NCBI GenBank assembly: GCA_019261985.1
Contig: JAFAQY010000013.1
Span: 1 to 64,000, forward strand
Reading direction: 5' to 3'
Origin: Bryobacterales bacterium
GTDB lineage: Bacteria; Acidobacteriota; Terriglobia; Bryobacterales; Bryobacteraceae
DNA: 64,000 nucleotides
Shown here piece after piece: positions 1-64,000 of the stretch; the first letter of the stretch is position 1; every line of letters begins with the position of its first letter. The notes under the pieces were generated by a model. The model saw nothing but the letters and a program-made list of their open reading frames with translations. It searched no databases and had not been told where the DNA came from. A program made the translations under genes and the position numbers.

Positions 1-141
1 CCAGAAGATCCTCGGGCTTATGGCAGTCTTTCAGCAGCTCGTCCAACCACTCCGGTTTGATCGTTTCTTTGCGCTCGGTTGTCTCCATACGTTGTTCTCC
101 TTATTCTGAACCAGAACAACGCTTACACAAAATGTTTTACA
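1..141 (-). mobile_element. IS256-family element, 5' end (partial)
   Basis: On the minus strand an ATG at 88-86 opens a reading frame running off the left edge. Its first residues (METTERKETIKPEWLDELL, then a KPEDLL motif) are typical of IS256-family transposase N-termini. Upstream of the ATG, around 118-141, lies a terminal sequence that closely matches the end of the second IS256 remnant at 1764 (shared core ATTTTGTGTAA). The element has inserted into the Oar-like gene that resumes at 142. Whether the transposase is intact cannot be seen because most of it lies outside the window. Confidence 0.75.
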
Positions 142-691
142 CCCTCCCCCATTCACTTTCAGATTGACGTTTGCATTGACGAAGGTGCCCGGAACGAGTT
201 CCGCTACTGTGGTTGGATTTCGCACGCTCGAACTTCCGGCGGCAGCGCCAATGGCGAGCACTGGAAGATCATCCAGAGCCTGGCCCGTCACGTTGTGACT
301 CAGTTCGCCGCTTTCAGTCTTCAACAATGCCGCTGCCTCGGTGACGGTTACGGATTCCGCTGCTGACCCGATTTCTAAGGCAACATCGATGCGCAAAGTC
401 CCGGCCACCTCAACGGTGAGCCCTTGGCGGAGATATCTTTTTGAATCCCGGCGCATTCACGGAAAGCTCATAGGAACCCGCGGGTAACTGCGCGATTGTG
501 TAATTGCCGGTCCTACTGGCGGCCGCATCATAGACGGCCCCTGTCTCAACGTGCTTGGCCTCAATGGCAGCCCCGGCCACTACGGCTCCCGCCGGGTCGG
601 AAACGGTGCCCGTAATGGTGCCGCGGTCGCCCTGCCCAAACACCGGACCGGCGAGTAATACGAGGCAAAACCTAACTATAGTGAACCTCAT
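142..691 (-). pseudogene. Oar-like/TonB-dependent receptor N-terminal remnant
   Basis: The frame starts at ATG 691 with a signal peptide (MRFTIVRFCLVLLAGPVFGQ), followed by a carboxypeptidase regulatory-like beta-sandwich (GTVSDPAGAVV, then NYTIAQLPAGSYELSV). This is the usual N-terminus of acidobacterial Oar-like outer-membrane receptors of about 1,000 aa. Near 445 the frame shifts; the continuation (TVEVAGTLRIDVALEIG, then VTVTEAAALLKTES) is the expected plug-linker region in another frame. The gene then stops at the end of the IS256 element at about 142. It is broken both by a frameshift and by insertion, so it cannot make a receptor. An intact relative lies at 29409-32552. Confidence 0.8.
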
Positions 692-890
692 GACCTGACC
701 TATCCTCTCTGCGAACAACCAACTCTACGCAAAGCCTCGACTTAATCGACCGTTGGTTCTCCACTGCACCGGCGACCGAGAACCCCAATCGTAAAGTGCG
801 CCGTTCGCTTCCGCCATAAGGGACTCAATTCGGGAGGATTGTATAAGGGAGAGTCCGGATCGTCAACGGGGGTCTGTTCCGTGTGTCAAC
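692..890. other. Intergenic region, no gene seen
   Basis: This stretch separates the start of the broken Oar-like gene from the left end of the ISNCY element. It would hold the promoter of the broken gene, but no clear -35/-10 pair was recognised. Confidence 0.4.
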
Positions 891-935
891 GCAAAGTAGA
901 AATGTCGCCTTCTCTGCAAAGTAGAAATGTCGCCT
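891..935 (+). repeat. Left terminal repeats of the ISNCY element
   Basis: Two identical 20-base copies of GCAAAGTAGAAATGTCGCCT lie at 891-910 and 916-935 with a 25-bp period. They are the inverted counterpart of the pair at 2828-2869. Doubled ends of this kind are expected to bind the transposase. Confidence 0.8.
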
Positions 936-1295
936 TTTCCGTGGTCGCGCGAGGAGTGCATGTTACTCTGTGCGTGCCGGTGAAGCGGAGACGGGCAATG
1001 CTGGCGAGCAACCCGATCGAGGAATAGCCGGCCGGAACTCATCTGCGGACGATGAGTGAGAACATTGTCCTCCCGCGGTGTTCTCGTACCTGGGCTCGGG
1101 GCCGACCAACGGGAGGCGGTACGGCCCCACCCCAGGGGGAAGAGGTTTAGACCTACATCGGACCAGATAGATTCCGCCTGCCTGAAAAAACGCATCTTAG
1201 TATCGCGCCTGTCCTCGAATGAATGTCCGTTCAACTGGTGGCATTAGAAATCTCGATGGCTTTCTCCAGCGAAGCCCCGCGCGTACGGAAGCTCT

Positions 1296-2781
1296 TCATC
1301 CAATCGCTCTTGCCCCGGCATTGCTTCCCTTCCGGGATGGCGTGGGACGCGCGATCGGCGGCGCCACCGGCACTGCCGGCTCGCACAGGCGGTAGCGCAG
1401 GTAGCGGTTTTGGAAACGAATGGCTATCGTTCCATCGCGGTGTTTCTCTACCCGTACCAGCGCGCCGCGCAAGCCCGTGGTGATCTCGGCTCGCTCGATA
1501 GTGTACAAGTGCCGTTCGAAGCGAATGGTGTAATCTTGGTTCACCCGGCGCTGTTCCACGTGGCTGAGAATTGCGGTTAAATGGTGCTGCTTCTCACGCT
1601 TCGATGGGCATCCTGTGCATTGGCCGCAACTACGCTCTTGTGCTGGTTCCACCACGGCAGGTAATGCCTTTGCAAATAAGCATTGGCTTGTGCCAGCGTT
1701 TTCACCTTGGCGTGACGCATATCTTTCACCAGGCGATCTTGCGCCGTGCCGAAGAAACGGTCTTGTCAAGTATTTTGTGTAAACGTTTTTTCCTGAAAGC
1801 GGTTTTGACCGCTGGGATCGTCGATCCATTTCCAACTGCTGAATTGGTTCATCCTCCCTCCGTCTTGCTATGTTTCCGATAGCCCTGGCCGGAACTGGGC
1901 CCTGCGAGGCCGTAGGCCGAGCGGTTAGGGCCAAGCGGAGGGCAGGGCCATCGGAAACAGCCGCCCGGCCCTGGCCCGTGTTTCCAGATCCCGAGAGAAA
2001 GGCCCACACTCATCCCGCCAGGATGCCCTGCGGCACCCGATCTTCGAATACAATCGCGAACCGGTTCAGGGCCGCCTTCCAGTCTTGCAGCGGACGCGTC
2101 CATTTTTTCGCCACCCGTTCCAGTCCCAAATACAACAGCTTCATAGCCGCTTCCTCATGCGGAAAGGAACCGCGCGTCTTGATCGCCTTGCGCAAACTCA
2201 TATTCTCCAGGTAACTCCACAACAGCGGCATGTTCTCGTCTGTGGAATCGTGCCGGCGCAAAACGGGCCAGGAGTCGGCTGGTGGCATCGTCAATCATCG
2301 CGATCAAGTACAGCCGCTCCCCACGCCCTTCCAGCCAGTCGTGCTCGCTGGTGTCCCACTGCACCAGCTCCCCAAAGCGGCTTCGCCGCGGCCGCCAGGT
2401 GTGAACCTCCACCACTTTCTCTCGCTTGGCACGCCACAGCTTGCCCCGCATCATCCACTGCCGCACCGTCTCTTTGCTGGCCTCGATGCCGTGCTCGTCG
2501 CGCAGATACTCGCTCGCCAGCGTAGGCCCGAAGCCCCGGTATACCTCCGCCGACAAGATCTTGACTGCCTCTTTCTCGGTGTCTTCCGCGATCCGCCGAT
2601 GCGAAGGCTTGCCCTTCAACGCGTGAACCACCGACTTGTCGCCTTCTTTCTTTAGCCGCAGCAGCAGCCGGCGCACGTGTCGTACGCTCACGCCCAATTC
2701 CTCAGCTGCCGCCTGCTTCGTGATCAACTTCTTCTTGGCTTTCTTCCGGGTGACCAATCGGTCTCGTTCTTCTGCGGTCAT
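1296..2781 (-). pseudogene. ISNCY-family transposase, frameshifted and interrupted
   Basis: From ATG 2781 the protein opens MTAEERDRLVTRKKAKKK with a helix-turn-helix (QAAAEELGVSVRHVRRLL), then the DDE core (WRPRRSRFGELVQWDTSEH, LIAMIDDATS). A one-base shift near 2262 moves it to another frame (DSTDENMPLLWSYLE), where it runs straight into IS256 sequence. After that block it resumes at about 1763 (FFGTAQDRLVKDMRHAKVKT, LPWWNQH), shifts frame near 1590, and continues to 1296 (DYTIRFERHLYTIERAEI, GLRGALVRVEKHRDGTIAI). About 100 residues of the family's usual catalytic core, including the region after the second Asp, are missing at the IS256 junction. Confidence 0.8.
1764..2203 (-). mobile_element. 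IS256-family element, 3' remnant
   Basis: The reading frame ending near 2010 (TRGSFPHEEAAMKLLYLGLE, then KKWTRPLQDWKAALNRFAI) matches the C-terminal tail of IS256-family transposases. Downstream, at 1764-1792, is a terminal repeat whose core matches the IS256 end at 118-141. The 5' three quarters of the transposase are missing. It sits inside the ISNCY transposase, with a clean junction at 1763/1764 and a deletion junction at about 2203. Confidence 0.75.
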
Positions 2782-2827
2782 CAGTAAGTGGTCCTTCTTG
2801 CATCCCTCCAGGCTGGAAGCTGTCAAG

Positions 2828-2869
2828 AGGACATTTCTACTTTGCCCAAAGAGGACATTACTACTTTGC
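2828..2869 (-). repeat. Right terminal repeats of the ISNCY element
   Basis: The motif AGGACATTTCTACTTTGC at 2828 and a near copy with one change at 2852 are inverted relative to the left end, confirming the element's boundaries. Confidence 0.8.
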
Positions 2870-3272
2870 TGCCACAGCTCCCGAAATGAAGTCAAAGTTT
2901 CACGCGCTTAGTTAACTCCGCTTACCTTTAAAGGGGCTCTGCTTATTGGCGGCGCAGATCGTGGAACTGATCGCTAGGTTTTTTGCTGAGATTCCTCCAT
3001 CTGTATGCGCTCTGCCATCCGGATCATCCCGGGTCCATCCGAGTTTTAGAGAAATGTGGTTTTCGCTTCGAACAGCGGCTTGAGCAATTCGCTGGATCCC
3101 CAACTTGAATCCTGGCAGCCCTGCAGATTGCCTGCGATATGTTCTGCTACCAGTCACCGTCGCCTAGTAAATTGATCCACGAAGCCAGGCCGCGTGTTCA
3201 GGACCTACCCTGATCGCCGGGTAGCGTGGCGAGTCAATCACTTCGTTGCTCCGCGTGATACGATCAGGCCAA
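2870..3272. other. Intergenic region, nothing recognised
   Basis: About 400 bases between the ISNCY right end and the GNAT gene. The open frames here are short and resemble no family I know. No RNA gene or clear promoter was seen. Confidence 0.4.
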
Positions 3273-3881
3273 ATGATTTTACGGCCAGCTGAGCCTCGTG
3301 ATGCGCTGGAGGTGGCGCGGGTACACATTCGGACCTGGCAAGTGGCCTACCGCGGGCTCGTTCCGGACGAGTACCTCGACAGCCTGAATATCGAAGATCG
3401 CGCGGCACGGTACGATTTCACGGACACCGACGCAAGTAAGCCCTGCACAATCCTGGCTATTGCGGACACCAGGATCGCCGGTTTCGTGACCACGTTGCCG
3501 TCGCGTTTGGCGGATTTACCACAGCATGGCGAAGTGGGCGCACTCTACGTCTCGCCGGAGTATTGGGATCGCAAGATCGGCGCTGCGCTGATCGCAGCCG
3601 GTCGCGAGTGGCTTGTTTCGCAAGGTTTTGCATCCGCATACCTGTGGCTTTTGGACGGCAATCACCGCGCTGAGCGGTTTTACCGACTTGATGGATGGTG
3701 GGCCGATGGAGCGAAGCAGACCGACACAAGCCGCGGGGTCGCCTTGAACGAACTTCGTTACCGGCGCCAGCTGGTTCAATTGGTTCGTGAAGACTCTCGC
3801 CTACACGCACCAGACCCGGCAAGACGCTCAAAGGTCGGCTGGGCTGCCGGCGATTCCGATCGTAATGCGTCGATCGTATAG
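3273..3881 (+). CDS. GNAT-family N-acetyltransferase
   Basis: The predicted 202-aa cytoplasmic protein fits a GNAT acetyltransferase that moves an acetyl group from acetyl-CoA to an unknown amine. The N-terminal beta-alpha unit is visible (ILRPAEPRDALEVARVHIRTW), followed by the strand before the acetyl-CoA loop (HGEVGALYVSPEYWDRKIG) and the helix after it (GAALIAAGREWLVSQGF). The usual R/Q-x-x-G-x-G/A loop appears as DRKIGAA, so it is imperfect. The NHRAERFYRLDGW segment is the typical GNAT C-terminal motif. The last 25-30 residues look like read-through into non-homologous sequence. I chose ATG 3273; a TTG at 3246 is also in frame. It is flanked by IS debris, and the substrate is unknown. 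Confidence 0.85.
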   Translation: MILRPAEPRDALEVARVHIRTWQVAYRGLVPDEYLDSLNIEDRAARYDFTDTDASKPCTILAIADTRIAGFVTTLPSRLADLPQHGEVGALYVSPEYWDRKIGAALIAAGREWLVSQGFASAYLWLLDGNHRAERFYRLDGWWADGAKQTDTSRGVALNELRYRRQLVQLVREDSRLHAPDPARRSKVGWAAGDSDRNASIV

Positions 3882-4234
3882 CTAGGCGTAAGCGTCAGAG
3901 GACGCAACTTGCCGGTTGGCGAAGCGCGTGTAGTACAACAGTTGCCATGGCCTCGCTGCTGCGCGTCTTGCGTTCTTTGAAGAGCGTTCAGGTTCGGCTT
4001 GCCATCGCCGCGTTGGCGATTGGCATCGGGGCACCACGCCATCTAGACAGTCGTGCATGCGGTGCTCCTGGAGCCTCTACCGTGGGCCGATAGCTCGCGT
4101 TATTTCTACGATTTCACCGCGCACCGCAGCATCCGAATTCGGGCAGCGCGCTTTCGTATGCAAATGCAACCACGTTCGCCGAGCATCTCCAAAGCGCCGA
4201 TGTCTTCGGCTGCTATGCTTCCAGCGCTCTCGTT

Positions 4235-4294
4235 ACGAACAGCTTCAACGCACTCCTTAACGGTACGAAGAGCTTCAACGCACTCCTTAACGTT
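4235..4294 (+). repeat. 30-bp tandem duplication inside the permease pseudogene
   Basis: Two 30-bp units (4235-4264 and 4265-4294) share AGCTTCAACGCACTCCTTAA with few differences. The duplication is in frame and repeats the peptide SFNALLN. Confidence 0.85.
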
Positions 4295-5402
4295 CAGCCC
4301 GTTCATGTCGAGGGAACTCACGTTTCGGCGAAGTTAATCGGTGGTCTCGGCGTAAGCCCAGTCGTTGGGCGCTGGTTTCGCCCCCTGAAGGATGAGGCCG
4401 GTGGCTACAACGTAGCGGTTCTATCGTATTCTCTGTGGCATCGCTTTGGGGCTGATCCCGACATCCTTGGCAAAACGCTCTCAATTGATGGTGCTCCGTA
4501 CACGATTGTAGGTGTTCGCGCCTGCGTCCTTTCGGCTTCCCGTTGACGCTCCGAACAATGACGTGTGCGTTCCTTTAAAAGCGCCCGGCAAGGACGACAA
4601 AGGCTCGACGTATCTGTTCTGCATTGCGAAGCTGCGAGCGGGCGTAGCGCAATCGCGGCTGGACGAAGAACTAAAGACCATTCAAGAACGCTTCGCGCGG
4701 CATGACCCTTCTCGAAACATTGGAGAAAGTGTGCTCGTGATGCCGGCGTTGAGAGTGGTAGTGGACAGTATCCGCCGCACGCTGCTCCTGCTCCTGGGCG
4801 CAGCGGGCGCTCTGTTGCTGATTTCGTGTGGCAATGTTGCCGGCGTGCTGCTGGCTCGCTCCGTCGCTCGCGCGCGTGAGACTGCAGTGCGCGTGGCGCT
4901 GGGCGCCACCCCGCCAACTGGGGCTCCAATATTTTTCCGAAGGGCTCATGATCGCGATTCCGGGCGCGGCTCTTGGAGTTCTTGCGAGCTTTTGGGCGGT
5001 TCGCACTGTGCTCTCGCTCGGCGCCGGCGAGATCCTCGTGCCGATCAAATTCGGCTCAACGGTCCCGTGCTCCTGTTCACTCTGGCCGTTGCAATCGCGT
5101 GTGCATTGCTGTTCAGCCTGGCTCCCCTTTGGCAAGCCCGACGAGCCCAGCCACACGAAGTTCTAAGCGATGGCGCCCGCACGTCGGCGGGCCAGCGTAG
5201 CCGCGGACTGTCGTTGCGGAGTTGACGTTGGCATTTGGATTTGGTCGCTGCCGCTGCATGCTCGTCGAGCAGTTAGCAAAGCGCCAAGGAGTCCAGCCGG
5301 GCTTCGATCCCGATCATCTCCTGACCATGACCGTCCTTGTGCCTGCAGACCGACCATGGGGGAAAGATCTCTCAAACTCCACGTCGCGGTCGTCCTTCGG
5401 CG

Positions 5403-5411
5403 TCACAAATA
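5403..5411 (+). repeat. Left target-site duplication of the ISKra4 element
   Basis: The 9-mer TCACAAATA lies directly outside the left terminal repeat and is repeated exactly at 7244-7252. Confidence 0.85.
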
Positions 5412-5435
5412 GGGTGTGCGACATGGAAGTGGAGA

Positions 5436-6795
5436 TTAAGCCGCCCGCCGGCGCTCCCAGTAGTCCTCGAAGCGGCCGTTGAGGTGAGAGCAGCGGAGCG
5501 CGATTATCGAGTTGGCCCCGTTCACGGTCCAGAACATGCCGGATTGTTTGAGGCGATGACCGATGACTGTCTTGCAGCCGGCTTCGATGACACCGGAGCC
5601 GACAAACAGGTGCTGCTTGCGGAACTTGGGATAATTCATGCGCGCCGCGTTGCTGTCGCAGTAAGCAGCTTCATTACGGATTTTCTTGGCCAAGTCGGCG
5701 TCGGGGGTTTGAATGGAATGAAGGGAGGCGACGAGTTTGGAGACCTTGCCCTTATCGAGCCAACGCTTCTGATGTAGGCCCATCCAGGCGTTACGGCGTT
5801 TGGTGTCGTTGGGATAAAGCAGGCGTGCCAAGTCCCAGAGGTGTTGGCGAGCGTGATACAAGTCCACGATTTGAATGGCTCCGGGGAAATGCTCCTGGGC
5901 GATGTTCCAAATCCATTCGGCGCCATCACCCAGGACGACTTTCTTTTGGGCCCGACTCCAGCCGCGTTTCCAGGCCTCGACGTAGAGTCGTTTGCCAAAC
6001 TGCGCTGCATTCTCGATGGCGCCAGTGTAGGTGGTCGAATCGGGATCGCGAATCGCATATCCTTCCTGGTCCCAGGTGGTCTGTGTAAACACACAGCCGA
6101 GTTTGGCTTCCCTGGTATGCGCGGGCAGCCCATCGAGTTTACCCTGGCGGCCTACCGTCTCCTTCTTCACTACGGGCACGCCGGTGCCGTCCATCTGCAC
6201 GTAGAGCATGGGAACGGGTTCGCCGACGATGATGGGCAAATCCAGTTGCACACAGCGATCGATTTGTTCTTGCTCATCGCGCACGATGTCGGCTCCGATG
6301 GTCTCCGCCCCGCGTTCGACGGATTTCGTGGTGACCTTCAAGCCCGCCAGCAATTTCATCTGTTGGCGACCGTGGTCGAACGATCCGTCCTGGCCGACCA
6401 GGGCTTGCATTCGTCGCACACCGGGCGAGAACTCGGTGTGCGCGATGTCGAGGCCTTGATCGGCCGGGAATTGTCCGGCGTGGCAGTGTGCACATAAATA
6501 GTACGGCCGCTGCACTTCTACCGTGCCGACCACGGTCAGCACGCTCTTAGAACGTAACTCCTGATACTGCGCCTGCTGTCCGCACGGGCACGGCATCAAG
6601 CGCTGGTCCGGTGCAGGAAAGCGAAGTAATCCGGTTAGAACGCTGGCTCCCGCCTGATGCATGGCCGAGCGCACCAGCATCTCCATGGCTTCCAGGTCCA
6701 GGTGACCCGTTTTACGTAGGCCCGTGAAGGCGGTGCGCAGCAGTTGCTCTATTTCGCGTGCGACTTCCTGGCGGATCGCTTCCGTCTTTTTTTTC
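5436..6795 (-). CDS. ISKra4-family transposase, second frame (orfB)
   Basis: About 450 aa of transposase with no stop codon. The visible parts are a zinc-binding segment (MPCPCGQQAQYQEL, YYLCAHCHAGQFPADQ) and a catalytic domain with the first Asp in LYVQMDGTGVPVV, the second in VVLGDGAEWIWNIAQEHFP, the motif IVDLYHARQHLWDLARL, and the Glu in GSGVIEAGCKTVIGHRLK. Sequence of this frame upstream of about 6795 is a shadow of orfA. Expression probably needs a slip at the A8 tract at 6787-6794; reaching this frame from orfA requires a +1 shift. A GTG/TTG re-start is the alternative. It mediates transposition of the element. Confidence 0.87.
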
Positions 6796-7149
6796 CTCGG
6801 CCGATAGGTTTGGCTCTTCCACAGGCCGCAGCTCGCAGATCTGCTCATTGACCTCCAGGAGCTGGCCGCCGAGCTCACGAAAGCGATGGTATTCGGCGAC
6901 CTCCCGCTGAGCTTTGGCCAAAGCGGCCGGCGAAGAGAATGTTTCCGTAACCGTCTTGCCATCTACTTTGCGTGTCAGCCGATAGTAGGGACCATGGCCA
7001 GCATCGCCGGGTTGGTGACAATGGCAGTGGGAATTCCCGCAGCGGCCGCCGGTGCCGGTGATAGAACCAGATCGCATATCGCCAAGTCGACCCAACTCCG
7101 ATTGGACAGCCGCACGGCGCTCTTCCAGGCTTGCCAAAGTCTCGGACAT
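6712..7149 (-). CDS. ISKra4-associated DUF6788-like protein (orfA)
   Basis: A 145-aa frame starts at ATG 7149 behind a good ribosome site (AAGGAGG). The N-terminal coiled region (LASLEERRAAVQSELGRLG) is followed by a small Cys/His cluster (GGRCGNSHCHCHQPGDAGHG) and the conserved PYYRLTRKVDGKTVTETF segment. This is the usual first frame of ISKra4-type elements with a DUF6788 domain and is probably the DNA-binding part of the transposase. The last 25 residues after the A8 tract are out-of-frame sequence, so the natural product is likely the fusion with orfB. Confidence 0.85.
   Translation of the reverse strand: MSETLASLEERRAAVQSELGRLGDMRSGSITGTGGRCGNSHCHCHQPGDAGHGPYYRLTRKVDGKTVTETFSSPAALAKAQREVAEYHRFRELGGQLLEVNEQICELRPVEEPNLSAEEKKDGSDPPGSRTRNRATAAHRLHGPT
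6787..6794 (-). promoter_or_regulatory. A8 slippery tract between orfA and orfB
   Basis: On the minus strand the context is GAGGAAAAAAAAGACGG. The orfA frame reads GAA AAA AAA GAC and the orfB frame reads AGG AAA AAA AAG. Passing from the first to the second needs a +1 shift, or RNA polymerase slippage that loses one A or gains two. Such A tracts are a recognised expression device in ISKra4-type elements. Confidence 0.7.
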
Positions 7150-7243
7150 ACGTCCTCCTTTCCACCTAGCGTATCACTACGCTAGGTTTAATGTCGCAAA
7201 AAAAAGAAAATCGATCATTTAGTGACTTCCGTGTCGTGCACCC

Positions 7244-7252
7244 TCACAAATA
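7244..7252 (+). repeat. Right target-site duplication of the ISKra4 element
   Basis: Exact copy of TCACAAATA found at 5403-5411, immediately outside the right inverted repeat. Confidence 0.85.
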
Positions 7253-7295
7253 GGATCCGTTGTTAGACCATACGATAACTTGTACATTGGGACAC

Positions 7296-7733
7296 ATGGC
7301 GATCAAACGGATGGACAATGTAGGAATCGTCGTCGATGACCTCGGAGGGACGATTGATTTCTTTCGCGAGCTTGGCCTCGAACTCGAAGGGCGGGCCACG
7401 ATCGAAGGAGAATGGGCAGGACGTGTCACTGGATTAAGCGATCAGCGCGTCGAGATTGCCATGATGCGCACACCGGATGGCCACGGCCGGCTCGAGCTCT
7501 CCCACTTCCTCGCGCCGCCTGCCGTCGCGGATCACCGCAATGCCCCGGTGAACGCTCTCGGCTACCTCCGCGTGATGTTCGCCGTGGACGACATCGACGA
7601 GACGCTTGAAACGCTCCGCAAGCGCGGCGCGCAAGTCGTAGGCGAAGTAGTCCAATATAAAGACGCGTATCGGCTCTGCTACATCCGCGGACCTGAACGG
7701 ATTCTCATCGGACTCGCCCAAGAACTCAGATGA
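7296..7733 (+). CDS. VOC-family (glyoxalase/bleomycin-resistance fold) protein
   Basis: The 145-aa protein has the paired beta-alpha-beta-beta-beta modules of the vicinal oxygen chelate fold. Module 1 starts MAIKRMDNVGIVVDDLGGTI and module 2 contains LGYLRVMFAVDDIDETLETL, ending in YIRGPERILIGLAQEL. The second-module Glu near the end (GPERI) fits the usual metal-site position. It may be a small dioxygenase, isomerase or resistance protein; the substrate cannot be inferred. I chose ATG 7296; a TTG at 7260 is in frame but overlaps the edge of the IS target site. The gene begins only 44 bp from the ISKra4 duplication, so its native promoter may have been displaced. Confidence 0.85.
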   Translation: MAIKRMDNVGIVVDDLGGTIDFFRELGLELEGRATIEGEWAGRVTGLSDQRVEIAMMRTPDGHGRLELSHFLAPPAVADHRNAPVNALGYLRVMFAVDDIDETLETLRKRGAQVVGEVVQYKDAYRLCYIRGPERILIGLAQELR

Positions 7734-8214
7734 GCACAATCTGAAGACCATGGCGAAGAGCGACCAATGTCAGCGAGCGCGTCTGACAAAGGGTCCGTTT
7801 CGGGATGAATACAGGCGGCGCTTCCTCGCGTGACGAATCCGGCGATTGTTCGAGGACGTGATTTGGGGCCTTACGGCCGAGGTTCGCGCGAGGATCGACC
7901 ATGACATATCGCTGCTGCCGGGCTCCTGAAGCTCGTCCCCTGAATTGCCCAATCAACCTCTCGAACGGCGGCTGGAGGTGATCTATGGCACACCGGAAGG
8001 CCGCTGGCTTTCAACAAATCGGAGCATTACTACGCGATCAATGCCTTCGCGTGGTCATTTTTCGACCTGAGGACACTGCACACATTTGGGGCATGGCTGT
8101 CTAGCAATCGATCTGAGCAGCACTACAGTCCTCGTTTTGTGGAGGGATATACTCGTTAATTTCGAAGCTTCCAAATCGGATCATTTTACAGCGCACTTAG
8201 GGGTCGACCACAAC
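7734..8214. other. Intergenic region, possible gene debris
   Basis: About 480 bases with no convincing gene. Scattered short frames (for example RRLFEDVIWGLTAEVRARID around 7830-7890) hint at decayed coding DNA, but no family is recognisable. Confidence 0.35.
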
Positions 8215-8721
8215 ATGAGCACATATCCGCATGGCAAACTGGATCTGCTGCCGCTCGATCACTCGGCTGAAGGTTCCGTGGCCCGCAACCTGGTGGTACT
8301 GCACGTCACGGCAGGACCAACCGCTCAAAGCGCGACCGCCACCTTTAAGGCGAGTGTGGCGCCGCATCGCGTCTCGGCTCACTTCTGCATCGATCGCGAT
8401 GGAACCGTCTATCAACTCGTGGACACGGGGCGCACAGCATGGCACGCGTCGCAAGTCAATGCACGCTCGATCGCCATCGAACATGCCGCGATCCCGCAGA
8501 AACTGCCGGTTACCGACGCGCAGTACGCCGCAAGCGCGGCGCTGGTCGCTTGGTTTTGCGCCGAACTGCAGATCCCTTGCGACTCAGAACACGTGATGGG
8601 GCACGATCGGGCCTCTCCCCAGGATCGGCACGTGGGTTGCTGCGAGCCGACGCTCAGTGTCGCGAAGGTCATCGGGGCTGCCCAGGTCGGGGGTGCAGGG
8701 GCTTCGGCGATGGCGGACTGA
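8215..8721 (+). CDS. N-acetylmuramoyl-L-alanine amidase (Amidase_2 fold)
   Basis: The 168-aa protein matches the T7-lysozyme/PGRP amidase fold that cleaves the bond between N-acetylmuramic acid and L-Ala in peptidoglycan. Seen motifs are NLVVLHVTAG (first zinc His), SAHFCIDRDGTVYQLVDTG, the family signature AWHASQVNARSIAIEH, and VMGHDRASPQDRHVGC, which holds the likely second His and an Asp or Cys ligand. ATG 8215 fits the domain start; the in-frame extension to 8086 is not conserved-looking. No signal peptide is evident, so it may act in recycling, in lysis, or as a phage-derived enzyme. It stands alone between unrelated genes. Confidence 0.87.
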   Translation: MSTYPHGKLDLLPLDHSAEGSVARNLVVLHVTAGPTAQSATATFKASVAPHRVSAHFCIDRDGTVYQLVDTGRTAWHASQVNARSIAIEHAAIPQKLPVTDAQYAASAALVAWFCAELQIPCDSEHVMGHDRASPQDRHVGCCEPTLSVAKVIGAAQVGGAGASAMAD

Positions 8722-8875
8722 ACGCACGCTCGTCCACCTCAGAGCCTGGCTCACTGAGAGCGACCGGAGCCGCTGTGGATACACCCTGTTAAACTGAAAG
8801 TCGGTCGATCCCGCGAAGCTCCCACCTCTAAGCCGGTTCGCATCTTTTCCTCAACAACATTTGTGACTCAACTGA

Positions 8876-10147
8876 ATGAATACATTTTCTGAACTCCCTT
8901 TGTGCAACGCGCTACAAACTAATTTGATCAAGCATGGATTTATCCAACCAACGCCGGTGCAAAGTGAAGCTATTCCCCCCGCTTTGGCCGGTCGCGATGT
9001 CGTAGCCACGGCGCAAACCGGAACCGGCAAGACACTGGCTTTCCTATTACCGGTGATTCAATCCCTGGCCGAGCCAGATGGCAAACCAGTCCCAGGCATC
9101 CGAGCCCTGATTCTTGCCCCTACCCGCGAACTCGCGCTGCAGATCCATGAGGCTGCCATCAAACTGACGGCGGGGCTGAATTTCCACTCGGCAGTTGTGG
9201 TAGGCGGTATGAACGAGACCACGCAGTTGCGTCAGATTCGCCAGGGTGCGCAGATCGCCATCGCCACGCCGGGACGCCTGTGTGACTTGTTAGATCGAAA
9301 ACTAATCCAGTTGGGCAACGTAGGCCCGCTGGTTCTGGATGAAGCTGATCGCATGCTTGACATGGGCTTCCTGCCCGCTCTGAAGCGTATTCTCAAGCAC
9401 ATTCCGGAGAGCCGTCAAACGCTGTTTTTTTCCGCGACGATTGAAAAATCCGTGGCTCACTTAGTCAGTGCCTATGTGAAGGACGCGACCCGTGTGGCCG
9501 TCGGCGCCGCTACCAAGCCCATCGACCAAATCGATCTCCACCTCTACGAAGTGGAGCAGGATCGTAAACTCAGCCTGCTGCAGCAATTGCTGCGGTCGGA
9601 AGTAGGCTCATTCCTGGTTTTCGCCCGCACCAAGCATGGCACCGACCGGTTGGCCAAACGTCTTAAAGCCTCCGGCATCGACGCCGCGCGCATCCACGGC
9701 AATCGTACGCAGGGCCAGCGCAATCAGGCGCTTGCCGGCTTCAAGAAGGGCGACTATCGGGTCCTGGTGGCTACAGACGTTGCCGCCCGCGGTATTCACG
9801 TAGACGACATCGCTCACGTAGTGAACTACGATCTGCCGCAAGTTGCTGAGGACTTCATCCACCGCGTGGGCCGTACGGGCCGCGCCGGAGCCCGCGGAAC
9901 GGCATCCACCTTCGCTACGCGAAGCGAACGGGGTGATGTTCGCAAGATCGAGGCGGCGATGAGGACGCGCCTGACGCCTCGCGAGGTAATCCTGGCGGAA
10001 TTGCCTCCGGAGGACAAATCGAACCCGCCCGCTGCGGTGCAACGCCAGTCGGAGGTGAAGCTTATTCCGACGCGGCGCGAAAAGACTCGCCCAGTGGCAC
10101 GCCGCAGAAGCTTCCAGCCGCGCGGCCGTAAGGCAAGTTCTCGATGA
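8876..10147 (+). CDS. rhlE: DEAD-box RNA helicase, RhlE-like
   Basis: The 423-aa protein is an ATP-dependent RNA helicase with all core motifs: Q motif (GFIQPTPVQ, about 21-29), Walker A AQTGTGKT (46-53), Ia PTRELA, Ib TPGR, II DEAD in VLDEADRMLDMGF, III SAT, IV FLVFARTK, V VATDVAARGIHV, and VI HRVGRTGRAG. A basic tail rich in Arg and Lys follows (RREKTRPVARRRSF), typical of the RhlE branch and suited to RNA binding. Such proteins help ribosome assembly and mRNA turnover, often in the cold. The gene is monocistronic and converges on the propeller gene at 10225-11241. Confidence 0.93.
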   Translation: MNTFSELPLCNALQTNLIKHGFIQPTPVQSEAIPPALAGRDVVATAQTGTGKTLAFLLPVIQSLAEPDGKPVPGIRALILAPTRELALQIHEAAIKLTAGLNFHSAVVVGGMNETTQLRQIRQGAQIAIATPGRLCDLLDRKLIQLGNVGPLVLDEADRMLDMGFLPALKRILKHIPESRQTLFFSATIEKSVAHLVSAYVKDATRVAVGAATKPIDQIDLHLYEVEQDRKLSLLQQLLRSEVGSFLVFARTKHGTDRLAKRLKASGIDAARIHGNRTQGQRNQALAGFKKGDYRVLVATDVAARGIHVDDIAHVVNYDLPQVAEDFIHRVGRTGRAGARGTASTFATRSERGDVRKIEAAMRTRLTPREVILAELPPEDKSNPPAAVQRQSEVKLIPTRREKTRPVARRRSFQPRGRKASSR

Positions 10148-10224
10148 CCTACAGATGATACTTGACAGGCTTAGATGTGACCGATTTCTCCCCGGTTCTG
10201 ATGGTGGTTTCACATCAGGGCATG

Positions 10225-11241
10225 TTATCGCGCTGCTTCCCGTTCTATGACAAGCAATGCGAAGGTTCCGGGGAGCACTGGTGGCCTCCCCCGGCCTGTA
10301 GCAGCCACGGATCCAAATTTCGCCGAAGCAATAAATATCCGGTGGTTGGTTGGGTCTAGCCCCATATTCCGCGAGCCCTGCGGCGTCCGTACCGTTTCCG
10401 CAACGTGATATTGGTCCGGCGAATCTTGATGTATTACCGTCAATGTGCCGTCCGCATTTGAGGCAAAAGCGTTACGTGAAGCGGCGTCGTATCCGGCTCC
10501 ATCGACCCCAGCGCCGATGGGAACAGTAGCAACGATTTTTGCCGCCTTGTAGTCCGAGACGGCCATTACCCCGCTGCGGCATCCGCTAAAGAGCCGGTAG
10601 TGGAGCGTGTCGATGGCCATGGAAACGGGTTGGTTGCAGGGAGCTGTGGGCCAGCGGCGCGAAACCGCCGCCGTTTTCGCATCAATCTCGACTATTTCAG
10701 CGGTATCCGTTAGGTTGGCGTATACTTTTCCATCGCCCGCGGAGGCCCCGTATTCCGGCTTTCCGCCCAGTTGAATGTTGGTGATTACCGTGCCTGCGCG
10801 AGGGTCGATCACCGTTGACGAGTGCGCGTCACCATTGAGCGTGAATACGCGATTTGAAGCGCCGTCATAAACGATTGCGTCGGCGTCCTCAGCCGCGGGA
10901 ATTCGTCCGAGCGTCTGGAAGGTTTTCAAATCGAACATAACGACAGATTGGTCGCTGCCCGAAGTAGCAAAACCGTGGCCTGTCGCCTCGGCCACCGCAG
11001 TTCCGTGCGCGCCTTGAATGCCAGTGACTTCCCCCAGTAACTTTCCGGTATCTTCATCGATGACCATCACACGGTTCTGCCGGGCGATGAAGAGGCGGTG
11101 ATTCGGCGGATCGGGAACGAGGTAGTCCCAACTGCCGTCACCGCCCACAGCGTAGGTATGACTAATGCGGTAGGAGGAGGAGGATTGCCCGGCGAGGAAT
11201 GTCGCAGCGGCTACTGTGAAAACGACGACGGAATTGCGCAT
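10225..11241 (-). CDS. Secreted YVTN/YncE-type beta-propeller protein
   Basis: The 338-aa product begins at ATG 11241 with a signal peptide (MRNSVVVFTVAAATFLAGQS). It then shows repeated propeller blades: HRLFIARQNRVMVIDEDTG, GHGFATSGSDQSVVMFDLKT, NRVFTLNGDAHSSTVIDPRA, YRLFSGCRSGVMAVSDYKAA, HRIFIASAKFG. This is the seven-bladed YncE-like fold common in acidobacterial secreted proteins; it is a binding scaffold and no enzyme signature is visible. An in-frame extension to 11343 lacks signal-peptide character and was rejected. The exact role is unknown; export to the periplasm or exterior is likely. Confidence 0.83.
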   Translation of the reverse strand: MRNSVVVFTVAAATFLAGQSSSSYRISHTYAVGGDGSWDYLVPDPPNHRLFIARQNRVMVIDEDTGKLLGEVTGIQGAHGTAVAEATGHGFATSGSDQSVVMFDLKTFQTLGRIPAAEDADAIVYDGASNRVFTLNGDAHSSTVIDPRAGTVITNIQLGGKPEYGASAGDGKVYANLTDTAEIVEIDAKTAAVSRRWPTAPCNQPVSMAIDTLHYRLFSGCRSGVMAVSDYKAAKIVATVPIGAGVDGAGYDAASRNAFASNADGTLTVIHQDSPDQYHVAETVRTPQGSRNMGLDPTNHRIFIASAKFGSVAATGRGRPPVLPGTFALLVIEREAAR

Positions 11242-11422
11242 GGAACTGGCCCTTCGTCCGATTATAGGCGTCTGCCGAAAACAGCAGTGGCTGCGAGGAA
11301 TTCCGCCTGTTGTGACGTATTTATCGCCGTCTATTTGGACCACGTCGATTTCGGCGCTCCCGCGTCAACTGACCAAAGGGCCCGAGGCATTCGGAATGCC
11401 GATTGGTGGCACGTGGCCAACT

Positions 11423-12262
11423 CTACCGGCTCGGCAAATGCGCAAGATCCCTTTCATCCTCGAGACAAATGTTCTCCAGAATGTCGCTATCGGCTTGTAA
11501 CACCTCCGTGACCTTGATGCTGAACGGTTTGGTGTACATCTTCGGATCGTCCACGGTCAGCGCGAGGTCCATGTGGCCGAAATCGCGCCGATGAAAACGT
11601 TCCTCGATGTGCAGAGCCTCGCTGTGCGGGTGTCCTGCCGAGTCCAGCCAGCTCTTGTCGTTGAATCCCGCCGTATCGATGACCAGCGTATCGCCCTCCC
11701 AACGGCCCACTGAGTACCCCAACCACGAAGGTTGAGGGTCCTTGGGAAGTTTCCGCCCGTCCGTGTAGACCTGGCGATGCGTGCCGTCGATTTCATAGAG
11801 AAACACCATCAGTCCGGGAGTCTGAACAATCTTAAATGGCGCATACGAATGGATGTCCGCCCGCGCAACGCTGTGCGGCAAGCAGTGGGCCGACGGATTC
11901 TGGGCTGGGAAGCGCGTGCGCAGGATTTCCGCCGCTTCTGGTCGAATGGGCGACTCCTCCGGCTTGAAATCCGCGAGGATGTTCAGAACATATTTAGAGA
12001 ACGTCCCCGGATCGTCGCCCGGCACCACCGCGTAATTGAGCGACGCATTGAACCCGTTTTCTCCAGGCGCCGAGTACTCCGTCAGCCATACTCCCGAAAG
12101 GTCCGGCCTGCCATTCGCAGCGCGCGGAGCCTTCGCCGAGAGGTTCGGCTTGCCACCCCTCGTCCGCGGAGTCCCTGCCGCCGGATAGTTCAACCACTGC
12201 GCGTGCGCGCTGATCAGCGTTCCCGCGAACATCAGGCCGATTTTCGTTGTCTGGCGGCTCAT
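11423..12262 (-). CDS. Secreted protein of an acidobacterial family of unknown function
   Basis: The 279-aa product starts at ATG 12262 behind GAGGGTGA and has a signal peptide (MSRQTTKIGLMFAGTLISAH). The mature N-terminus (QWLNYPAAGTPRTRGGKPNL, then NGRPDLSGVWLTEY) and the block QPSWLGYSVGRWEGDTLVID are hallmarks of a family very common in Acidobacteriota genomes, usually annotated hypothetical. It contains CLPHSV and many aromatic residues, suggesting a beta-rich fold. The C-terminus (ENICLEDERDLAHL) looks complete. The next gene downstream, the propeller, is co-oriented about 180 bp away and may be co-transcribed. No function can be assigned. Confidence 0.8.
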   Translation of the reverse strand: MSRQTTKIGLMFAGTLISAHAQWLNYPAAGTPRTRGGKPNLSAKAPRAANGRPDLSGVWLTEYSAPGENGFNASLNYAVVPGDDPGTFSKYVLNILADFKPEESPIRPEAAEILRTRFPAQNPSAHCLPHSVARADIHSYAPFKIVQTPGLMVFLYEIDGTHRQVYTDGRKLPKDPQPSWLGYSVGRWEGDTLVIDTAGFNDKSWLDSAGHPHSEALHIEERFHRRDFGHMDLALTVDDPKMYTKPFSIKVTEVLQADSDILENICLEDERDLAHLPSR

Positions 12263-12664
12263 TCACCCTCGATTCCTCTCGATCATTGCACAATAGACGG
12301 CGCGATCTTGACGTAGCTAGTCAGCCTCGGCGGTGAATGTATAATGCGAGGACCCATCCCGCTGGCCAGAACTCTATTGGCATTGGGTGCCCCCTCCCAG
12401 GAAGGCCTCGGAGCACCGGAACGCTGAATTAGGAGGGAATGTATCATGCACTGTGCGTAGCGCCTTTCCAGGTTGCCCTTTTTCATTCACTTCTCCGAAC
12501 ACCGAACTTCTTATCTGCATCAAGCCGATAAATCTGATCCAATATTTTGCGGCAGCACCTCTTGCGCTGGAATTTACGAAAAGTCCCGCAGCAGTGGTTT
12601 CATAGCATCATTCACTCCGTTCAATACCATCGATTCGAGACCTAGGGGCTTCTGGGGTCTTCGA
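12263..12664. other. Intergenic region, nothing recognised
   Basis: About 400 bases between the secreted protein and the first DHA2 transporter gene (which ends here). Short frames exist on both strands but show no family resemblance. Both the promoter of the secreted-protein gene and the terminator of the transporter gene should lie here; neither is obvious. Confidence 0.4.
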
Positions 12665-14167
12665 TCAGTGCTGTGAGCTCAGCGAACTAAGGAGTGCCAG
12701 GCCCGTCGCTACCCACAATATTGAGCGAAATCCGGCTAAAAATGCCTCCTTAATTGCACGCTGCCCACGTGCGTCATCCGCCTCTGCGGCTGCCAGAAGG
12801 GATCGCTGCGACTCGATGTGCGATCGTATTGCGGGAGAGACATCGAAACTGCTCAAACGCTGCTCGAGAGTACTCTGGAAAACTCCACTCAACAACACAC
12901 CTAAGACGGCAATCGCCAACACGCTGGCGATCCGCGAAACGGCGTTGTTAATGCCCGACGCCGTGCCTGCATAGCTTCTGTCTACAGCATTCATGACTGT
13001 CGTGGTGAGAGGCGCAACGCAGATTGCCATCCCAAGCCCAAGCACTAGCACTGCCGGGAAGAACGTCGTCCAGTAGTGACCGCCAATACCCGGCCTGGCG
13101 AACAGCGCAAAGCCCCCGGCTGCCACCAGAGATCCGACAGCGAGAGGCAATTTGGCGCCATATCGATCCACGAGTCCTCCGGACCAGCGCGAGAGCGCGA
13201 ACATCAAAAGGATGAACGGTAACAACGCAGCTCCTGCCTCGGTAGGCGAGTAGCCTTGCACCTGTATCAAATTAAGGGGAAAGAAAAAGAGCATCCCACT
13301 CACCGCAGAGTAGAGAAAAAGCGTCAGCAGATTGGCTCCGGTGAAATTTCGCGAACGGAACAGGTTGAGCGGAACCATCGGCGACGTTGAATGGGCTTCC
13401 CAATACAACAATCCGATACCTGTGACAATGCCAACCAGGATCGAAATCGGCTTCGATTCGATCAGGCCAAAGACGATCCCGCCCAAGGCAACTGTTGCAA
13501 GCAACCCACCCCACCAGTCGAAACGCCGTCCCTGTTGGCCCGCTGAGCTTTCCGGAATCTTCCATAAAGTTAGGACTAGAACGGTGACTCCAACTGGCAC
13601 GTTGATGAAGAATACCCATCTCCAGGAGCCGTGTTGGACGAACCATCCGCCGAGCACCGGTCCGATAGCCGCGGTGATAGCGGTAAACCCGGACCATGTC
13701 CCAATTGCCCGACCACGCCGTTGCTCCGGAAAATTCGCACTTATCAGAGCCAAACTACCGGGAACAAGAAACGCGGCGCCAACTCCTTGAACGCTTCTTG
13801 CGACAATCAGCTCCCGAATCCCGTGGGCGAGTCCACACCATGCCGACGCTAACGAAAACACCACCACTCCGATCGCGAAGATCTTGCGGCGGCCGTACCG
13901 GTCTCCGAGTGACCCGCCAATGAGAAGCAGTGCCGCAAGCGGAAGCGCATACGATTCGACAACCCATTGAACGTCCGCCAAACCTGCATAAAGGGCCGAC
14001 TGCAGCGCTGGGAGCGCCACGTTCACGACCGTGCCGACAATGAACGCCATGCTCGAACCGAGGATGGTGGCTGCCAGAATCCAGGATCCATTCTCAGTAG
14101 CGATTCTCGCGCACGGTGCCGTGAGCATCGTGGCTTCTTCGCACGGAGGTTTGGCGAAATTACCCAT
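12665..14167 (-). CDS. MFS transporter, DHA2 (EmrB/QacA-type) family, copy 1
   Basis: The 500-aa inner-membrane protein has 14 predicted membrane segments, as in proton-driven multidrug exporters. Family motifs: [16 protein letters not shown] (motif A), [40 protein letters not shown] (motif C and after), and [18 protein letters not shown]. In the first membrane segment the conserved acidic residue is replaced: copy 1 reads [16 protein letters not shown] where copy 2 (21561-23078) reads FIDGTVVN. Because that Asp is normally important in DHA2 proteins, transport may be altered. The N-terminal PPCEEA motif is shared by both copies. It is divergent from the SMP-30 gene with two palindromes between them. 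Substrate unknown. Confidence 0.88.
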
Positions 14168-14221
14168 GCTACATTTTCCGCGGGCGCAACTAAAGCAATA
14201 ACACTGTTATGGAGTGTTCGC

Positions 14222-14245
14222 AGTAGCTATTCCGCCGAAGCTACT
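14222..14245. promoter_or_regulatory. Inverted repeat in the divergent promoter region
   Basis: AGTAGCT and AGCTACT form a perfect 7-bp inverted repeat around a 10-base spacer, 55 bp upstream of the transporter start. It is a candidate operator. Confidence 0.35.
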
Positions 14246-14286
14246 ATCGCGGAGTGCGCGATCCAAGCCAAGTACGCAGATGTGCT

Positions 14287-14304
14287 CGGATTCCATGGAA
14301 TCCG
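14287..14304. promoter_or_regulatory. Perfect 18-bp palindrome between divergent genes
   Basis: CGGATTCCATGGAATCCG is a perfect palindrome near the middle of the 275-bp region between the divergent DHA2 transporter and SMP-30-like genes. Its position fits an operator for a dimeric repressor controlling both directions, but no regulator gene lies nearby. Confidence 0.4.
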
Positions 14305-14442
14305 TAATGATCGAAGAAGGGGAGGCGGCAGAGGTCGGGGCGGTGGTCCTCAGGGTGTACCCGCCAGCGCGGCCGGGATTCGTGCCATGCTGGAAAACGC
14401 AGCCGCCCGGAAGTGAATTCGGCTATAACGAAGGACGACACC

Positions 14443-15582
14443 ATGAAGAAGCCCTCTTGGTCCAACGCCATTCTGCTTGCCGTTATCATTCTGGCGGTTG
14501 CGCACGGGCAGGCACAGCGCGCCCCCGCAATTCCCCCCGCAGTTCCTCAAATGCGCGGCGACGGTCCTCCACCCCAGGCCAAGCCTTTTTCGATCACGAG
14601 GAGCGATCCTGCGCTCGACAACATCATCTCGCCGGGAGCGAAGCTGGTGGAACTTGGGCGCGGCTTTGGTCTCACCGAAGCCGGGTTGTGGATCGCCGAA
14701 GGGCCCAGTGGCTACTGGATTTTTGCAGGCCTACTTGACAATGTCCTCTACAAGGTCACGCCACAGAAGCAGGTCTCCGTCTTCATGGAGAGGGCTGGTT
14801 ATACCGGCAACGATCCTGAGCATGTCGGCACGCAGACTCGTTCCGGTCGCAGTCATGTGCTTCTGATCGGTCCGTCGTGCACGGGCATGGATCACCAGGG
14901 CCGCGTGATCTGGTGCGCCGACAACGATCGGCAAGTGATGCGCCTGGAGAAGGACGGCACGCATACGGTGTTGTCTGGCGGAATGGACGGCCGCAGGTTC
15001 AGCGGCCCGAACGACATCGCGATCGCGGCGGACGATGCGGTCTATGTTACGGACAATGATTTCGGCCTGCGCGACGGCGGCAGGAATCCCGACAAGCAGC
15101 TGCAGAATGGCATCTACCGGATTACGGAAGGCAAGACGACGCTCGTGCTGAGTGGCGCAGATCTCGGTGGTACTCCGAACGGTATTGCGCTGTCGCCTGA
15201 CGGTAAGTGGATGTACCTGTCCACTGCAAATCGTCAGATGCGGCGATATGCCGTCAAATCCGATGGCACGCTAGGCCCATTTACTGTCTTTACCGAGGGC
15301 GTCGGCATCGGTGACGGCGAGAAGACCGACATGGCAGGCAATGTGTTCTCGACCGGCGGGGCTGGCCCCGGCATCATCCGCATCACATCGCCTGAGGGCA
15401 GGCTGCTCGGCACCATCAATCTGCCCATCTACGGCGGCGAGCCTAAGAGGCAGATCTGTGCAACGAACGTGGCATTCGGCGGTCCGGATGGCAGGACCCT
15501 GTTCATGGCGGGATGCGATTCCGTCTATACGATCCAGTTGAAGGCGCCTGGGATCGTGCCGGCGTACAACGTGAACAAGTAG
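14443..15582 (+). CDS. Secreted SMP-30/gluconolactonase-like protein
   Basis: The 379-aa protein starts at ATG 14443 after AAGGACG and has a signal peptide (LLAVIILAVAHGQAQ). It has the six-bladed SMP-30/LRE propeller pattern: GLTEAGLWIAEGPSGYW, MDHQGRVIWCADNDRQVMRL, FSGPNDIAIAADDAVYVTDN, GTPNGIALSPDGKWMYLSTA, GIGDGEKTDMAGNVFST. The Glu in AEGP, the Asn in GPND and the Asp in PDGK/GDGEKTD fit the usual metal site of sugar or aldonic-acid lactonases. It likely opens a lactone outside the cytoplasm. It is followed after 10 bp by the tetra-SnoaL gene, whose ribosome site overlaps this stop codon, so the two are probably one operon. Confidence 0.87.
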   Translation: MKKPSWSNAILLAVIILAVAHGQAQRAPAIPPAVPQMRGDGPPPQAKPFSITRSDPALDNIISPGAKLVELGRGFGLTEAGLWIAEGPSGYWIFAGLLDNVLYKVTPQKQVSVFMERAGYTGNDPEHVGTQTRSGRSHVLLIGPSCTGMDHQGRVIWCADNDRQVMRLEKDGTHTVLSGGMDGRRFSGPNDIAIAADDAVYVTDNDFGLRDGGRNPDKQLQNGIYRITEGKTTLVLSGADLGGTPNGIALSPDGKWMYLSTANRQMRRYAVKSDGTLGPFTVFTEGVGIGDGEKTDMAGNVFSTGGAGPGIIRITSPEGRLLGTINLPIYGGEPKRQICATNVAFGGPDGRTLFMAGCDSVYTIQLKAPGIVPAYNVNK

Positions 15583-15592
15583 GAGCATATAT

Positions 15593-17755
15593 ATGTCAAC
15601 ACGCGTATTGCAGGCCGCCAGGTCTGCCGTTCTCGCCATGGCGCTCGCAGCACTCGTCGGCACCACAAGCGGACAAGAGAAACCTGGCGTGAAGGCGCTG
15701 ACGCTGACGCCGATGGACTACATCGAAATCCGGCAGCTCGTCAACCGGTACGCGTTCGCTCTCGACACCGGCAGCAACAACGGTTACGACTACGGCGATT
15801 TGTTTGCCGCAGACGGCGAGTTCATGCGGCCGTACGCGAAAGGGCGGGAGCAGCTTGCGGCGCTCGCGCGCGGTCCGCGCCTCGGTCCGGACAACACCGT
15901 GCAGTACGTCATGAATCATGTCATCGAGCCGACGCCGGATGGCGCGATCGGCAAGGCCTACGTCATCGAGTTCAATTGGGACATTGTGCCGGCTCAGGCT
16001 ACCGGCGGTACTGGCGGCGGAGCAGGCACTGGGCCGGCGAACGGGTGGGACCTCGTGGGCCGGAAAGCCGGCGAACTCGCACGCACGGGTGGACATTATG
16101 AAGACGTCTATGTCAAGACGCCGGTAGGCTGGCGATTCAAGAAGCGTGATTTCATTCCTTCGACGAGTGGTGCCGAGCCCGCGCCGTTGGCGCCGCCGAG
16201 CATTCCAGCTAACGCCACGCCGATCGACACGCGCGCGCCCCTGGCGCCGGCTGCGAACTTCGTCGCGCCGACGCAGCAATCGTCGCTCTCGGCAACGGAC
16301 TACCTCGAGATCGCGCAGTTGGTCGCCAGCTATGGCCACGCGCTCGACTCGGGCTATGGCAAGGGCGAGAACGGCGAGGCATACGCAGGACTGTACACCG
16401 CAGACGCCTCGTTCGCAGGTGCCACGGGGCACGACCAGCTAGTCCGGCTCGGGCAGATTCAGCCCCGCGGTCCGGACTTTGTGCGTCATTACCTGACGAA
16501 TCACGTGATCGAGCCTATGCCCGGCGGCGCGAAAGGCAAGGAATATCTCGCCGTCATCGATAACGGCGTGAACGGCAAAGCGAGCTCGTTGTTTCTCGGC
16601 GGCCACTACGAAGACACGTACGTGAAGACGCCGCAGGGCTGGCGCATCAAGACGCGCCGGCTCTTTCCGCCGCGGTCGGGACCGCAGGATCAGACTGCGG
16701 CGACGCAGCCCGCAACATCAGCCGCACAGGTTGCTGGAACGGCCGCCGTCGCTGCACGTCCAGCAGGTGACCACCTGACAGCAGGTGACCACCTGGCGAG
16801 TTCGCTTTCGGCGGGCGATACCATCGAGATCCAGCAACTCATCGCACGGTCCGCGTACGCGCTTGACAGCGCTGCCGATCGAGGTGCCGCCTACGCGCAG
16901 CTCTTTACGGCGGACGGAGCATTCATCACGAAAACAGCCCTGCCGGCCGAAATCAAGGGACGCGCGCAGCTCGCGGCGTTTGCAGTAGGCGATCTCACCC
17001 ACCGTGGTCCCGCGTTTGTTCGCGAGTATTTGACCAACTACATCATCCAGCCGTCGCGCGGGGCTGCGACCGGCCGCGTCTATGTTGTCTGGATCGAGGT
17101 GGGCGAAAACGGCAATGCGGGTGCCATCCAGGGCGGCGGCCATTACGAAGACGAGTACGTCAAGACGCGGGATGGCTGGCGAATTGCCAAGCGCACGTTC
17201 GTACCGTCAAGACTTGGGCCGCGCGACATCTATGACGTCGATCGCACGCGGTCCGGGGGAGCGCCGGCTCCGCGAGCGCAGGAATCCAACAGTGTGATGA
17301 CGCGACCGCTTGAGCTGACCGCGCTCGATTACCTTCAGATTCAGCAACTCGTTGCCAAGTACGCGCAGTATATCGATACCTGCTCGAGCAACGGCTACGA
17401 TTACGCGGATCTGTTTGCTGAAGACGGTTTCTTTGCGCCGTTCCAGAACGGGAAGCTCGGCCCCAAAGCTCAAGGACGCGAGGCGCTCGCTCGCGTGTCA
17501 GGGGGCGGACCCGACGGCTGCACCAGTGCGGGCTGGATTCGCCAGGGCGTGCATCATATCTACGTCAACCACATCATCGAGCCGGCGCCTGAGGGCGCAA
17601 AGGGGCAAGTCAACATGCTGATGATTGGATTAGGCGGAGACAAGAACAAGATCGAGCACGACGGGTACTACGAGGATACGTACGTGAAGACCCTGGCCGG
17701 ATGGAAATTTAAGTCGCGCATCCACCACGCGACGTACGATCCGGCTCAGAAGTAG
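15593..17755 (+). CDS. Secreted protein with four tandem SnoaL-like domains
   Basis: The 720-aa product has a signal peptide (about 1-27) and four copies of one SnoaL-like/NTF2-fold domain at about 38-190, 232-362, 405-541 and 573-720. Each copy repeats the same landmarks: DYxEIxQLV helix, YxALD, LFxxDGxF, a central HVIEP-type strand, GGHYEDxYVKTxxGW, and a basic strand. Linkers are Ala/Pro/Gly-rich. Single SnoaL domains often act as small cyclases, isomerases or hydratases, usually as dimers, so four in a chain could form two intramolecular dimers. The start (ATG 15593, AGGAG upstream) is well supported. An 18-bp direct repeat around 16760-16797 sits in a linker. Function unknown; the SMP-30 neighbour suggests a shared substrate. 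Confidence 0.85.
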   Translation: MSTRVLQAARSAVLAMALAALVGTTSGQEKPGVKALTLTPMDYIEIRQLVNRYAFALDTGSNNGYDYGDLFAADGEFMRPYAKGREQLAALARGPRLGPDNTVQYVMNHVIEPTPDGAIGKAYVIEFNWDIVPAQATGGTGGGAGTGPANGWDLVGRKAGELARTGGHYEDVYVKTPVGWRFKKRDFIPSTSGAEPAPLAPPSIPANATPIDTRAPLAPAANFVAPTQQSSLSATDYLEIAQLVASYGHALDSGYGKGENGEAYAGLYTADASFAGATGHDQLVRLGQIQPRGPDFVRHYLTNHVIEPMPGGAKGKEYLAVIDNGVNGKASSLFLGGHYEDTYVKTPQGWRIKTRRLFPPRSGPQDQTAATQPATSAAQVAGTAAVAARPAGDHLTAGDHLASSLSAGDTIEIQQLIARSAYALDSAADRGAAYAQLFTADGAFITKTALPAEIKGRAQLAAFAVGDLTHRGPAFVREYLTNYIIQPSRGAATGRVYVVWIEVGENGNAGAIQGGGHYEDEYVKTRDGWRIAKRTFVPSRLGPRDIYDVDRTRSGGAPAPRAQESNSVMTRPLELTALDYLQIQQLVAKYAQYIDTCSSNGYDYADLFAEDGFFAPFQNGKLGPKAQGREALARVSGGGPDGCTSAGWIRQGVHHIYVNHIIEPAPEGAKGQVNMLMIGLGGDKNKIEHDGYYEDTYVKTLAGWKFKSRIHHATYDPAQK

Positions 17756-17867
17756 TTCAGAACTTGTGCTTCGCCAAAAACACGTCGATGCTTTAGCAGG
17801 TGCGTAGCATCGCCTTGGGTTCGAAACCCTCGGATTTACGCGTCTGCACTCGCATCGGTTTACTGGT
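17498..17867 (+). repeat. Segmental duplication, source-side copy
   Basis: The last 258 bp of the tetra-SnoaL gene and about 110 bp beyond its stop reappear at 23114-23484 with high identity (by eye well over 90%). The 110-bp tail is non-coding, carries a GGGTTCGAAACCC-type hairpin, and ends at a tyrosine recombinase remnant. Confidence 0.9.
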
Positions 17868-17990
17868 CTAGCCCCAGCCGATCGTTTACCGCTTTCTTGA
17901 GATTCTGCCGTGATCCCAGGTAGCGCTCGGTAGTTTGGATCGATGCGTGGCCCATCCGCTCCGTCAACTCGATTCCGCTAATGGTGATGG
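17860..17990 (-). pseudogene. Tyrosine recombinase (phage integrase) C-terminal remnant
   Basis: The minus strand encodes ELTERMGHASIQTTERYLGS followed by LKKAVNDRLGLDQ and a stop at 17860. This is the end of a tyrosine recombinase catalytic domain with GHASIQTT and the catalytic Tyr in ERYLG. The rest of the protein is gone; upstream sequence in frame is unrelated. It overlaps the edge of the duplicated segment, so a past integrase-bearing element may have been involved in that duplication. Not functional. Confidence 0.75.
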
Positions 17991-18037
17991 CCGCGTGGTC
18001 GACGCGTTTGCGCGGATCACACACTGATCGCAGGTCC

Positions 18038-19096
18038 TCACTGAAAACGTGCAAACCCGATGATCGAAGGATTAGGAACACCAGTAAAGCACCAGCCTAC
18101 AATCGCTCCATTATTGTTGATGCTGGTAGGAAATGCGCTCCCGCCGCAAAAGAAACCAAGTACCGGTGTCGGCAGCGGAACGAACGAGGTAATCGATCCG
18201 TCGGGCGCGCGCACAAAGTTCTGCCCACTGGTCCCGGAAGAGTCGACGTAGGAGCCGGTAACGGCGCCGGCCGCGTTGATGCTAGTCGGGAATGTGGAAA
18301 AACCAGCTTGGAATGACGTGATCGTTCCATCGGCTGCGCGCACAAAGCCAATTTTCTGTCCGCTTGCTACGGTGTAATACCCCGTGATCACACCAGCATT
18401 GTTGATGCCCTGAACCGTTGTTCCCGTGCTCTCCGGCGGATCGAATGTTACAAACGTTCCATTGGGCTGGCGCACGAAGCCGTGTGTAATGTCCTTCACT
18501 TCATCGTAACCAGCGATGGCCCCGCTCGCATTGACGCTTACAGCCGTCGTCGCAGTGCTCCCCGGCGGGTCGAACGAAGTCAGCGTTCCATCGGCGCTGC
18601 GAACAAATCCGTGCTTCACATTCGATGCGTCAAAGTAATAGCCGGTGATCGCGCCTCCGCCATTGATGCTTACCGCCGTGGTTGAGGTGCTCCCCGGCGG
18701 GTCGAAGAAAACGAAATTCCCCTCGGGACTGCGAACGAATCCGTGGTTGGTAAACGGGAACGTCCCCCCCACGTAATACCCCGTAATCGCTCCGGCTGCG
18801 TTGATGCTGAAAGCGAAGGTCCCAGATACAGGAACGCCTGGCGGGTCGAACGGCGTGATGGTTCCGTCGGTGGCGCGCACAAATCCGTGCGGCGTCAGGC
18901 CTGATCCAAATGTGTAATACCCTGCGATCACGCCCTGTTCGTTGATGCTGTAAGGGAACGTCTGGTGCGCGGGACTTCCGGGAACATGTGGGACCACAAT
19001 GATAGAAATGTAGTTCTGGCCAAATCCTCCCGCCTCAAACACTAAAGCGCCTAGCCAGAGACCTGCCCATAAAACTCTCCTTGTGGCATTGAACAT
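18038..19096 (-). CDS. Secreted HAF-repeat protein
   Basis: The 352-aa product starts at ATG 19096 six bases after a strong AAGGAGGGG site and has a signal peptide (MFNATRRVLWAGLWLGALVF). It is built from about seven repeats of roughly 40-45 aa with the pattern SIN-x-x-G-x-ITGYY, HGFVR, DGT-x-T-x-FDPPG. This matches the HAF extracellular repeat family, which forms beta-propeller-like structures in secreted proteins. Repeats 3 and 4 are nearly identical (both contain FDPPGST), pointing to recent internal duplication. No enzymatic motif is visible; ligand binding or adhesion is a guess. A longer in-frame start at 19210 was rejected because the signal peptide would be buried. Confidence 0.85.
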   Translation of the reverse strand: MFNATRRVLWAGLWLGALVFEAGGFGQNYISIIVVPHVPGSPAHQTFPYSINEQGVIAGYYTFGSGLTPHGFVRATDGTITPFDPPGVPVSGTFAFSINAAGAITGYYVGGTFPFTNHGFVRSPEGNFVFFDPPGSTSTTAVSINGGGAITGYYFDASNVKHGFVRSADGTLTSFDPPGSTATTAVSVNASGAIAGYDEVKDITHGFVRQPNGTFVTFDPPESTGTTVQGINNAGVITGYYTVASGQKIGFVRAADGTITSFQAGFSTFPTSINAAGAVTGSYVDSSGTSGQNFVRAPDGSITSFVPLPTPVLGFFCGGSAFPTSINNNGAIVGWCFTGVPNPSIIGFARFQ

Positions 19097-19362
19097 CGGA
19101 ACCCCTCCTTTGCTTTCGGTGTTCACAATCTTCACGTGTAGCGGCGGCGGATCCCGCTGCGATCTCTTTAACTCGCGCGTTAGTTTGCCGCAGTCCCTCT
19201 CCTGGCCCATCCCGATATGCCCTCTGAAACCTCACGACCTGTGAGAAACCGCTTCGCGCCGCACCGCTTTTCCGCGAGTTTCTCCAAAGCACCGCCAGGA
19301 GAGCAACGGCGATAAGCTGCTTTGCTTGCCGGTTTGCTGAACAAATCCGTCACTCCGCCTTC

Positions 19363-21117
19363 TCAATGGTTGTTTGCGACCGTGCACGGGCGGTTAGTTA
19401 GATCAAGCGATACCGATGCGCTGAACCCGCTACTACTCATGTTGTTTTGCACCGAGCACGATCCCCCGCCGGGGTTGGGGTTCGGGCCGACCGTAATGCC
19501 GGTCACACCGTTTACCGCTGTTACAGTGTTGCCGTTTATCGTCCAGCCGGCATCGGCTGACGGAATCGCGTATATGCCAAAGCCGCCTTGAACGTAGATC
19601 CGGTTGTTATCGATCTGAGTGTCGGCCGGGTAGTATTGGAGGAGAATGCCAAACAGGCTGCTGCTTCCCGAAGGCACCTCAATTACGTTCGCATCCCACC
19701 TCAATCCCTGAAGCGCTTGCAGCGCTACGCACGGGTTCCCGCTTGCGTTACAAATAACGGTGTTCCCCGAATAAGTGATATTTCCGTGCGCGGGATACGC
19801 GGACGGTAGCGCTACGATATCGCAGATTAATCCGCCCCCGGGTGTGCTCCAGCTTCCAGAGGTATGGAAGGTGTTGTTGCTGATCGTGGCGTTCTGAGCG
19901 CCCAAATTGAAGCCACAAACCTGATCGCTTACTGGATTTGTAAATACCTGGTTCGAAGTGAACGTGATGCTGTACGCGAATTCACTTAGACCCCAACTAC
20001 CAAAGCCAGCCGGGCCAGCCACCCCGAGTACGTTATCCGTCCACAACCCAAAACCGCTATTGCGCTGTGTCATCTCCGCAGCCCACCAATTGCCGTTTAT
20101 CCCGGTGCTGATGAATTGATTGCTGGCGAACGTGTAGTGCACCAGGCTGTTCCACTGCGGCACAGAAATGTACTGATGATTCGAATCATAGAGGTCGGTA
20201 TCGCTGATGAATTCATCGTTTTGCAAGGTAACTTGGAAGGATTCGGTCATCAAAATAGGGCACGCCCCCTCTACGATGATGCCTTTAACGCCGATGTCAT
20301 GACCGATGTGTGCGATCCCTTGTGATGCGCCTGTCGAGAGATTGCCGAGATAAGGGTTTGGCCAGGACCGCGCCAGATTATCCGCAAGCGTAATCGTTCC
20401 TCCACTCACATTGATCACGATGCTTTGAAAGCCATTTAAAACGTCGTCTTGCGCCTGGGGCTGATGTTCATAAATCGTTATGTAGTCTCCGATGTGGAAG
20501 AGAGGACCTTGAAAGGAGTTCCCGAGCGAGACGACCTTCGAGCCAGCCGTGGTCGGGTTCAATGGGTAATAGCCTGTGCATGGTCCGGGAGCGCTGGGGC
20601 AGCCCATTTTCGACCAGGTGACGGCGAAAGTTCCAACGTTGATGACCGTCACGGTACATAGATCGGTGCATGTGGGCCGCCCCAATGAGGTTTGTAGGAT
20701 TTTGGTCGATGCGGCGAATCCCTGTAGAGTTACCCCATTAGGGATTTGTAGATTGCCCGTGACTCCGCCAACGTCCGCATAGGAGTTCATGTAACAGTTC
20801 GCGCCCGGCATCGTCACGATAGGGATGCCGTTGTTACTCGCATAGTTGAGAGTGGTTTGGATGGCGGGCCTATCGTCGTGAGAACTGCTTGTGCATACCG
20901 CGGTGTCGCCGCCGTTGTGTGTGGGATCGGTGACGGCAATGTCCTGTCCTGGGGAAGCCGGACCAGCGTCATCGGCGGATCCCCCTGCACCTCCGAGTGG
21001 TGTCGCCTTGGCGGCTACCCCGGACCATGACGTATGCGCGGCCAGATTGATTGCCCCGAATAAAGGGGCGCCGGCGCACAGCGTCAGCGTCGCAACAATA
21101 CGCGAAAGCAGTTTCAT
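19363..21117 (-). CDS. Secreted right-handed beta-helix protein
   Basis: The 584-aa product has a signal peptide (MKLLSRIVATLTLCAGAPLF), then a pectate-lyase-like N-terminal cap (DDRPAIQTTLNYASNNGIPI). Parallel beta-helix rungs follow: ISNNTFHTSG, ITYSGNTVICNA, TQIDNNRIYVQGGFGIYAI, WTINGNTVTAVNGVTGITV. This is the polygalacturonase/pectate-lyase-like fold used by polysaccharide-active and adhesin proteins. The cap resembles those of GH28/GH55-like proteins, but no clear catalytic Asp set is visible, so the activity is unknown. It has several Cys residues, fitting an exported protein. It precedes the HAF gene in the same direction, about 270 bp upstream of that gene's start, so co-expression is possible. 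Confidence 0.82.
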   Translation of the reverse strand: MKLLSRIVATLTLCAGAPLFGAINLAAHTSWSGVAAKATPLGGAGGSADDAGPASPGQDIAVTDPTHNGGDTAVCTSSSHDDRPAIQTTLNYASNNGIPIVTMPGANCYMNSYADVGGVTGNLQIPNGVTLQGFAASTKILQTSLGRPTCTDLCTVTVINVGTFAVTWSKMGCPSAPGPCTGYYPLNPTTAGSKVVSLGNSFQGPLFHIGDYITIYEHQPQAQDDVLNGFQSIVINVSGGTITLADNLARSWPNPYLGNLSTGASQGIAHIGHDIGVKGIIVEGACPILMTESFQVTLQNDEFISDTDLYDSNHQYISVPQWNSLVHYTFASNQFISTGINGNWWAAEMTQRNSGFGLWTDNVLGVAGPAGFGSWGLSEFAYSITFTSNQVFTNPVSDQVCGFNLGAQNATISNNTFHTSGSWSTPGGGLICDIVALPSAYPAHGNITYSGNTVICNASGNPCVALQALQGLRWDANVIEVPSGSSSLFGILLQYYPADTQIDNNRIYVQGGFGIYAIPSADAGWTINGNTVTAVNGVTGITVGPNPNPGGGSCSVQNNMSSSGFSASVSLDLTNRPCTVANNH

Positions 21118-21166
21118 ACGCTTGTCCCTCCCATTTCCACAACACGGCCTCTCGAAGAACCACGGC

Positions 21167-21368
21167 CTACTTGTCCGTGCTTCCGCGCGCTAGCGGCGAT
21201 ATTTTGATCGAACCGATCTCGGAGGTTTCCCGCTGGGTCTCGGGAATTTCTATTCCACGGTCTTCCGCAAGGCGCTTTTCGGACTGCTCAAAATACTGAA
21301 CGGGCCTTTGGAATGGGCTGGAACGCGAGACGGCCCTTCGGCGAACTTGCGCCTTTGATGTTGCTCAT
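21167..21368 (-). pseudogene. Small gene broken by a frameshift
   Basis: ATG 21368 begins MSNIKGASSPKGRLAFQPIP and stops after 26 residues. A +1 shift near codon 22 gives a continuous charged continuation (PVQYFEQSEKRLAEDRGIEI, then PETQRETSEIGSIKISPLA) ending at 21167. The joined product would be about 70 aa, cytoplasmic, without membrane segments. The two halves look like one former coding sequence, but I recognise no family. It lies just upstream of the beta-helix gene. Confidence 0.4.
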
Positions 21369-21560
21369 GACAGTCTCCAGTGAATATTCCGTAGCGCTAT
21401 CGCCTCCGTGCATTAAGTACCGCCCTTTTCGGCTACGGAAAAGTCAGTATCATCCCATCGGCAATTGATGTCAAGCCCTAATTTACAAGTAACGATGCCA
21501 TTAACGCTACATGCGTGTACCGCAATGTAATACCGCCCCGGCCATCGCACGCGCGACGCT

Positions 21561-23078
21561 CTAAGTCCGTCTAATTAGTAGCGCCGCACTCAGCGCACTC
21601 GCGGCCGCGAGCGCTGTCGCCACCCACACTACGCCGCGATAGCCGTCGACAAAAGCCTTATTAATCGCCGCTCGTGCGCGCGGGTCGTCCGTTTCGGTTG
21701 CGGCCAGTCTGGAGCGCTGCGCGTCGACTTGCGCCCGCTCCGCGTTTCCCACGGCCAGATTCTCCAGCCGCCGGTCCAGCGAACTCTGGAACAGACTGTT
21801 CATCAACACTCCCAGGACTGCGATCGCCAACAAACCCGCGGTGCGGGACACCGCGTTATTGATCCCCGAGGCCGTTCCCGCGTGGCTTTGGTCCACGGAA
21901 TTCATAACAGTCGTCGTCAACGGCGCCACGCTGATCGCCAACCCGAGTCCCAGGACGAGCACTGCGGGAAAGATGGTAGTCCAGTACGAACCGCCAATGC
22001 CGGGAATCGCGAACAGCCCGAATCCGACGATGGTTATCAGACAACCGATCACCAGCGGGCGCCGAGGCCCGTATCGATCGACGAGCCCGCCAGACCAGCG
22101 CGACAGCGCAAATAACAATACGCTCAAAGGCAGCAGCGCGGCCCCCGCTCCCGCTGGCGAGTATCCTTGGACATGTATCAGATTCAGAGGGAGAAAGAAG
22201 AGCACCCCGCTTAGGGCCGAGTACAGAAACAGAGTCAGCACATTGGCTCCGGTGAAGTTCCTCGACCGAAACAGATGCAGCGGAATCATCGGCGATGGCG
22301 CCCGTCGCTCCCACCAAAGAAGTGCGACAACGCCGATGGCGCCAACCGCGGCCGAGGTCCAGGACGACTGGATTAGACCAAACACGACGCCGCCAAAACC
22401 AAGCACCGCCAGTACGGCGCCCGGAACGGCGGCGCGTTGCCGCGGCACGCCCGCTCTGCTCTCGGGGACTCTCCAAGCCGCCAATACCAGAACGGCAACT
22501 CCTACTGGGATATTGATGAAGAAAGCCCACCTCCATGAACCTTGCTCCACCAGCCAGCCGCCGAGCACTGGACCGATCGCTGTAGTGATGGCCGTCGCGC
22601 CAGACCACGTCCCGATAGCTCGGCCGCGCTGATTCTCGGGAAAATTTACGCTAATCAGCGGAAGACTACCCGGAACCAGCAGAGCGCCGCCAACTCCCTG
22701 CAGGCTCCACGCAATGATGAGCTGCTCGATATTGAGTGATAATCCGCACCACGCGGACGCCAGCGTGAACAGCAGAACGCCGGCGGCGAAAATTGCACGG
22801 CGACCGTATACGTCTCCCAGAGAGCCGCCGATCAGCAGGAGAGCCGCGAGAAAAAGGGTGTAGGATTCAACCACCCACTGGACGCCGTAAATCGTCGCAC
22901 GCAGGTCGGACTGCAGCGCGGGCAGCGCCACGTTCACAACCGTGCCGTCGATAAACGCCATGCTCGAACCGAGAATGGCCGTGACCAGAATAAAGCGGCG
23001 GTTTGTGGTCGCCGGCGCCTCGCAGGGACGGGCCCGAATCGCGGCTTCCTCACAGGGCGGTCTCGCAATAGCGCCCAT
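21561..23078 (-). CDS. MFS transporter, DHA2 (EmrB/QacA-type) family, copy 2
   Basis: The 505-aa membrane protein is a close paralogue of the transporter at 12665-14167, aligning end to end. It keeps the family motifs intact, including the first-segment acid in [16 protein letters not shown], motif [17 protein letters not shown], motif [19 protein letters not shown], and [15 protein letters not shown]. Fourteen membrane segments are expected, and it probably exports a drug or metabolite by proton exchange. Both copies share the unusual N-terminal PPCEEA. The gene starts 36 bp from the truncated SnoaL copy, which points away from it, echoing the transporter-then-SnoaL order of copy 1 without the SMP-30 gene. 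Confidence 0.9.
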   Translation of the reverse strand: MGAIARPPCEEAAIRARPCEAPATTNRRFILVTAILGSSMAFIDGTVVNVALPALQSDLRATIYGVQWVVESYTLFLAALLLIGGSLGDVYGRRAIFAAGVLLFTLASAWCGLSLNIEQLIIAWSLQGVGGALLVPGSLPLISVNFPENQRGRAIGTWSGATAITTAIGPVLGGWLVEQGSWRWAFFINIPVGVAVLVLAAWRVPESRAGVPRQRAAVPGAVLAVLGFGGVVFGLIQSSWTSAAVGAIGVVALLWWERRAPSPMIPLHLFRSRNFTGANVLTLFLYSALSGVLFFLPLNLIHVQGYSPAGAGAALLPLSVLLFALSRWSGGLVDRYGPRRPLVIGCLITIVGFGLFAIPGIGGSYWTTIFPAVLVLGLGLAISVAPLTTTVMNSVDQSHAGTASGINNAVSRTAGLLAIAVLGVLMNSLFQSSLDRRLENLAVGNAERAQVDAQRSRLAATETDDPRARAAINKAFVDGYRGVVWVATALAAASALSAALLIRRT

Positions 23079-23113
23079 TGATCCAGGTTATGCCACCGGT
23101 CACGAGCCGCAAC

Positions 23114-23371
23114 TCAGGGGGTGGACCCGACGGCTGCACCGGTGTGGGCTGGATTCGCGAGGGCGTGCATCATATCTACGTCAACCACATCATCGCGCCG
23201 GCGCCTGAGGGCGCAAAGGGGCAAGTCAACATGCTGATGATTGGATTAGGCGGAGACAAGAACAAGATCGAGCACGACGGGTACTACGAGGATACGTACA
23301 TGAAGACGCTGGCCGGATGGAAATTTAAGTCGCGCATCCACCACGCGACGTATGATCCGGCTCAGAAGTAG
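23114..23371 (+). pseudogene. Truncated copy of the fourth SnoaL domain
   Basis: The frame encodes GGGPDGCTGVGWIREGVHHI through YEDTYMKTLAGWKFKSRIHH to a stop at 23371. It is nearly identical to residues about 636-720 of the tetra-SnoaL protein. It starts in the middle of a domain with no ribosome site or signal peptide. A GTG/ATG-initiated short product is possible, but the missing N-terminal helix and strands make a folded domain unlikely. Confidence 0.85.
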
Positions 23372-23484
23372 TGCAGAAGTTGCGCTTCTCCAAAAACACG
23401 TCGATGCTTTCGCAGGTGCGTAGCATCGCCTTTGGGGTTCAAGCCCTCGGATTTACGCGTCTGCACTCGCATCAGTTTACTGGT
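23114..23484 (+). repeat. Segmental duplication, second copy
   Basis: 371-bp copy of 17498-17867, including the non-coding tail after the SnoaL stop. The tail hairpin differs between copies (GGGTTCGAAACCC against GGGGTTCAAGCCC). The copy ends where group II intron debris begins. Confidence 0.9.
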
Positions 23485-23511
23485 GATCTCCGCAAAGAAC
23501 ATGAAATGTCT

Positions 23512-24111
23512 TTATGCGGCCTTTTCCAGGCGATACTCGTGGTGCAAGCCGCCGAGTACGGTGGTTTTCGCAACGCGGTAGCCGGCCGGGCAACTTGTGT
23601 CGCAACTCGGCCACCCGTTGAGAAGAATCTTCTCGTACTCCCGCCACGTTACTCCATCCACCCCCGCCGCTGCATTCCTCTGGAGTCTATGGAAGCTATC
23701 CAAAAGTAGCTGCGGCGTATATGATGCATGAGCGCCGGTGAACCGCAGCCGCCGACTCCGGCGCACTGCCTGACGTACGCGTTCCAAGCCCGTCGACGCA
23801 CAACTAATCCGGCTCTGTGTCCGGAGTGCGGGAGCCTGTTCCGCGTTTCCCTTGGCTGCGCTCCTTCCCTCCACCATCTCCGCAGGCTGATCGCCCTTGT
23901 TCGACGGCTTCCCAGGTAATATGAACGCATCCGACTTCTCCACCGCTGGTGGATTAGGCGCTTGGCACTTGGCCTTCCCTGATCCGCCCGGCGTCGTCTG
24001 ACCGGGCACGGCGGAGATTTCCCAACTTCTGTGCAGGAAACTTCCCGGCGTGTGCAGGGTCTCCGACCGCGCGGGACTGCTCCAGGACTCGCTTTTATCG
24101 CCTTGATTCAT
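23512..24111 (-). pseudogene. Group II intron reverse transcriptase/maturase, N-terminal remnant
   Basis: From ATG 24111 the frame gives MNQGDKSESWSSPARSETLH and HTPGSFLHRSWEISAVPG, a leader typical of bacterial group II intron proteins. The first reverse transcriptase motif follows (LLLDSFHRLQRNAAAGVDGV, TWREYEKILLNG). After about 170 residues the similarity ends and the frame closes with an unrelated tail (LGGLHHEYRLEKAA, transposon-like). The palm (YADD), maturase and endonuclease domains are absent. The structured sequence just upstream, about 24112-24260, is probably the intron's 5' RNA domain. The element is dead. Confidence 0.75.
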
Positions 24112-24427
24112 GTTGCCTTCCGCATCGCTTAACGGCGTCGGCATCCCGAATTTCGGATTTCGCGGCTGGCCGACCCGCCGGTTTCCCCTGCCAACGCTTC
24201 AGCGACGCCCTCGCGGGCGTTCCCGCATGACTCGGGGCCGCAATGATTTGCGACATCTTTTCCGTATTGAACTTTCATCAACTATTTCCTGCCAGCTTTG
24301 GCTGGCGCACTCAGGTCTGAGGAACCCATCTTGTCCCCGGCCACAGCTACCCAGTCCGAGTGCACATTGCCCCGAGGAAGGATTCGTCCACTTTCACTTC
24401 GCAGTCAACCCGTTCTCCCTGAGCCGT

Positions 24428-24830
24428 CAGTGGGAAAGCACAATGTGCGGAGTCAGAGAGATCATCAGCTCTTCGGAAGGTGTGCCAAATAGACAAAGTT
24501 CGGGGATGCCACTTTTAGTGCTTGGATCCACGCGAGTTCCGTCCAGGACATTGATTTGCCCGTCACGTAGGCGAGTGTTCAGCGTCCTTCGGCGTCGCGC
24601 GATCACCGGTTGGGACCGCCCCTCCGGTGAGACGTATTGCATTACGCGTTGGAACACGAGTTGAACATGCAGCAACAATTCGTCCTTGTCTTGCACTTGC
24701 GGCGTCATTTCTATGGACATAGCCGTTCTGACAGCAGCGGACTCTCTGCCGACCGGATTGGCCGAGATCTAGCTGCCCCTTATCGCCGTCGGATATGTGC
24801 AACTGCGACCGGATTAACCTGGGCTCTTGC
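24428..24830 (-). pseudogene. Type II secretion secretin (GspD-like) fragment
   Basis: In minus-strand frames the order of motifs matches the C-terminal secretin domain. PRLIRSQLHISDGDKGQLDL appears first, then in another frame MTPQVQDKDELLLHVQL, RLRDGQINVLDGTRVDPSTK, SGIPELCLFGT and EELMISLTPHIVLSH. In intact GspD these are the beta-barrel and the conserved GGL and PHIV motifs. At least one frameshift and loss of the rest make it non-functional. Identified from the motif series alone. Confidence 0.6.
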
Positions 24831-24864
24831 ATCAGTCGTCAGCGCGCTAAATAGCCCCGCGCGG

Positions 24865-26000
24865 TCAGCCGTGGATTCGCTTAGGCTTTGCTTGTATCCT
24901 GTGCCGACCTGTACAAGATTCGACCACTGAAAGAATCGCTGCGACTTTGGGTCGAGCCTGGACGCCGCCGACATGCAGCCAGTTCTTGCGGCCGAGCGCG
25001 ATCGGCCGCATCGAGTTCTCCGCCAGATTGTGGGACAGATCCACCTCGGCGTAATCGAAACAGCGCCGCAGCTTGGCCCACAAATTCAAGATGTAGGCCG
25101 CGGCCTCACCCATCGCCCTTTTCGGCAGCAGTTTCGCTCGCAGTTTCCTGCACTCGGATTGAGTCTCGTCCACCCAGATCTGCGCGTGCTCGCGACGCAA
25201 AGCCGCGCGATCCTCGGCGTGCAACTGCTGCTGGCGTGCATGCGATCAACCAGGAACAGTGCATCCATGCGCGTGACCATCGCGATGGCGGCCCCGTCCT
25301 GCGGATTCACTTTCACGGCATCAACAAACTTCCGCCGCGCATGCGCCCAGCAGCCGACGTGCACCAGTTTCGGGCCGCCGACATCGTCGTAGGCCGTGTA
25401 TCCATCGGTTTGTGACATCCCTTCCCACGTGCCCAAGAACCTCTTTGGTCCATCCCGTCCCCGGCCGAGGCAAAAGTCGAAACCGTCTCGCCGCCAAGAC
25501 GCCCGTACTGCTATAAATACGCCTGATGATTTTCCCCGCGGTGATCGTGCATCTGTACCGGAACGGGCGTCTCATCGGCCTGTATATAGGATGCGGTGAG
25601 CAGACCACGGCGCATCGCTCCCACTACCGGTTCCAGCAACTCGCCCACCCGCATCACCCAGCCGTCCAGCGCCACGCGTGATATTTCCACGCCAGCTTCG
25701 CGTTTGGATCATGGCTTCCTGGCAGTAGAGCGGAGGTGGTCGCCATACTTGGCCATCACCGTTTCGATGATCACGCGGTCGCTGGCCAGTCCTTGCCCCA
25801 CGATGCGAGGCGCAAGTGGCGGCATCTGGAATCGCGGAACATTTTCCGCACGAACGTTTTTCACGTTTGGTGATTCGCACGAACCACTTGGCCGGTTCAC
25901 GGTCCAGCACTTCGCTCGTGTCGTAGCCGATCACCCGCGTTTCACCGCCGCAATGCGTGCAGTTGCTTTTATTCCCGAATGCGAAAAGCCAGCGCTCGGG
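24865..26000 (-). pseudogene. IS66-family transposase (TnpC), frameshifted, N-terminally truncated
   Basis: Pieces in several minus-strand frames follow the IS66 order. First comes the zinc-finger-like block (CTHCGGETRVIGYDTSEVLD, KREKRSCGKC), then APRIVGQGLASDRVIIETVM, then DGYTAYDDVGGPKLVHVGCW and AHARRKFVDAVKVNPQDGAA. Next are REHAQIWVDETQSECRKLRA, then FDYAEVDLSHNLAENSMRPI with the catalytic Glu, ending in GRKNWLHVGGVQARPKVAAI. Frameshifts occur near 25210, 25440, 25600 and 25800. The N-terminus is lost at the cytochrome gene. No TnpB or IS66 terminal repeat was recognised. Confidence 0.83.
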
Positions 26001-26035
26001 AATATTTCGCGAGCGCGCGAGGTCCATACATGTGC

Positions 26036-27316
26036 ATGAAACGCAAAACAACGTTTTTCACTTCACTATCACTGTTCGGCTTCTCGATGACCATCGCTAT
26101 ACTTACGGGGCAGCAGGCGCCGTCCGAAGCCCCGGCCGGCTTCGATACCCCAACGCTTCAGACCGCGAACGCTGGGTCGCAAAGCATAAGTAACGGCATC
26201 TCCGAACCGGCGGGAGATTCGTTTGCGCGCGACCAGCAGGTCTTTGAGGCGCGGGAGGATTCCAGACTCGGGCTCGGCCCGGTATTTAACGCCACCTCCT
26301 GTTCGGAGTGCCATCAGAATCCGGTGACTGGAGGCGCCAGCCAGATTACGGAGATTCGCGTCGGCCACACAGACGACAATGGAAATTTCGTAAATCCGGC
26401 GGTCCCCATCAATGGAGGAACAATCTCGGGCCGATCAGTGATCAATGATCGAGCGATCTGCCCGGATGTACAGGAGCACGTACCCGAGTCCGAGAATATC
26501 CGCACGCTTCGCGCCGTGCTAAACACATTAGGCGACGGATTTATAGAAGCCATTGACGACAACACACTCATCGGCATCGCAAACAATCAACCGAATCTAA
26601 GTGGGGGCGAGATTAATGGCGAGGCCATTCAAGTGCCGATCCTGGAGGCACCCGGGCAAACCCGCATTGGCCGTTTCGGCTGGAAAGACCAGCACGGAAG
26701 CCTCCTCTCATTTACCGCCGATGCGTACCTTAATGAAATGGGTGTCACAAGCCGGCTGAAGCCTTCCGACACGACCACGATTTGCAAGATCACGGCAGAT
26801 CCGGAAGACGCCCCGGATGAACTGGGCATGGCCAACATCGATCATTTTGCGCAATTCATCCGTGGGACCAAGGTGCCGCCGCGTGATACGGCGCTTGCGG
26901 CAAGGCCCGAAGCGCAGGCAGGTCAGACGATCTTTGAAAACATTGGTTGCAACATATGTCATGTCGAATCGATCACGACCGCTCCGGCTGGAACGATGCT
27001 TGATGGCGGTACATTCTTGGTGCCCGACGCGCTTGGAAACAAGGTCATACATCCCTTCAGTGATTTTCTGCTCCATGACATTGGCACTGGTGATGGTATC
27101 GTGCAGGCAGCTCCGCAAGACACGGCTGCCAAGCTTCGAACGACTCCGCTGTGGGGACTTCGAATGAAGGCCCGCTTCATGCACGACCTGACGTCACTGA
27201 CCTTAGAAAGAGCGATCGCCCGCCATGCCGGTGAAGCGCGGCATGTGGCGAAACAATTCCGGGGGCTTACTGCTTCCGACAAATCGGCCTTGATCGCCTT
27301 TCTAAAATCTCTCTGA
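26036..27316 (+). CDS. Di-haem DUF1111 (DHOR) oxidoreductase
   Basis: The 426-aa exported protein has a signal peptide (MKRKTTFFTSLSLFGFSMTI) and two haem c sites, CSECH (about 89-93) and CNICH (about 308-312). Surrounding blocks match the DUF1111/di-haem oxidoreductase family: LGPVFNATSCSECHQNP, IGRFGWKDQHGSLLSFTADA, TPLWGLRMKARFMHDLTSLT and ERAIARHAGEA. Members resemble bacterial cytochrome c peroxidases but usually have unknown substrates. I chose ATG 26036 because it gives a normal signal peptide; ATG 26030 is also possible, and the longer frame to 25979 overlaps IS66 debris. It is intact despite the debris upstream, so its promoter may be new. Confidence 0.9.
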   Translation: MKRKTTFFTSLSLFGFSMTIAILTGQQAPSEAPAGFDTPTLQTANAGSQSISNGISEPAGDSFARDQQVFEAREDSRLGLGPVFNATSCSECHQNPVTGGASQITEIRVGHTDDNGNFVNPAVPINGGTISGRSVINDRAICPDVQEHVPESENIRTLRAVLNTLGDGFIEAIDDNTLIGIANNQPNLSGGEINGEAIQVPILEAPGQTRIGRFGWKDQHGSLLSFTADAYLNEMGVTSRLKPSDTTTICKITADPEDAPDELGMANIDHFAQFIRGTKVPPRDTALAARPEAQAGQTIFENIGCNICHVESITTAPAGTMLDGGTFLVPDALGNKVIHPFSDFLLHDIGTGDGIVQAAPQDTAAKLRTTPLWGLRMKARFMHDLTSLTLERAIARHAGEARHVAKQFRGLTASDKSALIAFLKSL

Positions 27317-27376
27317 AACCTTGCCCCTGAGCTTTCCCAAGGGTTTCACTGGTCCATGGACGTTTTGGTTCATAGC

Positions 27377-27390
27377 TCCCGAATTCGGGA
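27377..27390. promoter_or_regulatory. Perfect 14-bp palindrome upstream of the metallo-hydrolase gene
   Basis: TCCCGAATTCGGGA lies 60 bp upstream of the start codon at 27451, in a 134-bp gap. It is a candidate operator or a short hairpin; no T tract follows. Confidence 0.3.
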
Positions 27391-27450
27391 TTGGCGCCGC
27401 ACAGGGTCACGGTCAGGTAATATCGAACTCAGGCTTGAAAGGATAAGGCT

Positions 27451-28521
27451 ATGAAACCGAGGCTGCTATCACCGTGGGTACCGGCTGCAATGTGCGTTGT
27501 TTCCGTAGGCGCATGGGGACAGGAACGGGGCTATCCCATCACAGTAGTTCCGCCGGGAAAGGGGCCGTACCAGTTTGCGCCTGGGTACCAGACTCCATGG
27601 GACAAGATCGAGATGCTGGTGACGGAAAAGCTGTCCCCCAATCTGTATTCTCTGCACGGTTCGGCGGGTCTCGATCCGACACATCCCGACGCCGCTGGCG
27701 GTAGGGTCGCAGTACTCTTCGGCGCCGATGGCGTGCTGATGGTTGATACGCAGGACCCACAACTCGCATCCAAGACGCTGGATAGAATCCGAACATTCAC
27801 TACCGCTCCGATTAAAGTTGTGGTCAACTCGCATATTCACCCCGACCATACCGGCGGAAACGCCTTCTTTGCTAAACAAGGGGCACTTATCTTCGCGCAG
27901 GAGAACCTGCGGGACGAGATGCTCAATCTGCCGGGAAACGCCGGTCGCGCGCCGGATCCCGCCGGGGTACCAACAATGACGTATCGGTATGGCTCGCCTG
28001 GCAGCCCCGCAGTCACCATACATATGGATGGAGAAACGGTGGACTTCATCCCGATGATGCCGTCCCATACTGCGGGTGACACAATCGTACGCTTCAACAC
28101 AGCCAATGTGATCTATATCGAAGACTTTTATCGGAATTTCGGCTATCCGTTCGCGGACCAAGCCAACGGTGGCTCGATCAGGGGCATGATCGAGGCCATC
28201 GATCTCATTGAAAAGATCGCCGGCCCGGATACCACGCTTGTTCCAGGTCATGGCACGCTGGTAACGAAGAAGGACCTGTTGGGCTACCGCGCGATGCTCG
28301 TCGATATTCTCGCAAAGGTTCAGAAGCTTGGCGATCAAGGCAAGTCGCTTGATGAAATTTTAGCGGCGAATCTGACCGGACCATATGACTCGACGACGTT
28401 GGGAGACACAAAGCAGAGTAAGGACCGATTCATTACGGAAGTTTACGACGAGCTGAAAGACTTTCCATCGGTAGTGAACGGCGTAAGAAAGATGCCGCGG
28501 CGCGCAGGCGGCAAGCAATAG
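27451..28521 (+). CDS. Secreted metallo-beta-lactamase-fold hydrolase
   Basis: The 356-aa product has a signal peptide (MKPRLLSPWVPAAMCVVSVG, then AWGQ) and a metallo-beta-lactamase fold. The zinc motif is NSHIHPDHTGG (HxHxDH), followed by the later ligands in PMMPSHTAGDT (His), IYIEDFYRN (the Asp position reads E-D) and VPGHGTLVT (His). AGGRVAVLFGADGVLMVDTQ is the usual first strand pair. The family includes lactonases, B3-like lactamases and alkylsulfatases, so the substrate is open. The ribosome site AAAGGATAAGG precedes ATG 27451. It follows the di-haem gene in the same direction; both products are exported. Confidence 0.9.
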   Translation: MKPRLLSPWVPAAMCVVSVGAWGQERGYPITVVPPGKGPYQFAPGYQTPWDKIEMLVTEKLSPNLYSLHGSAGLDPTHPDAAGGRVAVLFGADGVLMVDTQDPQLASKTLDRIRTFTTAPIKVVVNSHIHPDHTGGNAFFAKQGALIFAQENLRDEMLNLPGNAGRAPDPAGVPTMTYRYGSPGSPAVTIHMDGETVDFIPMMPSHTAGDTIVRFNTANVIYIEDFYRNFGYPFADQANGGSIRGMIEAIDLIEKIAGPDTTLVPGHGTLVTKKDLLGYRAMLVDILAKVQKLGDQGKSLDEILAANLTGPYDSTTLGDTKQSKDRFITEVYDELKDFPSVVNGVRKMPRRAGGKQ

Positions 28522-28835
28522 GGCTGCTGGATGGTCACAAGCTTTCGACGGTCATCCCGTAGCGCCTTGTCTTACACCCATCAGGTTGGAATCCCGGGCG
28601 TGTTGAAGTTGAGCCTGTAGTTCTCGGAAGCTCGCTACGACCGCTCGGCCACAGGACTGCCGGGTGTTCCGATGTAACACATCCCGCTTGCGAGGTCCTG
28701 TAGAGAGCCGCCCAGCCCCAACATCGGCGCAGGAAGGCTGTTGTCAGTCTACGTCTCCGCGACCGCCCGCGGCCGTGGAAAGAGACGCCGCTCGCCCGAG
28801 CAAAGGGATCGGCTATGACTCCACTCGGCACGGAT
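28522..28835. other. Intergenic region, nothing firm
   Basis: About 310 bases between the hydrolase gene and the integrase-core remnant. A minus-strand stretch (NYRLNFNTPGIPT near 28590) faintly resembles the end of an outer-membrane barrel, but this is too short to call. Confidence 0.3.
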
Positions 28836-29045
28836 TCAGCCAGCGCGCCGCTCGTACCGATGACGGAGCCCGCCCACCTCGGGGATTGCAATAATCCGCC
28901 CAGTGTCGGATGGTTGGATCGGCCGTGACTCCTTCTGCAAGCTCAGGTGCGTGCGACTCCGATGATAATCGTCCACGAAGTTTCGGAGGTGGCGAGACAA
29001 GCTGGCTTCACTGAAAACGATCACATGATCCAGACATTCGCGGCG
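28836..29045 (-). pseudogene. Integrase-core transposase C-terminal remnant
   Basis: The frame encodes RRECLDHVIVFSEASLSRHL, then NFVDDYHRSRTHLSLQKESR and IIAIPEVGGLRHRYERRA with a stop at 28836. This is the last part of the rve integrase core shared by IS3/IS481-like transposases, with the catalytic Glu region in RRECLDHV. The rest of the transposase is absent. It marks another decayed insertion just before tRNA-Leu. Confidence 0.8.
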
Positions 29046-29255
29046 AAGAGTGCGATCGCACGAATGAGCTCCTTCGCTCAGGCAGTTGACGCAATGCGAC
29101 ATTGGCACAAACCCGGCACAAATACTAGTTCGATGTTGCGAGTGCCAAGTTCGAAGTTCTTGAAAAGAAAAGAGCGCGCTTTCGAACGCAGACGCGTTTG
29201 TCACACGGAATCTAGTGCGTTCCTACTGCTGGCGTGAACGCTAAGCAGTTGATTC

Positions 29256-29342
29256 TGGTGCGGATGAGAGGACTTGAACCTCCACTCCCTTGCGAGAACT
29301 AGAACCTGAATCTAGCGCGTCTGCCAGTTCCGCCACATCCGC
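29256..29342 (-). tRNA. tRNA-Leu (anticodon CAG)
   Basis: The minus strand folds as a class II tRNA. The 7-bp acceptor is GCGGATG with CATCCGC, the D-arm region is GGCGGAACTGGCAGACGC, and the anticodon stem-loop is CTAGATTCAGGTTCTAG with CAG. A long variable arm follows (TTCTCGCAAGGGAG), then the T arm GGAGGTTCAAGTCC. The discriminator A is followed by an encoded CCA at 29258-29256. It decodes CUG. It stands alone and faces the same way as the Oar-like gene upstream of it. Confidence 0.97.
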
Positions 29343-29372
29343 ACGATGAGGGGGGCAATTCCATTGTCGGGG

Positions 29373-29407
29373 AGCGCGGCCTTCGATGTCAACGAAGGTC
29401 CGCGCAG
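29373..29407 (-). terminator. Strong hairpin after the Oar-like receptor gene
   Basis: Two bases after the receptor stop codon the minus strand forms GCGCGGACCTTCG / CGAAGGCCGCGC around a TTGACAT loop, with one bulged A. There is no T tract, so it could be a Rho-type end or an mRNA-stabilising hairpin. Confidence 0.5.
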
Positions 29408-29408
29408 G

Positions 29409-32400
29409 CTAGAACGTAAATCGCAGGTTAAAATTAACGCGCCGGTTGGCGAGAGCGTTGAGGCCATTGGCCTGAGAAAGCGACTGGCCCAGAAACGGAG
29501 AGCTTAAGTTCGCCACCGGAGCCGGATAGTTTACGGTGTTGAATACGTTCTCGAGCTGAACGTTGAGGTTCAGCGTGTAGCGCTGGCCGGAAGTCTGGTT
29601 TCCGCCGCCGCCGCGTCCACCGCCGCCGCGTCCACCACCGCCTCCGAAGCCACCACCGCCGCGTCCACCGCCGCCTCCGGGTCCGCGACCGCCGCCGTTG
29701 AAGCCACCCTGATCGCCGCCTTGGAAGTTGCCCTGGTTTCTGGCGTTCGCTCGCGACACGCGCTCGCCGAAACCCCACGTGCGGCCAATGCGCAGATTGA
29801 ACCGGAAGTTGCTATACGCAGATGCGTAATTGCGGGGGATAATTACCGAACCGTACTGCGGATTCAAAAACGGATTGCTGTTGAACACACCCCACGGTGT
29901 CGCGATGACGCCGATTGCGGGATTCGCGGCGACTGTAGCGAACGCCGGCCGGGAATTCAGTAGTCCTGTGCCAAACAGGTCCTGTCCCGTGGTGATATTC
30001 AAAGCCGGCGCGGTGCTGTAGTTGAGGTTGGGGGAAAGCGTGATCCTCCACGGCGCGGTAATGCTGCCACCCAACTGAATCGTTCCGCGCCGGTCGAACG
30101 CCGTGCGGCCCCAATCCTGCGCAAAATTGTAGGGGTTCATGGGGAAGTTTCCGCCGCCATTGCCGCCGTCGGCATCGCCATGCGCCTGGCCGTAGACATA
30201 GTAGCCGAAAAGATTGATGCGGTTACTAATCTGCGTTCTTACGTTGGTCTGGATCTGCAACTGTTTGAACAAGCCGCTGGACTCGTACATGTTGACGATG
30301 CCGGAGCCATACAGCGCGTAATACGGGAACACCGCCGCGGAGGGGTTCTTCGGATTATAAGTACCCGGCAGCGGCGCGTTCAAGTCGACGTTGCGCAGCA
30401 CATGCACGCCACGCGTGTCGATCACGTTCACGGAAAGCGTGGTGTTCTTCGCAAGTTGCCGGTCTACCCCAATCGCGGCCTGAAGGTACTGAGGCGCGTG
30501 GAGGCCCTTGTAAAGAATCTGCAAATTTTGAGACTGCTGGAATTGAGCAAGCTGGGTAGTCGTGGGAGCCAAGGGATACGAATCGAGCGCAGCATTTGCC
30601 GTCGGATATTGCAGCAGATATGTTTGCTGGACAATTCCGTTCTGCCGGGCCGCAGCCAGCGGAAGACCGATGCCTACGCGGTCGTAAAAAACCCCGTAGC
30701 CGGCTCGAAGCACGGTCTTTGGATTTCGCGCTCTTCCCTGGCCTCCGCCAATGCCCCAGGCCAAGCCCACACGCGGCGCCAACGCGCCTTTATCGCCGAT
30801 ATTGTCCTGGGCTTCATAGCGCAAGCCCAGGCTCAAAGTCATGCTGGGGATTATCCGCCAGTCATCCTGAACGAAAGGCGCGATGTCCCACTGGCCGATG
30901 TTCGTCAACGGTTGCCCGCCCGCGACGGAGTAGAAGGTGGGACCGCCGCCCAATGCTCGAATCTGCGGCATGGTCAAGCCCTGTTGAAGGCCCAACACGG
31001 TGACCGAGTATGACTGGATACTCGACAACAGAGCGCCGGGATTCGCCTGGCAGTATGGATTCGAAGACGCATTCTGCAAGGCCAAGCAGTTGACGCCAGC
31101 GAAAGTGAATGTGCCGTTGTAATTGCCCGGCGAATAGCTGGAGTCCAATATCCCGCGGACGCGCGCGCCGAATTTAATGAAATGTTTATTGCGGGTCAGC
31201 GAAGTTATGTTCGTATATTCGTAATTGCTGCGGTTTGTATACGTCAGGGCGGCACCCGCGCCGCCAATGTTAAACGCGCCGTTGACGTTCACCTGCACGG
31301 GGTTTGTTGAGGTGACGTCCGGAAATGCGTTGTTCCAGAGATTGTTGTTGTTCGACCTTTGAAACTGGAAACGCGACTCATTCACCGCGCGAGCCCCGAT
31401 GACTTGCGTCTCAGTCAGTTGAACCGTGTTGGACGAACCGCTCCCGATGATCTCCTGGTTGACCAAAACACCGCTTGCCGGTGAATAAAACGGAGGGAGA
31501 TTAAAGCCCCCGATTCCCTGGTTCGGGCTATTCGTGTGGTTGTAGGAATACCGGCCGGACAAAGTAATGTTCTGGGTCAATTGGTAATCGATGCGCGGGC
31601 TGATCTGCCAGCGCGTCGAGTAGTTCGGATACCACTCATTCAGGGAAACGCCGGTAAAGGACGGCACTTGTGAAAGCGAAGCCGGAAGTTGGGCCGGATC
31701 CTTAGCCTGAATCAGCGATACCAAGTCCTGCTTGCGATATTGGAAATCGATGTTGAACGACGCCTTGCGGCCGAGCGGCCCTCTTAAAGTGGCTTGCCCC
31801 TGCTTCTGCGAGTAGCCCGGCCTGAAGGTATTTGAAAAAGGATTCCGCGCGTTGAAAATCGAATCCATGTCCTCAATGAGGACGCTGCCTCCGAATTTAT
31901 CGGTGCCCGGCTTGGTGAAGATCTCGATTCGCCCAAACCCCATGGTGTCGAATTCGGCGGAAAACGGATTCGAATTGATGCGGATTTCGCGGATATTCTC
32001 TTTGGGCGGAAGCTGGCCATTACTGAAGCCATCGATGTAAATCTGCCCGCCGTTGGGACCTACCGAGGGGCCCGCGAGGGCCAGCAGATCCGCCTGTAAG
32101 TCGTCGGGATCGTCAGAGAGGAAATCCAGATCCTCTCCCTTCAAAATGATCGCTCCCGCGTTCTTTTCGGGATCGATCTGAATTCCCTGTGTATCTTGAA
32201 CGGTGACTTCCTGTTTTTCCACCGCGACGGCCATCGGGATATCGAGCGTGGCTCCGCGGCCGACGTTCAGTTCGAGGTCGGTTTTTTCAAACAGCGTGAA
32301 GCCGGGGGCCGCGACGCGGATGGTATATTGGCCGCCCGGCAAGCCGACAATGGTGTAAGCGCCGGTTTGATCCGTGCTCGCGACCTTGACCGTGTTCGCC

Positions 32401-32552
32401 GGACCAGTGAGAGTGACGGTGGCGCCCGGAATTCCGGCTCCGGAGGGGTCCGTCACCTGTCCGCGAAGGCTGCCGGTGGATTGCGCGACGACGCTCGCGG
32501 CCGCCAGCACCATGCAGAGACCCCAGAAGATATAGTTGTTGATGCGATTCAT
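29409..32552 (-). CDS. Oar-like TonB-dependent receptor with a Gly/Arg-rich segment
   Basis: The 1,047-aa outer-membrane protein has a signal peptide ending at VVAQ, then a carboxypeptidase regulatory-like domain (SLRGQVTDPSGAGIPGATVT, QTGAYTIVGLPGGQYTIRVA). A plug-like region follows (PPKENIREIRINSNPFSAEF, GRIEIFTKPGTDKFGGSVL), then a long beta-barrel ending in RRVNFNLRFTF with a terminal Phe. About residues 935-984, near the last strands, form a Gly/Arg-rich tract (GGGRGGGGFGGGGGRGGGG). Oar-like proteins act in uptake or export of large substrates; the ligand is unknown. The DUF5666-like gene lies 29 bp upstream in the same direction and has a similar tract, so the two probably form an operon and interact. 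Confidence 0.9.
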   Translation of the reverse strand: MNRINNYIFWGLCMVLAAASVVAQSTGSLRGQVTDPSGAGIPGATVTLTGPANTVKVASTDQTGAYTIVGLPGGQYTIRVAAPGFTLFEKTDLELNVGRGATLDIPMAVAVEKQEVTVQDTQGIQIDPEKNAGAIILKGEDLDFLSDDPDDLQADLLALAGPSVGPNGGQIYIDGFSNGQLPPKENIREIRINSNPFSAEFDTMGFGRIEIFTKPGTDKFGGSVLIEDMDSIFNARNPFSNTFRPGYSQKQGQATLRGPLGRKASFNIDFQYRKQDLVSLIQAKDPAQLPASLSQVPSFTGVSLNEWYPNYSTRWQISPRIDYQLTQNITLSGRYSYNHTNSPNQGIGGFNLPPFYSPASGVLVNQEIIGSGSSNTVQLTETQVIGARAVNESRFQFQRSNNNNLWNNAFPDVTSTNPVQVNVNGAFNIGGAGAALTYTNRSNYEYTNITSLTRNKHFIKFGARVRGILDSSYSPGNYNGTFTFAGVNCLALQNASSNPYCQANPGALLSSIQSYSVTVLGLQQGLTMPQIRALGGGPTFYSVAGGQPLTNIGQWDIAPFVQDDWRIIPSMTLSLGLRYEAQDNIGDKGALAPRVGLAWGIGGGQGRARNPKTVLRAGYGVFYDRVGIGLPLAAARQNGIVQQTYLLQYPTANAALDSYPLAPTTTQLAQFQQSQNLQILYKGLHAPQYLQAAIGVDRQLAKNTTLSVNVIDTRGVHVLRNVDLNAPLPGTYNPKNPSAAVFPYYALYGSGIVNMYESSGLFKQLQIQTNVRTQISNRINLFGYYVYGQAHGDADGGNGGGNFPMNPYNFAQDWGRTAFDRRGTIQLGGSITAPWRITLSPNLNYSTAPALNITTGQDLFGTGLLNSRPAFATVAANPAIGVIATPWGVFNSNPFLNPQYGSVIIPRNYASAYSNFRFNLRIGRTWGFGERVSRANARNQGNFQGGDQGGFNGGGRGPGGGGGRGGGGFGGGGGRGGGGRGGGGNQTSGQRYTLNLNVQLENVFNTVNYPAPVANLSSPFLGQSLSQANGLNALANRRVNFNLRFTF

Positions 32553-32581
32553 TTATATTCCTGTTTGATTTTTGAAACGCT

Positions 32582-33781
32582 TTATTGTCCGCCGCCACCG
32601 CCTAAGGCTCCGCCGAAATCCCACGATCCGAGTGACATTTCCTGGGTGCCGGGCTTGGTAAGAATCGGCTCTACACCGGCGAGCAGTTTTATTGCGGTAA
32701 ACTTTCCCGCTGTTGCGCCGACGGTGCTGGAGACTACGATGGCATCGCCGGCCTTCAAATCCGCGATGGTCACGTTGGGGCTGTTATCCAGCATGGTTTG
32801 AAGATCGGCGGCCGCTCCGCCGCGGAATCCGCCGCCGCCCGCTCCGGGACCGCGACCGCGGCCATCCCCGCCCGCGCGGCCAAAATCGCCTTGACGGCCT
32901 CCGCCTCCACGGGCATCGGCGCCGGGGCCGCGGGCATCGCCACCTTGGCCGCGGGCGCTGGCTTCCCCGTGCAGGCGAGCGGCAATCTGCTGCGCGAGCT
33001 GCGGCTGAATCTTCTTGACGCTCGAGTCCGCGACCAGCTTAATGGTCACCGGTTTCTTGGTCTCCAGATCGCGAACCTGCAGCTCATTCGCGGCCGCGTT
33101 AATCGAGAGGATCACGCCGGCCATGTTTTTGAAATTGCCGGACACTATTTCTACGGCCGACATCTCCGATCCATCGGCGTTCTTGTCGCCGCGCGCGCGA
33201 ACCTGGTCGCCCGGCCTGATCTCGGCAAGCGTGGACGGTTTCGCGTCCTGAAAACTTACCGAATCGGGCGCGTAGCGGCGGATGATCGCGTTCGGGGCCG
33301 TTTTCAGCACCAGCGTCTTTGCGCCGGCGAGCGTCCGAGTGCTAATGGTGACTGAATCGCCCGAGACCGCCGTCACCAGGCCGGTTACGCCGCGCTTGTC
33401 CCAATCGGCGCGCTCGGCGTCGTTCTTCTTCGCTATATCGCCCTGCGCCATTACCACGATCAGCGTGGCTTCTACGGACTGGTTGTCGACTTTTCCGCGC
33501 GCCAGGACGCGATCGCCGGCCTTGATTTCGTTGAACTCTACCGGCTCGGCCTTCGTGAGGTCGGTGGCGCCCGGAGCGACGCGGCGGAAGCTGACCTTTG
33601 GTTGTAAAGTCACCGTCATTTCCTGGCCCGCATCGGTTTTCAGCGTCAGAGTGCGGGCGGACGTATCGATTCCAGTAACCGTTCCGCTGGCGGTCTGCGC
33701 GGCCGTCTGGGCACAGGCCCAAACAGCGGCTACCGCGAGCAATACAACACTTCCGGCTAAGTTCTTTTCACCGCACGACAT
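32582..33781 (-). CDS. Secreted DUF5666-like repeat protein with a Gly/Arg-rich segment
   Basis: The 399-aa product starts at ATG 33781 with a signal peptide (SVVLLAVAAVWACAQ). Three related beta-rich repeats follow, each like SGTVTGIDTSARTLTLKTDA with a later GDRVLARGKVD segment; this resembles the small beta-barrel of DUF5666. Repeat 2 starts GVTGLVTAVSGDSVTISTRT and repeat 3 GVILSINAAANELQVRDLET. A Gly/Arg-rich stretch (GRAGGDGRGRGPGAGGGG) precedes a short C-terminal domain (NVTIADLKAGDAIVVSSTVG). It is periplasmic or surface-exposed with unknown role. It is the first gene of the pair with the receptor, whose Gly/Arg segment is compositionally alike. In-frame sequence to 33895 lacks a signal and was left out. 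Confidence 0.83.
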   Translation of the reverse strand: MSCGEKNLAGSVVLLAVAAVWACAQTAAQTASGTVTGIDTSARTLTLKTDAGQEMTVTLQPKVSFRRVAPGATDLTKAEPVEFNEIKAGDRVLARGKVDNQSVEATLIVVMAQGDIAKKNDAERADWDKRGVTGLVTAVSGDSVTISTRTLAGAKTLVLKTAPNAIIRRYAPDSVSFQDAKPSTLAEIRPGDQVRARGDKNADGSEMSAVEIVSGNFKNMAGVILSINAAANELQVRDLETKKPVTIKLVADSSVKKIQPQLAQQIAARLHGEASARGQGGDARGPGADARGGGGRQGDFGRAGGDGRGRGPGAGGGGFRGGAAADLQTMLDNSPNVTIADLKAGDAIVVSSTVGATAGKFTAIKLLAGVEPILTKPGTQEMSLGSWDFGGALGGGGGQ

Positions 33782-34032
33782 AAATCCCAACCTCACTCCC
33801 GCGATTCGTAAGAACGCAGGTCTCTTGGGGCATCTGTTAAGACTCGCTCGAAACCGCCATAGGTTACATCCGAAGCTCGCGTTTTTCGGTATCAAACAAG
33901 TCTATTTAGTTGAATTTACAGCATACATCTGCCGTTCGCCATAGCGGACACGATAGCAGCCAATCGCTTCCTCGCGGCTCTTGCGACGCGCTTTATTCCA
34001 GGCAGCGGGCTAGACGAGGGCGTCCTCACCAG

Positions 34033-34074
34033 GCGGGACGAGGCGTCCCGCGCAGACCAGGGGGTCTGCCCCAC
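34033..34074 (+). repeat. Two-hairpin intergenic repeat, copy 1
   Basis: GCGGGACGAGGCGTCCCGC is followed directly by the hairpin GCAGACCAGGGGGTCTGC and CCCAC. It has the same architecture as the copies at 37338, 39667, 51289, 57705 and 60528-60639, but the stem cores differ while pairing is kept. Confidence 0.6.
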
Positions 34075-34124
34075 AAAAGAATTATCGGTGCGATCAATGG
34101 AGCGCCTGTGTTTCCCAGACTAGT

Positions 34125-34421
34125 TTAAGCCCGCTGGGTATTAGCCGCGGTCCCCCGGGGCCGCATACCATTCGCGCCCTCCGGTATATACACGATTTCC
34201 AGCCGCAGCGTATCGGGCTGCAACAGATTCTTTTGACTTGGATAGAACCGGTCGGTTGTTTCCAGGCAGGTGTAGTTCGGCATGCGCGAAAGCTCCTCGC
34301 GCATGTGCGCCTTGATTCGCTCAATCGACAGTACATTCGGAGCGGTGCGTTGCGCGTTAATAGCGGGCGCAACCGCCAGTATCGCGACACATACTCCCGA
34401 GCAGCGCATAGATTCAATCAA
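34125..34421 (-). CDS. Truncated secreted protein of unknown function
   Basis: The 98-aa frame (ATG 34421 or 34409) has a signal peptide (VAILAVAPAINA) and then SIERIKAHMREELSRMPNYT, CLETTDRFY and DTLRLEIVY. The NYTCLETxxR motif followed by LRLEIVY is the N-terminal block of a larger secreted family seen repeatedly in Acidobacteriota. Here the protein ends abruptly with a non-conserved tail, so it is probably a truncated gene. The two-hairpin repeat lies just beyond its end. No function can be assigned. Confidence 0.5.
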   Translation of the reverse strand: MIESMRCSGVCVAILAVAPAINAQRTAPNVLSIERIKAHMREELSRMPNYTCLETTDRFYPSQKNLLQPDTLRLEIVYIPEGANGMRPRGTAANTQRA

Positions 34422-34429
34422 ATATTAAG

Positions 34430-35152
34430 TTAAGTGATTGGTGAGTTGGGTGCGGTCTCTTCTTCCTCTTGTTCCTCCACGGGCAGGGAGCCGTAGATTT
34501 CGAACTTGACAGCTTGTTTGGCGATCTCCCGGCGGTCCATCCAGATGTTCAATTCGCGACTCGAAAATTCGAACCCATGCTGTTCGGGCCGCCATGGCTG
34601 GTTCAGCGCTTCTTTGAGGTTGCGGATTTGGGCGGCGGATTCCAGCGCCTGCTCGCGGGCTGCGGCGCGCTCCTTTTGAAGCTGCCTCAGCTCCGTTTTC
34701 GCTTTCTCGAGGGTACGGTTTAGGCGCTGCTCGTAGAGGCTGAGCTTGGCGAGCAGGTCGCCGCGACTGTCAAGGGATTTGGCTTGGGCCAGGGCGGCGT
34801 GGATAGCGGGATCCTCCGAGGCCAACTCGCTCGAGAACTCGTGGAAGCCGAGGGAGAAGAGATTGTTTTCCATGGCGCGTATGCGGTCGAGCCGCCAAGA
34901 TGTGTCGGCGATGGTTTGGACGGCTTTGGTTTCGAGCAGACCTTTCGGATTTAGCTCGGCGTGGAATTGGGCGCAGTGCTTTTGATACGCCGCGAGGTCG
35001 TCTTCGGGCAGGACAACTGTTTGGCCGGTGAGTCCGTGGCGAAGAGCGTTGAGGCAGGCTCGGCGTTTGCCTTCGGGGGTAACGGGGCCGGTGGAGCGGG
35101 CGGCGTTCTGGCGGTTGACAGCGGCGCGGCCGGTGGATGGCGATGGATTCAT
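34430..35152 (-). CDS. Conserved acidobacterial protein of unknown function
   Basis: The 240-aa protein begins with NRQNAARSTGPVTPEGKRRA, then CLNALRHGLTGQTVVLPEDD, a block found in many copies across Solibacter-like genomes. A central charged coiled-coil region (LSLYEQRLNRTLEKAKTELR, QLQKERAAAREQAL) leads to an acidic tail (VEEQEEEET). It has no signal peptide or membrane segment, so it is cytoplasmic. The multi-copy habit and the STGP-TPEGK motif suggest a mobile or repeat-associated family, which is inference. No function is known to me. It ends 8 bp from the start of the truncated gene downstream. Confidence 0.75.
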   Translation of the reverse strand: MNPSPSTGRAAVNRQNAARSTGPVTPEGKRRACLNALRHGLTGQTVVLPEDDLAAYQKHCAQFHAELNPKGLLETKAVQTIADTSWRLDRIRAMENNLFSLGFHEFSSELASEDPAIHAALAQAKSLDSRGDLLAKLSLYEQRLNRTLEKAKTELRQLQKERAAAREQALESAAQIRNLKEALNQPWRPEQHGFEFSSRELNIWMDRREIAKQAVKFEIYGSLPVEEQEEEETAPNSPIT

Positions 35153-35796
35153 GAGAGCACCTTTTAAGTAGCTGCCCGCAAAAACGGGGCGCGCGGGCGG
35201 TTGCTAAGCTCCAGCGCAAAACGCGCCCGGCTGCGGCGAGTTACTTCAATCTTTCTGGCTGCGTCCGCCGCACCGGGCGCTTTGCGCTGAAATGAGCGGC
35301 GCCCACGCGCCCTTTGCGGGCTCGATTCTTTTTGTGCGCCAGCGACCGTCGCCAAGTGGCGCGCTGGAATGGGATCTGATGAAGGCGCGGGAGTTGGAGG
35401 ATTGCGGGAGTTGGGAATGGCATTGGGTTGGAGTGGGCCTCCCCGAAGAATTTGCGCCGGGGGTCGAGCTATGCGCGTTCGGTAGGTGACGGTTCCGCAC
35501 TACACGGCAGTCTTAATTCGCCGTCGCTTGGATTCGAGGTGGCAAATATTCCGGTAGGTGTTCGCGTCAGCGGTATTCATAGGCATTACGACAAGTGGAT
35601 GTCCTACACTTCTGGGACGTGGTTTGGGACCGGGATTCGGGGACTGTGGGGGCTCGATATTAGGCTTGCGATTTAGTCCCGAAATTTACGCATTCCGAAA
35701 CAGGATCGAATTTTCCCTTCCATAGGCCAGCCGGGGCCATTCCGGGAATTTTGTACGCTAAGCGCTTTCCGGAATTTCAAGTGAATGGCGGCACCT
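35153..35796. other. Long intergenic region, nothing recognised
   Basis: About 640 bases. A 65-codon frame at 35292-35489 has odd composition and no known relative. No RNA gene, IS end or clear promoter was seen. The next feature is a VOC-protein remnant. Confidence 0.35.
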
Positions 35797-35963
35797 TCAA
35801 GAATCCACTTCGCGCCGGAAGTGAATCAGCTCGACGGGACACCACTATCGAGGATCATCGCTACGAAAACAACTTCTGAAGGCGAGTTCGGCTCCGTAAG
35901 AATGTGTTTCCCTTGTATTGCGGCTTCAAAATCGTCAACCTCGAATGCTATGTGGGGGCAGAC
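35797..35963 (-). pseudogene. VOC-family protein, C-terminal remnant
   Basis: The minus strand encodes VCPHIAFEVDDFEAAIQGKH, then ILTEPNSPSEVVFVAMILDS and, after a one-base shift near 35830, VELIHFRREVDS with a stop. PHIAFEVDDLEAA and EPNSPSEG are known landmarks of the second half of a VOC protein. Its first half is missing, and the sequence begins 23 bases from the end of the antitoxin gene. Not functional. Confidence 0.6.
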
Positions 35964-35985
35964 TTGATCAGTGAGTACGCATCAT

Positions 35986-36255
35986 CTAAGAGCGCAACAT
36001 CTGCTCAAAGCGGGCGTCCATTTCTTCTTCTTCGATGAACTCGCCACGGTCGGCTTGCGCGATACCTTCACGCACGGCTGCACGGAAGCGGGCTTCCTCC
36101 TCCAGCAGGCGCAAAGCGGCGTCCTTCACCAAACGCTCGGGGTCCGTCCCTGACTTCGTGGCAATCTGCGCAAGCTGCGCTTCCTGCTCGGCTGTGAAGT
36201 GAACTTCGATGCCCTTCAAGATACTTAAAAACCGGCTGTGAAGCAAGTTTTTCAT
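35986..36255 (-). CDS. Orphan ParD/RHH-like antitoxin
   Basis: The 89-aa protein contains HFTAEQEAQLAQIATKSGTD, then ERLVKDAALRLLEEEARFRA and an acidic tail (EGIAQADRGEFIEEEEMDA). This resembles antitoxins of ParD-like type II systems: an N-terminal DNA-binding ribbon-helix-helix and a C-terminal region that wraps the toxin. The conserved part starts near residue 18, so a start inside (TTG at about 36216) is possible; I kept ATG 36255. A toxin gene would normally follow at once. Here only a short frame and a VOC remnant follow, so the toxin is lost. Confidence 0.65.
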   Translation of the reverse strand: MKNLLHSRFLSILKGIEVHFTAEQEAQLAQIATKSGTDPERLVKDAALRLLEEEARFRAAVREGIAQADRGEFIEEEEMDARFEQMLRS

Positions 36256-36272
36256 TTACTCGTCACCGGACG

Positions 36273-36301
36273 TTGACACAACTACTGCCGACTTGTACCA
36301 T
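36273..36301 (+). promoter_or_regulatory. Sigma-70-type promoter
   Basis: TTGACA (36273-36278) and TACCAT (36296-36301) are separated by exactly 17 bases. The -35 is a perfect consensus and the -10 matches four of six positions. Transcription should start near 36308, 35 bases before a terminator. Confidence 0.6.
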
Positions 36302-36307
36302 ACTGCA

Positions 36308-36367
36308 TGTAGCCTGCGTTTCGGGCCTCAAACATCAGTAAGCCGCGAGAGTCGCGGTTTTTTCTTT
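36308..36367 (+). ncRNA. Possible small RNA or attenuated leader
   Basis: A transcript from the promoter at 36273-36301 would run about 60 nt and end at the hairpin and T tract at 36341-36367. No start codon with a ribosome site lies within it. Read-through would meet a second terminator and then the VOC gene at 36441. It may be an independent short RNA or a leader that controls that gene. Sequence evidence only. Confidence 0.35.
36341..36367 (+). terminator. Rho-independent terminator 1
   Basis: CCGCGA and TCGCGG pair around a GAG loop, extended by A-T and G-T pairs, and are followed by six T residues and another four after a C. Confidence 0.75.
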
Positions 36368-36374
36368 TGGTAAC

Positions 36375-36396
36375 AGCCGCGCTGGTCGCGGCTTTT
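36375..36396 (+). terminator. Rho-independent terminator 2
   Basis: AGCCGCG and CGCGGCT pair around CTGGT and run into TTTT. It lies 8 bases after the first terminator and has a near-identical stem, suggesting duplication of the terminator. Confidence 0.65.
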
Positions 36397-36440
36397 GCTT
36401 TAATTGGCCACGACTGCGGCTTGAAACAAGAGGGAGGACC

Positions 36441-36821
36441 ATGGGAATTCTGGAGTCCGCAAGGCCGGCGATCGTCATCTGCACGAGAGACCGCGCCCGC
36501 GCCACCGCGTTTTATAGCAAGGCACTCGGGCTCGTGCTGGCTCACGAAGACAAATTCGGGGCCATGTTCAATACTGGTGGAGTCACGCTTCGCATGTCCT
36601 TCGTGGCTGATTTCACGGCGCACGAGCACACGATACTCGGCTTCAGCGTGCCGGATGTGAAAGCGGCCGTAGCAGCTCTGCGCGAAAAAGGCATTACATT
36701 TAACACCTATCCAGGTTTCAATCAGGACGAGCTTGGCATTTTGACCCTCCCGGGAGGAGTTGGGCGCGTGGCTTGGTTTAAGGATCCAGATGGCAATGTG
36801 CTAAGCGTGACGGATACTTGA
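36441..36821 (+). CDS. VOC-family (glyoxalase-like) protein
   Basis: The 126-aa protein has two VOC modules: ARPAIVICTRDRARATAFYS with LGLVLAHEDKFGAMFNTGGV, then EHTILGFSVPDVKAAVAAL with VGRVAWFKDPDGNVLSVTD. The C-terminal FKDPDGNVL motif is the classic VOC end, where the metal-binding Glu is replaced by Asn. It could be a dioxygenase-like or resistance-type enzyme; no substrate is inferred. ATG 36441 follows a strong AGGGAGG site. It lies downstream of the tandem terminators at 36341-36396, which may attenuate it. Confidence 0.9.
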   Translation: MGILESARPAIVICTRDRARATAFYSKALGLVLAHEDKFGAMFNTGGVTLRMSFVADFTAHEHTILGFSVPDVKAAVAALREKGITFNTYPGFNQDELGILTLPGGVGRVAWFKDPDGNVLSVTDT

Positions 36822-37426
36822 GCCAAGCGTGGCACCACAGGTATCCGCTCGAATCAAGGACGTTCCATTCTGAGCGCTCACCGGGCTCCGGGTCTGTGCG
36901 TGCTGAGGCTCGACAGGACGTGCCGTCCTTTCCGCGCCCCTTTTCTCGCTCGCGGAATCCTTCCTTCGCTGCGCTTCGGATTTGATCTTGACGAATCGGA
37001 ATCGCTTTTTATGCAATCAGACAATCACCGTCGCTCCGCTTCGGGGGCTCATCGGGATCATGCCGGAATAGCGGTCGCGTTCCCTTCGGAATCGGCGATC
37101 GCGTTCAGCGGAATCGCAGCTAACTAATGCTGTCGGACGGCCCGCAGATCCCGGGTGCTCGACCAATCGAGTACAGCCATTCTTATCCTTCTTCCATCGC
37201 AGCCTGCTAGCACCATTTATCGGCGGCCTCACGCGCGGATGGCAGAGAAGACCTTTGCCGATTGAATTCTCAAAGCGCGGGGGTCCAGCGGATACATCGT
37301 CTAGTGCTTAACTGGAGAACTTCACGTCACCGCTTTAGGCGGGCTGAAGCCCGCCGCAGGCTGAAGCCCGCCCCACAGCGGGCTGGATTCTGCAATTAGG
37401 TACTTGCATTTATCTGTACCTGGCTT
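36822..37426. other. Long intergenic region with one two-hairpin repeat
   Basis: About 600 bases with no convincing gene. It contains the two-hairpin repeat at 37338-37378, just past the end of the lipase maturation factor gene. The remainder shows nothing I recognise. Confidence 0.4.
37338..37378 (+). repeat. Two-hairpin intergenic repeat, copy 2
   Basis: GGCGGGCTGAAGCCCGCC, then GCAGGCTGAAGCCCGC and CCCAC. Both hairpins share the GGCTGAAGCC core. Confidence 0.85.
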
Positions 37427-39220
37427 TTACTTGCCTTCCTGTGAAGTCGAACGCAGCCCGATCGCAGGCAGATACTCGCCTAGCAGCTTTCGCTGCCACC
37501 ATGCTCCGGTGCGCTTATGGGTTTCCCAATCGGTGAAGGTATAGTCGTAGACTTGCGCGCGGATAAATTTGGGCGGATGATTCGGAAACGGGTTCGTCTC
37601 CAGCAACCCAAGCACATCGGGAGATCCTTCCAGGAGCCTCAGCGCGAAGCCTAGAAACCAGGGATTGGATTGAAAGTTGCCAAGGGCGGCGAACCACATC
37701 TGCCAGTCCAGGCGCGGCTGATAAGGCTGAACCCAGCGCGGGGCTTGATATAGATTTCCGGGTTTGTAGCGAAACTCGTAAGCTTGCCAGTTCTCGCCGT
37801 CATCGGAACCCTCGACGATGATCTCGGGCCGCATGGTGGTCATATTCGCGAACAGGCCGTAGGTGTTGGAGATCTGGAAAGGAGCGGCCATGCGTCCCAG
37901 CGAGCTCAGAGGCTCGGGAGCAATCCCTGAAATCGCTTCCGATAATCGTGTGACGCCTAGCGTCAGCAGCAGCGCGGTCAGAAGCGCCAGGGCCACGCGG
38001 GCCGGTTTGGCCGCGGGCGCCTCCAGTATTCGTAGCTTGAGCCATGCGAATTCGCGGTCGTCGAAAAGGAAGAACACCAACGCAATCGTCAGCAGGTTAA
38101 AGAACGTGTAATTACCGGTCAGGAAAATTAGCACTTGAAGCGCGATGATCGACCAGGCTCCGGCATGACGGATGCGCCTGGGCATAAAGATCAAAAACGG
38201 AGTGGCCAATTCGATGGTGAGAACCAGGAAAGTTGCGCCGCGAAGAAATCCCCCCGGAAGTTTATCCGCGTACCACGAAATCACGTGCGGTAGCGGTTGC
38301 GTGTGGAAATGGTAATCGAGCGCGGTCAGGTTGCGCCAGGTGCGGTCCTGGCTGCCGAGCTTGACATATCCCGACAAAAAAATCAGGCGGAAAACCAGCC
38401 AGCGGAAAAGCCAGGCAACGGTCCGCGCGCCGGATACCGAGCGGGCGAAGAACATAGCGAGGAATCCGGCTTCGAGTAACAGCGAGTCCCACTGGAATGT
38501 GAGAAACTCCTGGCCCGCCATGCTGAAAGAAAGATAAAGCACGAAGCACAGCAGCAAACAGAGCCGTTCCAGGCGTCCGAACAGAACCAGCGCAGCCAGC
38601 GCCGCGCCCACAAGCGCCGCGCCTTCGAGCACCCGGTCGCTCGAGTTCCACCAAAAGATGGAGGGCAGCGCCGCCAGCCGCATGGGGCCGAAACTGCGCG
38701 ATATGCGCGCGAAATACTCTTGGGCCGGCGCAACCCCGTGGGAGCCGACCAACCCCAATACCTGCACGGCGAGCGAGCCGAACGCGATGATGTAAATCGC
38801 CGCGAGCAATCGGAGGAAAACCCATTGCGTGGTCAGAAACCGCGACGGCTCGATATGCCTGCCGAATGTAAAGCGCGTGAGTTGGTAGAAAAGACTCCGC
38901 CGTTTTGCGATAACGCGGTACGCTGCTTCCAAAATCCAAGCGAATGTCCGGGAGGATTCGTACGCCTTCTCGCGGCCGAGCGTTTCGAAAACCGCGCGCG
39001 CGCCGCTAACGTACGATCCGTCGGGACGGACGAGCTGCACCGCTTCCGCGAATTGCTCACGCGCTATTTGCGGGAACCGGCCCGCAACTTCTTGCGAAGG
39101 CGCGTATTCGACTTCACCGCCGGTCAGTTTCTTCCAATAGTCGATCCAAATGCGGCAGAATCCGCACTTGCCGTCGTAGATTAAGAGCGGCTTTGGGAGT
39201 TGGTCCGGCGTTGTTCCACA
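37427..39220 (-). CDS. Lipase maturation factor-like membrane protein with N-terminal DCC domain
   Basis: The C-terminal about 530 aa match the lipase maturation factor family (LMF1/LMF2-like): many membrane segments, FLTFQWDSLLLEAGFLAMFF, LFRWLVFRLIFLSGYVKLGS, and the soluble end with WFAALGNFQSNPWFLGFALR. In eukaryotes LMF1 helps fold lipases; the bacterial role is uncertain. In the same frame upstream, to 39220, is a DUF393/DCC thiol-oxidoreductase domain (LLIYDGKCGFCRIWIDYWKK), with the redox motif CGFC. No ATG, GTG or TTG precedes this domain in frame; the first is GTG 39040, which would delete it. The true start is probably hidden by a small frameshift near 39210 or a rare start codon. 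A disulfide role together with lipase folding is plausible. Confidence 0.8.
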   Translation of the reverse strand, partial: CGTTPDQLPKPLLIYDGKCGFCRIWIDYWKKLTGGEVEYAPSQEVAGRFPQIAREQFAEAVQLVRPDGSYVSGARAVFETLGREKAYESSRTFAWILEAAYRVIAKRRSLFYQLTRFTFGRHIEPSRFLTTQWVFLRLLAAIYIIAFGSLAVQVLGLVGSHGVAPAQEYFARISRSFGPMRLAALPSIFWWNSSDRVLEGAALVGAALAALVLFGRLERLCLLLCFVLYLSFSMAGQEFLTFQWDSLLLEAGFLAMFFARSVSGARTVAWLFRWLVFRLIFLSGYVKLGSQDRTWRNLTALDYHFHTQPLPHVISWYADKLPGGFLRGATFLVLTIELATPFLIFMPRRIRHAGAWSIIALQVLIFLTGNYTFFNLLTIALVFFLFDDREFAWLKLRILEAPAAKPARVALALLTALLLTLGVTRLSEAISGIAPEPLSSLGRMAAPFQISNTYGLFANMTTMRPEIIVEGSDDGENWQAYEFRYKPGNLYQAPRWVQPYQPRLDWQMWFAALGNFQSNPWFLGFALRLLEGSPDVLGLLETNPFPNHPPKFIRAQVYDYTFTDWETHKRTGAWWQRKLLGEYLPAIGLRSTSQEGK

Positions 39221-39266
39221 CTACCACGCCCGCGCCAAGCTCCTCGATACTGCGTCGAGCCTTGCG

Positions 39267-39539
39267 TCAGGAAATCGGCGGACGCATCAATTCCTGATAC
39301 GTGTACACTCCAGCGATAGCCAACAACAGCACGACCGAAAGGACGCCGAAGATGATGCTGTATCTTCCGATGGACTGTAGTTTGCCCACCAGCACCTGCT
39401 GCTGTTTCGCCATGTGCTGCTCGCCGACGCCAAGGAAGATCTGGTCGTCCTCCTTCATCGAAAGCAGCGCCCGATAAATAAGAAGCGCGACAAGGATTGC
39501 AGTGGCCGCCACCCATACGGCCATCAGAGCACTCAACAT
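39267..39539 (-). CDS. Small two-segment membrane protein
   Basis: The 90-aa protein starts at ATG 39539, six bases after AGGAGG. Segment 1 is MLSALMAVWVAATAILVALL and segment 2 is IIFGVLSVVLLLAIAGVYTY, joined by a charged 35-residue region (MKEDDQIFLGVGEQHMAKQQ). No family is recognised. It lies between hrcA (upstream, about 180 bp) and the lipase maturation factor-like gene, all on the minus strand. It may be a subunit or regulator of a larger membrane complex, which is a guess. Confidence 0.75.
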   Translation of the reverse strand: MLSALMAVWVAATAILVALLIYRALLSMKEDDQIFLGVGEQHMAKQQQVLVGKLQSIGRYSIIFGVLSVVLLLAIAGVYTYQELMRPPIS

Positions 39540-39666
39540 AGGAACCTCCTGGGCCAAGATTGTATTCCGGCAGGGTGTGGAGCGCAATGCGGCTAAGGGG
39601 AGGGTGTCAAGCGCGGAATGCGCGGGGCGCTTGTGGTTAGTTGTAAGAGTTCGCGTAACCCGATCA

Positions 39667-39706
39667 GGCGGACTGAAGCCCGCCGCAGGCTGAAGCCCGC
39701 CCCACA
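39667..39706 (+). repeat. Two-hairpin intergenic repeat, copy 3
   Basis: GGCGGACTGAAGCCCGCC, then GCAGGCTGAAGCCCGC and CCCAC, 14 bp beyond the hrcA stop codon. The first hairpin carries one imperfect pair. Confidence 0.85.
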
Positions 39707-39719
39707 ACCGGATTCAACG

Positions 39720-40733
39720 CTAGGCGTTTTGGAACGCGGCGCCTACGTGCTTTACGGCGGAAATTACGCGGCCGTAGTTCATCCGCATGGGGCCGAGGAC
39801 GGCGATTACGGCGGACATTCCGTTCGGCAGGATGACCGGCACTCCGATCAGCGAAAGCTGGCCCATGGAAGGGTGGATCTCCGCTAAGCCGACGTGCACG
39901 CCGATCGCGCCGGAGGGTTGTTCCAGAAATCGATCCAGCAGCTCGAGCACGCGCTTCTTTTCTTCCAGAGCGCGGAAGAGCTCGCGCATCTTTTCCTTCG
40001 TCAAGCGCAAATCTACAACGAACAAATTGCTGGCGCCCTCCATATGGACTTCCGGCTCGGGACCAAAATCAAGGAGGCCCTTCGCATACAGGAGCGTCAG
40101 CTTCTTAAGGAGCGCATCGTAGGTCGCGGCAGCATGCTCCAGGCGGCTTGCCATCTCACGCCGCACGTTCTCGATTGTCCAGCCGGCGAAGTTGCGATTG
40201 ATGTAGTTTCGGATGGAGATTAATTCGTCAGAACTGATCGCCTCTTCGAGACTAACCACGCGGTTGCGGACCTGTTGGTCGCGCGTTACGACCACCATGA
40301 GCACGCGCCCGGCAGTTAAGCCCACCAATTCCACCTGTTCCAGCGCGGGGCTGGATTGCGGGATCGCGGCGGCGATACCCACGCTGCTGGTCATTTCCGT
40401 GAGCCTTCGCGACGTGTGCTCGATGCGGGCTTCCACGGTGTCGAACATTCCAAGCTCCGAACGGAGCCGCTCAATCTCAACCGAGGCGAGCTTGCGCAAG
40501 CTCAGGGATTCGACATAGCTGCGGAAAGCTTGTTCCGTGGGGACGCGTCCCGCGGACGTATGCGGCTGGGATAGAAACCCCTCCTCCGCTAAATCCGCCA
40601 TCGCATTGCGAATAGAGGCGGCGCTTAGGCCGTCGTGCCAGCGGCGAGCGATGGCGCGCGACGCTACAGGCTCGCCCGTGGCGATGTATGCTTCGACGAT
40701 TTCATGCAGCACCTCCCGGTTGCGGGGTGTCAC
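39720..40733 (-). CDS. hrcA: Heat-inducible transcription repressor HrcA
   Basis: The 337-aa protein aligns throughout with HrcA, the repressor that binds CIRCE operators and controls groE and dnaK operons. The N-terminal winged helix is seen (LHEIVEAYIATGEPVASRAI, SAASIRNAMADLAEEGFLSQ, HTSAGRVPTEQAFRSYV). The regulatory domain follows (ELISIRNYINRNFAGWTIEN), ending with IGVHVGLAEIHPSMGQLSLI and PMRMNYGRVISAVKHVG. It is an intact single gene. No grpE, dnaK or dnaJ follows, unlike many genomes, and no CIRCE-like inverted repeat was seen upstream within this window. Confidence 0.95.
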   Translation of the reverse strand: MTPRNREVLHEIVEAYIATGEPVASRAIARRWHDGLSAASIRNAMADLAEEGFLSQPHTSAGRVPTEQAFRSYVESLSLRKLASVEIERLRSELGMFDTVEARIEHTSRRLTEMTSSVGIAAAIPQSSPALEQVELVGLTAGRVLMVVVTRDQQVRNRVVSLEEAISSDELISIRNYINRNFAGWTIENVRREMASRLEHAAATYDALLKKLTLLYAKGLLDFGPEPEVHMEGASNLFVVDLRLTKEKMRELFRALEEKKRVLELLDRFLEQPSGAIGVHVGLAEIHPSMGQLSLIGVPVILPNGMSAVIAVLGPMRMNYGRVISAVKHVGAAFQNA

Positions 40734-40809
40734 GGCCCTGTCCCTGTTCCTAAATTAAATCTTACGAGCCAAGCGCAGCTTTGGTCAAGAACCGCTTCAG
40801 GCCCCGGTC

Positions 40810-42108
40810 TTACCACGCCACCATCGACTCCTCAAAAAGGCGGCTGAGATCTTCTGTCCCCGCCGGCCGCGGCGAAAGTTTTGTTACGCGGTGCTGTGGA
40901 AGTGTGCCTTGCACCAGTGTGGGGATATCCGATGAGCAGTAGCCGATCTCCCGCAAGCCGTTGGGCGTTTTCAGCCGTTCCATGAACCAGACAATGCGGT
41001 CGGAAAGAATATTCCCCGCGTCTTCGCAACGCGCGCGGGAGACATCAGCGCCTAAAGCCTCCGCGGCTTGCAAATGGCGCTCGGGCCGCGCGGACGCGGT
41101 GAAGCGGAAGACCGCGGGAGCATTTAGAATGACCGAAAAACCGTGGGGGATCAGCGGGTGATCCACTGCATAACCGGGCGCGCGGTAGCCGTTGACATGG
41201 CCCGAAACCGGATACGACATCCCGTGCGGCAAATGCACGCCCGCGTTCCCGAACCCTACTCCGGCGTACGATGCCGCGAGGATCATGTTGGCGCGAGCCT
41301 CATCGTCGGATGGATCCTCTACCGCCCGCACAATATATTTGGCAACCATTCGCAGCGCCTGCAGCGACCAGATATCGCTGATCGGGTTCGATCCCTGATA
41401 TGCGGGACGCAACGCGGGGCGCTCCGGCCGCGGCCTTTCGGAAAACGGCAGCGCGGTGTAGGACTCGATGGCGTGGCTTAGAATATCGAGACCGCTCGAC
41501 GCGGCGACCTGCGGCGGCATAGTGCGCGTATTCTCGGGATCGAGATAGCCGAGCGTAGGCTTCAGGCGGCGGCTGGCGATGCCGGTCTTGGCGTGCATCC
41601 GGCTGAGGTCGAAAATGCTGACGCCCGTGGTTTCACTGCCGGTCCCGGCCGTGGTTGGAATGGCCAACAGCGGCTTCAGAGGACCGGGAACCGGAATGCC
41701 CTTCCCGATGGGCGGATTGACGTAATCGAGAAATTCCTCGGGCGGATGGGTCGTGTACAGGTTGACCGCCTTAGCCGTATCGATGGTTGAGCCTCCGCCG
41801 AGGGCGACAAACGCGTCATAGCGCCCCCGCTCGGAGCCTTGCCGCGCGAACGCGATGGCATCCAGGAACGACTCGTCGGTGGGTTCGACGCGGACCCGGT
41901 CGTAAACGCAATACGGAATGCGGCTCGCATCGAGCGATTCGAAAGCGACGTGGGCGGCGGGGGTGGTTTTCACCACGGGGTCGGTGATGACAAGCACATT
42001 GCGCGCGCCGGCGTCCGCGAGGTCCATGCCGAGTTCGCGGGTGACTCCCGCGCCGAAGCGGATGTTCGAGACGGCCATTTCAAAAGCGAACTCTTGTTTT
42101 TCGGACAT
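40810..42108 (-). CDS. Iron-containing alcohol dehydrogenase, hydroxyacid-oxoacid transhydrogenase-like
   Basis: The 432-aa cytoplasmic protein belongs to the Fe-dependent (type III) dehydrogenases. Cofactor and metal motifs include FVALGGGSTIDTAKAVNLYT, LLAIPTTAGTGSETTGVSIF, SSGLDILSHAIESY, and HLPHGMSYPVSGHVNGYRAP. The long insertion with RPALRPAYQGSNPISDIWSL and the overall length resemble ADHFE1-type hydroxyacid-oxoacid transhydrogenase (EC 1.1.99.24), which couples 4-hydroxybutyrate oxidation to 2-oxoglutarate reduction. The assignment to that subfamily is moderate. The start ATG 42108 follows the lactonase stop by one base, so the two are translationally coupled. Confidence 0.87.
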   Translation of the reverse strand: MSEKQEFAFEMAVSNIRFGAGVTRELGMDLADAGARNVLVITDPVVKTTPAAHVAFESLDASRIPYCVYDRVRVEPTDESFLDAIAFARQGSERGRYDAFVALGGGSTIDTAKAVNLYTTHPPEEFLDYVNPPIGKGIPVPGPLKPLLAIPTTAGTGSETTGVSIFDLSRMHAKTGIASRRLKPTLGYLDPENTRTMPPQVAASSGLDILSHAIESYTALPFSERPRPERPALRPAYQGSNPISDIWSLQALRMVAKYIVRAVEDPSDDEARANMILAASYAGVGFGNAGVHLPHGMSYPVSGHVNGYRAPGYAVDHPLIPHGFSVILNAPAVFRFTASARPERHLQAAEALGADVSRARCEDAGNILSDRIVWFMERLKTPNGLREIGYCSSDIPTLVQGTLPQHRVTKLSPRPAGTEDLSRLFEESMVAW

Positions 42109-42109
42109 G

Positions 42110-42958
42110 TTACTCGTAAAAAGCGGGGGATTTCTTCAATTTCGCAAATTGAATGATATCGTGTTGGATCCACAGCTCGGCTTTCTTCTCTTTGAGCAGC
42201 GCCTCGACTTTGGCCTTGGATGCGGCTTCCGTCTGTGGATCGCCGAGGTTGGCGAAGGGAGTGAAGTCTTTCAGCGTGCGCTCGGACGGGTAATGGTAAA
42301 GATCGCCGCTGAGCAGCACAGGCCCGGTCTTCGCGAGATTGACCAATAGCGACTGGTGGCCCGGCGTGTGACCCGGCGTTGAAACGATGATGACGGAGCC
42401 GTCGCCGAAGACATCGTAGTCGCCGTCGAGAATCACGGTCTTGCTGTTTTTGAGCGCGGCGAAACGCGCGTTGTTCGGGTTCTCTTTCTCCGGCGGCTTT
42501 TGCGGAAACATGAAATCGCGCTCCTTCCGCTGGACCAGCCACGTGGAAGCGGCAAATTCATTGCCGTTAGCCGAGTGGTCGTAGTGATTATGCGATAGCG
42601 CGAGATACGTGATGTCGGAAGGCTGGTAGCCGATTTCCGCCAGCTGGCTGTTAAGTGTTTTGGTGACGGTCGCCCGCGCTTCGGTTGTGCCGCCCGGCTT
42701 GATGAGTTCGTCGGGGATCACTCCCGAATCCCACAGCAGCGTTCCACGAGGGTTCACGATCAGGTATGCGGCGACGGACATATCGGTGACGGTGATGCCG
42801 CGATCGAGCAGCGGCTGCGGATTGCCGCTCTTGAGATGGCCGCAGTCGAACACATACAGGCGCACGGAGGAAACCGGGGAGGGTTTCTGTGCGTGCGCCG
42901 GATGGAGGAGCGCAAATGGCGCGATCGCAGCTAAGGTGGCGAGAGCTAATTTATACAT
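42110..42958 (-). CDS. Secreted N-acyl homoserine lactonase-like metallo-hydrolase
   Basis: The 282-aa product has a signal peptide (MYKLALATLAAIAPFALLHP, then AHA). A metallo-beta-lactamase fold of the AHL-lactonase type follows: VRLYVFDCGHLKSG at the start, LALSHNHYDHSANG (HxHxDH), IIVSTPGHTPGHQSLLVNL, VLLSGDLYHYP (Asp ligand), and IQHDIIQF at the end (His ligand, as in AiiA-like enzymes). It may open lactone rings, including quorum signals, but activity on AHLs is only inferred. It overlaps the end of the YfhO-like gene by 8 bp and is followed at once by the dehydrogenase. A lactonase beside a hydroxyacid dehydrogenase could supply its substrate. Confidence 0.88.
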   Translation of the reverse strand: MYKLALATLAAIAPFALLHPAHAQKPSPVSSVRLYVFDCGHLKSGNPQPLLDRGITVTDMSVAAYLIVNPRGTLLWDSGVIPDELIKPGGTTEARATVTKTLNSQLAEIGYQPSDITYLALSHNHYDHSANGNEFAASTWLVQRKERDFMFPQKPPEKENPNNARFAALKNSKTVILDGDYDVFGDGSVIIVSTPGHTPGHQSLLVNLAKTGPVLLSGDLYHYPSERTLKDFTPFANLGDPQTEAASKAKVEALLKEKKAELWIQHDIIQFAKLKKSPAFYE

Positions 42959-45275
42959 CCTGGACTCCTGCCGGCCTTGCGAGCCGGCGCTGAAGTATGC
43001 AAGCGGCGATTATCCAGCACGCTAACGAGAGTATAGACAAACCCACGCCGGCGCGGAACCCCGGTAGCGTGAAGCGCATTTCGACTAAAGATTCGCCCGC
43101 GTTGACGGGCAAGCCCATTCCGATCCAGTTGGTTCGATAGATGCGCGCGGGAACGCCGTTCACTGTGGCGGTCCAGCCGGGGTAGTAATTGCTGGGGACT
43201 ACCAGGAACGCGGGCTTATCGGAACGTACTCGGAAGCGAAGCGCATCGTACTGCCGCGGGAGGCGCTCGACCTCGGCTGTTTCGGTGGAATCGCTCAGCG
43301 CAAGAGTTTTATCCGCGGCGACGACCGCAACGCGCCGAAAATCGATGGAGCGGGAACGGACCTGATCGAGAACGGCCTTATCGGAAATGCTTCCCTCCGG
43401 CTGTGTCTCGCCGACCAGGAATTCGCGGTTTTGGAAGCTGGGATTTTGCCATAAGGTCAGGCCGCCCTCATCCCTTACTTGATTCCATCCGGGTAGCTGA
43501 AGCCCGCGCTTCGCGATCACGTATTTGACTCGGAGGAAATCGAAAAACGGCGGCATCGCGGCGGCCGCGCCCGGCGACACCAGGGCCGATGGCAGGCCTT
43601 CGAGCATCCATTCATGCCTCCGCAGCTCGAGCGATCCATGGTAGCCCGCGGTTTCCAAACCCCATAGCGGAGGCGACGAGCCAGTGAGCATGTTCTGTAA
43701 CCGAAACTCGCCAGAGGATTCGTCCGCAGGGGAAACAATCGAAAGAATGCGAAACCGATCCTGGTCTTGCCGCAACCAGCCCGCGAGGCCGTCCAGGTGC
43801 AGCGCGTCTGTTATCGCGACTGTCCGCGCGTAGTTGGCGTGAAAGCGGAGGTAGCCAACATCGGCGAGCAAAAATGCGATGGACGATGCGATGAGGGCGG
43901 CACGCCACTTTCCGCGCACAGCTTGAATGGCGAATAGGGCCACGACGGAAGCGGCCAGAAGAACGCAACATGCAATCAATTCCGGGTGGCGATCCGGCCG
44001 CAGGCGCCAGGCCGCTGCAGCGGCTAACACCACAATGACGATTACGGCGAAGGAGCGGGCCGGGCGCATTTTGGACGCTTTATTCGCGGCGAGGTCAAGC
44101 CCGATCGCCCCCAGGCAGGCGAAACAGAAGCTCGCGAAGAACTGATATCGAAATGGAAAACGCAGGCTGTTAAAGCCGGGCAATCGGAACAAGAGGCCGT
44201 ATACCGGCGTTGAGGCCCCAAGCGAAATCAGTGTCGCAAGCAACCCGCAAATCGACAGGCACCATGCGGGAGGGCCGGCTCGCCGGATGCCCAACAAGCA
44301 AAATAGGGCCATCACGGCGATCAGAGCGCCATCGTAAAAACCCACGGCCGCGGTGACCGCGCTATCGAGCGAATACACGTACGGGAACAAGGGCTGCAGG
44401 AGATCTTTAACCTTGGTGTGGGTGGTGCCGGCTGCATATTCAAAGCTAAGTCCGCCGGCGCGAACGGATTCGCTTTGGTGCTTGAACATTGGAATCACCT
44501 GGATTCCGGCCATGCCGATTCCGAGGACGACGATCAACGCCCAAAGCGAAAAAGTCGCTACTGCTTGGGTCGCAAGGTTTTTGCGGGCTGCGCCGGCGCT
44601 TGCCAGCAGGAAGGCCCATCTTAAGGCCAAATAGCAAACGACGGCCACGAGCGTGACCGCGGCGAAAGTGGGATTGCCGGATATGAACTGCATTCCTATA
44701 ACAATGGGCGCGGCCCAAAACACGCTTGCTAGTTTCTTCCGATGGAAAGAACGCTCGGCCAGCCACATAGCACACGGGAGCAGACAAGCCGCGCGCAACA
44801 GCCCCATGCTTCGCACATAGACGACGCATTGGCTCCCGAACATGAAGGCAATCGCTCCCGCCGTCGCAGCGAAGCTGCGCACTCCGGCTTCGCGCAGAAA
44901 CAAATATGTTCCCAATCCCGTTACGGCGAAGATCAACGCGAGCTCAAGCATGAACGCCGCCGGGGGATTGAACGCCCAGGCGAGCGCCAGCCGAATGGGA
45001 GAGAACTGCGCCTCGCCATCCGCGGTGACGGGGTGACCCAAACCGGTTTCATGCGCCCACTGCGGTATTACGCCCGTACGCAGGGCATGACCCAGGAAAT
45101 CCGCAAACGGATAGTACTCAACCGCGGTATCGCCGCCGAACAACAACTGACCGCGAAGGAGCGGCACAATGCCGAAGCTCAATCCAAGTAAAACGATTAT
45201 TATTGGGGGCCCCATCGTCATCCACCGGACGCGGGTGGATGATGCGCGGGAAATAGTGGCAGGGGCGGCCATCAT
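42951..45275 (-). CDS. YfhO-like polytopic membrane protein
   Basis: The 774-aa inner-membrane protein has about 12 hydrophobic segments with a GT-C-like layout and fits the YfhO family. Landmarks are the N-terminal loop LLFGGDTAVEYYPFADFLGH (an acidic YPF region), TGLGHPVTADGEAQFSPIRL, FMFGSQCVVYVRSMGLLRAA and PGFNSLRFPFRYQFFASFCF. The C-terminus is periplasmic-type (PAFLVVPSNYYPGWTATVNG, PVNAGESLVEMRFTLPGFRA). YfhO has been linked to glycosylation of teichoic acids in Bacillus; here it may move a sugar onto a surface polymer, which is inference. It overlaps the first alkaline-phosphatase-type gene by 4 bp (ATGA), so the cluster is translationally linked. Confidence 0.84.
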   Translation of the reverse strand: MMAAPATISRASSTRVRWMTMGPPIIIVLLGLSFGIVPLLRGQLLFGGDTAVEYYPFADFLGHALRTGVIPQWAHETGLGHPVTADGEAQFSPIRLALAWAFNPPAAFMLELALIFAVTGLGTYLFLREAGVRSFAATAGAIAFMFGSQCVVYVRSMGLLRAACLLPCAMWLAERSFHRKKLASVFWAAPIVIGMQFISGNPTFAAVTLVAVVCYLALRWAFLLASAGAARKNLATQAVATFSLWALIVVLGIGMAGIQVIPMFKHQSESVRAGGLSFEYAAGTTHTKVKDLLQPLFPYVYSLDSAVTAAVGFYDGALIAVMALFCLLGIRRAGPPAWCLSICGLLATLISLGASTPVYGLLFRLPGFNSLRFPFRYQFFASFCFACLGAIGLDLAANKASKMRPARSFAVIVIVVLAAAAAWRLRPDRHPELIACCVLLAASVVALFAIQAVRGKWRAALIASSIAFLLADVGYLRFHANYARTVAITDALHLDGLAGWLRQDQDRFRILSIVSPADESSGEFRLQNMLTGSSPPLWGLETAGYHGSLELRRHEWMLEGLPSALVSPGAAAAMPPFFDFLRVKYVIAKRGLQLPGWNQVRDEGGLTLWQNPSFQNREFLVGETQPEGSISDKAVLDQVRSRSIDFRRVAVVAADKTLALSDSTETAEVERLPRQYDALRFRVRSDKPAFLVVPSNYYPGWTATVNGVPARIYRTNWIGMGLPVNAGESLVEMRFTLPGFRAGVGLSILSLACWIIAACILQRRLARPAGVQDV

Positions 45276-47368
45276 TGAACATATCCCAGGGACTTGAGCC
45301 GCTCCGTCGCGGACCGATCGAGCTTATACCCTTGCGAGGCGTGATGCGGAGCGGATGCTGCCCAATCGTCCAGGCGCTTAGAAAGCTCTTGCGCGCGCGG
45401 ATCGCCGGGTTGATACAGATCGTGTTGCTCCTGGGGATCGGAGGTTAAATCGTACAACTCCGGCGGACCGGCGGTCCAGCCGATCAGCTTCAGATTGCCG
45501 GAGAAAATGGCGCGCCGCAGGCCGCCGAAACGTTGATTTCCGAGGCCGACGAGAGGCGATCGCGTGCCGCGGGAGAACACGACTCTACCGGGATCGGCCG
45601 TCGCATGCAGTAAGCTTTTGCCTTGTAGCTCGCGCAGGGGTTCAGCCCCGATTGCTTCCAATACAGTCGGCATCAAATCCACCTGGCTGACCAAATCCTC
45701 GAACTTCGCGGCTTCGTGTTGTCCGGGATACTTGACGATTAATGGAACATGCACCAACTCCTGGTAGACGAAGCCCACGAAATGATCCATCAGATCGTGC
45801 TCGCCAAATGTGTCGCCGTGGTCCGCAGTCACAATTATCAGCGTGTTGTCGTACAATCCGAGCTCCCGTAACCGGTCGAGCAGAGCCTTGATCGCAGAGT
45901 CCTCGGCGGCGATTCCGCCATCGTATTTGCCGATGAGGTACTGGCTTTCGGCAGGCCGGAGGGTGCGCTTGGCGGCATCCACTTGTAGCTTTATATCGTG
46001 CAACGCCGAGGCGTCGAGGGGCGCGTCGGTTGTGCTCGAAAATTGCCGGTTGTAGGGCGGGGCCGGAACATACGGCGTGTGCGCGTCCATGTAATTGGCG
46101 AACAAAAAGAACGGAACGCCGCTGGACTTCGCCGCATCGAGCAGGTCGATTGCGCGCCGATTGATATCGGCGGCGATGCGGTGGGGGCGATCGAAGGCGC
46201 CGGTATCGAAAATATGGGCGAGCAGCCGTTTGGCGCGCTCCCTGAGGTAAAAGGGGCGATCCGCGCTCGAAAGAGTGACCGGCCTTCGCAAGTCCGGAAT
46301 GGCGAAGCCTTTCGTCAGCCCGGTCCATGCAGCGAGGAAACCGCTGTTCGCGGCGGTTTCGATGCTCCAGTATCCGCGGGAGCGCAAAACCTCGGCCAGC
46401 GTCCGGTACTGTGTTCCCACCGGCAGCGCAATGGGATTCGGGACAGTGGAATTGACGGCTCCGTTCCAATCCGGATAGACTCCAGTGAACATGGTTGCAT
46501 GTGTTGCCAGAGTGAAATCGGAAGCGGCGGTAGCTCGCGTATAGAGGGTGGCCTGGCGGGCGAACTGGCGCAGGTTCGGAGTGGTGTCGCGCGAATAGCC
46601 ATACAGCGATAGATGGTCCGCGCGCACCGTGTCCATCACGATAAGAACGACATTCGGCGTGGACGCGCGGGCCGGAGAAAGATTGACGTTAACAGGCGCG
46701 TCGCGCTGCGCTACTGCTACGGCGGCCGAGAAGAGCGCGATTGCTCCAACCACGGCGATTGCTTGGGAAACCAAAGTGGCCGGCCGGTTCTTCCGAATGT
46801 AGGCCACTGCGGCCGCAACCGCCACGATGAAGCACAGCAGCAAAATCGAAAGCCCGGTCTTTTTTAGCGAGGAGTCCTGAGGAGTTAATAGTTCGCGGCT
46901 CAACGACGGCACGCCCAACAGTAAAAGCGAAACCGTCCAGGGACCGGCGAGGAAATTCCAGCGCTTGGCTGGTTCGGCAGAAACGAGCGCTGCCACGAAT
47001 ACAACGATTAATACGGCCGCGACGGCTAACACGATCTGCTCCGAGCGAGCCAGCGGCCAAGCGGAGATGAGATTCGCGGCAAATGCGGCCGAGACTGTCA
47101 GGGCCGCAAAGATTCGATGCGTGTCCGGCGTCTTGCGCGCGTTGAGCAGCAGGCCGCCTAAGGCGCCGGCAACCATTCCGGCGCACGCGTAGGCGGCGAA
47201 CAGCATGCCCAGCAAAGGCCATTGCCACGGCAGGACTTCCATTTCCCGAAAGCGCCACAGTTGAATGCCGATCGACAGCGCGGATTCCACCACGCCGTAG
47301 ACGAGCCAAGCCACGCAGCCCCAGGCCGCGCCTGTTAGGATGCCGGCCTTAAATCGACTTCCCTGCAT
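45272..47368 (-). CDS. Membrane-anchored alkaline-phosphatase-superfamily enzyme, copy 1
   Basis: The 698-aa protein has six or seven N-terminal membrane segments (to about 220) and a periplasmic-type sulfatase/phosphatase-fold domain. Metal and active-site blocks are VVLIVMDTVRADHLSLYGYS (Asp near 246), then SDFTLATHATMFTG with Thr near 286, ANYMDAHTPYVP, IIVTADHGDTFGEHDLMDHF and VHVPLIVKYPG. In sulfatases the residue at that Thr is Cys or Ser (CxPxR); here the motif is TLATH, more like phosphoethanolamine or phosphoglycerol transferases, which use Thr. I therefore prefer a transferase or phosphodiesterase role. The C-terminus is LKSLGYVQ, as in the two paralogues. ATG 47368 overlaps the upstream stop. 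Confidence 0.85.
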   Translation of the reverse strand: MQGSRFKAGILTGAAWGCVAWLVYGVVESALSIGIQLWRFREMEVLPWQWPLLGMLFAAYACAGMVAGALGGLLLNARKTPDTHRIFAALTVSAAFAANLISAWPLARSEQIVLAVAAVLIVVFVAALVSAEPAKRWNFLAGPWTVSLLLLGVPSLSRELLTPQDSSLKKTGLSILLLCFIVAVAAAVAYIRKNRPATLVSQAIAVVGAIALFSAAVAVAQRDAPVNVNLSPARASTPNVVLIVMDTVRADHLSLYGYSRDTTPNLRQFARQATLYTRATAASDFTLATHATMFTGVYPDWNGAVNSTVPNPIALPVGTQYRTLAEVLRSRGYWSIETAANSGFLAAWTGLTKGFAIPDLRRPVTLSSADRPFYLRERAKRLLAHIFDTGAFDRPHRIAADINRRAIDLLDAAKSSGVPFFLFANYMDAHTPYVPAPPYNRQFSSTTDAPLDASALHDIKLQVDAAKRTLRPAESQYLIGKYDGGIAAEDSAIKALLDRLRELGLYDNTLIIVTADHGDTFGEHDLMDHFVGFVYQELVHVPLIVKYPGQHEAAKFEDLVSQVDLMPTVLEAIGAEPLRELQGKSLLHATADPGRVVFSRGTRSPLVGLGNQRFGGLRRAIFSGNLKLIGWTAGPPELYDLTSDPQEQHDLYQPGDPRAQELSKRLDDWAASAPHHASQGYKLDRSATERLKSLGYVQ

Positions 47369-49512
47369 CACTGAACATACCCAAGCGATTTTAAGCTCTC
47401 CAGGGTGGATTTATCCAGCGCTTTCGGCTTGGCGCTCTCGCGAGGGGCGGAGGCAAACCAGGTTTCGAGACTCTCTAACAACTGCTGTGCGCGAGGGTTG
47501 CCCGGCGTGTAAAGGTTATTTCGCTCATCCGGGTCGGCCTCTAAATTGTATAGCTCAGGAGCGCCGGCGGGACTATCGATCAGCTTCATCCGGTCGTCAA
47601 AAATGGCTCGCCGCCAGCCGTGGAACTTGGTGTCCCGCTCTACGCCCAGGGATTCCGCGAAAACAGGGTGGGCCAGCATATTGTTTAACCTTTGCACACT
47701 CCTGCCCGGGGATGCGACCGGCATAGGGATGCCTGCACAATCCAAGATTGTCGGCATGATATCAACCTGGCTAACCAGAAGATCGTTCCGAGCCGCGGTC
47801 TGCTGCTTCGGATATTTGATCAGCAGCGGCACATGCAGATGCGTTTCATACACCGATCCGACGCGGTGGCCCAACACTCCATGTTCGACAAACCCTTCGC
47901 CGTGATCGGAGGTAACCACGATCATTGTGTTGTCAAAGAGACCTAACCGGCGCAAGTCTTCAAATAAGCTGCCCAGAGCGGCATCTTCGGCTGCGATTCC
48001 TTCGTCATAATGCGACATCAAGAAGAGCGCTTCCCGCGGCCGCAGCGTGCGACGTCCCGAATTTACCTGATACGAGAGTATGTCCAGCCTACGCTCGTTC
48101 CGAGCAACAGATGGAGCCGGCGCCGAATTCTCTGCGAAACGGTTCTCAAACGGAGGGCCGGGCACATATGGCGAATGCGCATCCATATAATTCAGGAACA
48201 AAAAGAACGGCTTTTCATTTGCCTTAGCGCGAGCCAGAAGCTTTTGGCCGCTTGCCGTAATATCCGTCGCCTTCCTGTAATTACGCTCAAAGAACGTAGA
48301 ATTAATCCCCGGCAAATCCAAAACATGTGGCAATAAATAGAATCGGTCATCGCTGCGGCCGTGCTGCACGGGCCGGGTCCAGTCGGATACTCCGAAGCCC
48401 TTTGTGAGTCCAGTCCACGGCCCGAGGAAGGCGTAATTCGCGGCTGATTCGGCCGTCCAATACCCGTGCGACCGAAGGACCTCAGCAAGGGTGGTGTGTC
48501 TTGGGGCTAGAGGCTGCAAACCAGGCTTGGAAGTGCGGGAATAGCGGGCGCCATGCCAGGCGGGGTAAAGCCCTGTGAACATCGACGCATGCGCCGGCAG
48601 GGTGAAATCCGATGTCGCCACGGCGTGGGCATATACGGTTGCGCCGCGAGCGAATTCGCGCAGGTTGGGCGTGGTATCTCGTTCGTAACCGTATACAGAT
48701 AGATGATCGGCGCGTACGGTGTCGAGGGTGATCAGCAGAATATTCGGCTGTCCGGAAGATGCTGAAGGGGAATCGGGGAGGTTCGAGCTTGTGCCCCTGA
48801 TCTCGGAAACGGACGCCAGCGCGCCGAACACGACACTCGCGGTAATCGCGGCGGCGAGCGGGCTGGAAGCCAGTCCTGGCCGCAGACGGCCCTTGAGAGA
48901 TGCTCCCGCTAGGATTGTTATAAGCACAATCAAGGGCAATCCAATTCTCGCCCAAGTCGAGTGGTTTGGACCACGTATGTCCCTATCGATCCATGGAAAT
49001 ATCAGCAGCGAAAGACTGACTGTAAACGGGCCGCTGAATGGCAGAAATACTCGTTTCCAAGGCGGCCACCTCAATGCTGCGGCGAACGCGAAAGCGAGCG
49101 CCGCCCCTATGATCAGCGCGAAGTATTCAGACTCGGGAAGCGTCCAAAGCCGGACTAAATTAGCGCTGAAAACGAGGATTAAGGGAACGACCGCGCAAAA
49201 CGAATAATGCGCGACGCCATGATCGCGCAGCCCTACGAGCCAAAGAAACAAGCGGGCAGCAGCTCCCAACAAGATGCCCGCTGAGGCGTAGGCGGTGGCC
49301 AGCTTTACGATCGCCAGCCACTGCCAGCTCATGATCGTCATATCGGGGTTCTGAAACAATTCAGGCCCGATGAAAAAACACAGCTCAACGGCAAAAAAAG
49401 CGATCCACGCCGAGCAACTGTAAACGGCTGTCGACAGAAGGTTCCGGGATAATCCGGACATTGGCAGTCGCCGGCTAAGTGTCTGGTTCAGTACTTCACC
49501 GCCATCGTTCAC
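47368..49512 (-). CDS. Membrane-anchored alkaline-phosphatase-superfamily enzyme, copy 2
   Basis: The 714-aa paralogue of copies 1 and 3 starts at GTG 49512 with GAGG upstream (ATG 49461 is an alternative). About six membrane segments precede the catalytic domain: ILLITLDTVRADHLSVYGYE (Asp near 264), SDFTLPAHASMFTG (Thr near 304), LNYMDAHSPYVPG, MIVVTSDHGEGFVEHGVLGH and LHVPLLIKYPKQ. As in the others, Thr replaces the sulfatase Cys/Ser and His replaces the following Arg, so formylglycine formation is impossible. It ends LKSLGYVQ. The stop codon overlaps the next start (TGATG), so translation is coupled. Acceptor and donor are unknown. Confidence 0.85.
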   Translation of the reverse strand: MNDGGEVLNQTLSRRLPMSGLSRNLLSTAVYSCSAWIAFFAVELCFFIGPELFQNPDMTIMSWQWLAIVKLATAYASAGILLGAAARLFLWLVGLRDHGVAHYSFCAVVPLILVFSANLVRLWTLPESEYFALIIGAALAFAFAAALRWPPWKRVFLPFSGPFTVSLSLLIFPWIDRDIRGPNHSTWARIGLPLIVLITILAGASLKGRLRPGLASSPLAAAITASVVFGALASVSEIRGTSSNLPDSPSASSGQPNILLITLDTVRADHLSVYGYERDTTPNLREFARGATVYAHAVATSDFTLPAHASMFTGLYPAWHGARYSRTSKPGLQPLAPRHTTLAEVLRSHGYWTAESAANYAFLGPWTGLTKGFGVSDWTRPVQHGRSDDRFYLLPHVLDLPGINSTFFERNYRKATDITASGQKLLARAKANEKPFFLFLNYMDAHSPYVPGPPFENRFAENSAPAPSVARNERRLDILSYQVNSGRRTLRPREALFLMSHYDEGIAAEDAALGSLFEDLRRLGLFDNTMIVVTSDHGEGFVEHGVLGHRVGSVYETHLHVPLLIKYPKQQTAARNDLLVSQVDIMPTILDCAGIPMPVASPGRSVQRLNNMLAHPVFAESLGVERDTKFHGWRRAIFDDRMKLIDSPAGAPELYNLEADPDERNNLYTPGNPRAQQLLESLETWFASAPRESAKPKALDKSTLESLKSLGYVQ

Positions 49513-49529
49513 CCGGTGTCCTCGGCAGT

Positions 49530-51116
49530 CTAATGCGATCTATCGCCCGGCTGCCGGTAGACGAGATTGGCTCGAACCGCAGGCGCCTGCTCTTCACGCG
49601 AAACCCACCGGCAAAGGCGAACGGGCATAACATCGGCGTCCGCCACCCAGATGGACCGGTCCCGAAAATGGCCGGCTAGCCGGGCGTCACTCACCGGGTC
49701 CAGTTCCCTGGCCCAGACGATGCTCTGGCGGTCGATATTCGCGGAATTAAACACCCATTCGATGTGAAAATTATGATTCGGGCTGTAGTGGACAAAAACC
49801 AGATGGCGGCCGCCTTCCTTCGTGAGTTGTTCTTCAATTTTCTCCCGCTGGTCCGAATATTGAAATAAACGTAGTCCTCCCACTCCTATAATTCCGGCTT
49901 TGATATTGAGCAATATTTCAGCGATTACAACTGCGATCACAGCCGCATGCCTTAGCCGCGGGTGAATGGCCTTCCAATTCCACAATGCGCGCAGTCCTAT
50001 AAAAATAAGCGCCCACCAGGCAGCAGTGAACGGCGCCAAATAGTGCGCCAAGAAAAACCAATAGAACAACTGACCCGCCGCAAGAGCGACTCCTATCGCG
50101 ATGAGCTGGAATGCGCCGCTCCGGCGAGCCAGCGGCAGAAACAGCACGCCTAGCAGGAGCGGAAGACCGCCGTAAAAGCGCCAGAACGCCTTTATCCGTT
50201 GCTTCAGCGGCGTCCACGTGGTCCACTGCCATTCATAAACTTTGCGTAATTCCGGATAGCGAAACGACGGCTCGGGGGCCGGCCGCTTCGATGACAGCCC
50301 TCTTGGAACACCGTACAAATGCATGCTGAGTTGAACGGGCATCAGCAGCGCGTTACCGGTAACACGGTAGTTGTAGTAGCCCTGTATGGCCACGCTCGCC
50401 AGGGCTATCGAGGCGACCGGCAGCACAATCGATATGATCTTTTCGCGAATTGGAATGGATGCCGCCCGCAGGAGCCAGACCGCGACGAATATGCCTACCG
50501 CCCCGCTGAAGAACAAACCCTCATAAGGGCGGGTCATCATTACCACCGCCAGCCCCAACGCAAGCACAACGGCCCATGCGGCCCGGCTGGTTCGCTTCAG
50601 ACGTGGCAACGCGCCGAGCGCCATGGCGCCTCCGATGGCGGCAACGCTCCCGCCCATGTAGCTATTCATCCAAAAACTGAAAATTCCAAACTGGAAGACA
50701 CACACCAACCCGCCGACAAGCGCCCATTGCGTTTCCAGCCAACCTCCCAACATCCAACAAACAGCACCGCACATTAACCCCGTGCTGGCCCACACTCCCC
50801 ACCACGGGTTTCCCGCAATGACTTGGCCGAGGGCCAATACGAATCCCTGTCCAGGCGAATAGTGGGATGTGTATGTGGGCTGATGGAGCACGTAGATCGT
50901 CTCGAAATGCTGCCAGAACGCGTGCGCGGGATTCGTGAGCCGCCCAGACGCGAAGGTATCGCCTATCAACAAATGATTGAATTCATCGGCGACCATTGGC
51001 CTAGGGATGGGATAGCGGTGTAAAAGGGCCGCTCGACCGATTAGGCACAGCCCTGTTACCAGAAGAACCGACAACCACAAGCCCGAGGCTAATGCACGAT
51101 AAAGGCTCATCAGCAT
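49530..51116 (-). CDS. GT-C-like polytopic membrane protein of unknown function
   Basis: The 528-aa protein has roughly 11 hydrophobic segments and an early periplasmic loop with MVADEFNHLLIGDTFASGRL, then TSHYSPGQGFVLALGQVI. Acidic D-E in the first loop is the usual catalytic feature of GT-C glycosyltransferases, here DEFNH. The C-terminal soluble part (EGGRHLVFVHYSPNHNFHIE, NSANIDRQSIVWARELDPVS) is seen in acidobacterial homologues. It probably uses a polyprenyl-linked donor, by fold analogy. It lies 17 bp upstream of AP copy 2 in the same direction. Two direct repeats precede its start (51123-51160). Confidence 0.75.
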   Translation of the reverse strand: MLMSLYRALASGLWLSVLLVTGLCLIGRAALLHRYPIPRPMVADEFNHLLIGDTFASGRLTNPAHAFWQHFETIYVLHQPTYTSHYSPGQGFVLALGQVIAGNPWWGVWASTGLMCGAVCWMLGGWLETQWALVGGLVCVFQFGIFSFWMNSYMGGSVAAIGGAMALGALPRLKRTSRAAWAVVLALGLAVVMMTRPYEGLFFSGAVGIFVAVWLLRAASIPIREKIISIVLPVASIALASVAIQGYYNYRVTGNALLMPVQLSMHLYGVPRGLSSKRPAPEPSFRYPELRKVYEWQWTTWTPLKQRIKAFWRFYGGLPLLLGVLFLPLARRSGAFQLIAIGVALAAGQLFYWFFLAHYLAPFTAAWWALIFIGLRALWNWKAIHPRLRHAAVIAVVIAEILLNIKAGIIGVGGLRLFQYSDQREKIEEQLTKEGGRHLVFVHYSPNHNFHIEWVFNSANIDRQSIVWARELDPVSDARLAGHFRDRSIWVADADVMPVRLCRWVSREEQAPAVRANLVYRQPGDRSH

Positions 51117-51122
51117 TTCAGT

Positions 51123-51160
51123 AATTATCCTGATATCAGGCAGAAATTATCCTGATATCA
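51123..51160 (-). promoter_or_regulatory. Tandem 16-bp repeats upstream of the GT-C-like gene
   Basis: AATTATCCTGATATCA occurs at 51123-51138 and 51145-51160, a 22-bp period, that is two helical turns. It lies 7-44 bp upstream of the start codon. The core TGATATCA is palindromic. The spacing fits two binding sites on one DNA face. Confidence 0.45.
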
Positions 51161-51288
51161 AGGCGGAATTACAGGCTGTAAATCGGTGGGTTAGCAAATG
51201 ATGGGCCAGACGTTGTAGTGGCGGTGCGCTTCTGAATACACTGTGGGATTCTGCTAATGCTTCGGATTCTGTCCGACTGTTTGAGATT

Positions 51289-51329
51289 GGCGGGCTGAAG
51301 CCCGCCGCAGGCTTAAGCCTGCCCCACAG
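51289..51329 (+). repeat. Two-hairpin intergenic repeat, copy 4
   Basis: GGCGGGCTGAAGCCCGCC, then GCAGGCTTAAGCCTGC and CCCAC, just beyond the stop of AP copy 3. The second hairpin keeps pairing with a changed loop. Confidence 0.85.
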
Positions 51330-51342
51330 CTGGTTTAATTTG

Positions 51343-53442
51343 TTACTGCACGTAGCCTAGGGATTTTAGGCGCTCTACGGAGGCGGGGTCTAGCTTCGTA
51401 GCCGGGGCTTGGCCGCGTGGTCTTGCGGCTAGCCAGGCCTCGAGTTTATTCCGGAGCTCCACTGCTTCTGGATTGGCGGGCGAATAGAGATTCTGCTTCT
51501 CCTCGGGGTCGGAAGCCAGGTTGTAGAGTTCGAATGCACCGTTAGGCGACGCAATCAGCTTTAGCGATCCGGAAAGGATGGCTCTGCGGCTTTGCAATCC
51601 GGCAGTCTCGGCGAAAACGTCCCGCGCGCCGGACGGAGCGGGCGCGAGCAAGCTACGGCCCTCCAGCGGAGCCGGCGGCGGGATCCGGGCAACATCGAGA
51701 ATCGTTGGCATCAGATCCACTTGACTTACGAGCTGATCGGACCGGCGCGCGGCATGCTGGGCAGGATACTTGACGATCAGCGGCACGAAAATCAGCTCCT
51801 GGTTCAGATTGTTCATCTTGTGCTCCAACAAACCGCGCTCGCCGAATGCTTCTCCGTGATCCGCCGTAATGATGACGACCGTATTCTCGAACAACCCGAG
51901 CGCCCTTAATTTACCGAGCAAGCCGTTAATTGCGGAATCAATCTCCGCAATTCCACCGTCGTATTGCGAAATAAGGCGCTCTTTTTCCGAGGATTCGAGC
52001 ATACGCTTGCCGGAATTAACTTCGTCCTTGATCCTCCTGTATGACGCGGCGCGCAAGGGCGGGCCGCAGGCCGGGAAGAGCGTGTCGAAGGGAGCATCGG
52101 GAATATAAGCGGCGTGCGCGTCCATGTAGTTAACAAAAAGAAAAAAATTTGAGCTGCGGCTGGCAGCGGCTTCGTCCAGCATCGCGCCCGCGCATTGATT
52201 GATGTCCGACGCGGTGCGCGTGTACCGGACAAAATAGTCCGTGTTGGTGGCCGAGCCCAAAACGCGAATAGCCGCTTCTCGCAAGTAGTAGGGGTGGCGG
52301 CGGTCCGCGATGGCGTTACCTTGCGTCGAAAGGGGCACGGCCCGGCGCCAATCGGTTATGGCAAAGCCTTTCGCGAAGCCCGCCCGCGGGCCAAGCATCG
52401 CGTAGTTGGCGACGCATTCGGTGGTCCAGTATCCGTTCGAGCGCAGCAATTCAGTAAGCGTCGTGATGTTTCCCGGAAGCACGTCCGGCCAGACTACACC
52501 TTGCCAATCCGGATACCGCCCCGAGAAGATCGACGCGTGGGTGGGAAAAGTATAATCCGATGTAGCCGCAACATAGGTATAGAGAGTGGCCGCGGCGGCG
52601 AATTCGCGCAGCTTCGGAGTTGTGTCGCGGGAGTAGCCGTAAAGAGACGTGTGGTCGGCGCGCACGGTGTCCATGGTGACTAAGACGACATTCGGTTTAC
52701 CGGTTGCCGCCGGGGATTTGGGGGCCTCGGCGTGAAATACCGGAGCGCGGCTCCTAAGAGCAGCAGCCGTAACAAACATCAATAGCACCGCAGCGGCTGC
52801 AACAGCATGACTCAGCGCGGTTGGCGTCCTGCTGCCTTGCATACGCCGCTTGAGATGGGCCGCGCAGGCGATCGCGAAGGCGGCTAGCAAGGCAAGACCC
52901 GTTTTTGACGCCGCTGAATAACTTACGCCGAGCGCCTCCCGGCTGATCCAAGGAATAGACAAGACGAGCAAACTCGCAGCGAAGGGGCTGGTTAGCCCCC
53001 GCATTTGTTTATAGAGGCGTTCGGAAAACAGCGATGCGACCAGAGCAAGCGCGAGAAGTACCGCTAAGGCCAGCGCTAATTGTTCGGATCGCGCCAGCGG
53101 CCAAGCCAGGGCGAGATTGACGACGAACGCCAATAGCAATGTCAGGCAGGCGGAAGCTTCGACGTCGCCCGGCCATTTCGCAAAACCCGCAAATGCGAGG
53201 ACGGCTCCGGCGGCTGCCCCGCAGACTAATCCCGCAACCGCGTAGACCAAAAATACTTTCGCGATCAATGGCCACTGCCACGCCAACAGAACCATTTCGG
53301 GGTTGTGAAAAAGCTGAATACCAGCGGAAAGTGTAAGTTCGATGGCGCCGTAGGCGAGCCATGCCGCGCACCCGTATAGCGCCGCGTTCCAGAGGTGTTT
53401 TTTCAAATTTGCATTCTCCCGGGTTTGCGAACCAAACTGCAT
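51343..53442 (-). CDS. Membrane-anchored alkaline-phosphatase-superfamily enzyme, copy 3
   Basis: The 699-aa paralogue starts at ATG 53442. Six or seven membrane segments occupy about residues 15-230, followed by VVLVTMDTVRADHTSLYGYS (Asp near 258), SDYTFPTHASIFSG (Thr near 298), VNYMDAHAAYIPDAPF, VVIITADHGEAFGERGLLEH and IFVPLIVKYPAQ. The nucleophile position is again Thr, and the tail LKSLGYVQ is identical to the other copies. It resembles copy 1 more closely than copy 2 in its membrane part (both contain ALAWPLARSEQ or AWPLARSEQ). It is the first gene of the run, 226 bp upstream of the GT-C-like gene. The product is probably an inner-membrane transferase acting on the periplasmic face. Confidence 0.85.
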   Translation of the reverse strand: MQFGSQTRENANLKKHLWNAALYGCAAWLAYGAIELTLSAGIQLFHNPEMVLLAWQWPLIAKVFLVYAVAGLVCGAAAGAVLAFAGFAKWPGDVEASACLTLLLAFVVNLALAWPLARSEQLALALAVLLALALVASLFSERLYKQMRGLTSPFAASLLVLSIPWISREALGVSYSAASKTGLALLAAFAIACAAHLKRRMQGSRTPTALSHAVAAAAVLLMFVTAAALRSRAPVFHAEAPKSPAATGKPNVVLVTMDTVRADHTSLYGYSRDTTPKLREFAAAATLYTYVAATSDYTFPTHASIFSGRYPDWQGVVWPDVLPGNITTLTELLRSNGYWTTECVANYAMLGPRAGFAKGFAITDWRRAVPLSTQGNAIADRRHPYYLREAAIRVLGSATNTDYFVRYTRTASDINQCAGAMLDEAAASRSSNFFLFVNYMDAHAAYIPDAPFDTLFPACGPPLRAASYRRIKDEVNSGKRMLESSEKERLISQYDGGIAEIDSAINGLLGKLRALGLFENTVVIITADHGEAFGERGLLEHKMNNLNQELIFVPLIVKYPAQHAARRSDQLVSQVDLMPTILDVARIPPPAPLEGRSLLAPAPSGARDVFAETAGLQSRRAILSGSLKLIASPNGAFELYNLASDPEEKQNLYSPANPEAVELRNKLEAWLAARPRGQAPATKLDPASVERLKSLGYVQ

Positions 53443-53544
53443 CGCATTTCTCGGGCCAGATGACTTCTCGCATAGAACGCAAATTTTCCGCCCTTCGAGG
53501 CGGGCCGGGAATTCTTCGGATTCTTTACGACGAATCGGAACCCG

Positions 53545-53591
53545 TGGCAGGCGCGGCTGGACTCGAACCAGCGACGCTCAGCTTAGAAGGC
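53545..53591 (-). repeat. Detached 3' half of tRNA-Arg
   Basis: 47 bases from CCA through the T arm to the anticodon loop match the intact tRNA-Arg at 54836-54882, with two visible substitutions. The 5' half is absent. It resembles the distal attachment site left by an element that integrates into a tRNA 3' end. Confidence 0.8.
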
Positions 53592-53654
53592 GTGGTGTGG
53601 ATTTTGCTCTTGGGCAGCAGCGCGCAGAACCTCGCCGACCTTAAACCGGCCTCC

Positions 53655-54490
53655 TCAATGAATGCAACTTTGATTGGCCGTGAAAAACGTGTTGCCGGTC
53701 CACACGGTTCCCTTGCAATCCGGAGTTTGGCTGTCGAATAGATCGACCATTCCGTTCGCCAACGCCGTATTGCCGGTAAATTCAAGGTCATCCGGAGGCG
53801 GAAGTGCAGGCCCGATAAAAATCCCATATTGGCCATTCCCGTTTAGGACATTGTTCTGGACCGTGGCGATGGAGAATGTGCTGATAAGCAGGCCAGTAGC
53901 AGTGTTCCCGTTAAGAACATTGTGACTCAGAGTAGCCGATGCCACGCCGCTGAGGCCCTGTAGAGAGATACCTGTGCCGTTACCGCTTATGTCATTTTCC
54001 GAAACCGTGTTTCCTTGGGGTCAGCCAGGCTTAGGCCGACGCTATTTCGCCCGAGGGTATTCGCCGTGACTGTCAGGAAACTGCAATCACCAGCGGCTAT
54101 GCCGCTGCCCGATGACCCACGCACGGTGATCCCGCTCACTTCTGAGTTGAGCAGAAAATCGAGGAAAACTCCGACCGAGAAAGTATTCGCTCCGCCATTC
54201 GTGATCAGACCGGGACCCAAGATCTGAATGTTCTGAAGCGCGCCGGTCTGCGTGCTGGCCACGATAGCTCGGTTGGCGCCCTCGCCAGCAGTTATCGTGT
54301 GTCCTTCGAGCGCCAGTCTCGCGTTACTCGTGTTAATCGTGATTCCATCTCCTCCGGCGCAGATCAAATCGGCTGAAAGCAGGTAATCCCCCGCAGAAGT
54401 GATCACGGTTGACACGTGTTGATAAAGGTCGGGTCTGCCTGAACGGTTCCCGCGATAACGAGCAATCCAATGATAACGAGCGCCTTTCGA
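53655..54490 (-). pseudogene. Right-handed beta-helix protein, frameshifted
   Basis: The former secreted protein begins near 54490 with a signal-like segment (ALVIIGLLVIAGTVQADPTF), which is out of frame with the rest. After a shift near 54405 come TVITSAGDYLLSADLICAG, LEGHTITAGEGANRAIVAST and NTFSVGVFLDFLLNSEVSGI. After a second shift near 54008 come SATLSHNVLNGNTATGLLIS and the end, GTVWTGNTFFTANQSCIH. Asn-rich rungs of this type form a parallel beta-helix. Two frameshifts make it a pseudogene. It occupies the interval between the tRNA-Arg and its detached 3' half, so it may be cargo of an old integrated element. Confidence 0.75.
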
Positions 54491-54835
54491 TTCGGCCTTA
54501 TCGGTTTCCTCCTCGGCGCGTACCACCCCGAACGCCTCGTGGCCTTCGAGGCCGCGCGTTACGCTGTCAGCAATAAGCAGCCGTACACGGAGGTCACTAA
54601 ACTCATCTGCCGCGGGCTGTTTATTCTCGCAATTGTTACAGAATGCAGGCGGGTGGGAGCCAGATCGTTTTCTAGCTCTGAGATCCGTCAAAATCTTACG
54701 GCGCGAACAGATCTGACGCAGCATTATAACTTGTGGTTGGTCCCGATACAAGAGGAATTCTTGAAGTTGAATTCTTGAAGTTCGAAGAGACGTTACGGCG
54801 GCGCTCTCGGCTGGATTCGGTTGCTGAAGGGAAAT

Positions 54836-54912
<77 letters not shown>

Positions 54913-55077
54913 GCTTCGTCTCGATATTACCATTCGCGGCACACGAACGTTTGAAAAATCCCAGCAAACAATTCTTTGTTATTGTTAGGAATTCGGGCAA
55001 AATACAATGACCGCACAGCTTCGCTCGGCCTTCTCGTCGTGGTACCGGAAGTCAGCACCGGCAGTGAGTTCTTCGTA

Positions 55078-55179
55078 ATGCAGCCGGTGAAGGGGCGATG
55101 GATCGTCATCGCGCTGCTCGCGGTGATTGGAGTAACCGTGGCGATCGCGGCTTACGTGCTTTTCTTCAAGCGATCTTAA
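55078..55179 (+). CDS. Possible 33-aa single-pass membrane protein
   Basis: ATG 55078 encodes a short basic start (MQPVKGR), one hydrophobic segment (WIVIALLAVIGVTVAIAAYV) and a basic end (LFFKRS). It overlaps the end of the convergent dehydrogenase gene. No good ribosome site is visible, and the family is unknown. The clean membrane-segment pattern is the only support. Confidence 0.3.
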   Translation: MQPVKGRWIVIALLAVIGVTVAIAAYVLFFKRS

Positions 55180-56188
55180 TAACGATTTTGCCGACGAAGT
55201 CGCGCGAAGCCAGGCAGCGGAATGCATCGGCCGCGGCATCGAAGGGAAAAATTTTGTCAACGGGCGGCTGGATTCCGTTCGCTTCGATGGCGCGATTCAT
55301 GTCCTCGAACATGCGCGTGCTTCCGACTCCGATGCCGTGGAGGCTCCCGGCTTTCATCATGAGAGGCATTGGATTGGGATCGCCGGCGCCGGCAAGGAAA
55401 CCGATGAGCGCGATTTTTCCGCCGAAGCCCACCGCGCGATAAGAATACGGCAGCGAGCCCGCGCCGCCGATTTCAACGATGTGATCCGCGCCGCGGCCTT
55501 CCGTGAGGCGCTCTACTTCCTTGTCCCACTCGGGATGGGTTTTGTAGTTGATGCCGTGAGTCGCTCCGATTTTGTAGGCGCGCTGAACCTTTTCGTCGCT
55601 GGAAGATGTTACGATGACGAGCGCTCCGGCGGCTTTAGCGAACTGGACGGCCATCATGGATACTCCGCCGGTCCCAAGGCACACAACCGTGTCGCCGGGC
55701 TTCACCGAACGCCCCGCGACCATTAATGCGTTCCAGGCGGTGACGCCCGCGCAGGGCAGAGCCGCGGCTTCCTCAAACGATAAATTCCGCGGCATCGCAA
55801 CCACGCCATCCTCGTGCAGCGCGATGTACTCGGCGAGAGTACCGTCGGCGGGAACGCCGAGGGCCTGGCCTTGCGCGGGCCGCGGGCCGTCCTTCCACAC
55901 CTGGACGAACGTACCGCAGACGCGATCGCCGGTCTTAAAGCGAGTCACTCCCGGACCAAGATCCACGACTTCGCCTGCTCCATCGGAAAGCGGGATGGTG
56001 TCGCGGTCGACCGCGGTGAAATAGCGGCCCATGACGACCATATGGTCGCGATAATTAAGCGATGCGGCGTGAATGCGGATTAAGACTTGTTGCGGGCCGG
56101 GTTTGGGTTGGGGCCGCTCTGCGCGGCGAAGGCCATCGAGGCCGGTGCTGCCTGTTTGTACTTCGTAAACTTTCATTTTAGAGATCAT
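55166..56188 (-). CDS. Zinc-type alcohol dehydrogenase/quinone oxidoreductase (MDR family)
   Basis: The 340-aa medium-chain dehydrogenase/reductase has the GroES-like N-terminal half (VLIRIHAASLNYRDHMVVMG, IPLSDGAGEVVDLGPGVTRF) and a Rossmann NAD(P) domain (VKPGDTVVCLGTGGVSMMAV, QFAKAAGALVIVTSSSDEKV). The LNYRD and SDGAGEV forms lack the catalytic-zinc Cys of classical ADHs, so it resembles the zinc-free quinone oxidoreductase-like branch (NADPH-dependent reduction of enones or quinones). ATG 56188 and ATG 56176 are both possible. It is divergent from the GT-C gene with a gap of only four bases, so their promoters overlap the coding regions. Confidence 0.9.
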   Translation of the reverse strand: MISKMKVYEVQTGSTGLDGLRRAERPQPKPGPQQVLIRIHAASLNYRDHMVVMGRYFTAVDRDTIPLSDGAGEVVDLGPGVTRFKTGDRVCGTFVQVWKDGPRPAQGQALGVPADGTLAEYIALHEDGVVAMPRNLSFEEAAALPCAGVTAWNALMVAGRSVKPGDTVVCLGTGGVSMMAVQFAKAAGALVIVTSSSDEKVQRAYKIGATHGINYKTHPEWDKEVERLTEGRGADHIVEIGGAGSLPYSYRAVGFGGKIALIGFLAGAGDPNPMPLMMKAGSLHGIGVGSTRMFEDMNRAIEANGIQPPVDKIFPFDAAADAFRCLASRDFVGKIVIKIA

Positions 56189-56192
56189 AACA

Positions 56193-57731
56193 GTGGAGCA
56201 GAGATATCAAAACCGAACGCGCAGACTACCGTTGTTCGCGACCGTTTCGCTGCTGGTTTGCGCGCTGCTGAACCCGGGCAACTTCGGCACCATCGACACC
56301 GTTCGCCGCTTGCAGGTAGCACGGTGGATCCGTCTGGGTGAGCCGCCCGTCGCGCCTTCCGATACCACGTTCGGGGTGATCGGAAAAGACGGAACGAAGC
56401 AAGCATGGTACGGCATCGGCCAAAGCATCGCTCTTGTTCCCTTCGATGCGCTGGTGACAGCGGTTACGACGCCGCTTCGCGGGTCGGGCCTCGACACGGA
56501 AAAACAGCAACAGGTGGTCATGCTGCTGATCGCTTTCGCGATGCAGTCGGTGATTACTTTCTGCTCTCTTGCGGCCGCATATGCAGTTTTGCTGACTTTC
56601 GATTTCACGGAGCGGCAGAGCCTTGCGGGCGCATTCGCTTTGCTGTTCGCAACCATGTATTTGCAGTACGTGCAGAGCGCGCAAGAAAACAATCTGCTGC
56701 TGCTGCTGGCGTTGGCGGCGCTGTATTCAATCAGGCGCTGGCAAAAGGCGGATTGGCGATCCGCCGCGGGATGGCATCCTGCCCCACTTTGGGCCGCGGC
56801 TGCGGGCGCGGCTTGCGCCTTTGCGATCTTGGTGAGGCTGCCTTCGGTGCTGGAGACGGCTGCCTTGTTTGGCTTCGCCGTGTCCACCGGCAAACGATGG
56901 AAGCAGTTCTTCCTTGGATTCGCGCCGCCGGTTGCGCTGGGGTTGATTATCGACCGCTGGTATCAATGGCATCGCTTCGGCAGCGTATTCGGAACCTATA
57001 TGGGAGTGTTCGGGCGACAAGGGCGTCCCGCGGGAGCACCGCTGTCATACCCGTTTTCATACCCATTCTTAAAAGGGTTCTTCGGCACGTTATTTTCGCC
57101 CGATAAGTCCATCTTTCTGTTCGACCCGCTGTTGCTGGTTCTGCTGTTCGTTGTGATATGGCGCTGGCCATCGGTTTCCCGCGATTTGCGCATAGCAATT
57201 GCGTGGTTCGCGGCTTTACTGGCCGCATATATTGCGGTGTACGCGAAGTATTTCGATTTCGGCGGAGATGTCGCGTGGGGGCATCGCTTTGTCACATTGC
57301 CGGTCGAGTTGCTGTGCCTGTTCGCCGTGCCGCTTTTGCTTCAATCCGAATATCGCCTTTCGCGCGCGGCTTGGGCCGCGGCATGGGCGGTGGTCTTCGG
57401 CTCCGTCGCTTTGCAGGCGGCTTCAACGGCGATTGCTCCGAATTTGGAAGTCGTACAGCGGGAAGCGGGCTACGCGCACGGAGTAATCGTGAACCGGGCG
57501 ATCAACCTTGCCAGCCTGGCGCTCGGGCGGCAAGTCCGGGGCGCGGATCAAATTCCGGTTGAGTGGCGCAGCCTCTACTATTTCCCTTTCCAACTGCGTT
57601 TCCGGTTTCCGCAATTCGCCGGGGCGGCTATCGTCGCGTGGTTCGCGCTGCTTGCGGTGTTGCTGGGGGTGGTGGTTAATTGTGGAATTTCGGGGAACCG
57701 CGAAGGCGGACTGAAGTCCGCCGCAGGCTGA
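56193..57731 (+). CDS. GT-C-like polytopic membrane protein
   Basis: The 512-aa protein starts at GTG 56193 and has about 11 membrane segments with an early loop (LGEPPVAPSDTTFGVIGKDG, KQAWYGIGQSIALVPFDALV), a layout typical of GT-C membrane glycosyltransferases or dolichyl-mannosyltransferase-like proteins. Further blocks are YLQYVQSAQENNLLLLLALA, PFLKGFFGTLFSPDKSIFLF and FDFGGDVAWGHRFVTLPVEL. The donor would be a polyprenyl-phosphate sugar, by analogy only. The last residues (EGGLKSAAG) are encoded by the two-hairpin repeat at 57705, which also supplies the stop codon, so the original C-terminus was replaced or extended by that repeat. Confidence 0.8.
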   Translation: MEQRYQNRTRRLPLFATVSLLVCALLNPGNFGTIDTVRRLQVARWIRLGEPPVAPSDTTFGVIGKDGTKQAWYGIGQSIALVPFDALVTAVTTPLRGSGLDTEKQQQVVMLLIAFAMQSVITFCSLAAAYAVLLTFDFTERQSLAGAFALLFATMYLQYVQSAQENNLLLLLALAALYSIRRWQKADWRSAAGWHPAPLWAAAAGAACAFAILVRLPSVLETAALFGFAVSTGKRWKQFFLGFAPPVALGLIIDRWYQWHRFGSVFGTYMGVFGRQGRPAGAPLSYPFSYPFLKGFFGTLFSPDKSIFLFDPLLLVLLFVVIWRWPSVSRDLRIAIAWFAALLAAYIAVYAKYFDFGGDVAWGHRFVTLPVELLCLFAVPLLLQSEYRLSRAAWAAAWAVVFGSVALQAASTAIAPNLEVVQREAGYAHGVIVNRAINLASLALGRQVRGADQIPVEWRSLYYFPFQLRFRFPQFAGAAIVAWFALLAVLLGVVVNCGISGNREGGLKSAAG

Positions 57732-57743
57732 AGCCTGCCCTAC
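57705..57743 (+). repeat. Two-hairpin intergenic repeat, copy 5
   Basis: GGCGGACTGAAGTCCGCC, then GCAGGCTGAAGCCTGC and CCTAC. The first hairpin is perfectly paired through a compensatory change (A with T) compared with copy 3. It overlaps the 3' end of the GT-C gene. Confidence 0.85.
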
Positions 57744-57795
57744 CATGGGCTGTGTTCTGCAATACAGTGGGCGGTCTTCTGCAATTAGGTGCTGA

Positions 57796-58326
57796 TTACT
57801 TGCGCGGTTCGTAGAAGGTGAGGACGTTGTCGCTTTGCCTTAGCTTGCGCGTGCGCTCTAATCTGCCAACCGACTCCGGCAGTGCTACGCGCACATCATG
57901 TTGCACGATCACCAGGCTGGGAGGCCTTGCGCCAAGCGCTTCGAGGGCGGCCGCATACTCGTTTTCCAGGCGGTAAGGCGGGTCGAGGAAGACGATATCG
58001 GCTCGGAGCGCGAATAAAGCGGTTCTCGCGCGCGCTTGCAAGATTTGGGCGCGGCTCTCCACACCCAGGGATTTCAGATTTGCTCGAATCACAGCGATGG
58101 CGCCGCGATTTTGTTCGATAAAAATCGCGCGCGCCGCGCCCCGGCTCAGCGCCTCAATCCCCACTGCGCCCGTGCCCGCGTAGACGTCGGCGAATATGAC
58201 TCCGTCAATGCGGGGGGCAAGCACGTTGAAGAGTGCCTCGCGCAGGCGGTCGGGCGTCGGGCGCACATCCAGGCCCGGGAGGCTCTTTAGCAAGCGGCTA
58301 CGGAACTCGCCTCCGATGACGCGCAT
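57796..58326 (-). CDS. rsmD: 16S rRNA (guanine-N2)-methyltransferase RsmD
   Basis: The 176-aa protein matches RsmD, which methylates G966 of 16S rRNA using S-adenosylmethionine. Seen features: MRVIGGEFRSRLLKSLPGLD at the start, RPTPDRLREALFNVLAP, the SAM-binding strand and loop FADVYAGTGAVGIEALSRGA, and the catalytic motif DIVFLDPPYRLE (DPPY). It is a complete gene of usual length. It starts 6 bp after the recG stop in the same direction, so the two are co-transcribed. Cytoplasmic and presumably constitutive. Confidence 0.95.
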   Translation of the reverse strand: MRVIGGEFRSRLLKSLPGLDVRPTPDRLREALFNVLAPRIDGVIFADVYAGTGAVGIEALSRGAARAIFIEQNRGAIAVIRANLKSLGVESRAQILQARARTALFALRADIVFLDPPYRLENEYAAALEALGARPPSLVIVQHDVRVALPESVGRLERTRKLRQSDNVLTFYEPRK

Positions 58327-58332
58327 TTGCGT

Positions 58333-60429
58333 CTAACCGACCTGCACCAGCCCATACCGGCGCTGCCAGTGATCGCGAATATACGTTACGGCCCGGCGCA
58401 GCTCTTCTTCGGAAGGAGGATGCGAGACGAAAGCCGCCGCCTCATTGCGGGCGACTTCCAGAATATCCGCATCGCGGACGATATTTCCAATTTGCAGCGC
58501 CGGCAGCCCCGATTGCCGCGTTCCGAAGAACTCGCCGGGCCCGCGCAGCTTCATATCCATGTCGGCGATGTAAAATCCATCGTTCGATTCCACCAGAGTG
58601 CGGATGCGCTCGCGGGCAACCGGGTTGAGCTTCTCCGTCACCAGGATGCAATAACTCTGGTCCGCGCCGCGCCCCACGCGTCCACGAAGCTGATGCAATT
58701 GTGCAAGGCCGAATCGCTCCGCTTGTTCGATCAGCATGACCGTCGCATTTGGCACATCCACCCCGACTTCGATCACGGTTGTGGAAACGAGAATCTGAAT
58801 CTCACCGCGTTGGAATTTTTCCATGGCGGCTTCTTTTTCGCTGGGCGTCAGTTTTCCATGCAGCAATCCGACGGAAAGCTCCGGAAAAACGATTTGCGAT
58901 AGATGCTGGTGCATCTTTTGAGCAGCCTTCATCGCTTGCGTTTCCGACTCCTCGATGACGGGATAAACCACATACGCCTGCCGGCCGGCTTCAATCTGCT
59001 TTTTCAGAAAGCTGTAGACCTGCTCTATGCGAATCTGTTCCACGTGCCTGGTGACGATCGGCTTGCGCCCCGGCGGCATTTCGTCGATGGTGCTGACATC
59101 CAGGTCGCCATAAACGGTAAGGGCCAGGGTGCGCGGTATCGGTGTTGCCGTCATCACGAGCACATCCGGATGCGTGCCCTTCAGCATCAATTTTTGCCGC
59201 TGTTCGACGCCGAAGCGGTGCTGCTCATCGATAATCGCCAGCCCCAATTTATGGAACTCGACATCACTTTCAAGCAGCGCATGCGTCCCGACCACGACGT
59301 GCGCCAGCCCCGCCGCAACCACCTTTTTCAATTGAGCCTTTTCACGCTGCGAGTGCGACCCCGTCAACAGCAGCGGGACGTAGTTCAGCTTCTTGAAAAC
59401 CTTCTTGAAATAGAAGTAATGCTGAGTGGCCAGGATTTCCGTAGGCGCGAGCACGGCTACCTGGTATCCGTTCTCAATCGCGATGATGGCGGCTTCGGCC
59501 GCGACCAGTGTTTTCCCGCTGCCGACATCCCCTTGCAGCAGCCGGTACATGGGATGCGGAGCCTCCATGTCCTTCGCAATTTCCCGAAGCACACGCTTCT
59601 GCGCGCCGGTGGGCTTGAACGGAAGCATCTCGACGATTTTCGAGCGAACGCGATCGGTTAGCTGGAATGCGATCCCCGGATATACGCGCGCCTTAGCTCG
59701 CTTCAGCTCCAAACCGCATTCGAGCCAGAAAAATTCTTCGAAAATGAGGCGGAACTGAGCCGCCGAGCGGAAGGAATTCAGCAGACGCAAATCGGAAGAC
59801 GCTTCCGGGAAATGCAGGTTGCGGATAGCGGTCCAGCGGTCGGGCAGCTTCAGTTGGCGCAGCAAATGCGAAGGCATGGGGTCCTCGACCGGCGGAATGC
59901 TCTCCAGAATCCTGTGTAGCAAGCCGCGAAAAACTCGCGCGCTGATTTTCCCCGCGGCTTCATAAATGGGCACGATGCGGCCCGTATGCAGCGAGTGGTC
60001 GCCGTCTTCTTCCCCAGCCAGAATTTCGAATTCGGGATGCATGACGGCGAGGCCGTGCGCGTACGAATCGAATTCGATCTTGCCGTACAGCGCGATTTTC
60101 AACCCGGGTTTCAACACGTCCGCAAGGTAACTGCCATGGAACCACTTTCCGGTGAGCACGGCGCGTGATGAATCTGTAAACGTTGCCTCGAACATCCCCA
60201 GGTTGGCGCGGTGGAAGTTAGACGCGCGCGCAGTGCGGACCTCGCCGAGCACTGTAGCCATCTCGCCTGGCGCCAGCTCCGAGATCGGTTTGACGTTACT
60301 GCGGTCTTCGTAGCGAAAGGGGGCGTACGTGAGCAGGTCCTCGACGACCCTCAATCCCTTGGCCTCGAGCATGGCGGCGCGCGCGGGTCCGACGCCTTTC
60401 ACATACAAGAGTGGGGTAGAGAGATCCAA
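58333..60429 (-). CDS. recG: ATP-dependent DNA helicase RecG
   Basis: The 698-aa protein is RecG, which reverses stalled replication forks and branch-migrates Holliday junctions. The N-terminal wedge/OB domain starts STPLLYVKGVGPARAAMLEA and includes VLGEVRTAR. Helicase motifs follow: Walker A LLQGDVGSGKTLVA, Walker B variant AIIDEQHRFGVEQ, III VMTATPIPRTLALTVYGDLD, and the C-terminal part QILVSTTVIEVGVDVPNATV with QLRGRVGRGADQSYC. The start is TTG 60429; no ATG or GTG lies close by in frame. It is full length for the family and is followed by rsmD after 6 bp. Confidence 0.96.
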   Translation of the reverse strand: MDLSTPLLYVKGVGPARAAMLEAKGLRVVEDLLTYAPFRYEDRSNVKPISELAPGEMATVLGEVRTARASNFHRANLGMFEATFTDSSRAVLTGKWFHGSYLADVLKPGLKIALYGKIEFDSYAHGLAVMHPEFEILAGEEDGDHSLHTGRIVPIYEAAGKISARVFRGLLHRILESIPPVEDPMPSHLLRQLKLPDRWTAIRNLHFPEASSDLRLLNSFRSAAQFRLIFEEFFWLECGLELKRAKARVYPGIAFQLTDRVRSKIVEMLPFKPTGAQKRVLREIAKDMEAPHPMYRLLQGDVGSGKTLVAAEAAIIAIENGYQVAVLAPTEILATQHYFYFKKVFKKLNYVPLLLTGSHSQREKAQLKKVVAAGLAHVVVGTHALLESDVEFHKLGLAIIDEQHRFGVEQRQKLMLKGTHPDVLVMTATPIPRTLALTVYGDLDVSTIDEMPPGRKPIVTRHVEQIRIEQVYSFLKKQIEAGRQAYVVYPVIEESETQAMKAAQKMHQHLSQIVFPELSVGLLHGKLTPSEKEAAMEKFQRGEIQILVSTTVIEVGVDVPNATVMLIEQAERFGLAQLHQLRGRVGRGADQSYCILVTEKLNPVARERIRTLVESNDGFYIADMDMKLRGPGEFFGTRQSGLPALQIGNIVRDADILEVARNEAAAFVSHPPSEEELRRAVTYIRDHWQRRYGLVQVG

Positions 60430-60527
60430 AGGGACGCGGTGTCATCTTAATTTTCCCAAAGCAAATCGAGTGGGGCAGACTAACCTGCGGCGGGCTGCGG
60501 CGCACAAGCGAGCGTGAATGCAGTTTG

Positions 60528-60577
60528 TGGGGCCGGATGCCATCCGGCGCGCGGTTGCCAACCGCGCTGGGCGGGGT
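60528..60577 (-). repeat. Two-hairpin repeat, copy 6a (inverted)
   Basis: On the minus strand the hairpin GCGCGGTTGGCAACCGCGC is followed by GCCGGATGGCATCCGGC and CCCAC. The stem cores differ from copies 2-5, but the architecture and the CCCAC end are kept. Confidence 0.75.
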
Positions 60578-60595
60578 TCATTAGAAAGGTCGGCA

Positions 60596-60639
60596 AGCGG
60601 GTTGGCAACCCGCTGCAGGTTGGCAACCCGCCCCACATA
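60596..60639 (+). repeat. Two-hairpin repeat, copy 6b
   Basis: GCGGGTTGGCAACCCGC, then GCAGGTTGGCAACCCGC and CCCAC on the plus strand, facing copy 6a and ending a few bases from the manganese catalase stop codon. Confidence 0.8.
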
Positions 60640-60642
60640 GCA

Positions 60643-61380
60643 CTATGTCCGCAACCGGCGTCCCGAGGATTCGCTGAGGCTCGTCAACACGGGTGAATCC
60701 TCGAAATCGAAGCCGTCCGTGTTCCACGGACCGCGCGTGTCGGTCTCGCCTTCCGGCCCCGTGCCGGTAGAGTCGTTGAAGTACTTGTTCACGAACCGGC
60801 GATCCGGCGGCATTTGCCCAATTTCGAGAGGATCCTTGCCCAAGCTGTCTAGCGCAATCATAAACGATTTCATATGCGCGATTTCGCGGGTCATCAAGAA
60901 CATTAGGGCGTCCTTGCTTCCGGGATCGTCGCAGAAGTTGAGCAGGCGTTCGTAAGTAATTTTCGCCCGCGCTTCCGCGGCGATGTTGCTGCGCAAATCG
61001 ACTTCGATCTGGCCGCTGATTTTCAGATAGCCGGCGGTCCAGTTAACTCCCATCGAATTGGTTAGACCCACGCCGCCGCCGCCGACAATCGAAATAAACG
61101 GGTTCGCTTCCGCCGCCTGCCGGCTTTTCTTGGTGGGTTTCAGGTGCAGGCGCGCCAAATTTCCGATAACTTCCAGATGGCTGATCTCCTCGGTGCCGAT
61201 ATCCATCAACAAGTCTTTGCGGCCGCCGTCTTCGCAATTGATTGCCTGTACGGTGTATTGCATTGCCGCGGCGAGTTCGCCGTTCGGTCCTCCAAATTGC
61301 TCCAGCAGCATGTTGCCGAAGCGCGGATCGGGATTATCCACGTGCACGGTATACATCAACTGCTTTACGTGGTGATACAT
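60643..61380 (-). CDS. Manganese catalase
   Basis: The 245-aa non-haem catalase breaks down hydrogen peroxide at a di-manganese centre. Ligand motifs are all present: GPNGELAAAMQY (Glu35), IGTEEISHLEVIG (Glu65, His68), NIAAEARAKITYERL (Glu136), and LMTREIAHMKSF (Glu166, His169). The 33-residue spacing of Glu136 and His169 matches known enzymes. The C-terminal tail (STGTGPEGETDTRGPW) is typical of the family. ATG 61380 follows AAGGAGAGG. It is probably cytoplasmic and active in oxidative stress. It is monocistronic, with a two-hairpin repeat immediately after its stop. Confidence 0.93.
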   Translation of the reverse strand: MYHHVKQLMYTVHVDNPDPRFGNMLLEQFGGPNGELAAAMQYTVQAINCEDGGRKDLLMDIGTEEISHLEVIGNLARLHLKPTKKSRQAAEANPFISIVGGGGVGLTNSMGVNWTAGYLKISGQIEVDLRSNIAAEARAKITYERLLNFCDDPGSKDALMFLMTREIAHMKSFMIALDSLGKDPLEIGQMPPDRRFVNKYFNDSTGTGPEGETDTRGPWNTDGFDFEDSPVLTSLSESSGRRLRT

Positions 61381-61461
61381 ATACCTCTCCTTGATAGGTC
61401 GTTGTTGCGAACAGACGTAAGATCGGATGCGCCGCCGCTGTGTTTCAGAAGAGCGAAAAAA

Positions 61462-62619
61462 TTATGAGCGCCGGCGTGTTGCAACAATCAGGTTGGACTG
61501 GCCGGTGTGGCGGTACCCGATGGCGAAGTCCAGTGGTTGCTTTTCGTTGCGCCCCTCAAAGGCTGCCTTAAGATCGTCCTGCCGCCAATTCTTGAAGAGT
61601 TGAATGGGGTCGGAGTAACTTCCGAACAATTGCAGATCCCAGGCGGTCTGGTCGAAATAGCGATAGGGGATGCCGGAATCGTCTTCGATGACGAGCGTGC
61701 TCTTGCTAAGGATCAAATCACGGATGGTTGAGAAGTACCCTTTGTGCATCAGATACGACGCCGATTTCACCAGAGTTACGGGCGCCGGAAGCTCATTGAG
61801 ATATTTCAGGGTGCCCGGTTTGCGTTGGAGTCGCGAATTCTGAAGATTCAAGGCGAAATACGTCAAAACCCGTGAGCCGTGACGGGGATCGCTGAAGCGA
61901 ATCGCGACTCCGGCGGTTTCGGGTTTGCTCTGCCCACCGCTAACGATGACGCCATTCGCAGAGATTCCAATAGGAGCCACATCCTCGATTGCAAACCCGG
62001 ATCTTGCGATCAAAAACAGCATCAGCGGAAGCACTCCGTTTACGCTGCCTTGCTTGAAATTGCCGCCCATCTCCTTGGTGCGGAAAAACCCGTTGGCAAC
62101 AACCGAGCTCAAATTGGTGCGCAGCTCCGCGAAGTATTCGGGTGTGTAATCGGCCAGGTTGGTTGGGATGCAGCCGACCGGCTCCAGGCCGATGACGATG
62201 TAGCGTTGAGCATCCGGGAAGAAGGCGAGCAGATTTGCCGCATCGGGTCCGCCGAATGGGTAAAACGCGACCTGTTGCCCGGGAACGTTTGCGAGGCTTC
62301 GTCCACGCCAGGCGTCGACGCGGCTCAAATAACGCTTCTGGAGGTTTCGCCAGTCGGTCGAGGATACTTTCGAGAAATCGCTCCAGGATCGGGATTGATC
62401 CGCGGGCAGAGTACCGCCCGGAATCTCATTCAGCCCGGCGATGAACTGCGCGGTCGCGGGCCACTGGCCATTCAGGGGTTGGACATCGCACAAGGTTTGC
62501 GGCGCGGCTAGCGTTTGCGTCCCCGCCGATTGTGCGGCCGCGGTCTGTGCGCCCGCGGTCTGTGCAAACACAGGCGAATACGCCAGCACTATAACCGCCG
62601 GAGCCAACCGCAGTAGCAT
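61462..62619 (-). CDS. Secreted protein of unknown function
   Basis: The 385-aa product has a signal peptide (MLLRLAPAVIVLAYSPVFAQ), then a short low-complexity repeat (TAGAQTAAAQSAGTQT). A conserved-looking globular part follows: TDWRNLQKRYLSRVDAWRGR, VAFYPFGGPDAANLLAFFPD, YIVIGLEPVGCIPTNLADYT. It ends with PYRYFDQTAWDLQLFGSYSD and FAIGYRHTGQSNLIVATRR. I know similar hypothetical proteins in Acidobacteriota but no function. No membrane segment follows the signal, so it is periplasmic or exported. It lies 11 bp downstream of the aminotransferase gene in the same direction, so they are probably co-transcribed. Confidence 0.78.
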   Translation of the reverse strand: MLLRLAPAVIVLAYSPVFAQTAGAQTAAAQSAGTQTLAAPQTLCDVQPLNGQWPATAQFIAGLNEIPGGTLPADQSRSWSDFSKVSSTDWRNLQKRYLSRVDAWRGRSLANVPGQQVAFYPFGGPDAANLLAFFPDAQRYIVIGLEPVGCIPTNLADYTPEYFAELRTNLSSVVANGFFRTKEMGGNFKQGSVNGVLPLMLFLIARSGFAIEDVAPIGISANGVIVSGGQSKPETAGVAIRFSDPRHGSRVLTYFALNLQNSRLQRKPGTLKYLNELPAPVTLVKSASYLMHKGYFSTIRDLILSKSTLVIEDDSGIPYRYFDQTAWDLQLFGSYSDPIQLFKNWRQDDLKAAFEGRNEKQPLDFAIGYRHTGQSNLIVATRRRS

Positions 62620-62630
62620 TTATTTAGATT

Positions 62631-63749
62631 TTAGCCCACGCTTGCCCGCTTGACCGCCACAGCTTCGCGCACGGCGCTACTTACGTTTTCGATCTGCGCT
62701 TCCGTTATTTCCGGGTAGATCGGCAGAGCGAGAACCCGGCTTGCGATATCTTCGGCGACAGGAAAATCGCCCGGGTGGTAACCGAGATCCGCGTGAGCAG
62801 TCATCAAGTGGATCGGAATCGGATAATGGATCGCGAACTGGATGCCTCGGGCGCGGAGATGCTCCATGACGCTCTGCCGCTCGGCTAACAGGATCGAGTA
62901 CACGTGATAAACGTGACGGGCTTCCGGCAGAACGCGGGGCGTGATTACGCCCGTGTCCGCTAAAAGTTGCGTGTACAATGCAGCGCGCGCTCGTCTGGCT
63001 TCTGTCCACTGGTTGAGATAACGCAGTTTGACGCGCAAAACCGCGCCTTGCAGACCCTCCATGCGGTAGTTGTAGCCCTGCATTACATGATGATATTTGC
63101 GCTCGGCGCCCCAATCGCGAAGCATACGGAGCTTGTGAGTGTATTCAGGATTGGCGGTAACCACCATGCCGCCTTCCCCGTATGCTCCGAGATTCTTTAC
63201 GGGATAAAAACTGAACACGCCGAGGTCACCCAGGGATCCGGCGCGGCGGCCCTTGTATTCGGCTCCATGGGCTTGCGCGGCGTCTTCGATGACGAGTAGA
63301 TTGTGTTTTCGGGCAATCGCCGATATTGCGTCCATGTCGGCCGGTTGACCGTATAAATGCACCGGCAGGATGGCTTTCGTACGAGGCGTGATGTGGCGCT
63401 CAACTTGATTGGCGTCGATGTTATAAGTGCCCGGATCGATATCGACGAAGACCGGCTTTGCGCCTGTGTAGCGGATGGCGGCGGCCGTGGCCACGAAAGT
63501 GAATGGAACGGTAATCACTTCGTCGCCCGGCCCGATTCCGGCCGCCAGCAGAGCGAGGTGCAATGCGCTGGTCCCGGAGTTCACGCCTACGGCATATGGA
63601 ACGCCACAATACGCCGCGAACTCCTCCTCAAAGCGCGCCACTTCGCTGCCGAGCACAAACTCGCCCGATTCGAAAACCGTGGCGATCGCCGCGTCGATCT
63701 CCGGCTTAATCGAACGGTATTGCGCTTTCAAATCCACGTAGGGAACCAT
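62631..63749 (-). CDS. DegT/DnrJ/EryC1/StrS-family PLP-dependent aminotransferase
   Basis: The 372-aa enzyme is a sugar aminotransferase-type fold I protein. Motifs are MVPYVDLKAQYRSIKPEIDA, AVGVNSGTSALHLALLAAGI, GDEVITVPFTFVATAAAIRY, VIEDAAQAHGAEYKGRRAGS and the PLP-lysine block FSFYPVKNLGAYGEGGMVVT. Such enzymes transfer an amino group to a nucleotide-linked keto-sugar in surface polysaccharide or antibiotic biosynthesis. The full-length gene starts at ATG 63749. It is divergent from the methyltransferase at 63794, and the two may belong to one surface-sugar locus that continues to the right. Confidence 0.92.
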   Translation of the reverse strand: MVPYVDLKAQYRSIKPEIDAAIATVFESGEFVLGSEVARFEEEFAAYCGVPYAVGVNSGTSALHLALLAAGIGPGDEVITVPFTFVATAAAIRYTGAKPVFVDIDPGTYNIDANQVERHITPRTKAILPVHLYGQPADMDAISAIARKHNLLVIEDAAQAHGAEYKGRRAGSLGDLGVFSFYPVKNLGAYGEGGMVVTANPEYTHKLRMLRDWGAERKYHHVMQGYNYRMEGLQGAVLRVKLRYLNQWTEARRARAALYTQLLADTGVITPRVLPEARHVYHVYSILLAERQSVMEHLRARGIQFAIHYPIPIHLMTAHADLGYHPGDFPVAEDIASRVLALPIYPEITEAQIENVSSAVREAVAVKRASVG

Positions 63750-63793
63750 TCTTTTCAGCTTAATCGTTCAAACCGCTTGTACACTGAAAGTGC

Positions 63794-64000
63794 GTGGCAA
63801 GTAACGCGTCCGCTCCGGTAGTCACATTCTCCAGCGAACAAATCGAACATACAACGGAGCGAATCCGGTACTGGGATGCGTACATCCGCAAGCCCGGGCC
63901 GTGGGCGGTTACAAGGCGGTATTACCAGCGGAGGCTGGCCGAAATTTACGGTTCATTCATCCCGCCCGGTTTACGCGTGTTGGAGTTAGGTTGCGGAACG
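63794..64000 (+). CDS. SAM-dependent methyltransferase, N-terminal part
   Basis: The frame from GTG 63794 runs off the right edge (69 codons). It contains TERIRYWDAYIRKPGPWAVT and, at the very end, LRVLELGCGT, which is motif I of class I methyltransferases (SAM binding). Homologues with the YYQRRLAEIY leader act on sugars, lipids or are fused to glycosyltransferases. The remainder is outside the window, so substrate and full domain order are unknown. Confidence 0.75.
   Translation, partial: MASNASAPVVTFSSEQIEHTTERIRYWDAYIRKPGPWAVTRRYYQRRLAEIYGSFIPPGLRVLELGCGT

Follow-up and report, generated by a model that had tools for sequence, protein, structure and literature searches.

Gene organization of the locus

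The window (the whole stretch of DNA that was analysed, 64,000 nucleotides) has three paralogous genes, SULF1, SULF2 and SULF3, which encode membrane proteins with a catalytic domain of the alkaline phosphatase superfamily (Table 1). They are located in one run with genes for a GT-C-fold protein and a YfhO-like protein. An earlier note had described these five minus-strand ORFs, and all of them were confirmed; the TLATH, TLPAH and TFPTH motifs and the LKSLGYVQ ending are also present as claimed, together with a DHG metal motif. The SULF proteins are 43-49% identical to each other and match PF00884 with 142-164 bits (cut-off 25; E 3e-41 to 8e-48). They are also above the cut-offs of SGSH_C and PF01663, with weaker matches (40-54 bits for PF01663, cut-off 23). 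The product of the YfhO-like gene matches the PF09586 profile with 75.9 bits (cut-off 28.5; E 3e-21). The GT-C protein has no Pfam match; its model (pLDDT 89) has a Foldseek probability of 1.00 to oligosaccharyltransferases (PglB, AglB), ALG12, Emb and ArnT.

Table 1. Genes of the run and predicted nucleophile codons, with positions in the window
Feature	Position	Strand	Description
SULF3	51343..53442	-	699 aa; membrane N-terminus and alkaline-phosphatase-superfamily catalytic domain; motif TFPTH
Thr298 codon of SULF3	52549..52551	-	predicted nucleophile
GT-C-fold membrane protein	49530..51116	-	528 aa; multi-copy family of the lineage; neighbour, not conserved partner
SULF1	47368..49512	-	714 aa; motif TLPAH; modelled with seven TM helices, then S1-sulfatase/PMH-like catalytic domain
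Thr304 codon of SULF1	48601..48603	-	predicted nucleophile; position computed from gene start
SULF2	45272..47371	-	699 aa; motif TLATH; start GTG, then ATG at 47368
Thr287 codon of SULF2	46511..46513	-	predicted nucleophile; position computed from gene start
YfhO-like (PF09586) membrane protein	42951..45275	-	774 aa; neighbour, not conserved partner
Metallo-beta-lactamase-fold protein	42110..42958	-	AHL-lactonase-like, sub-cut-off; 8-base overlap with YfhO gene
Fe-containing alcohol dehydrogenase	40810..42108	-	1 base from metallo-beta-lactamase-fold gene

The gaps between the five genes are -4, -4, +17 and +226 on one strand, which bears out the tight run of the earlier note, but the run does not end at 42951. 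It continues with a gap of -8 into the metallo-beta-lactamase-fold gene and of +1 into the Fe-alcohol dehydrogenase gene; therefore, a boundary at 42951 is arbitrary and not natural. The metallo-beta-lactamase-fold gene is probably in the same transcription unit as the YfhO gene.

The locus also has several non-coding features. Two tandem 22-base units (CAGTAATTATCCTGATATCAGG; 51119-51162, 91% alike) are directly upstream of the GT-C gene and are a possible regulatory site. Two adjoining G+C-rich palindromes (GGCAGGCTTAAGCCTGC and GGCGGGCTTCAGCCCGCC; 51280-51345) lie between SULF3 and the GT-C gene and resemble a dispersed repeat element. A promoter scan returned 8 candidates compared with 6.2 in shuffles, which is no excess. 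A 43-base copy of the 3' half of tRNA-Arg(TCT), with 42 bases identical, is found at 53549-53591, just upstream of SULF3; the intact tRNA gene (54836-54912) is on the same strand, 1.2 kb upstream of the copy. The copy resembles a duplicated attachment site of the sort that a small element leaves behind. A genomic island carrying the SULF trio was considered and rejected; the tRNA-Arg fragment adjoins the cluster, but no additional copy was found in the window beyond its other end.

Active-site residues of the SULF family

Relatives were gathered with a profile built from SULF1-3, and the full-length ones form an alignment of 39 rows (A3). The nucleophile position (Thr304 of SULF1) contains Thr in 38 of the 39 rows and Ser in the other one; among 43 distinct ORFs above 350 bits, the counts are 42 Thr and 1 Ser. 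Asp264, His308, His446, Asp536, His537 and His549 (SULF1 numbering) are invariant in 39/39. The +4 position from the nucleophile, which is Arg in sulfatases, is His in every row, and the residue 12 after the predicted metal ligand His537 is always His549. The stretch after GY is VAN and not G-K-x-H, so the Lys of the latter motif is absent. Looser relatives (Planctomycetota, Myxococcota, Nitrospinota and others) have the same T/S-x-x-x-H, and the C-terminal LK/R-SLGY ending is common throughout the family. The Thr, the +4 His and the LKSLGYVQ ending are thus traits of the SULF family, none of which is specific to this cluster.

The residue at +12 was compared across every ORF of the loci collected up to that point. 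Among proteins with the DHG motif, it is His in 48 of the 50 proteins of the T/S..H type. The Cys..R and Ser..R types carry Lys instead, in 6 of 7 and 4 of 4 proteins, respectively, and the spacing is different in Cys proteins with DNG. The window's own genome has four Cys..Arg sulfatases, which are an internal contrast to the Thr-type SULF proteins. The choline sulfatase SmCS has the metal ligands Asp14, Asp296 and His297 and the nucleophile Cys54, and its site is completed by Lys102 and the pair His201-Lys309, with Lys309 at 12 residues after His297 (PMC5870055). His at +12 also occurs in EptA (His453-His465) and MCR-1 (His251-His263) (PMC7576196).

The SULF family has neither the (C/S)xPxR nucleophile motif of formylglycine (S1) sulfatases (PMC5066984) nor the active-site lysines Lys102 and Lys309 of SmCS, having VAN after GY and His549 at +12. 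Membership among the true sulfatases was ruled out on these residues, which agrees with the earlier statement that the trio are not formylglycine sulfatases. Membership in the alkaline phosphatase superfamily (PF00884) is supported by a profile score above the curated cut-off and by the superfamily fold. The observation of Thr in place of Cys/Ser is sound, but it was already known for the superfamily. The SulfAtlas authors reported in 2016 that 30 of 59 PF00884 seed sequences carry Thr instead of the catalytic Cys/Ser, that formylglycine derived from Thr was never demonstrated, and that the Thr-type TXNXE group is not to be regarded as functional sulfatases without experiment (PMC5066984).

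Structure model and comparison with EptA and LtaS

The AlphaFold model of SULF1 (pLDDT 87.9, pTM 0.88) has long N-terminal helices that fit seven membrane spans. At the threshold applied, hydrophobicity peaks indicate seven for SULF1 and SULF2 and five for SULF3, and the count for the family is approximate. The positive-inside pattern suggests that the catalytic domain is periplasmic. Thr304 is the first residue of the nucleophile helix, where the family has no conserved Cys or Ser that could take its place at the metal centre. The outcome that the earlier note would have counted against a transferase, a different Cys/Ser at the metal centre, thus did not arise. Foldseek and VIA-align match the catalytic part of SULF1 (residues 254-690) to S1 sulfatases and phosphonate monoester hydrolases (PMHs) with Z 35-41. 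The matched region includes the C-terminal sulfatase domain, and the sequence profiles agree with an S1-sulfatase/PMH scaffold. LtaS and EptA are not among the 50 structure matches listed, but these are filled by sulfatases and PMHs, so their absence is uninformative.

The SULF family profile aligns with E. coli EptA in hhalign with a probability of 97.2 (E 3.6e-11) and with EptC at 95.4. In the EptA alignment, Asp264-Thr265 falls on Glu-Thr, His446 on SHG, Asp536-His537 on DHG and His549 on YLHG. Thr304 is opposite the second Thr of CGTAT, either Thr of which could be the nucleophile of the E. coli enzyme. The residues of an EptA-type phosphoethanolamine (PEtN) transferase (E/D, Thr, His, Asp-His and His) are therefore all aligned; however, SULF scores at most 47.5 bits with the EptA/PEtN NCBIfam (cut-off 500) and at most 37.3 bits with that of LtaS (cut-off 970). 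Membership in the EptA or LtaS family was ruled out by these cut-offs. The match of the Thr to LtaS and EptA proposed in the earlier note holds for the active site, which is of the Thr-phosphotransferase type, and does not extend to the scaffold, which is that of S1 sulfatases and PMHs. SULF thus combines a sulfatase/PMH scaffold with a site of the EptA type, and would act in the manner of EptA without being classed in that family.

Paralogue history and gene neighbourhoods

In the tree, the three window paralogues group with the C119 copy in one clade (support 100/97). This clade is nested within another that includes the C5 copy and a copy from the congener G017 (100/100), with its inner branching unsettled. 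C119 and C5 are other contigs of the window's genome, which thus has two more copies outside the window. The end branches among the SULF copies are 0.5-0.8 changes per site; therefore, the copies are old. The divergence of the three copies suggests that they may have different acceptors.

The YfhO and GT-C genes do not adjoin SULF genes in relatives. A search for the window proteins in every related locus found, besides the window copies, one weak YfhO match. Of the 296 other Acidobacteriota genomes, one has the window-type YfhO at E<=1e-25, and the SULF family is present at E<=1e-90 in 18 of the 297 searched. Of 41 near relatives, 26 have PF09586 proteins, which are not beside SULF genes. The one exception is a C-terminal fragment that is encoded on the opposite strand, where the short contig G017:C611 ends. 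The window's genome has eight copies of the GT-C gene, the other seven of which have no SULF gene nearby, and the Fe-alcohol dehydrogenase of the run has different neighbours in six congeners. A five-gene system kept across relatives was ruled out, since the same gene set is not adjacent in them; the YfhO/GT-C/SULF arrangement is local.

Other genes do recur around the family. Clustering of 246 neighbouring proteins from 35 loci found PF01663 phosphodiesterases, often paired, in nine loci and a membrane protein of ~270 aa in seven, both in Acidobacteriota and Nitrospirota. The ~270-aa protein has no NCBIfam match. Its profile matches archaeal MJ0480 (5c8j; E 1.2e-7), a YidC-like protein, and one member of its family matches EMC3_TMCO1 (E 0.004); by this remote similarity, it may be Oxa1/EMC3-like. 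Within the genus it is found in G000, G005 and G010. The same three genomes and G017 have SULF above 400 bits (Fisher p about 0.002, for related genomes and a threshold chosen here). Outside the genus it is common without full-length SULF; therefore, the link is not strict.

The ~270-aa protein at L146 1571-2371 (G000:C58:6573-7358) and its relatives (alignment A2) are beside two alkaline-phosphatase-superfamily phosphodiesterases. On contig C58 of the window's genome, it is found together with a small STM4013-like hydrolase and two phosphodiesterases. This set also includes an XrtA polysaccharide deacetylase (above cut-off), an APS kinase and a protein with a PEP-CTERM-like ending, and contains no full-length SULF gene. 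The protein at L146 9766-10500, near the XrtA-type polysaccharide deacetylase and the APS kinase, ends in TPEPVSILLLGTVLLGVVALARWRLKRHGADYS, a PEP-CTERM-like sorting signal.

A fusion of ATP-sulfurylase and APS kinase is located 4 to 38 bases from SULF tandems in two congeners, G010 and G005 (directly adjoining them at L044 16747-18708 and L045 6251-7561). An APS kinase is also found <=6 kb from a SULF-family enzyme in a further locus. A P-loop protein with a PRSGT motif and no NCBIfam match adjoins SULF on two Nitrospirota contigs (L059 11310-11930 and L072 3071-3685). The loci of SULF relatives include GT-C, GT4, Wzx, initiating sugar transferase and XrtA polysaccharide deacetylase genes. 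The presence of relatives in GT-C, exopolysaccharide or XrtA loci weakly suggests a link to a surface glycan. The recurring set, which consists of two type-I phosphodiesterases, the Oxa1/EMC3-like protein, a Thr-type enzyme and often APS kinase or XrtA exopolysaccharide genes, could tentatively be regarded as an undescribed envelope-polymer modification system with the window trio as its expanded acceptor-specific transferases, although this seems unlikely.

Proposed function

The SULF trio probably act in the cell envelope, either as phosphate-group transferases or as diesterases, and we lean slightly toward Thr-phosphotransferases. The paralogues would be anchored by ~seven N-terminal TM helices bearing a periplasmic catalytic domain. 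In SULF1 numbering, a metal bound by Asp264, Asp536 and His537 would activate Thr304 for attack on a phosphodiester donor, for example a phospholipid head group, with a phospho-Thr intermediate as the result. His446 and His549 may serve the leaving group and the acceptor. EptA provides the parallel for the last step, in which the phospho-substituent would be moved to a glycan or lipid of the envelope rather than released by hydrolysis. The flanking YfhO and GT-C proteins may work on the same surface glycan, as a local arrangement and not as a conserved machine. The sulfatase/PMH scaffold counts against a phosphotransferase, as does the APS kinase near SULF relatives, which is a hint of sulfate chemistry. 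No characterised close homologue of SULF was found, and the literature search found no paper characterising the membrane-bound T-x-P-x-H type.

If water resolves the phospho-Thr instead, the enzymes would be phosphodiesterases or phosphatases that trim or remodel phospho-substituents of envelope polymers or scavenge phosphate. This is possible, though rather doubtful. The T-x-P-x-H..TGLYPxxHG motif, which resembles that of nucleotide pyrophosphatases, is consistent with it, as are the PF01663 score above cut-off, the PF01663 proteins as the commonest recurrent neighbours of the family and the PMHs among the nearest solved structures; however, the seven-helix anchor, the glycan-building neighbours and the EptA-type His set suit transfer better. 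An action on sulfate, either as a Thr-nucleophile sulfatase or as a sulfuryl transferase tied to PAPS supply, is very unlikely. It would explain the S1-sulfatase scaffold, the fused enzyme next to the SULF tandems, which is the only APS kinase found in G010 and G005, and the sulfotransferase-like PRSGT protein of the two Nitrospirota loci. However, Thr cannot yield formylglycine, the Arg at +4 and the Lys at +12 are both replaced by His, and the G-K-x-H Lys is absent. PAPS is also cytosolic while the SULF domain is predicted to be periplasmic, the APS kinases of the window's own genome are on other contigs, and sulfur assimilation uses APS kinase as well.

It is very unlikely indeed that the trio are catalytically spent regulators or scaffolds, as proposed for YejM/LapC. 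YejM has the same fold and Thr, and its essential part is the TM domain (PMC7576196), but the full metal and catalytic set of SULF is invariant in 39 diverged sequences, unlike a decaying site. The earlier note had seen in the five genes a dedicated machine, here one making and decorating a single surface polymer. The gaps on one strand and the GT-C fold of 49530-51116 point in this direction, and the GT-C enzyme that glycosylates lipoteichoic acid in Bacillus and Staphylococcus is YfhO (PMC8035078). Such a machine is nevertheless quite improbable, since the gene order and partners are not found in related loci, the sister SULF genes on C5 and C119 are without YfhO or GT-C, and the overlap chain continues into metabolic genes whose flanks differ in congeners.

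Comparison with known systems

The SULF trio belongs to a known, widely mis-named and poorly characterised kind of enzyme. Residue-level evidence favours reading this group, annotated 'sulfatase' in Acidobacteriota, Nitrospirota, Planctomycetota and Myxococcota, as Thr-dependent phosphate-group enzymes. The re-reading corrects counts of sulfatases that are used as evidence that an organism consumes sulfated polysaccharides, and the recurrent gene neighbourhood could make the function testable.

The S1 sulfatases (SpAS1, SpAS2, SmCS) share with SULF the scaffold including the C-terminal domain (VIA Z 35-41), the PF00884 and SGSH_C matches, the metal Asp/Asp/His and the active-site His446 (His201 in SmCS). 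SULF differs in having Thr for Cys/Ser, His for the +4 Arg, His for Lys309 and an N-terminal membrane domain, and in lacking the G-K-x-H lysine. The phosphonate monoester hydrolases RlPMH and BcPMH are the best Foldseek matches among those listed and carry out phosphodiester chemistry on the shared scaffold; however, they have formylglycine, Lys at +12 and no membrane domain. The nucleotide pyrophosphatases/phosphodiesterases (PF01663) have the T-x-P-x-H nucleophile motif in common with SULF, which is above the cut-off of their profile but scores much more with PF00884 (142-164 compared with 40-54 bits).

LtaS and YejM/LapC have the superfamily fold, the Thr nucleophile and a membrane anchor in common with SULF, although the profile scores are weak (<=37 bits compared with 970 for LtaS, and <=44 compared with 825 for YejM). 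EptA and EptC, like SULF, combine a membrane domain with a catalytic domain. The motif D/E-T-x-R..S..GY.R.T.P aligns, as do the nucleophile Thr and the complete His446/Asp536/His537/His549 set. SULF differs from them in its extra C-terminal sulfatase domain, its about seven TM helices, its scores far under the family cut-offs and the context of its nucleophile, which is TLPSH compared with CGTAT.
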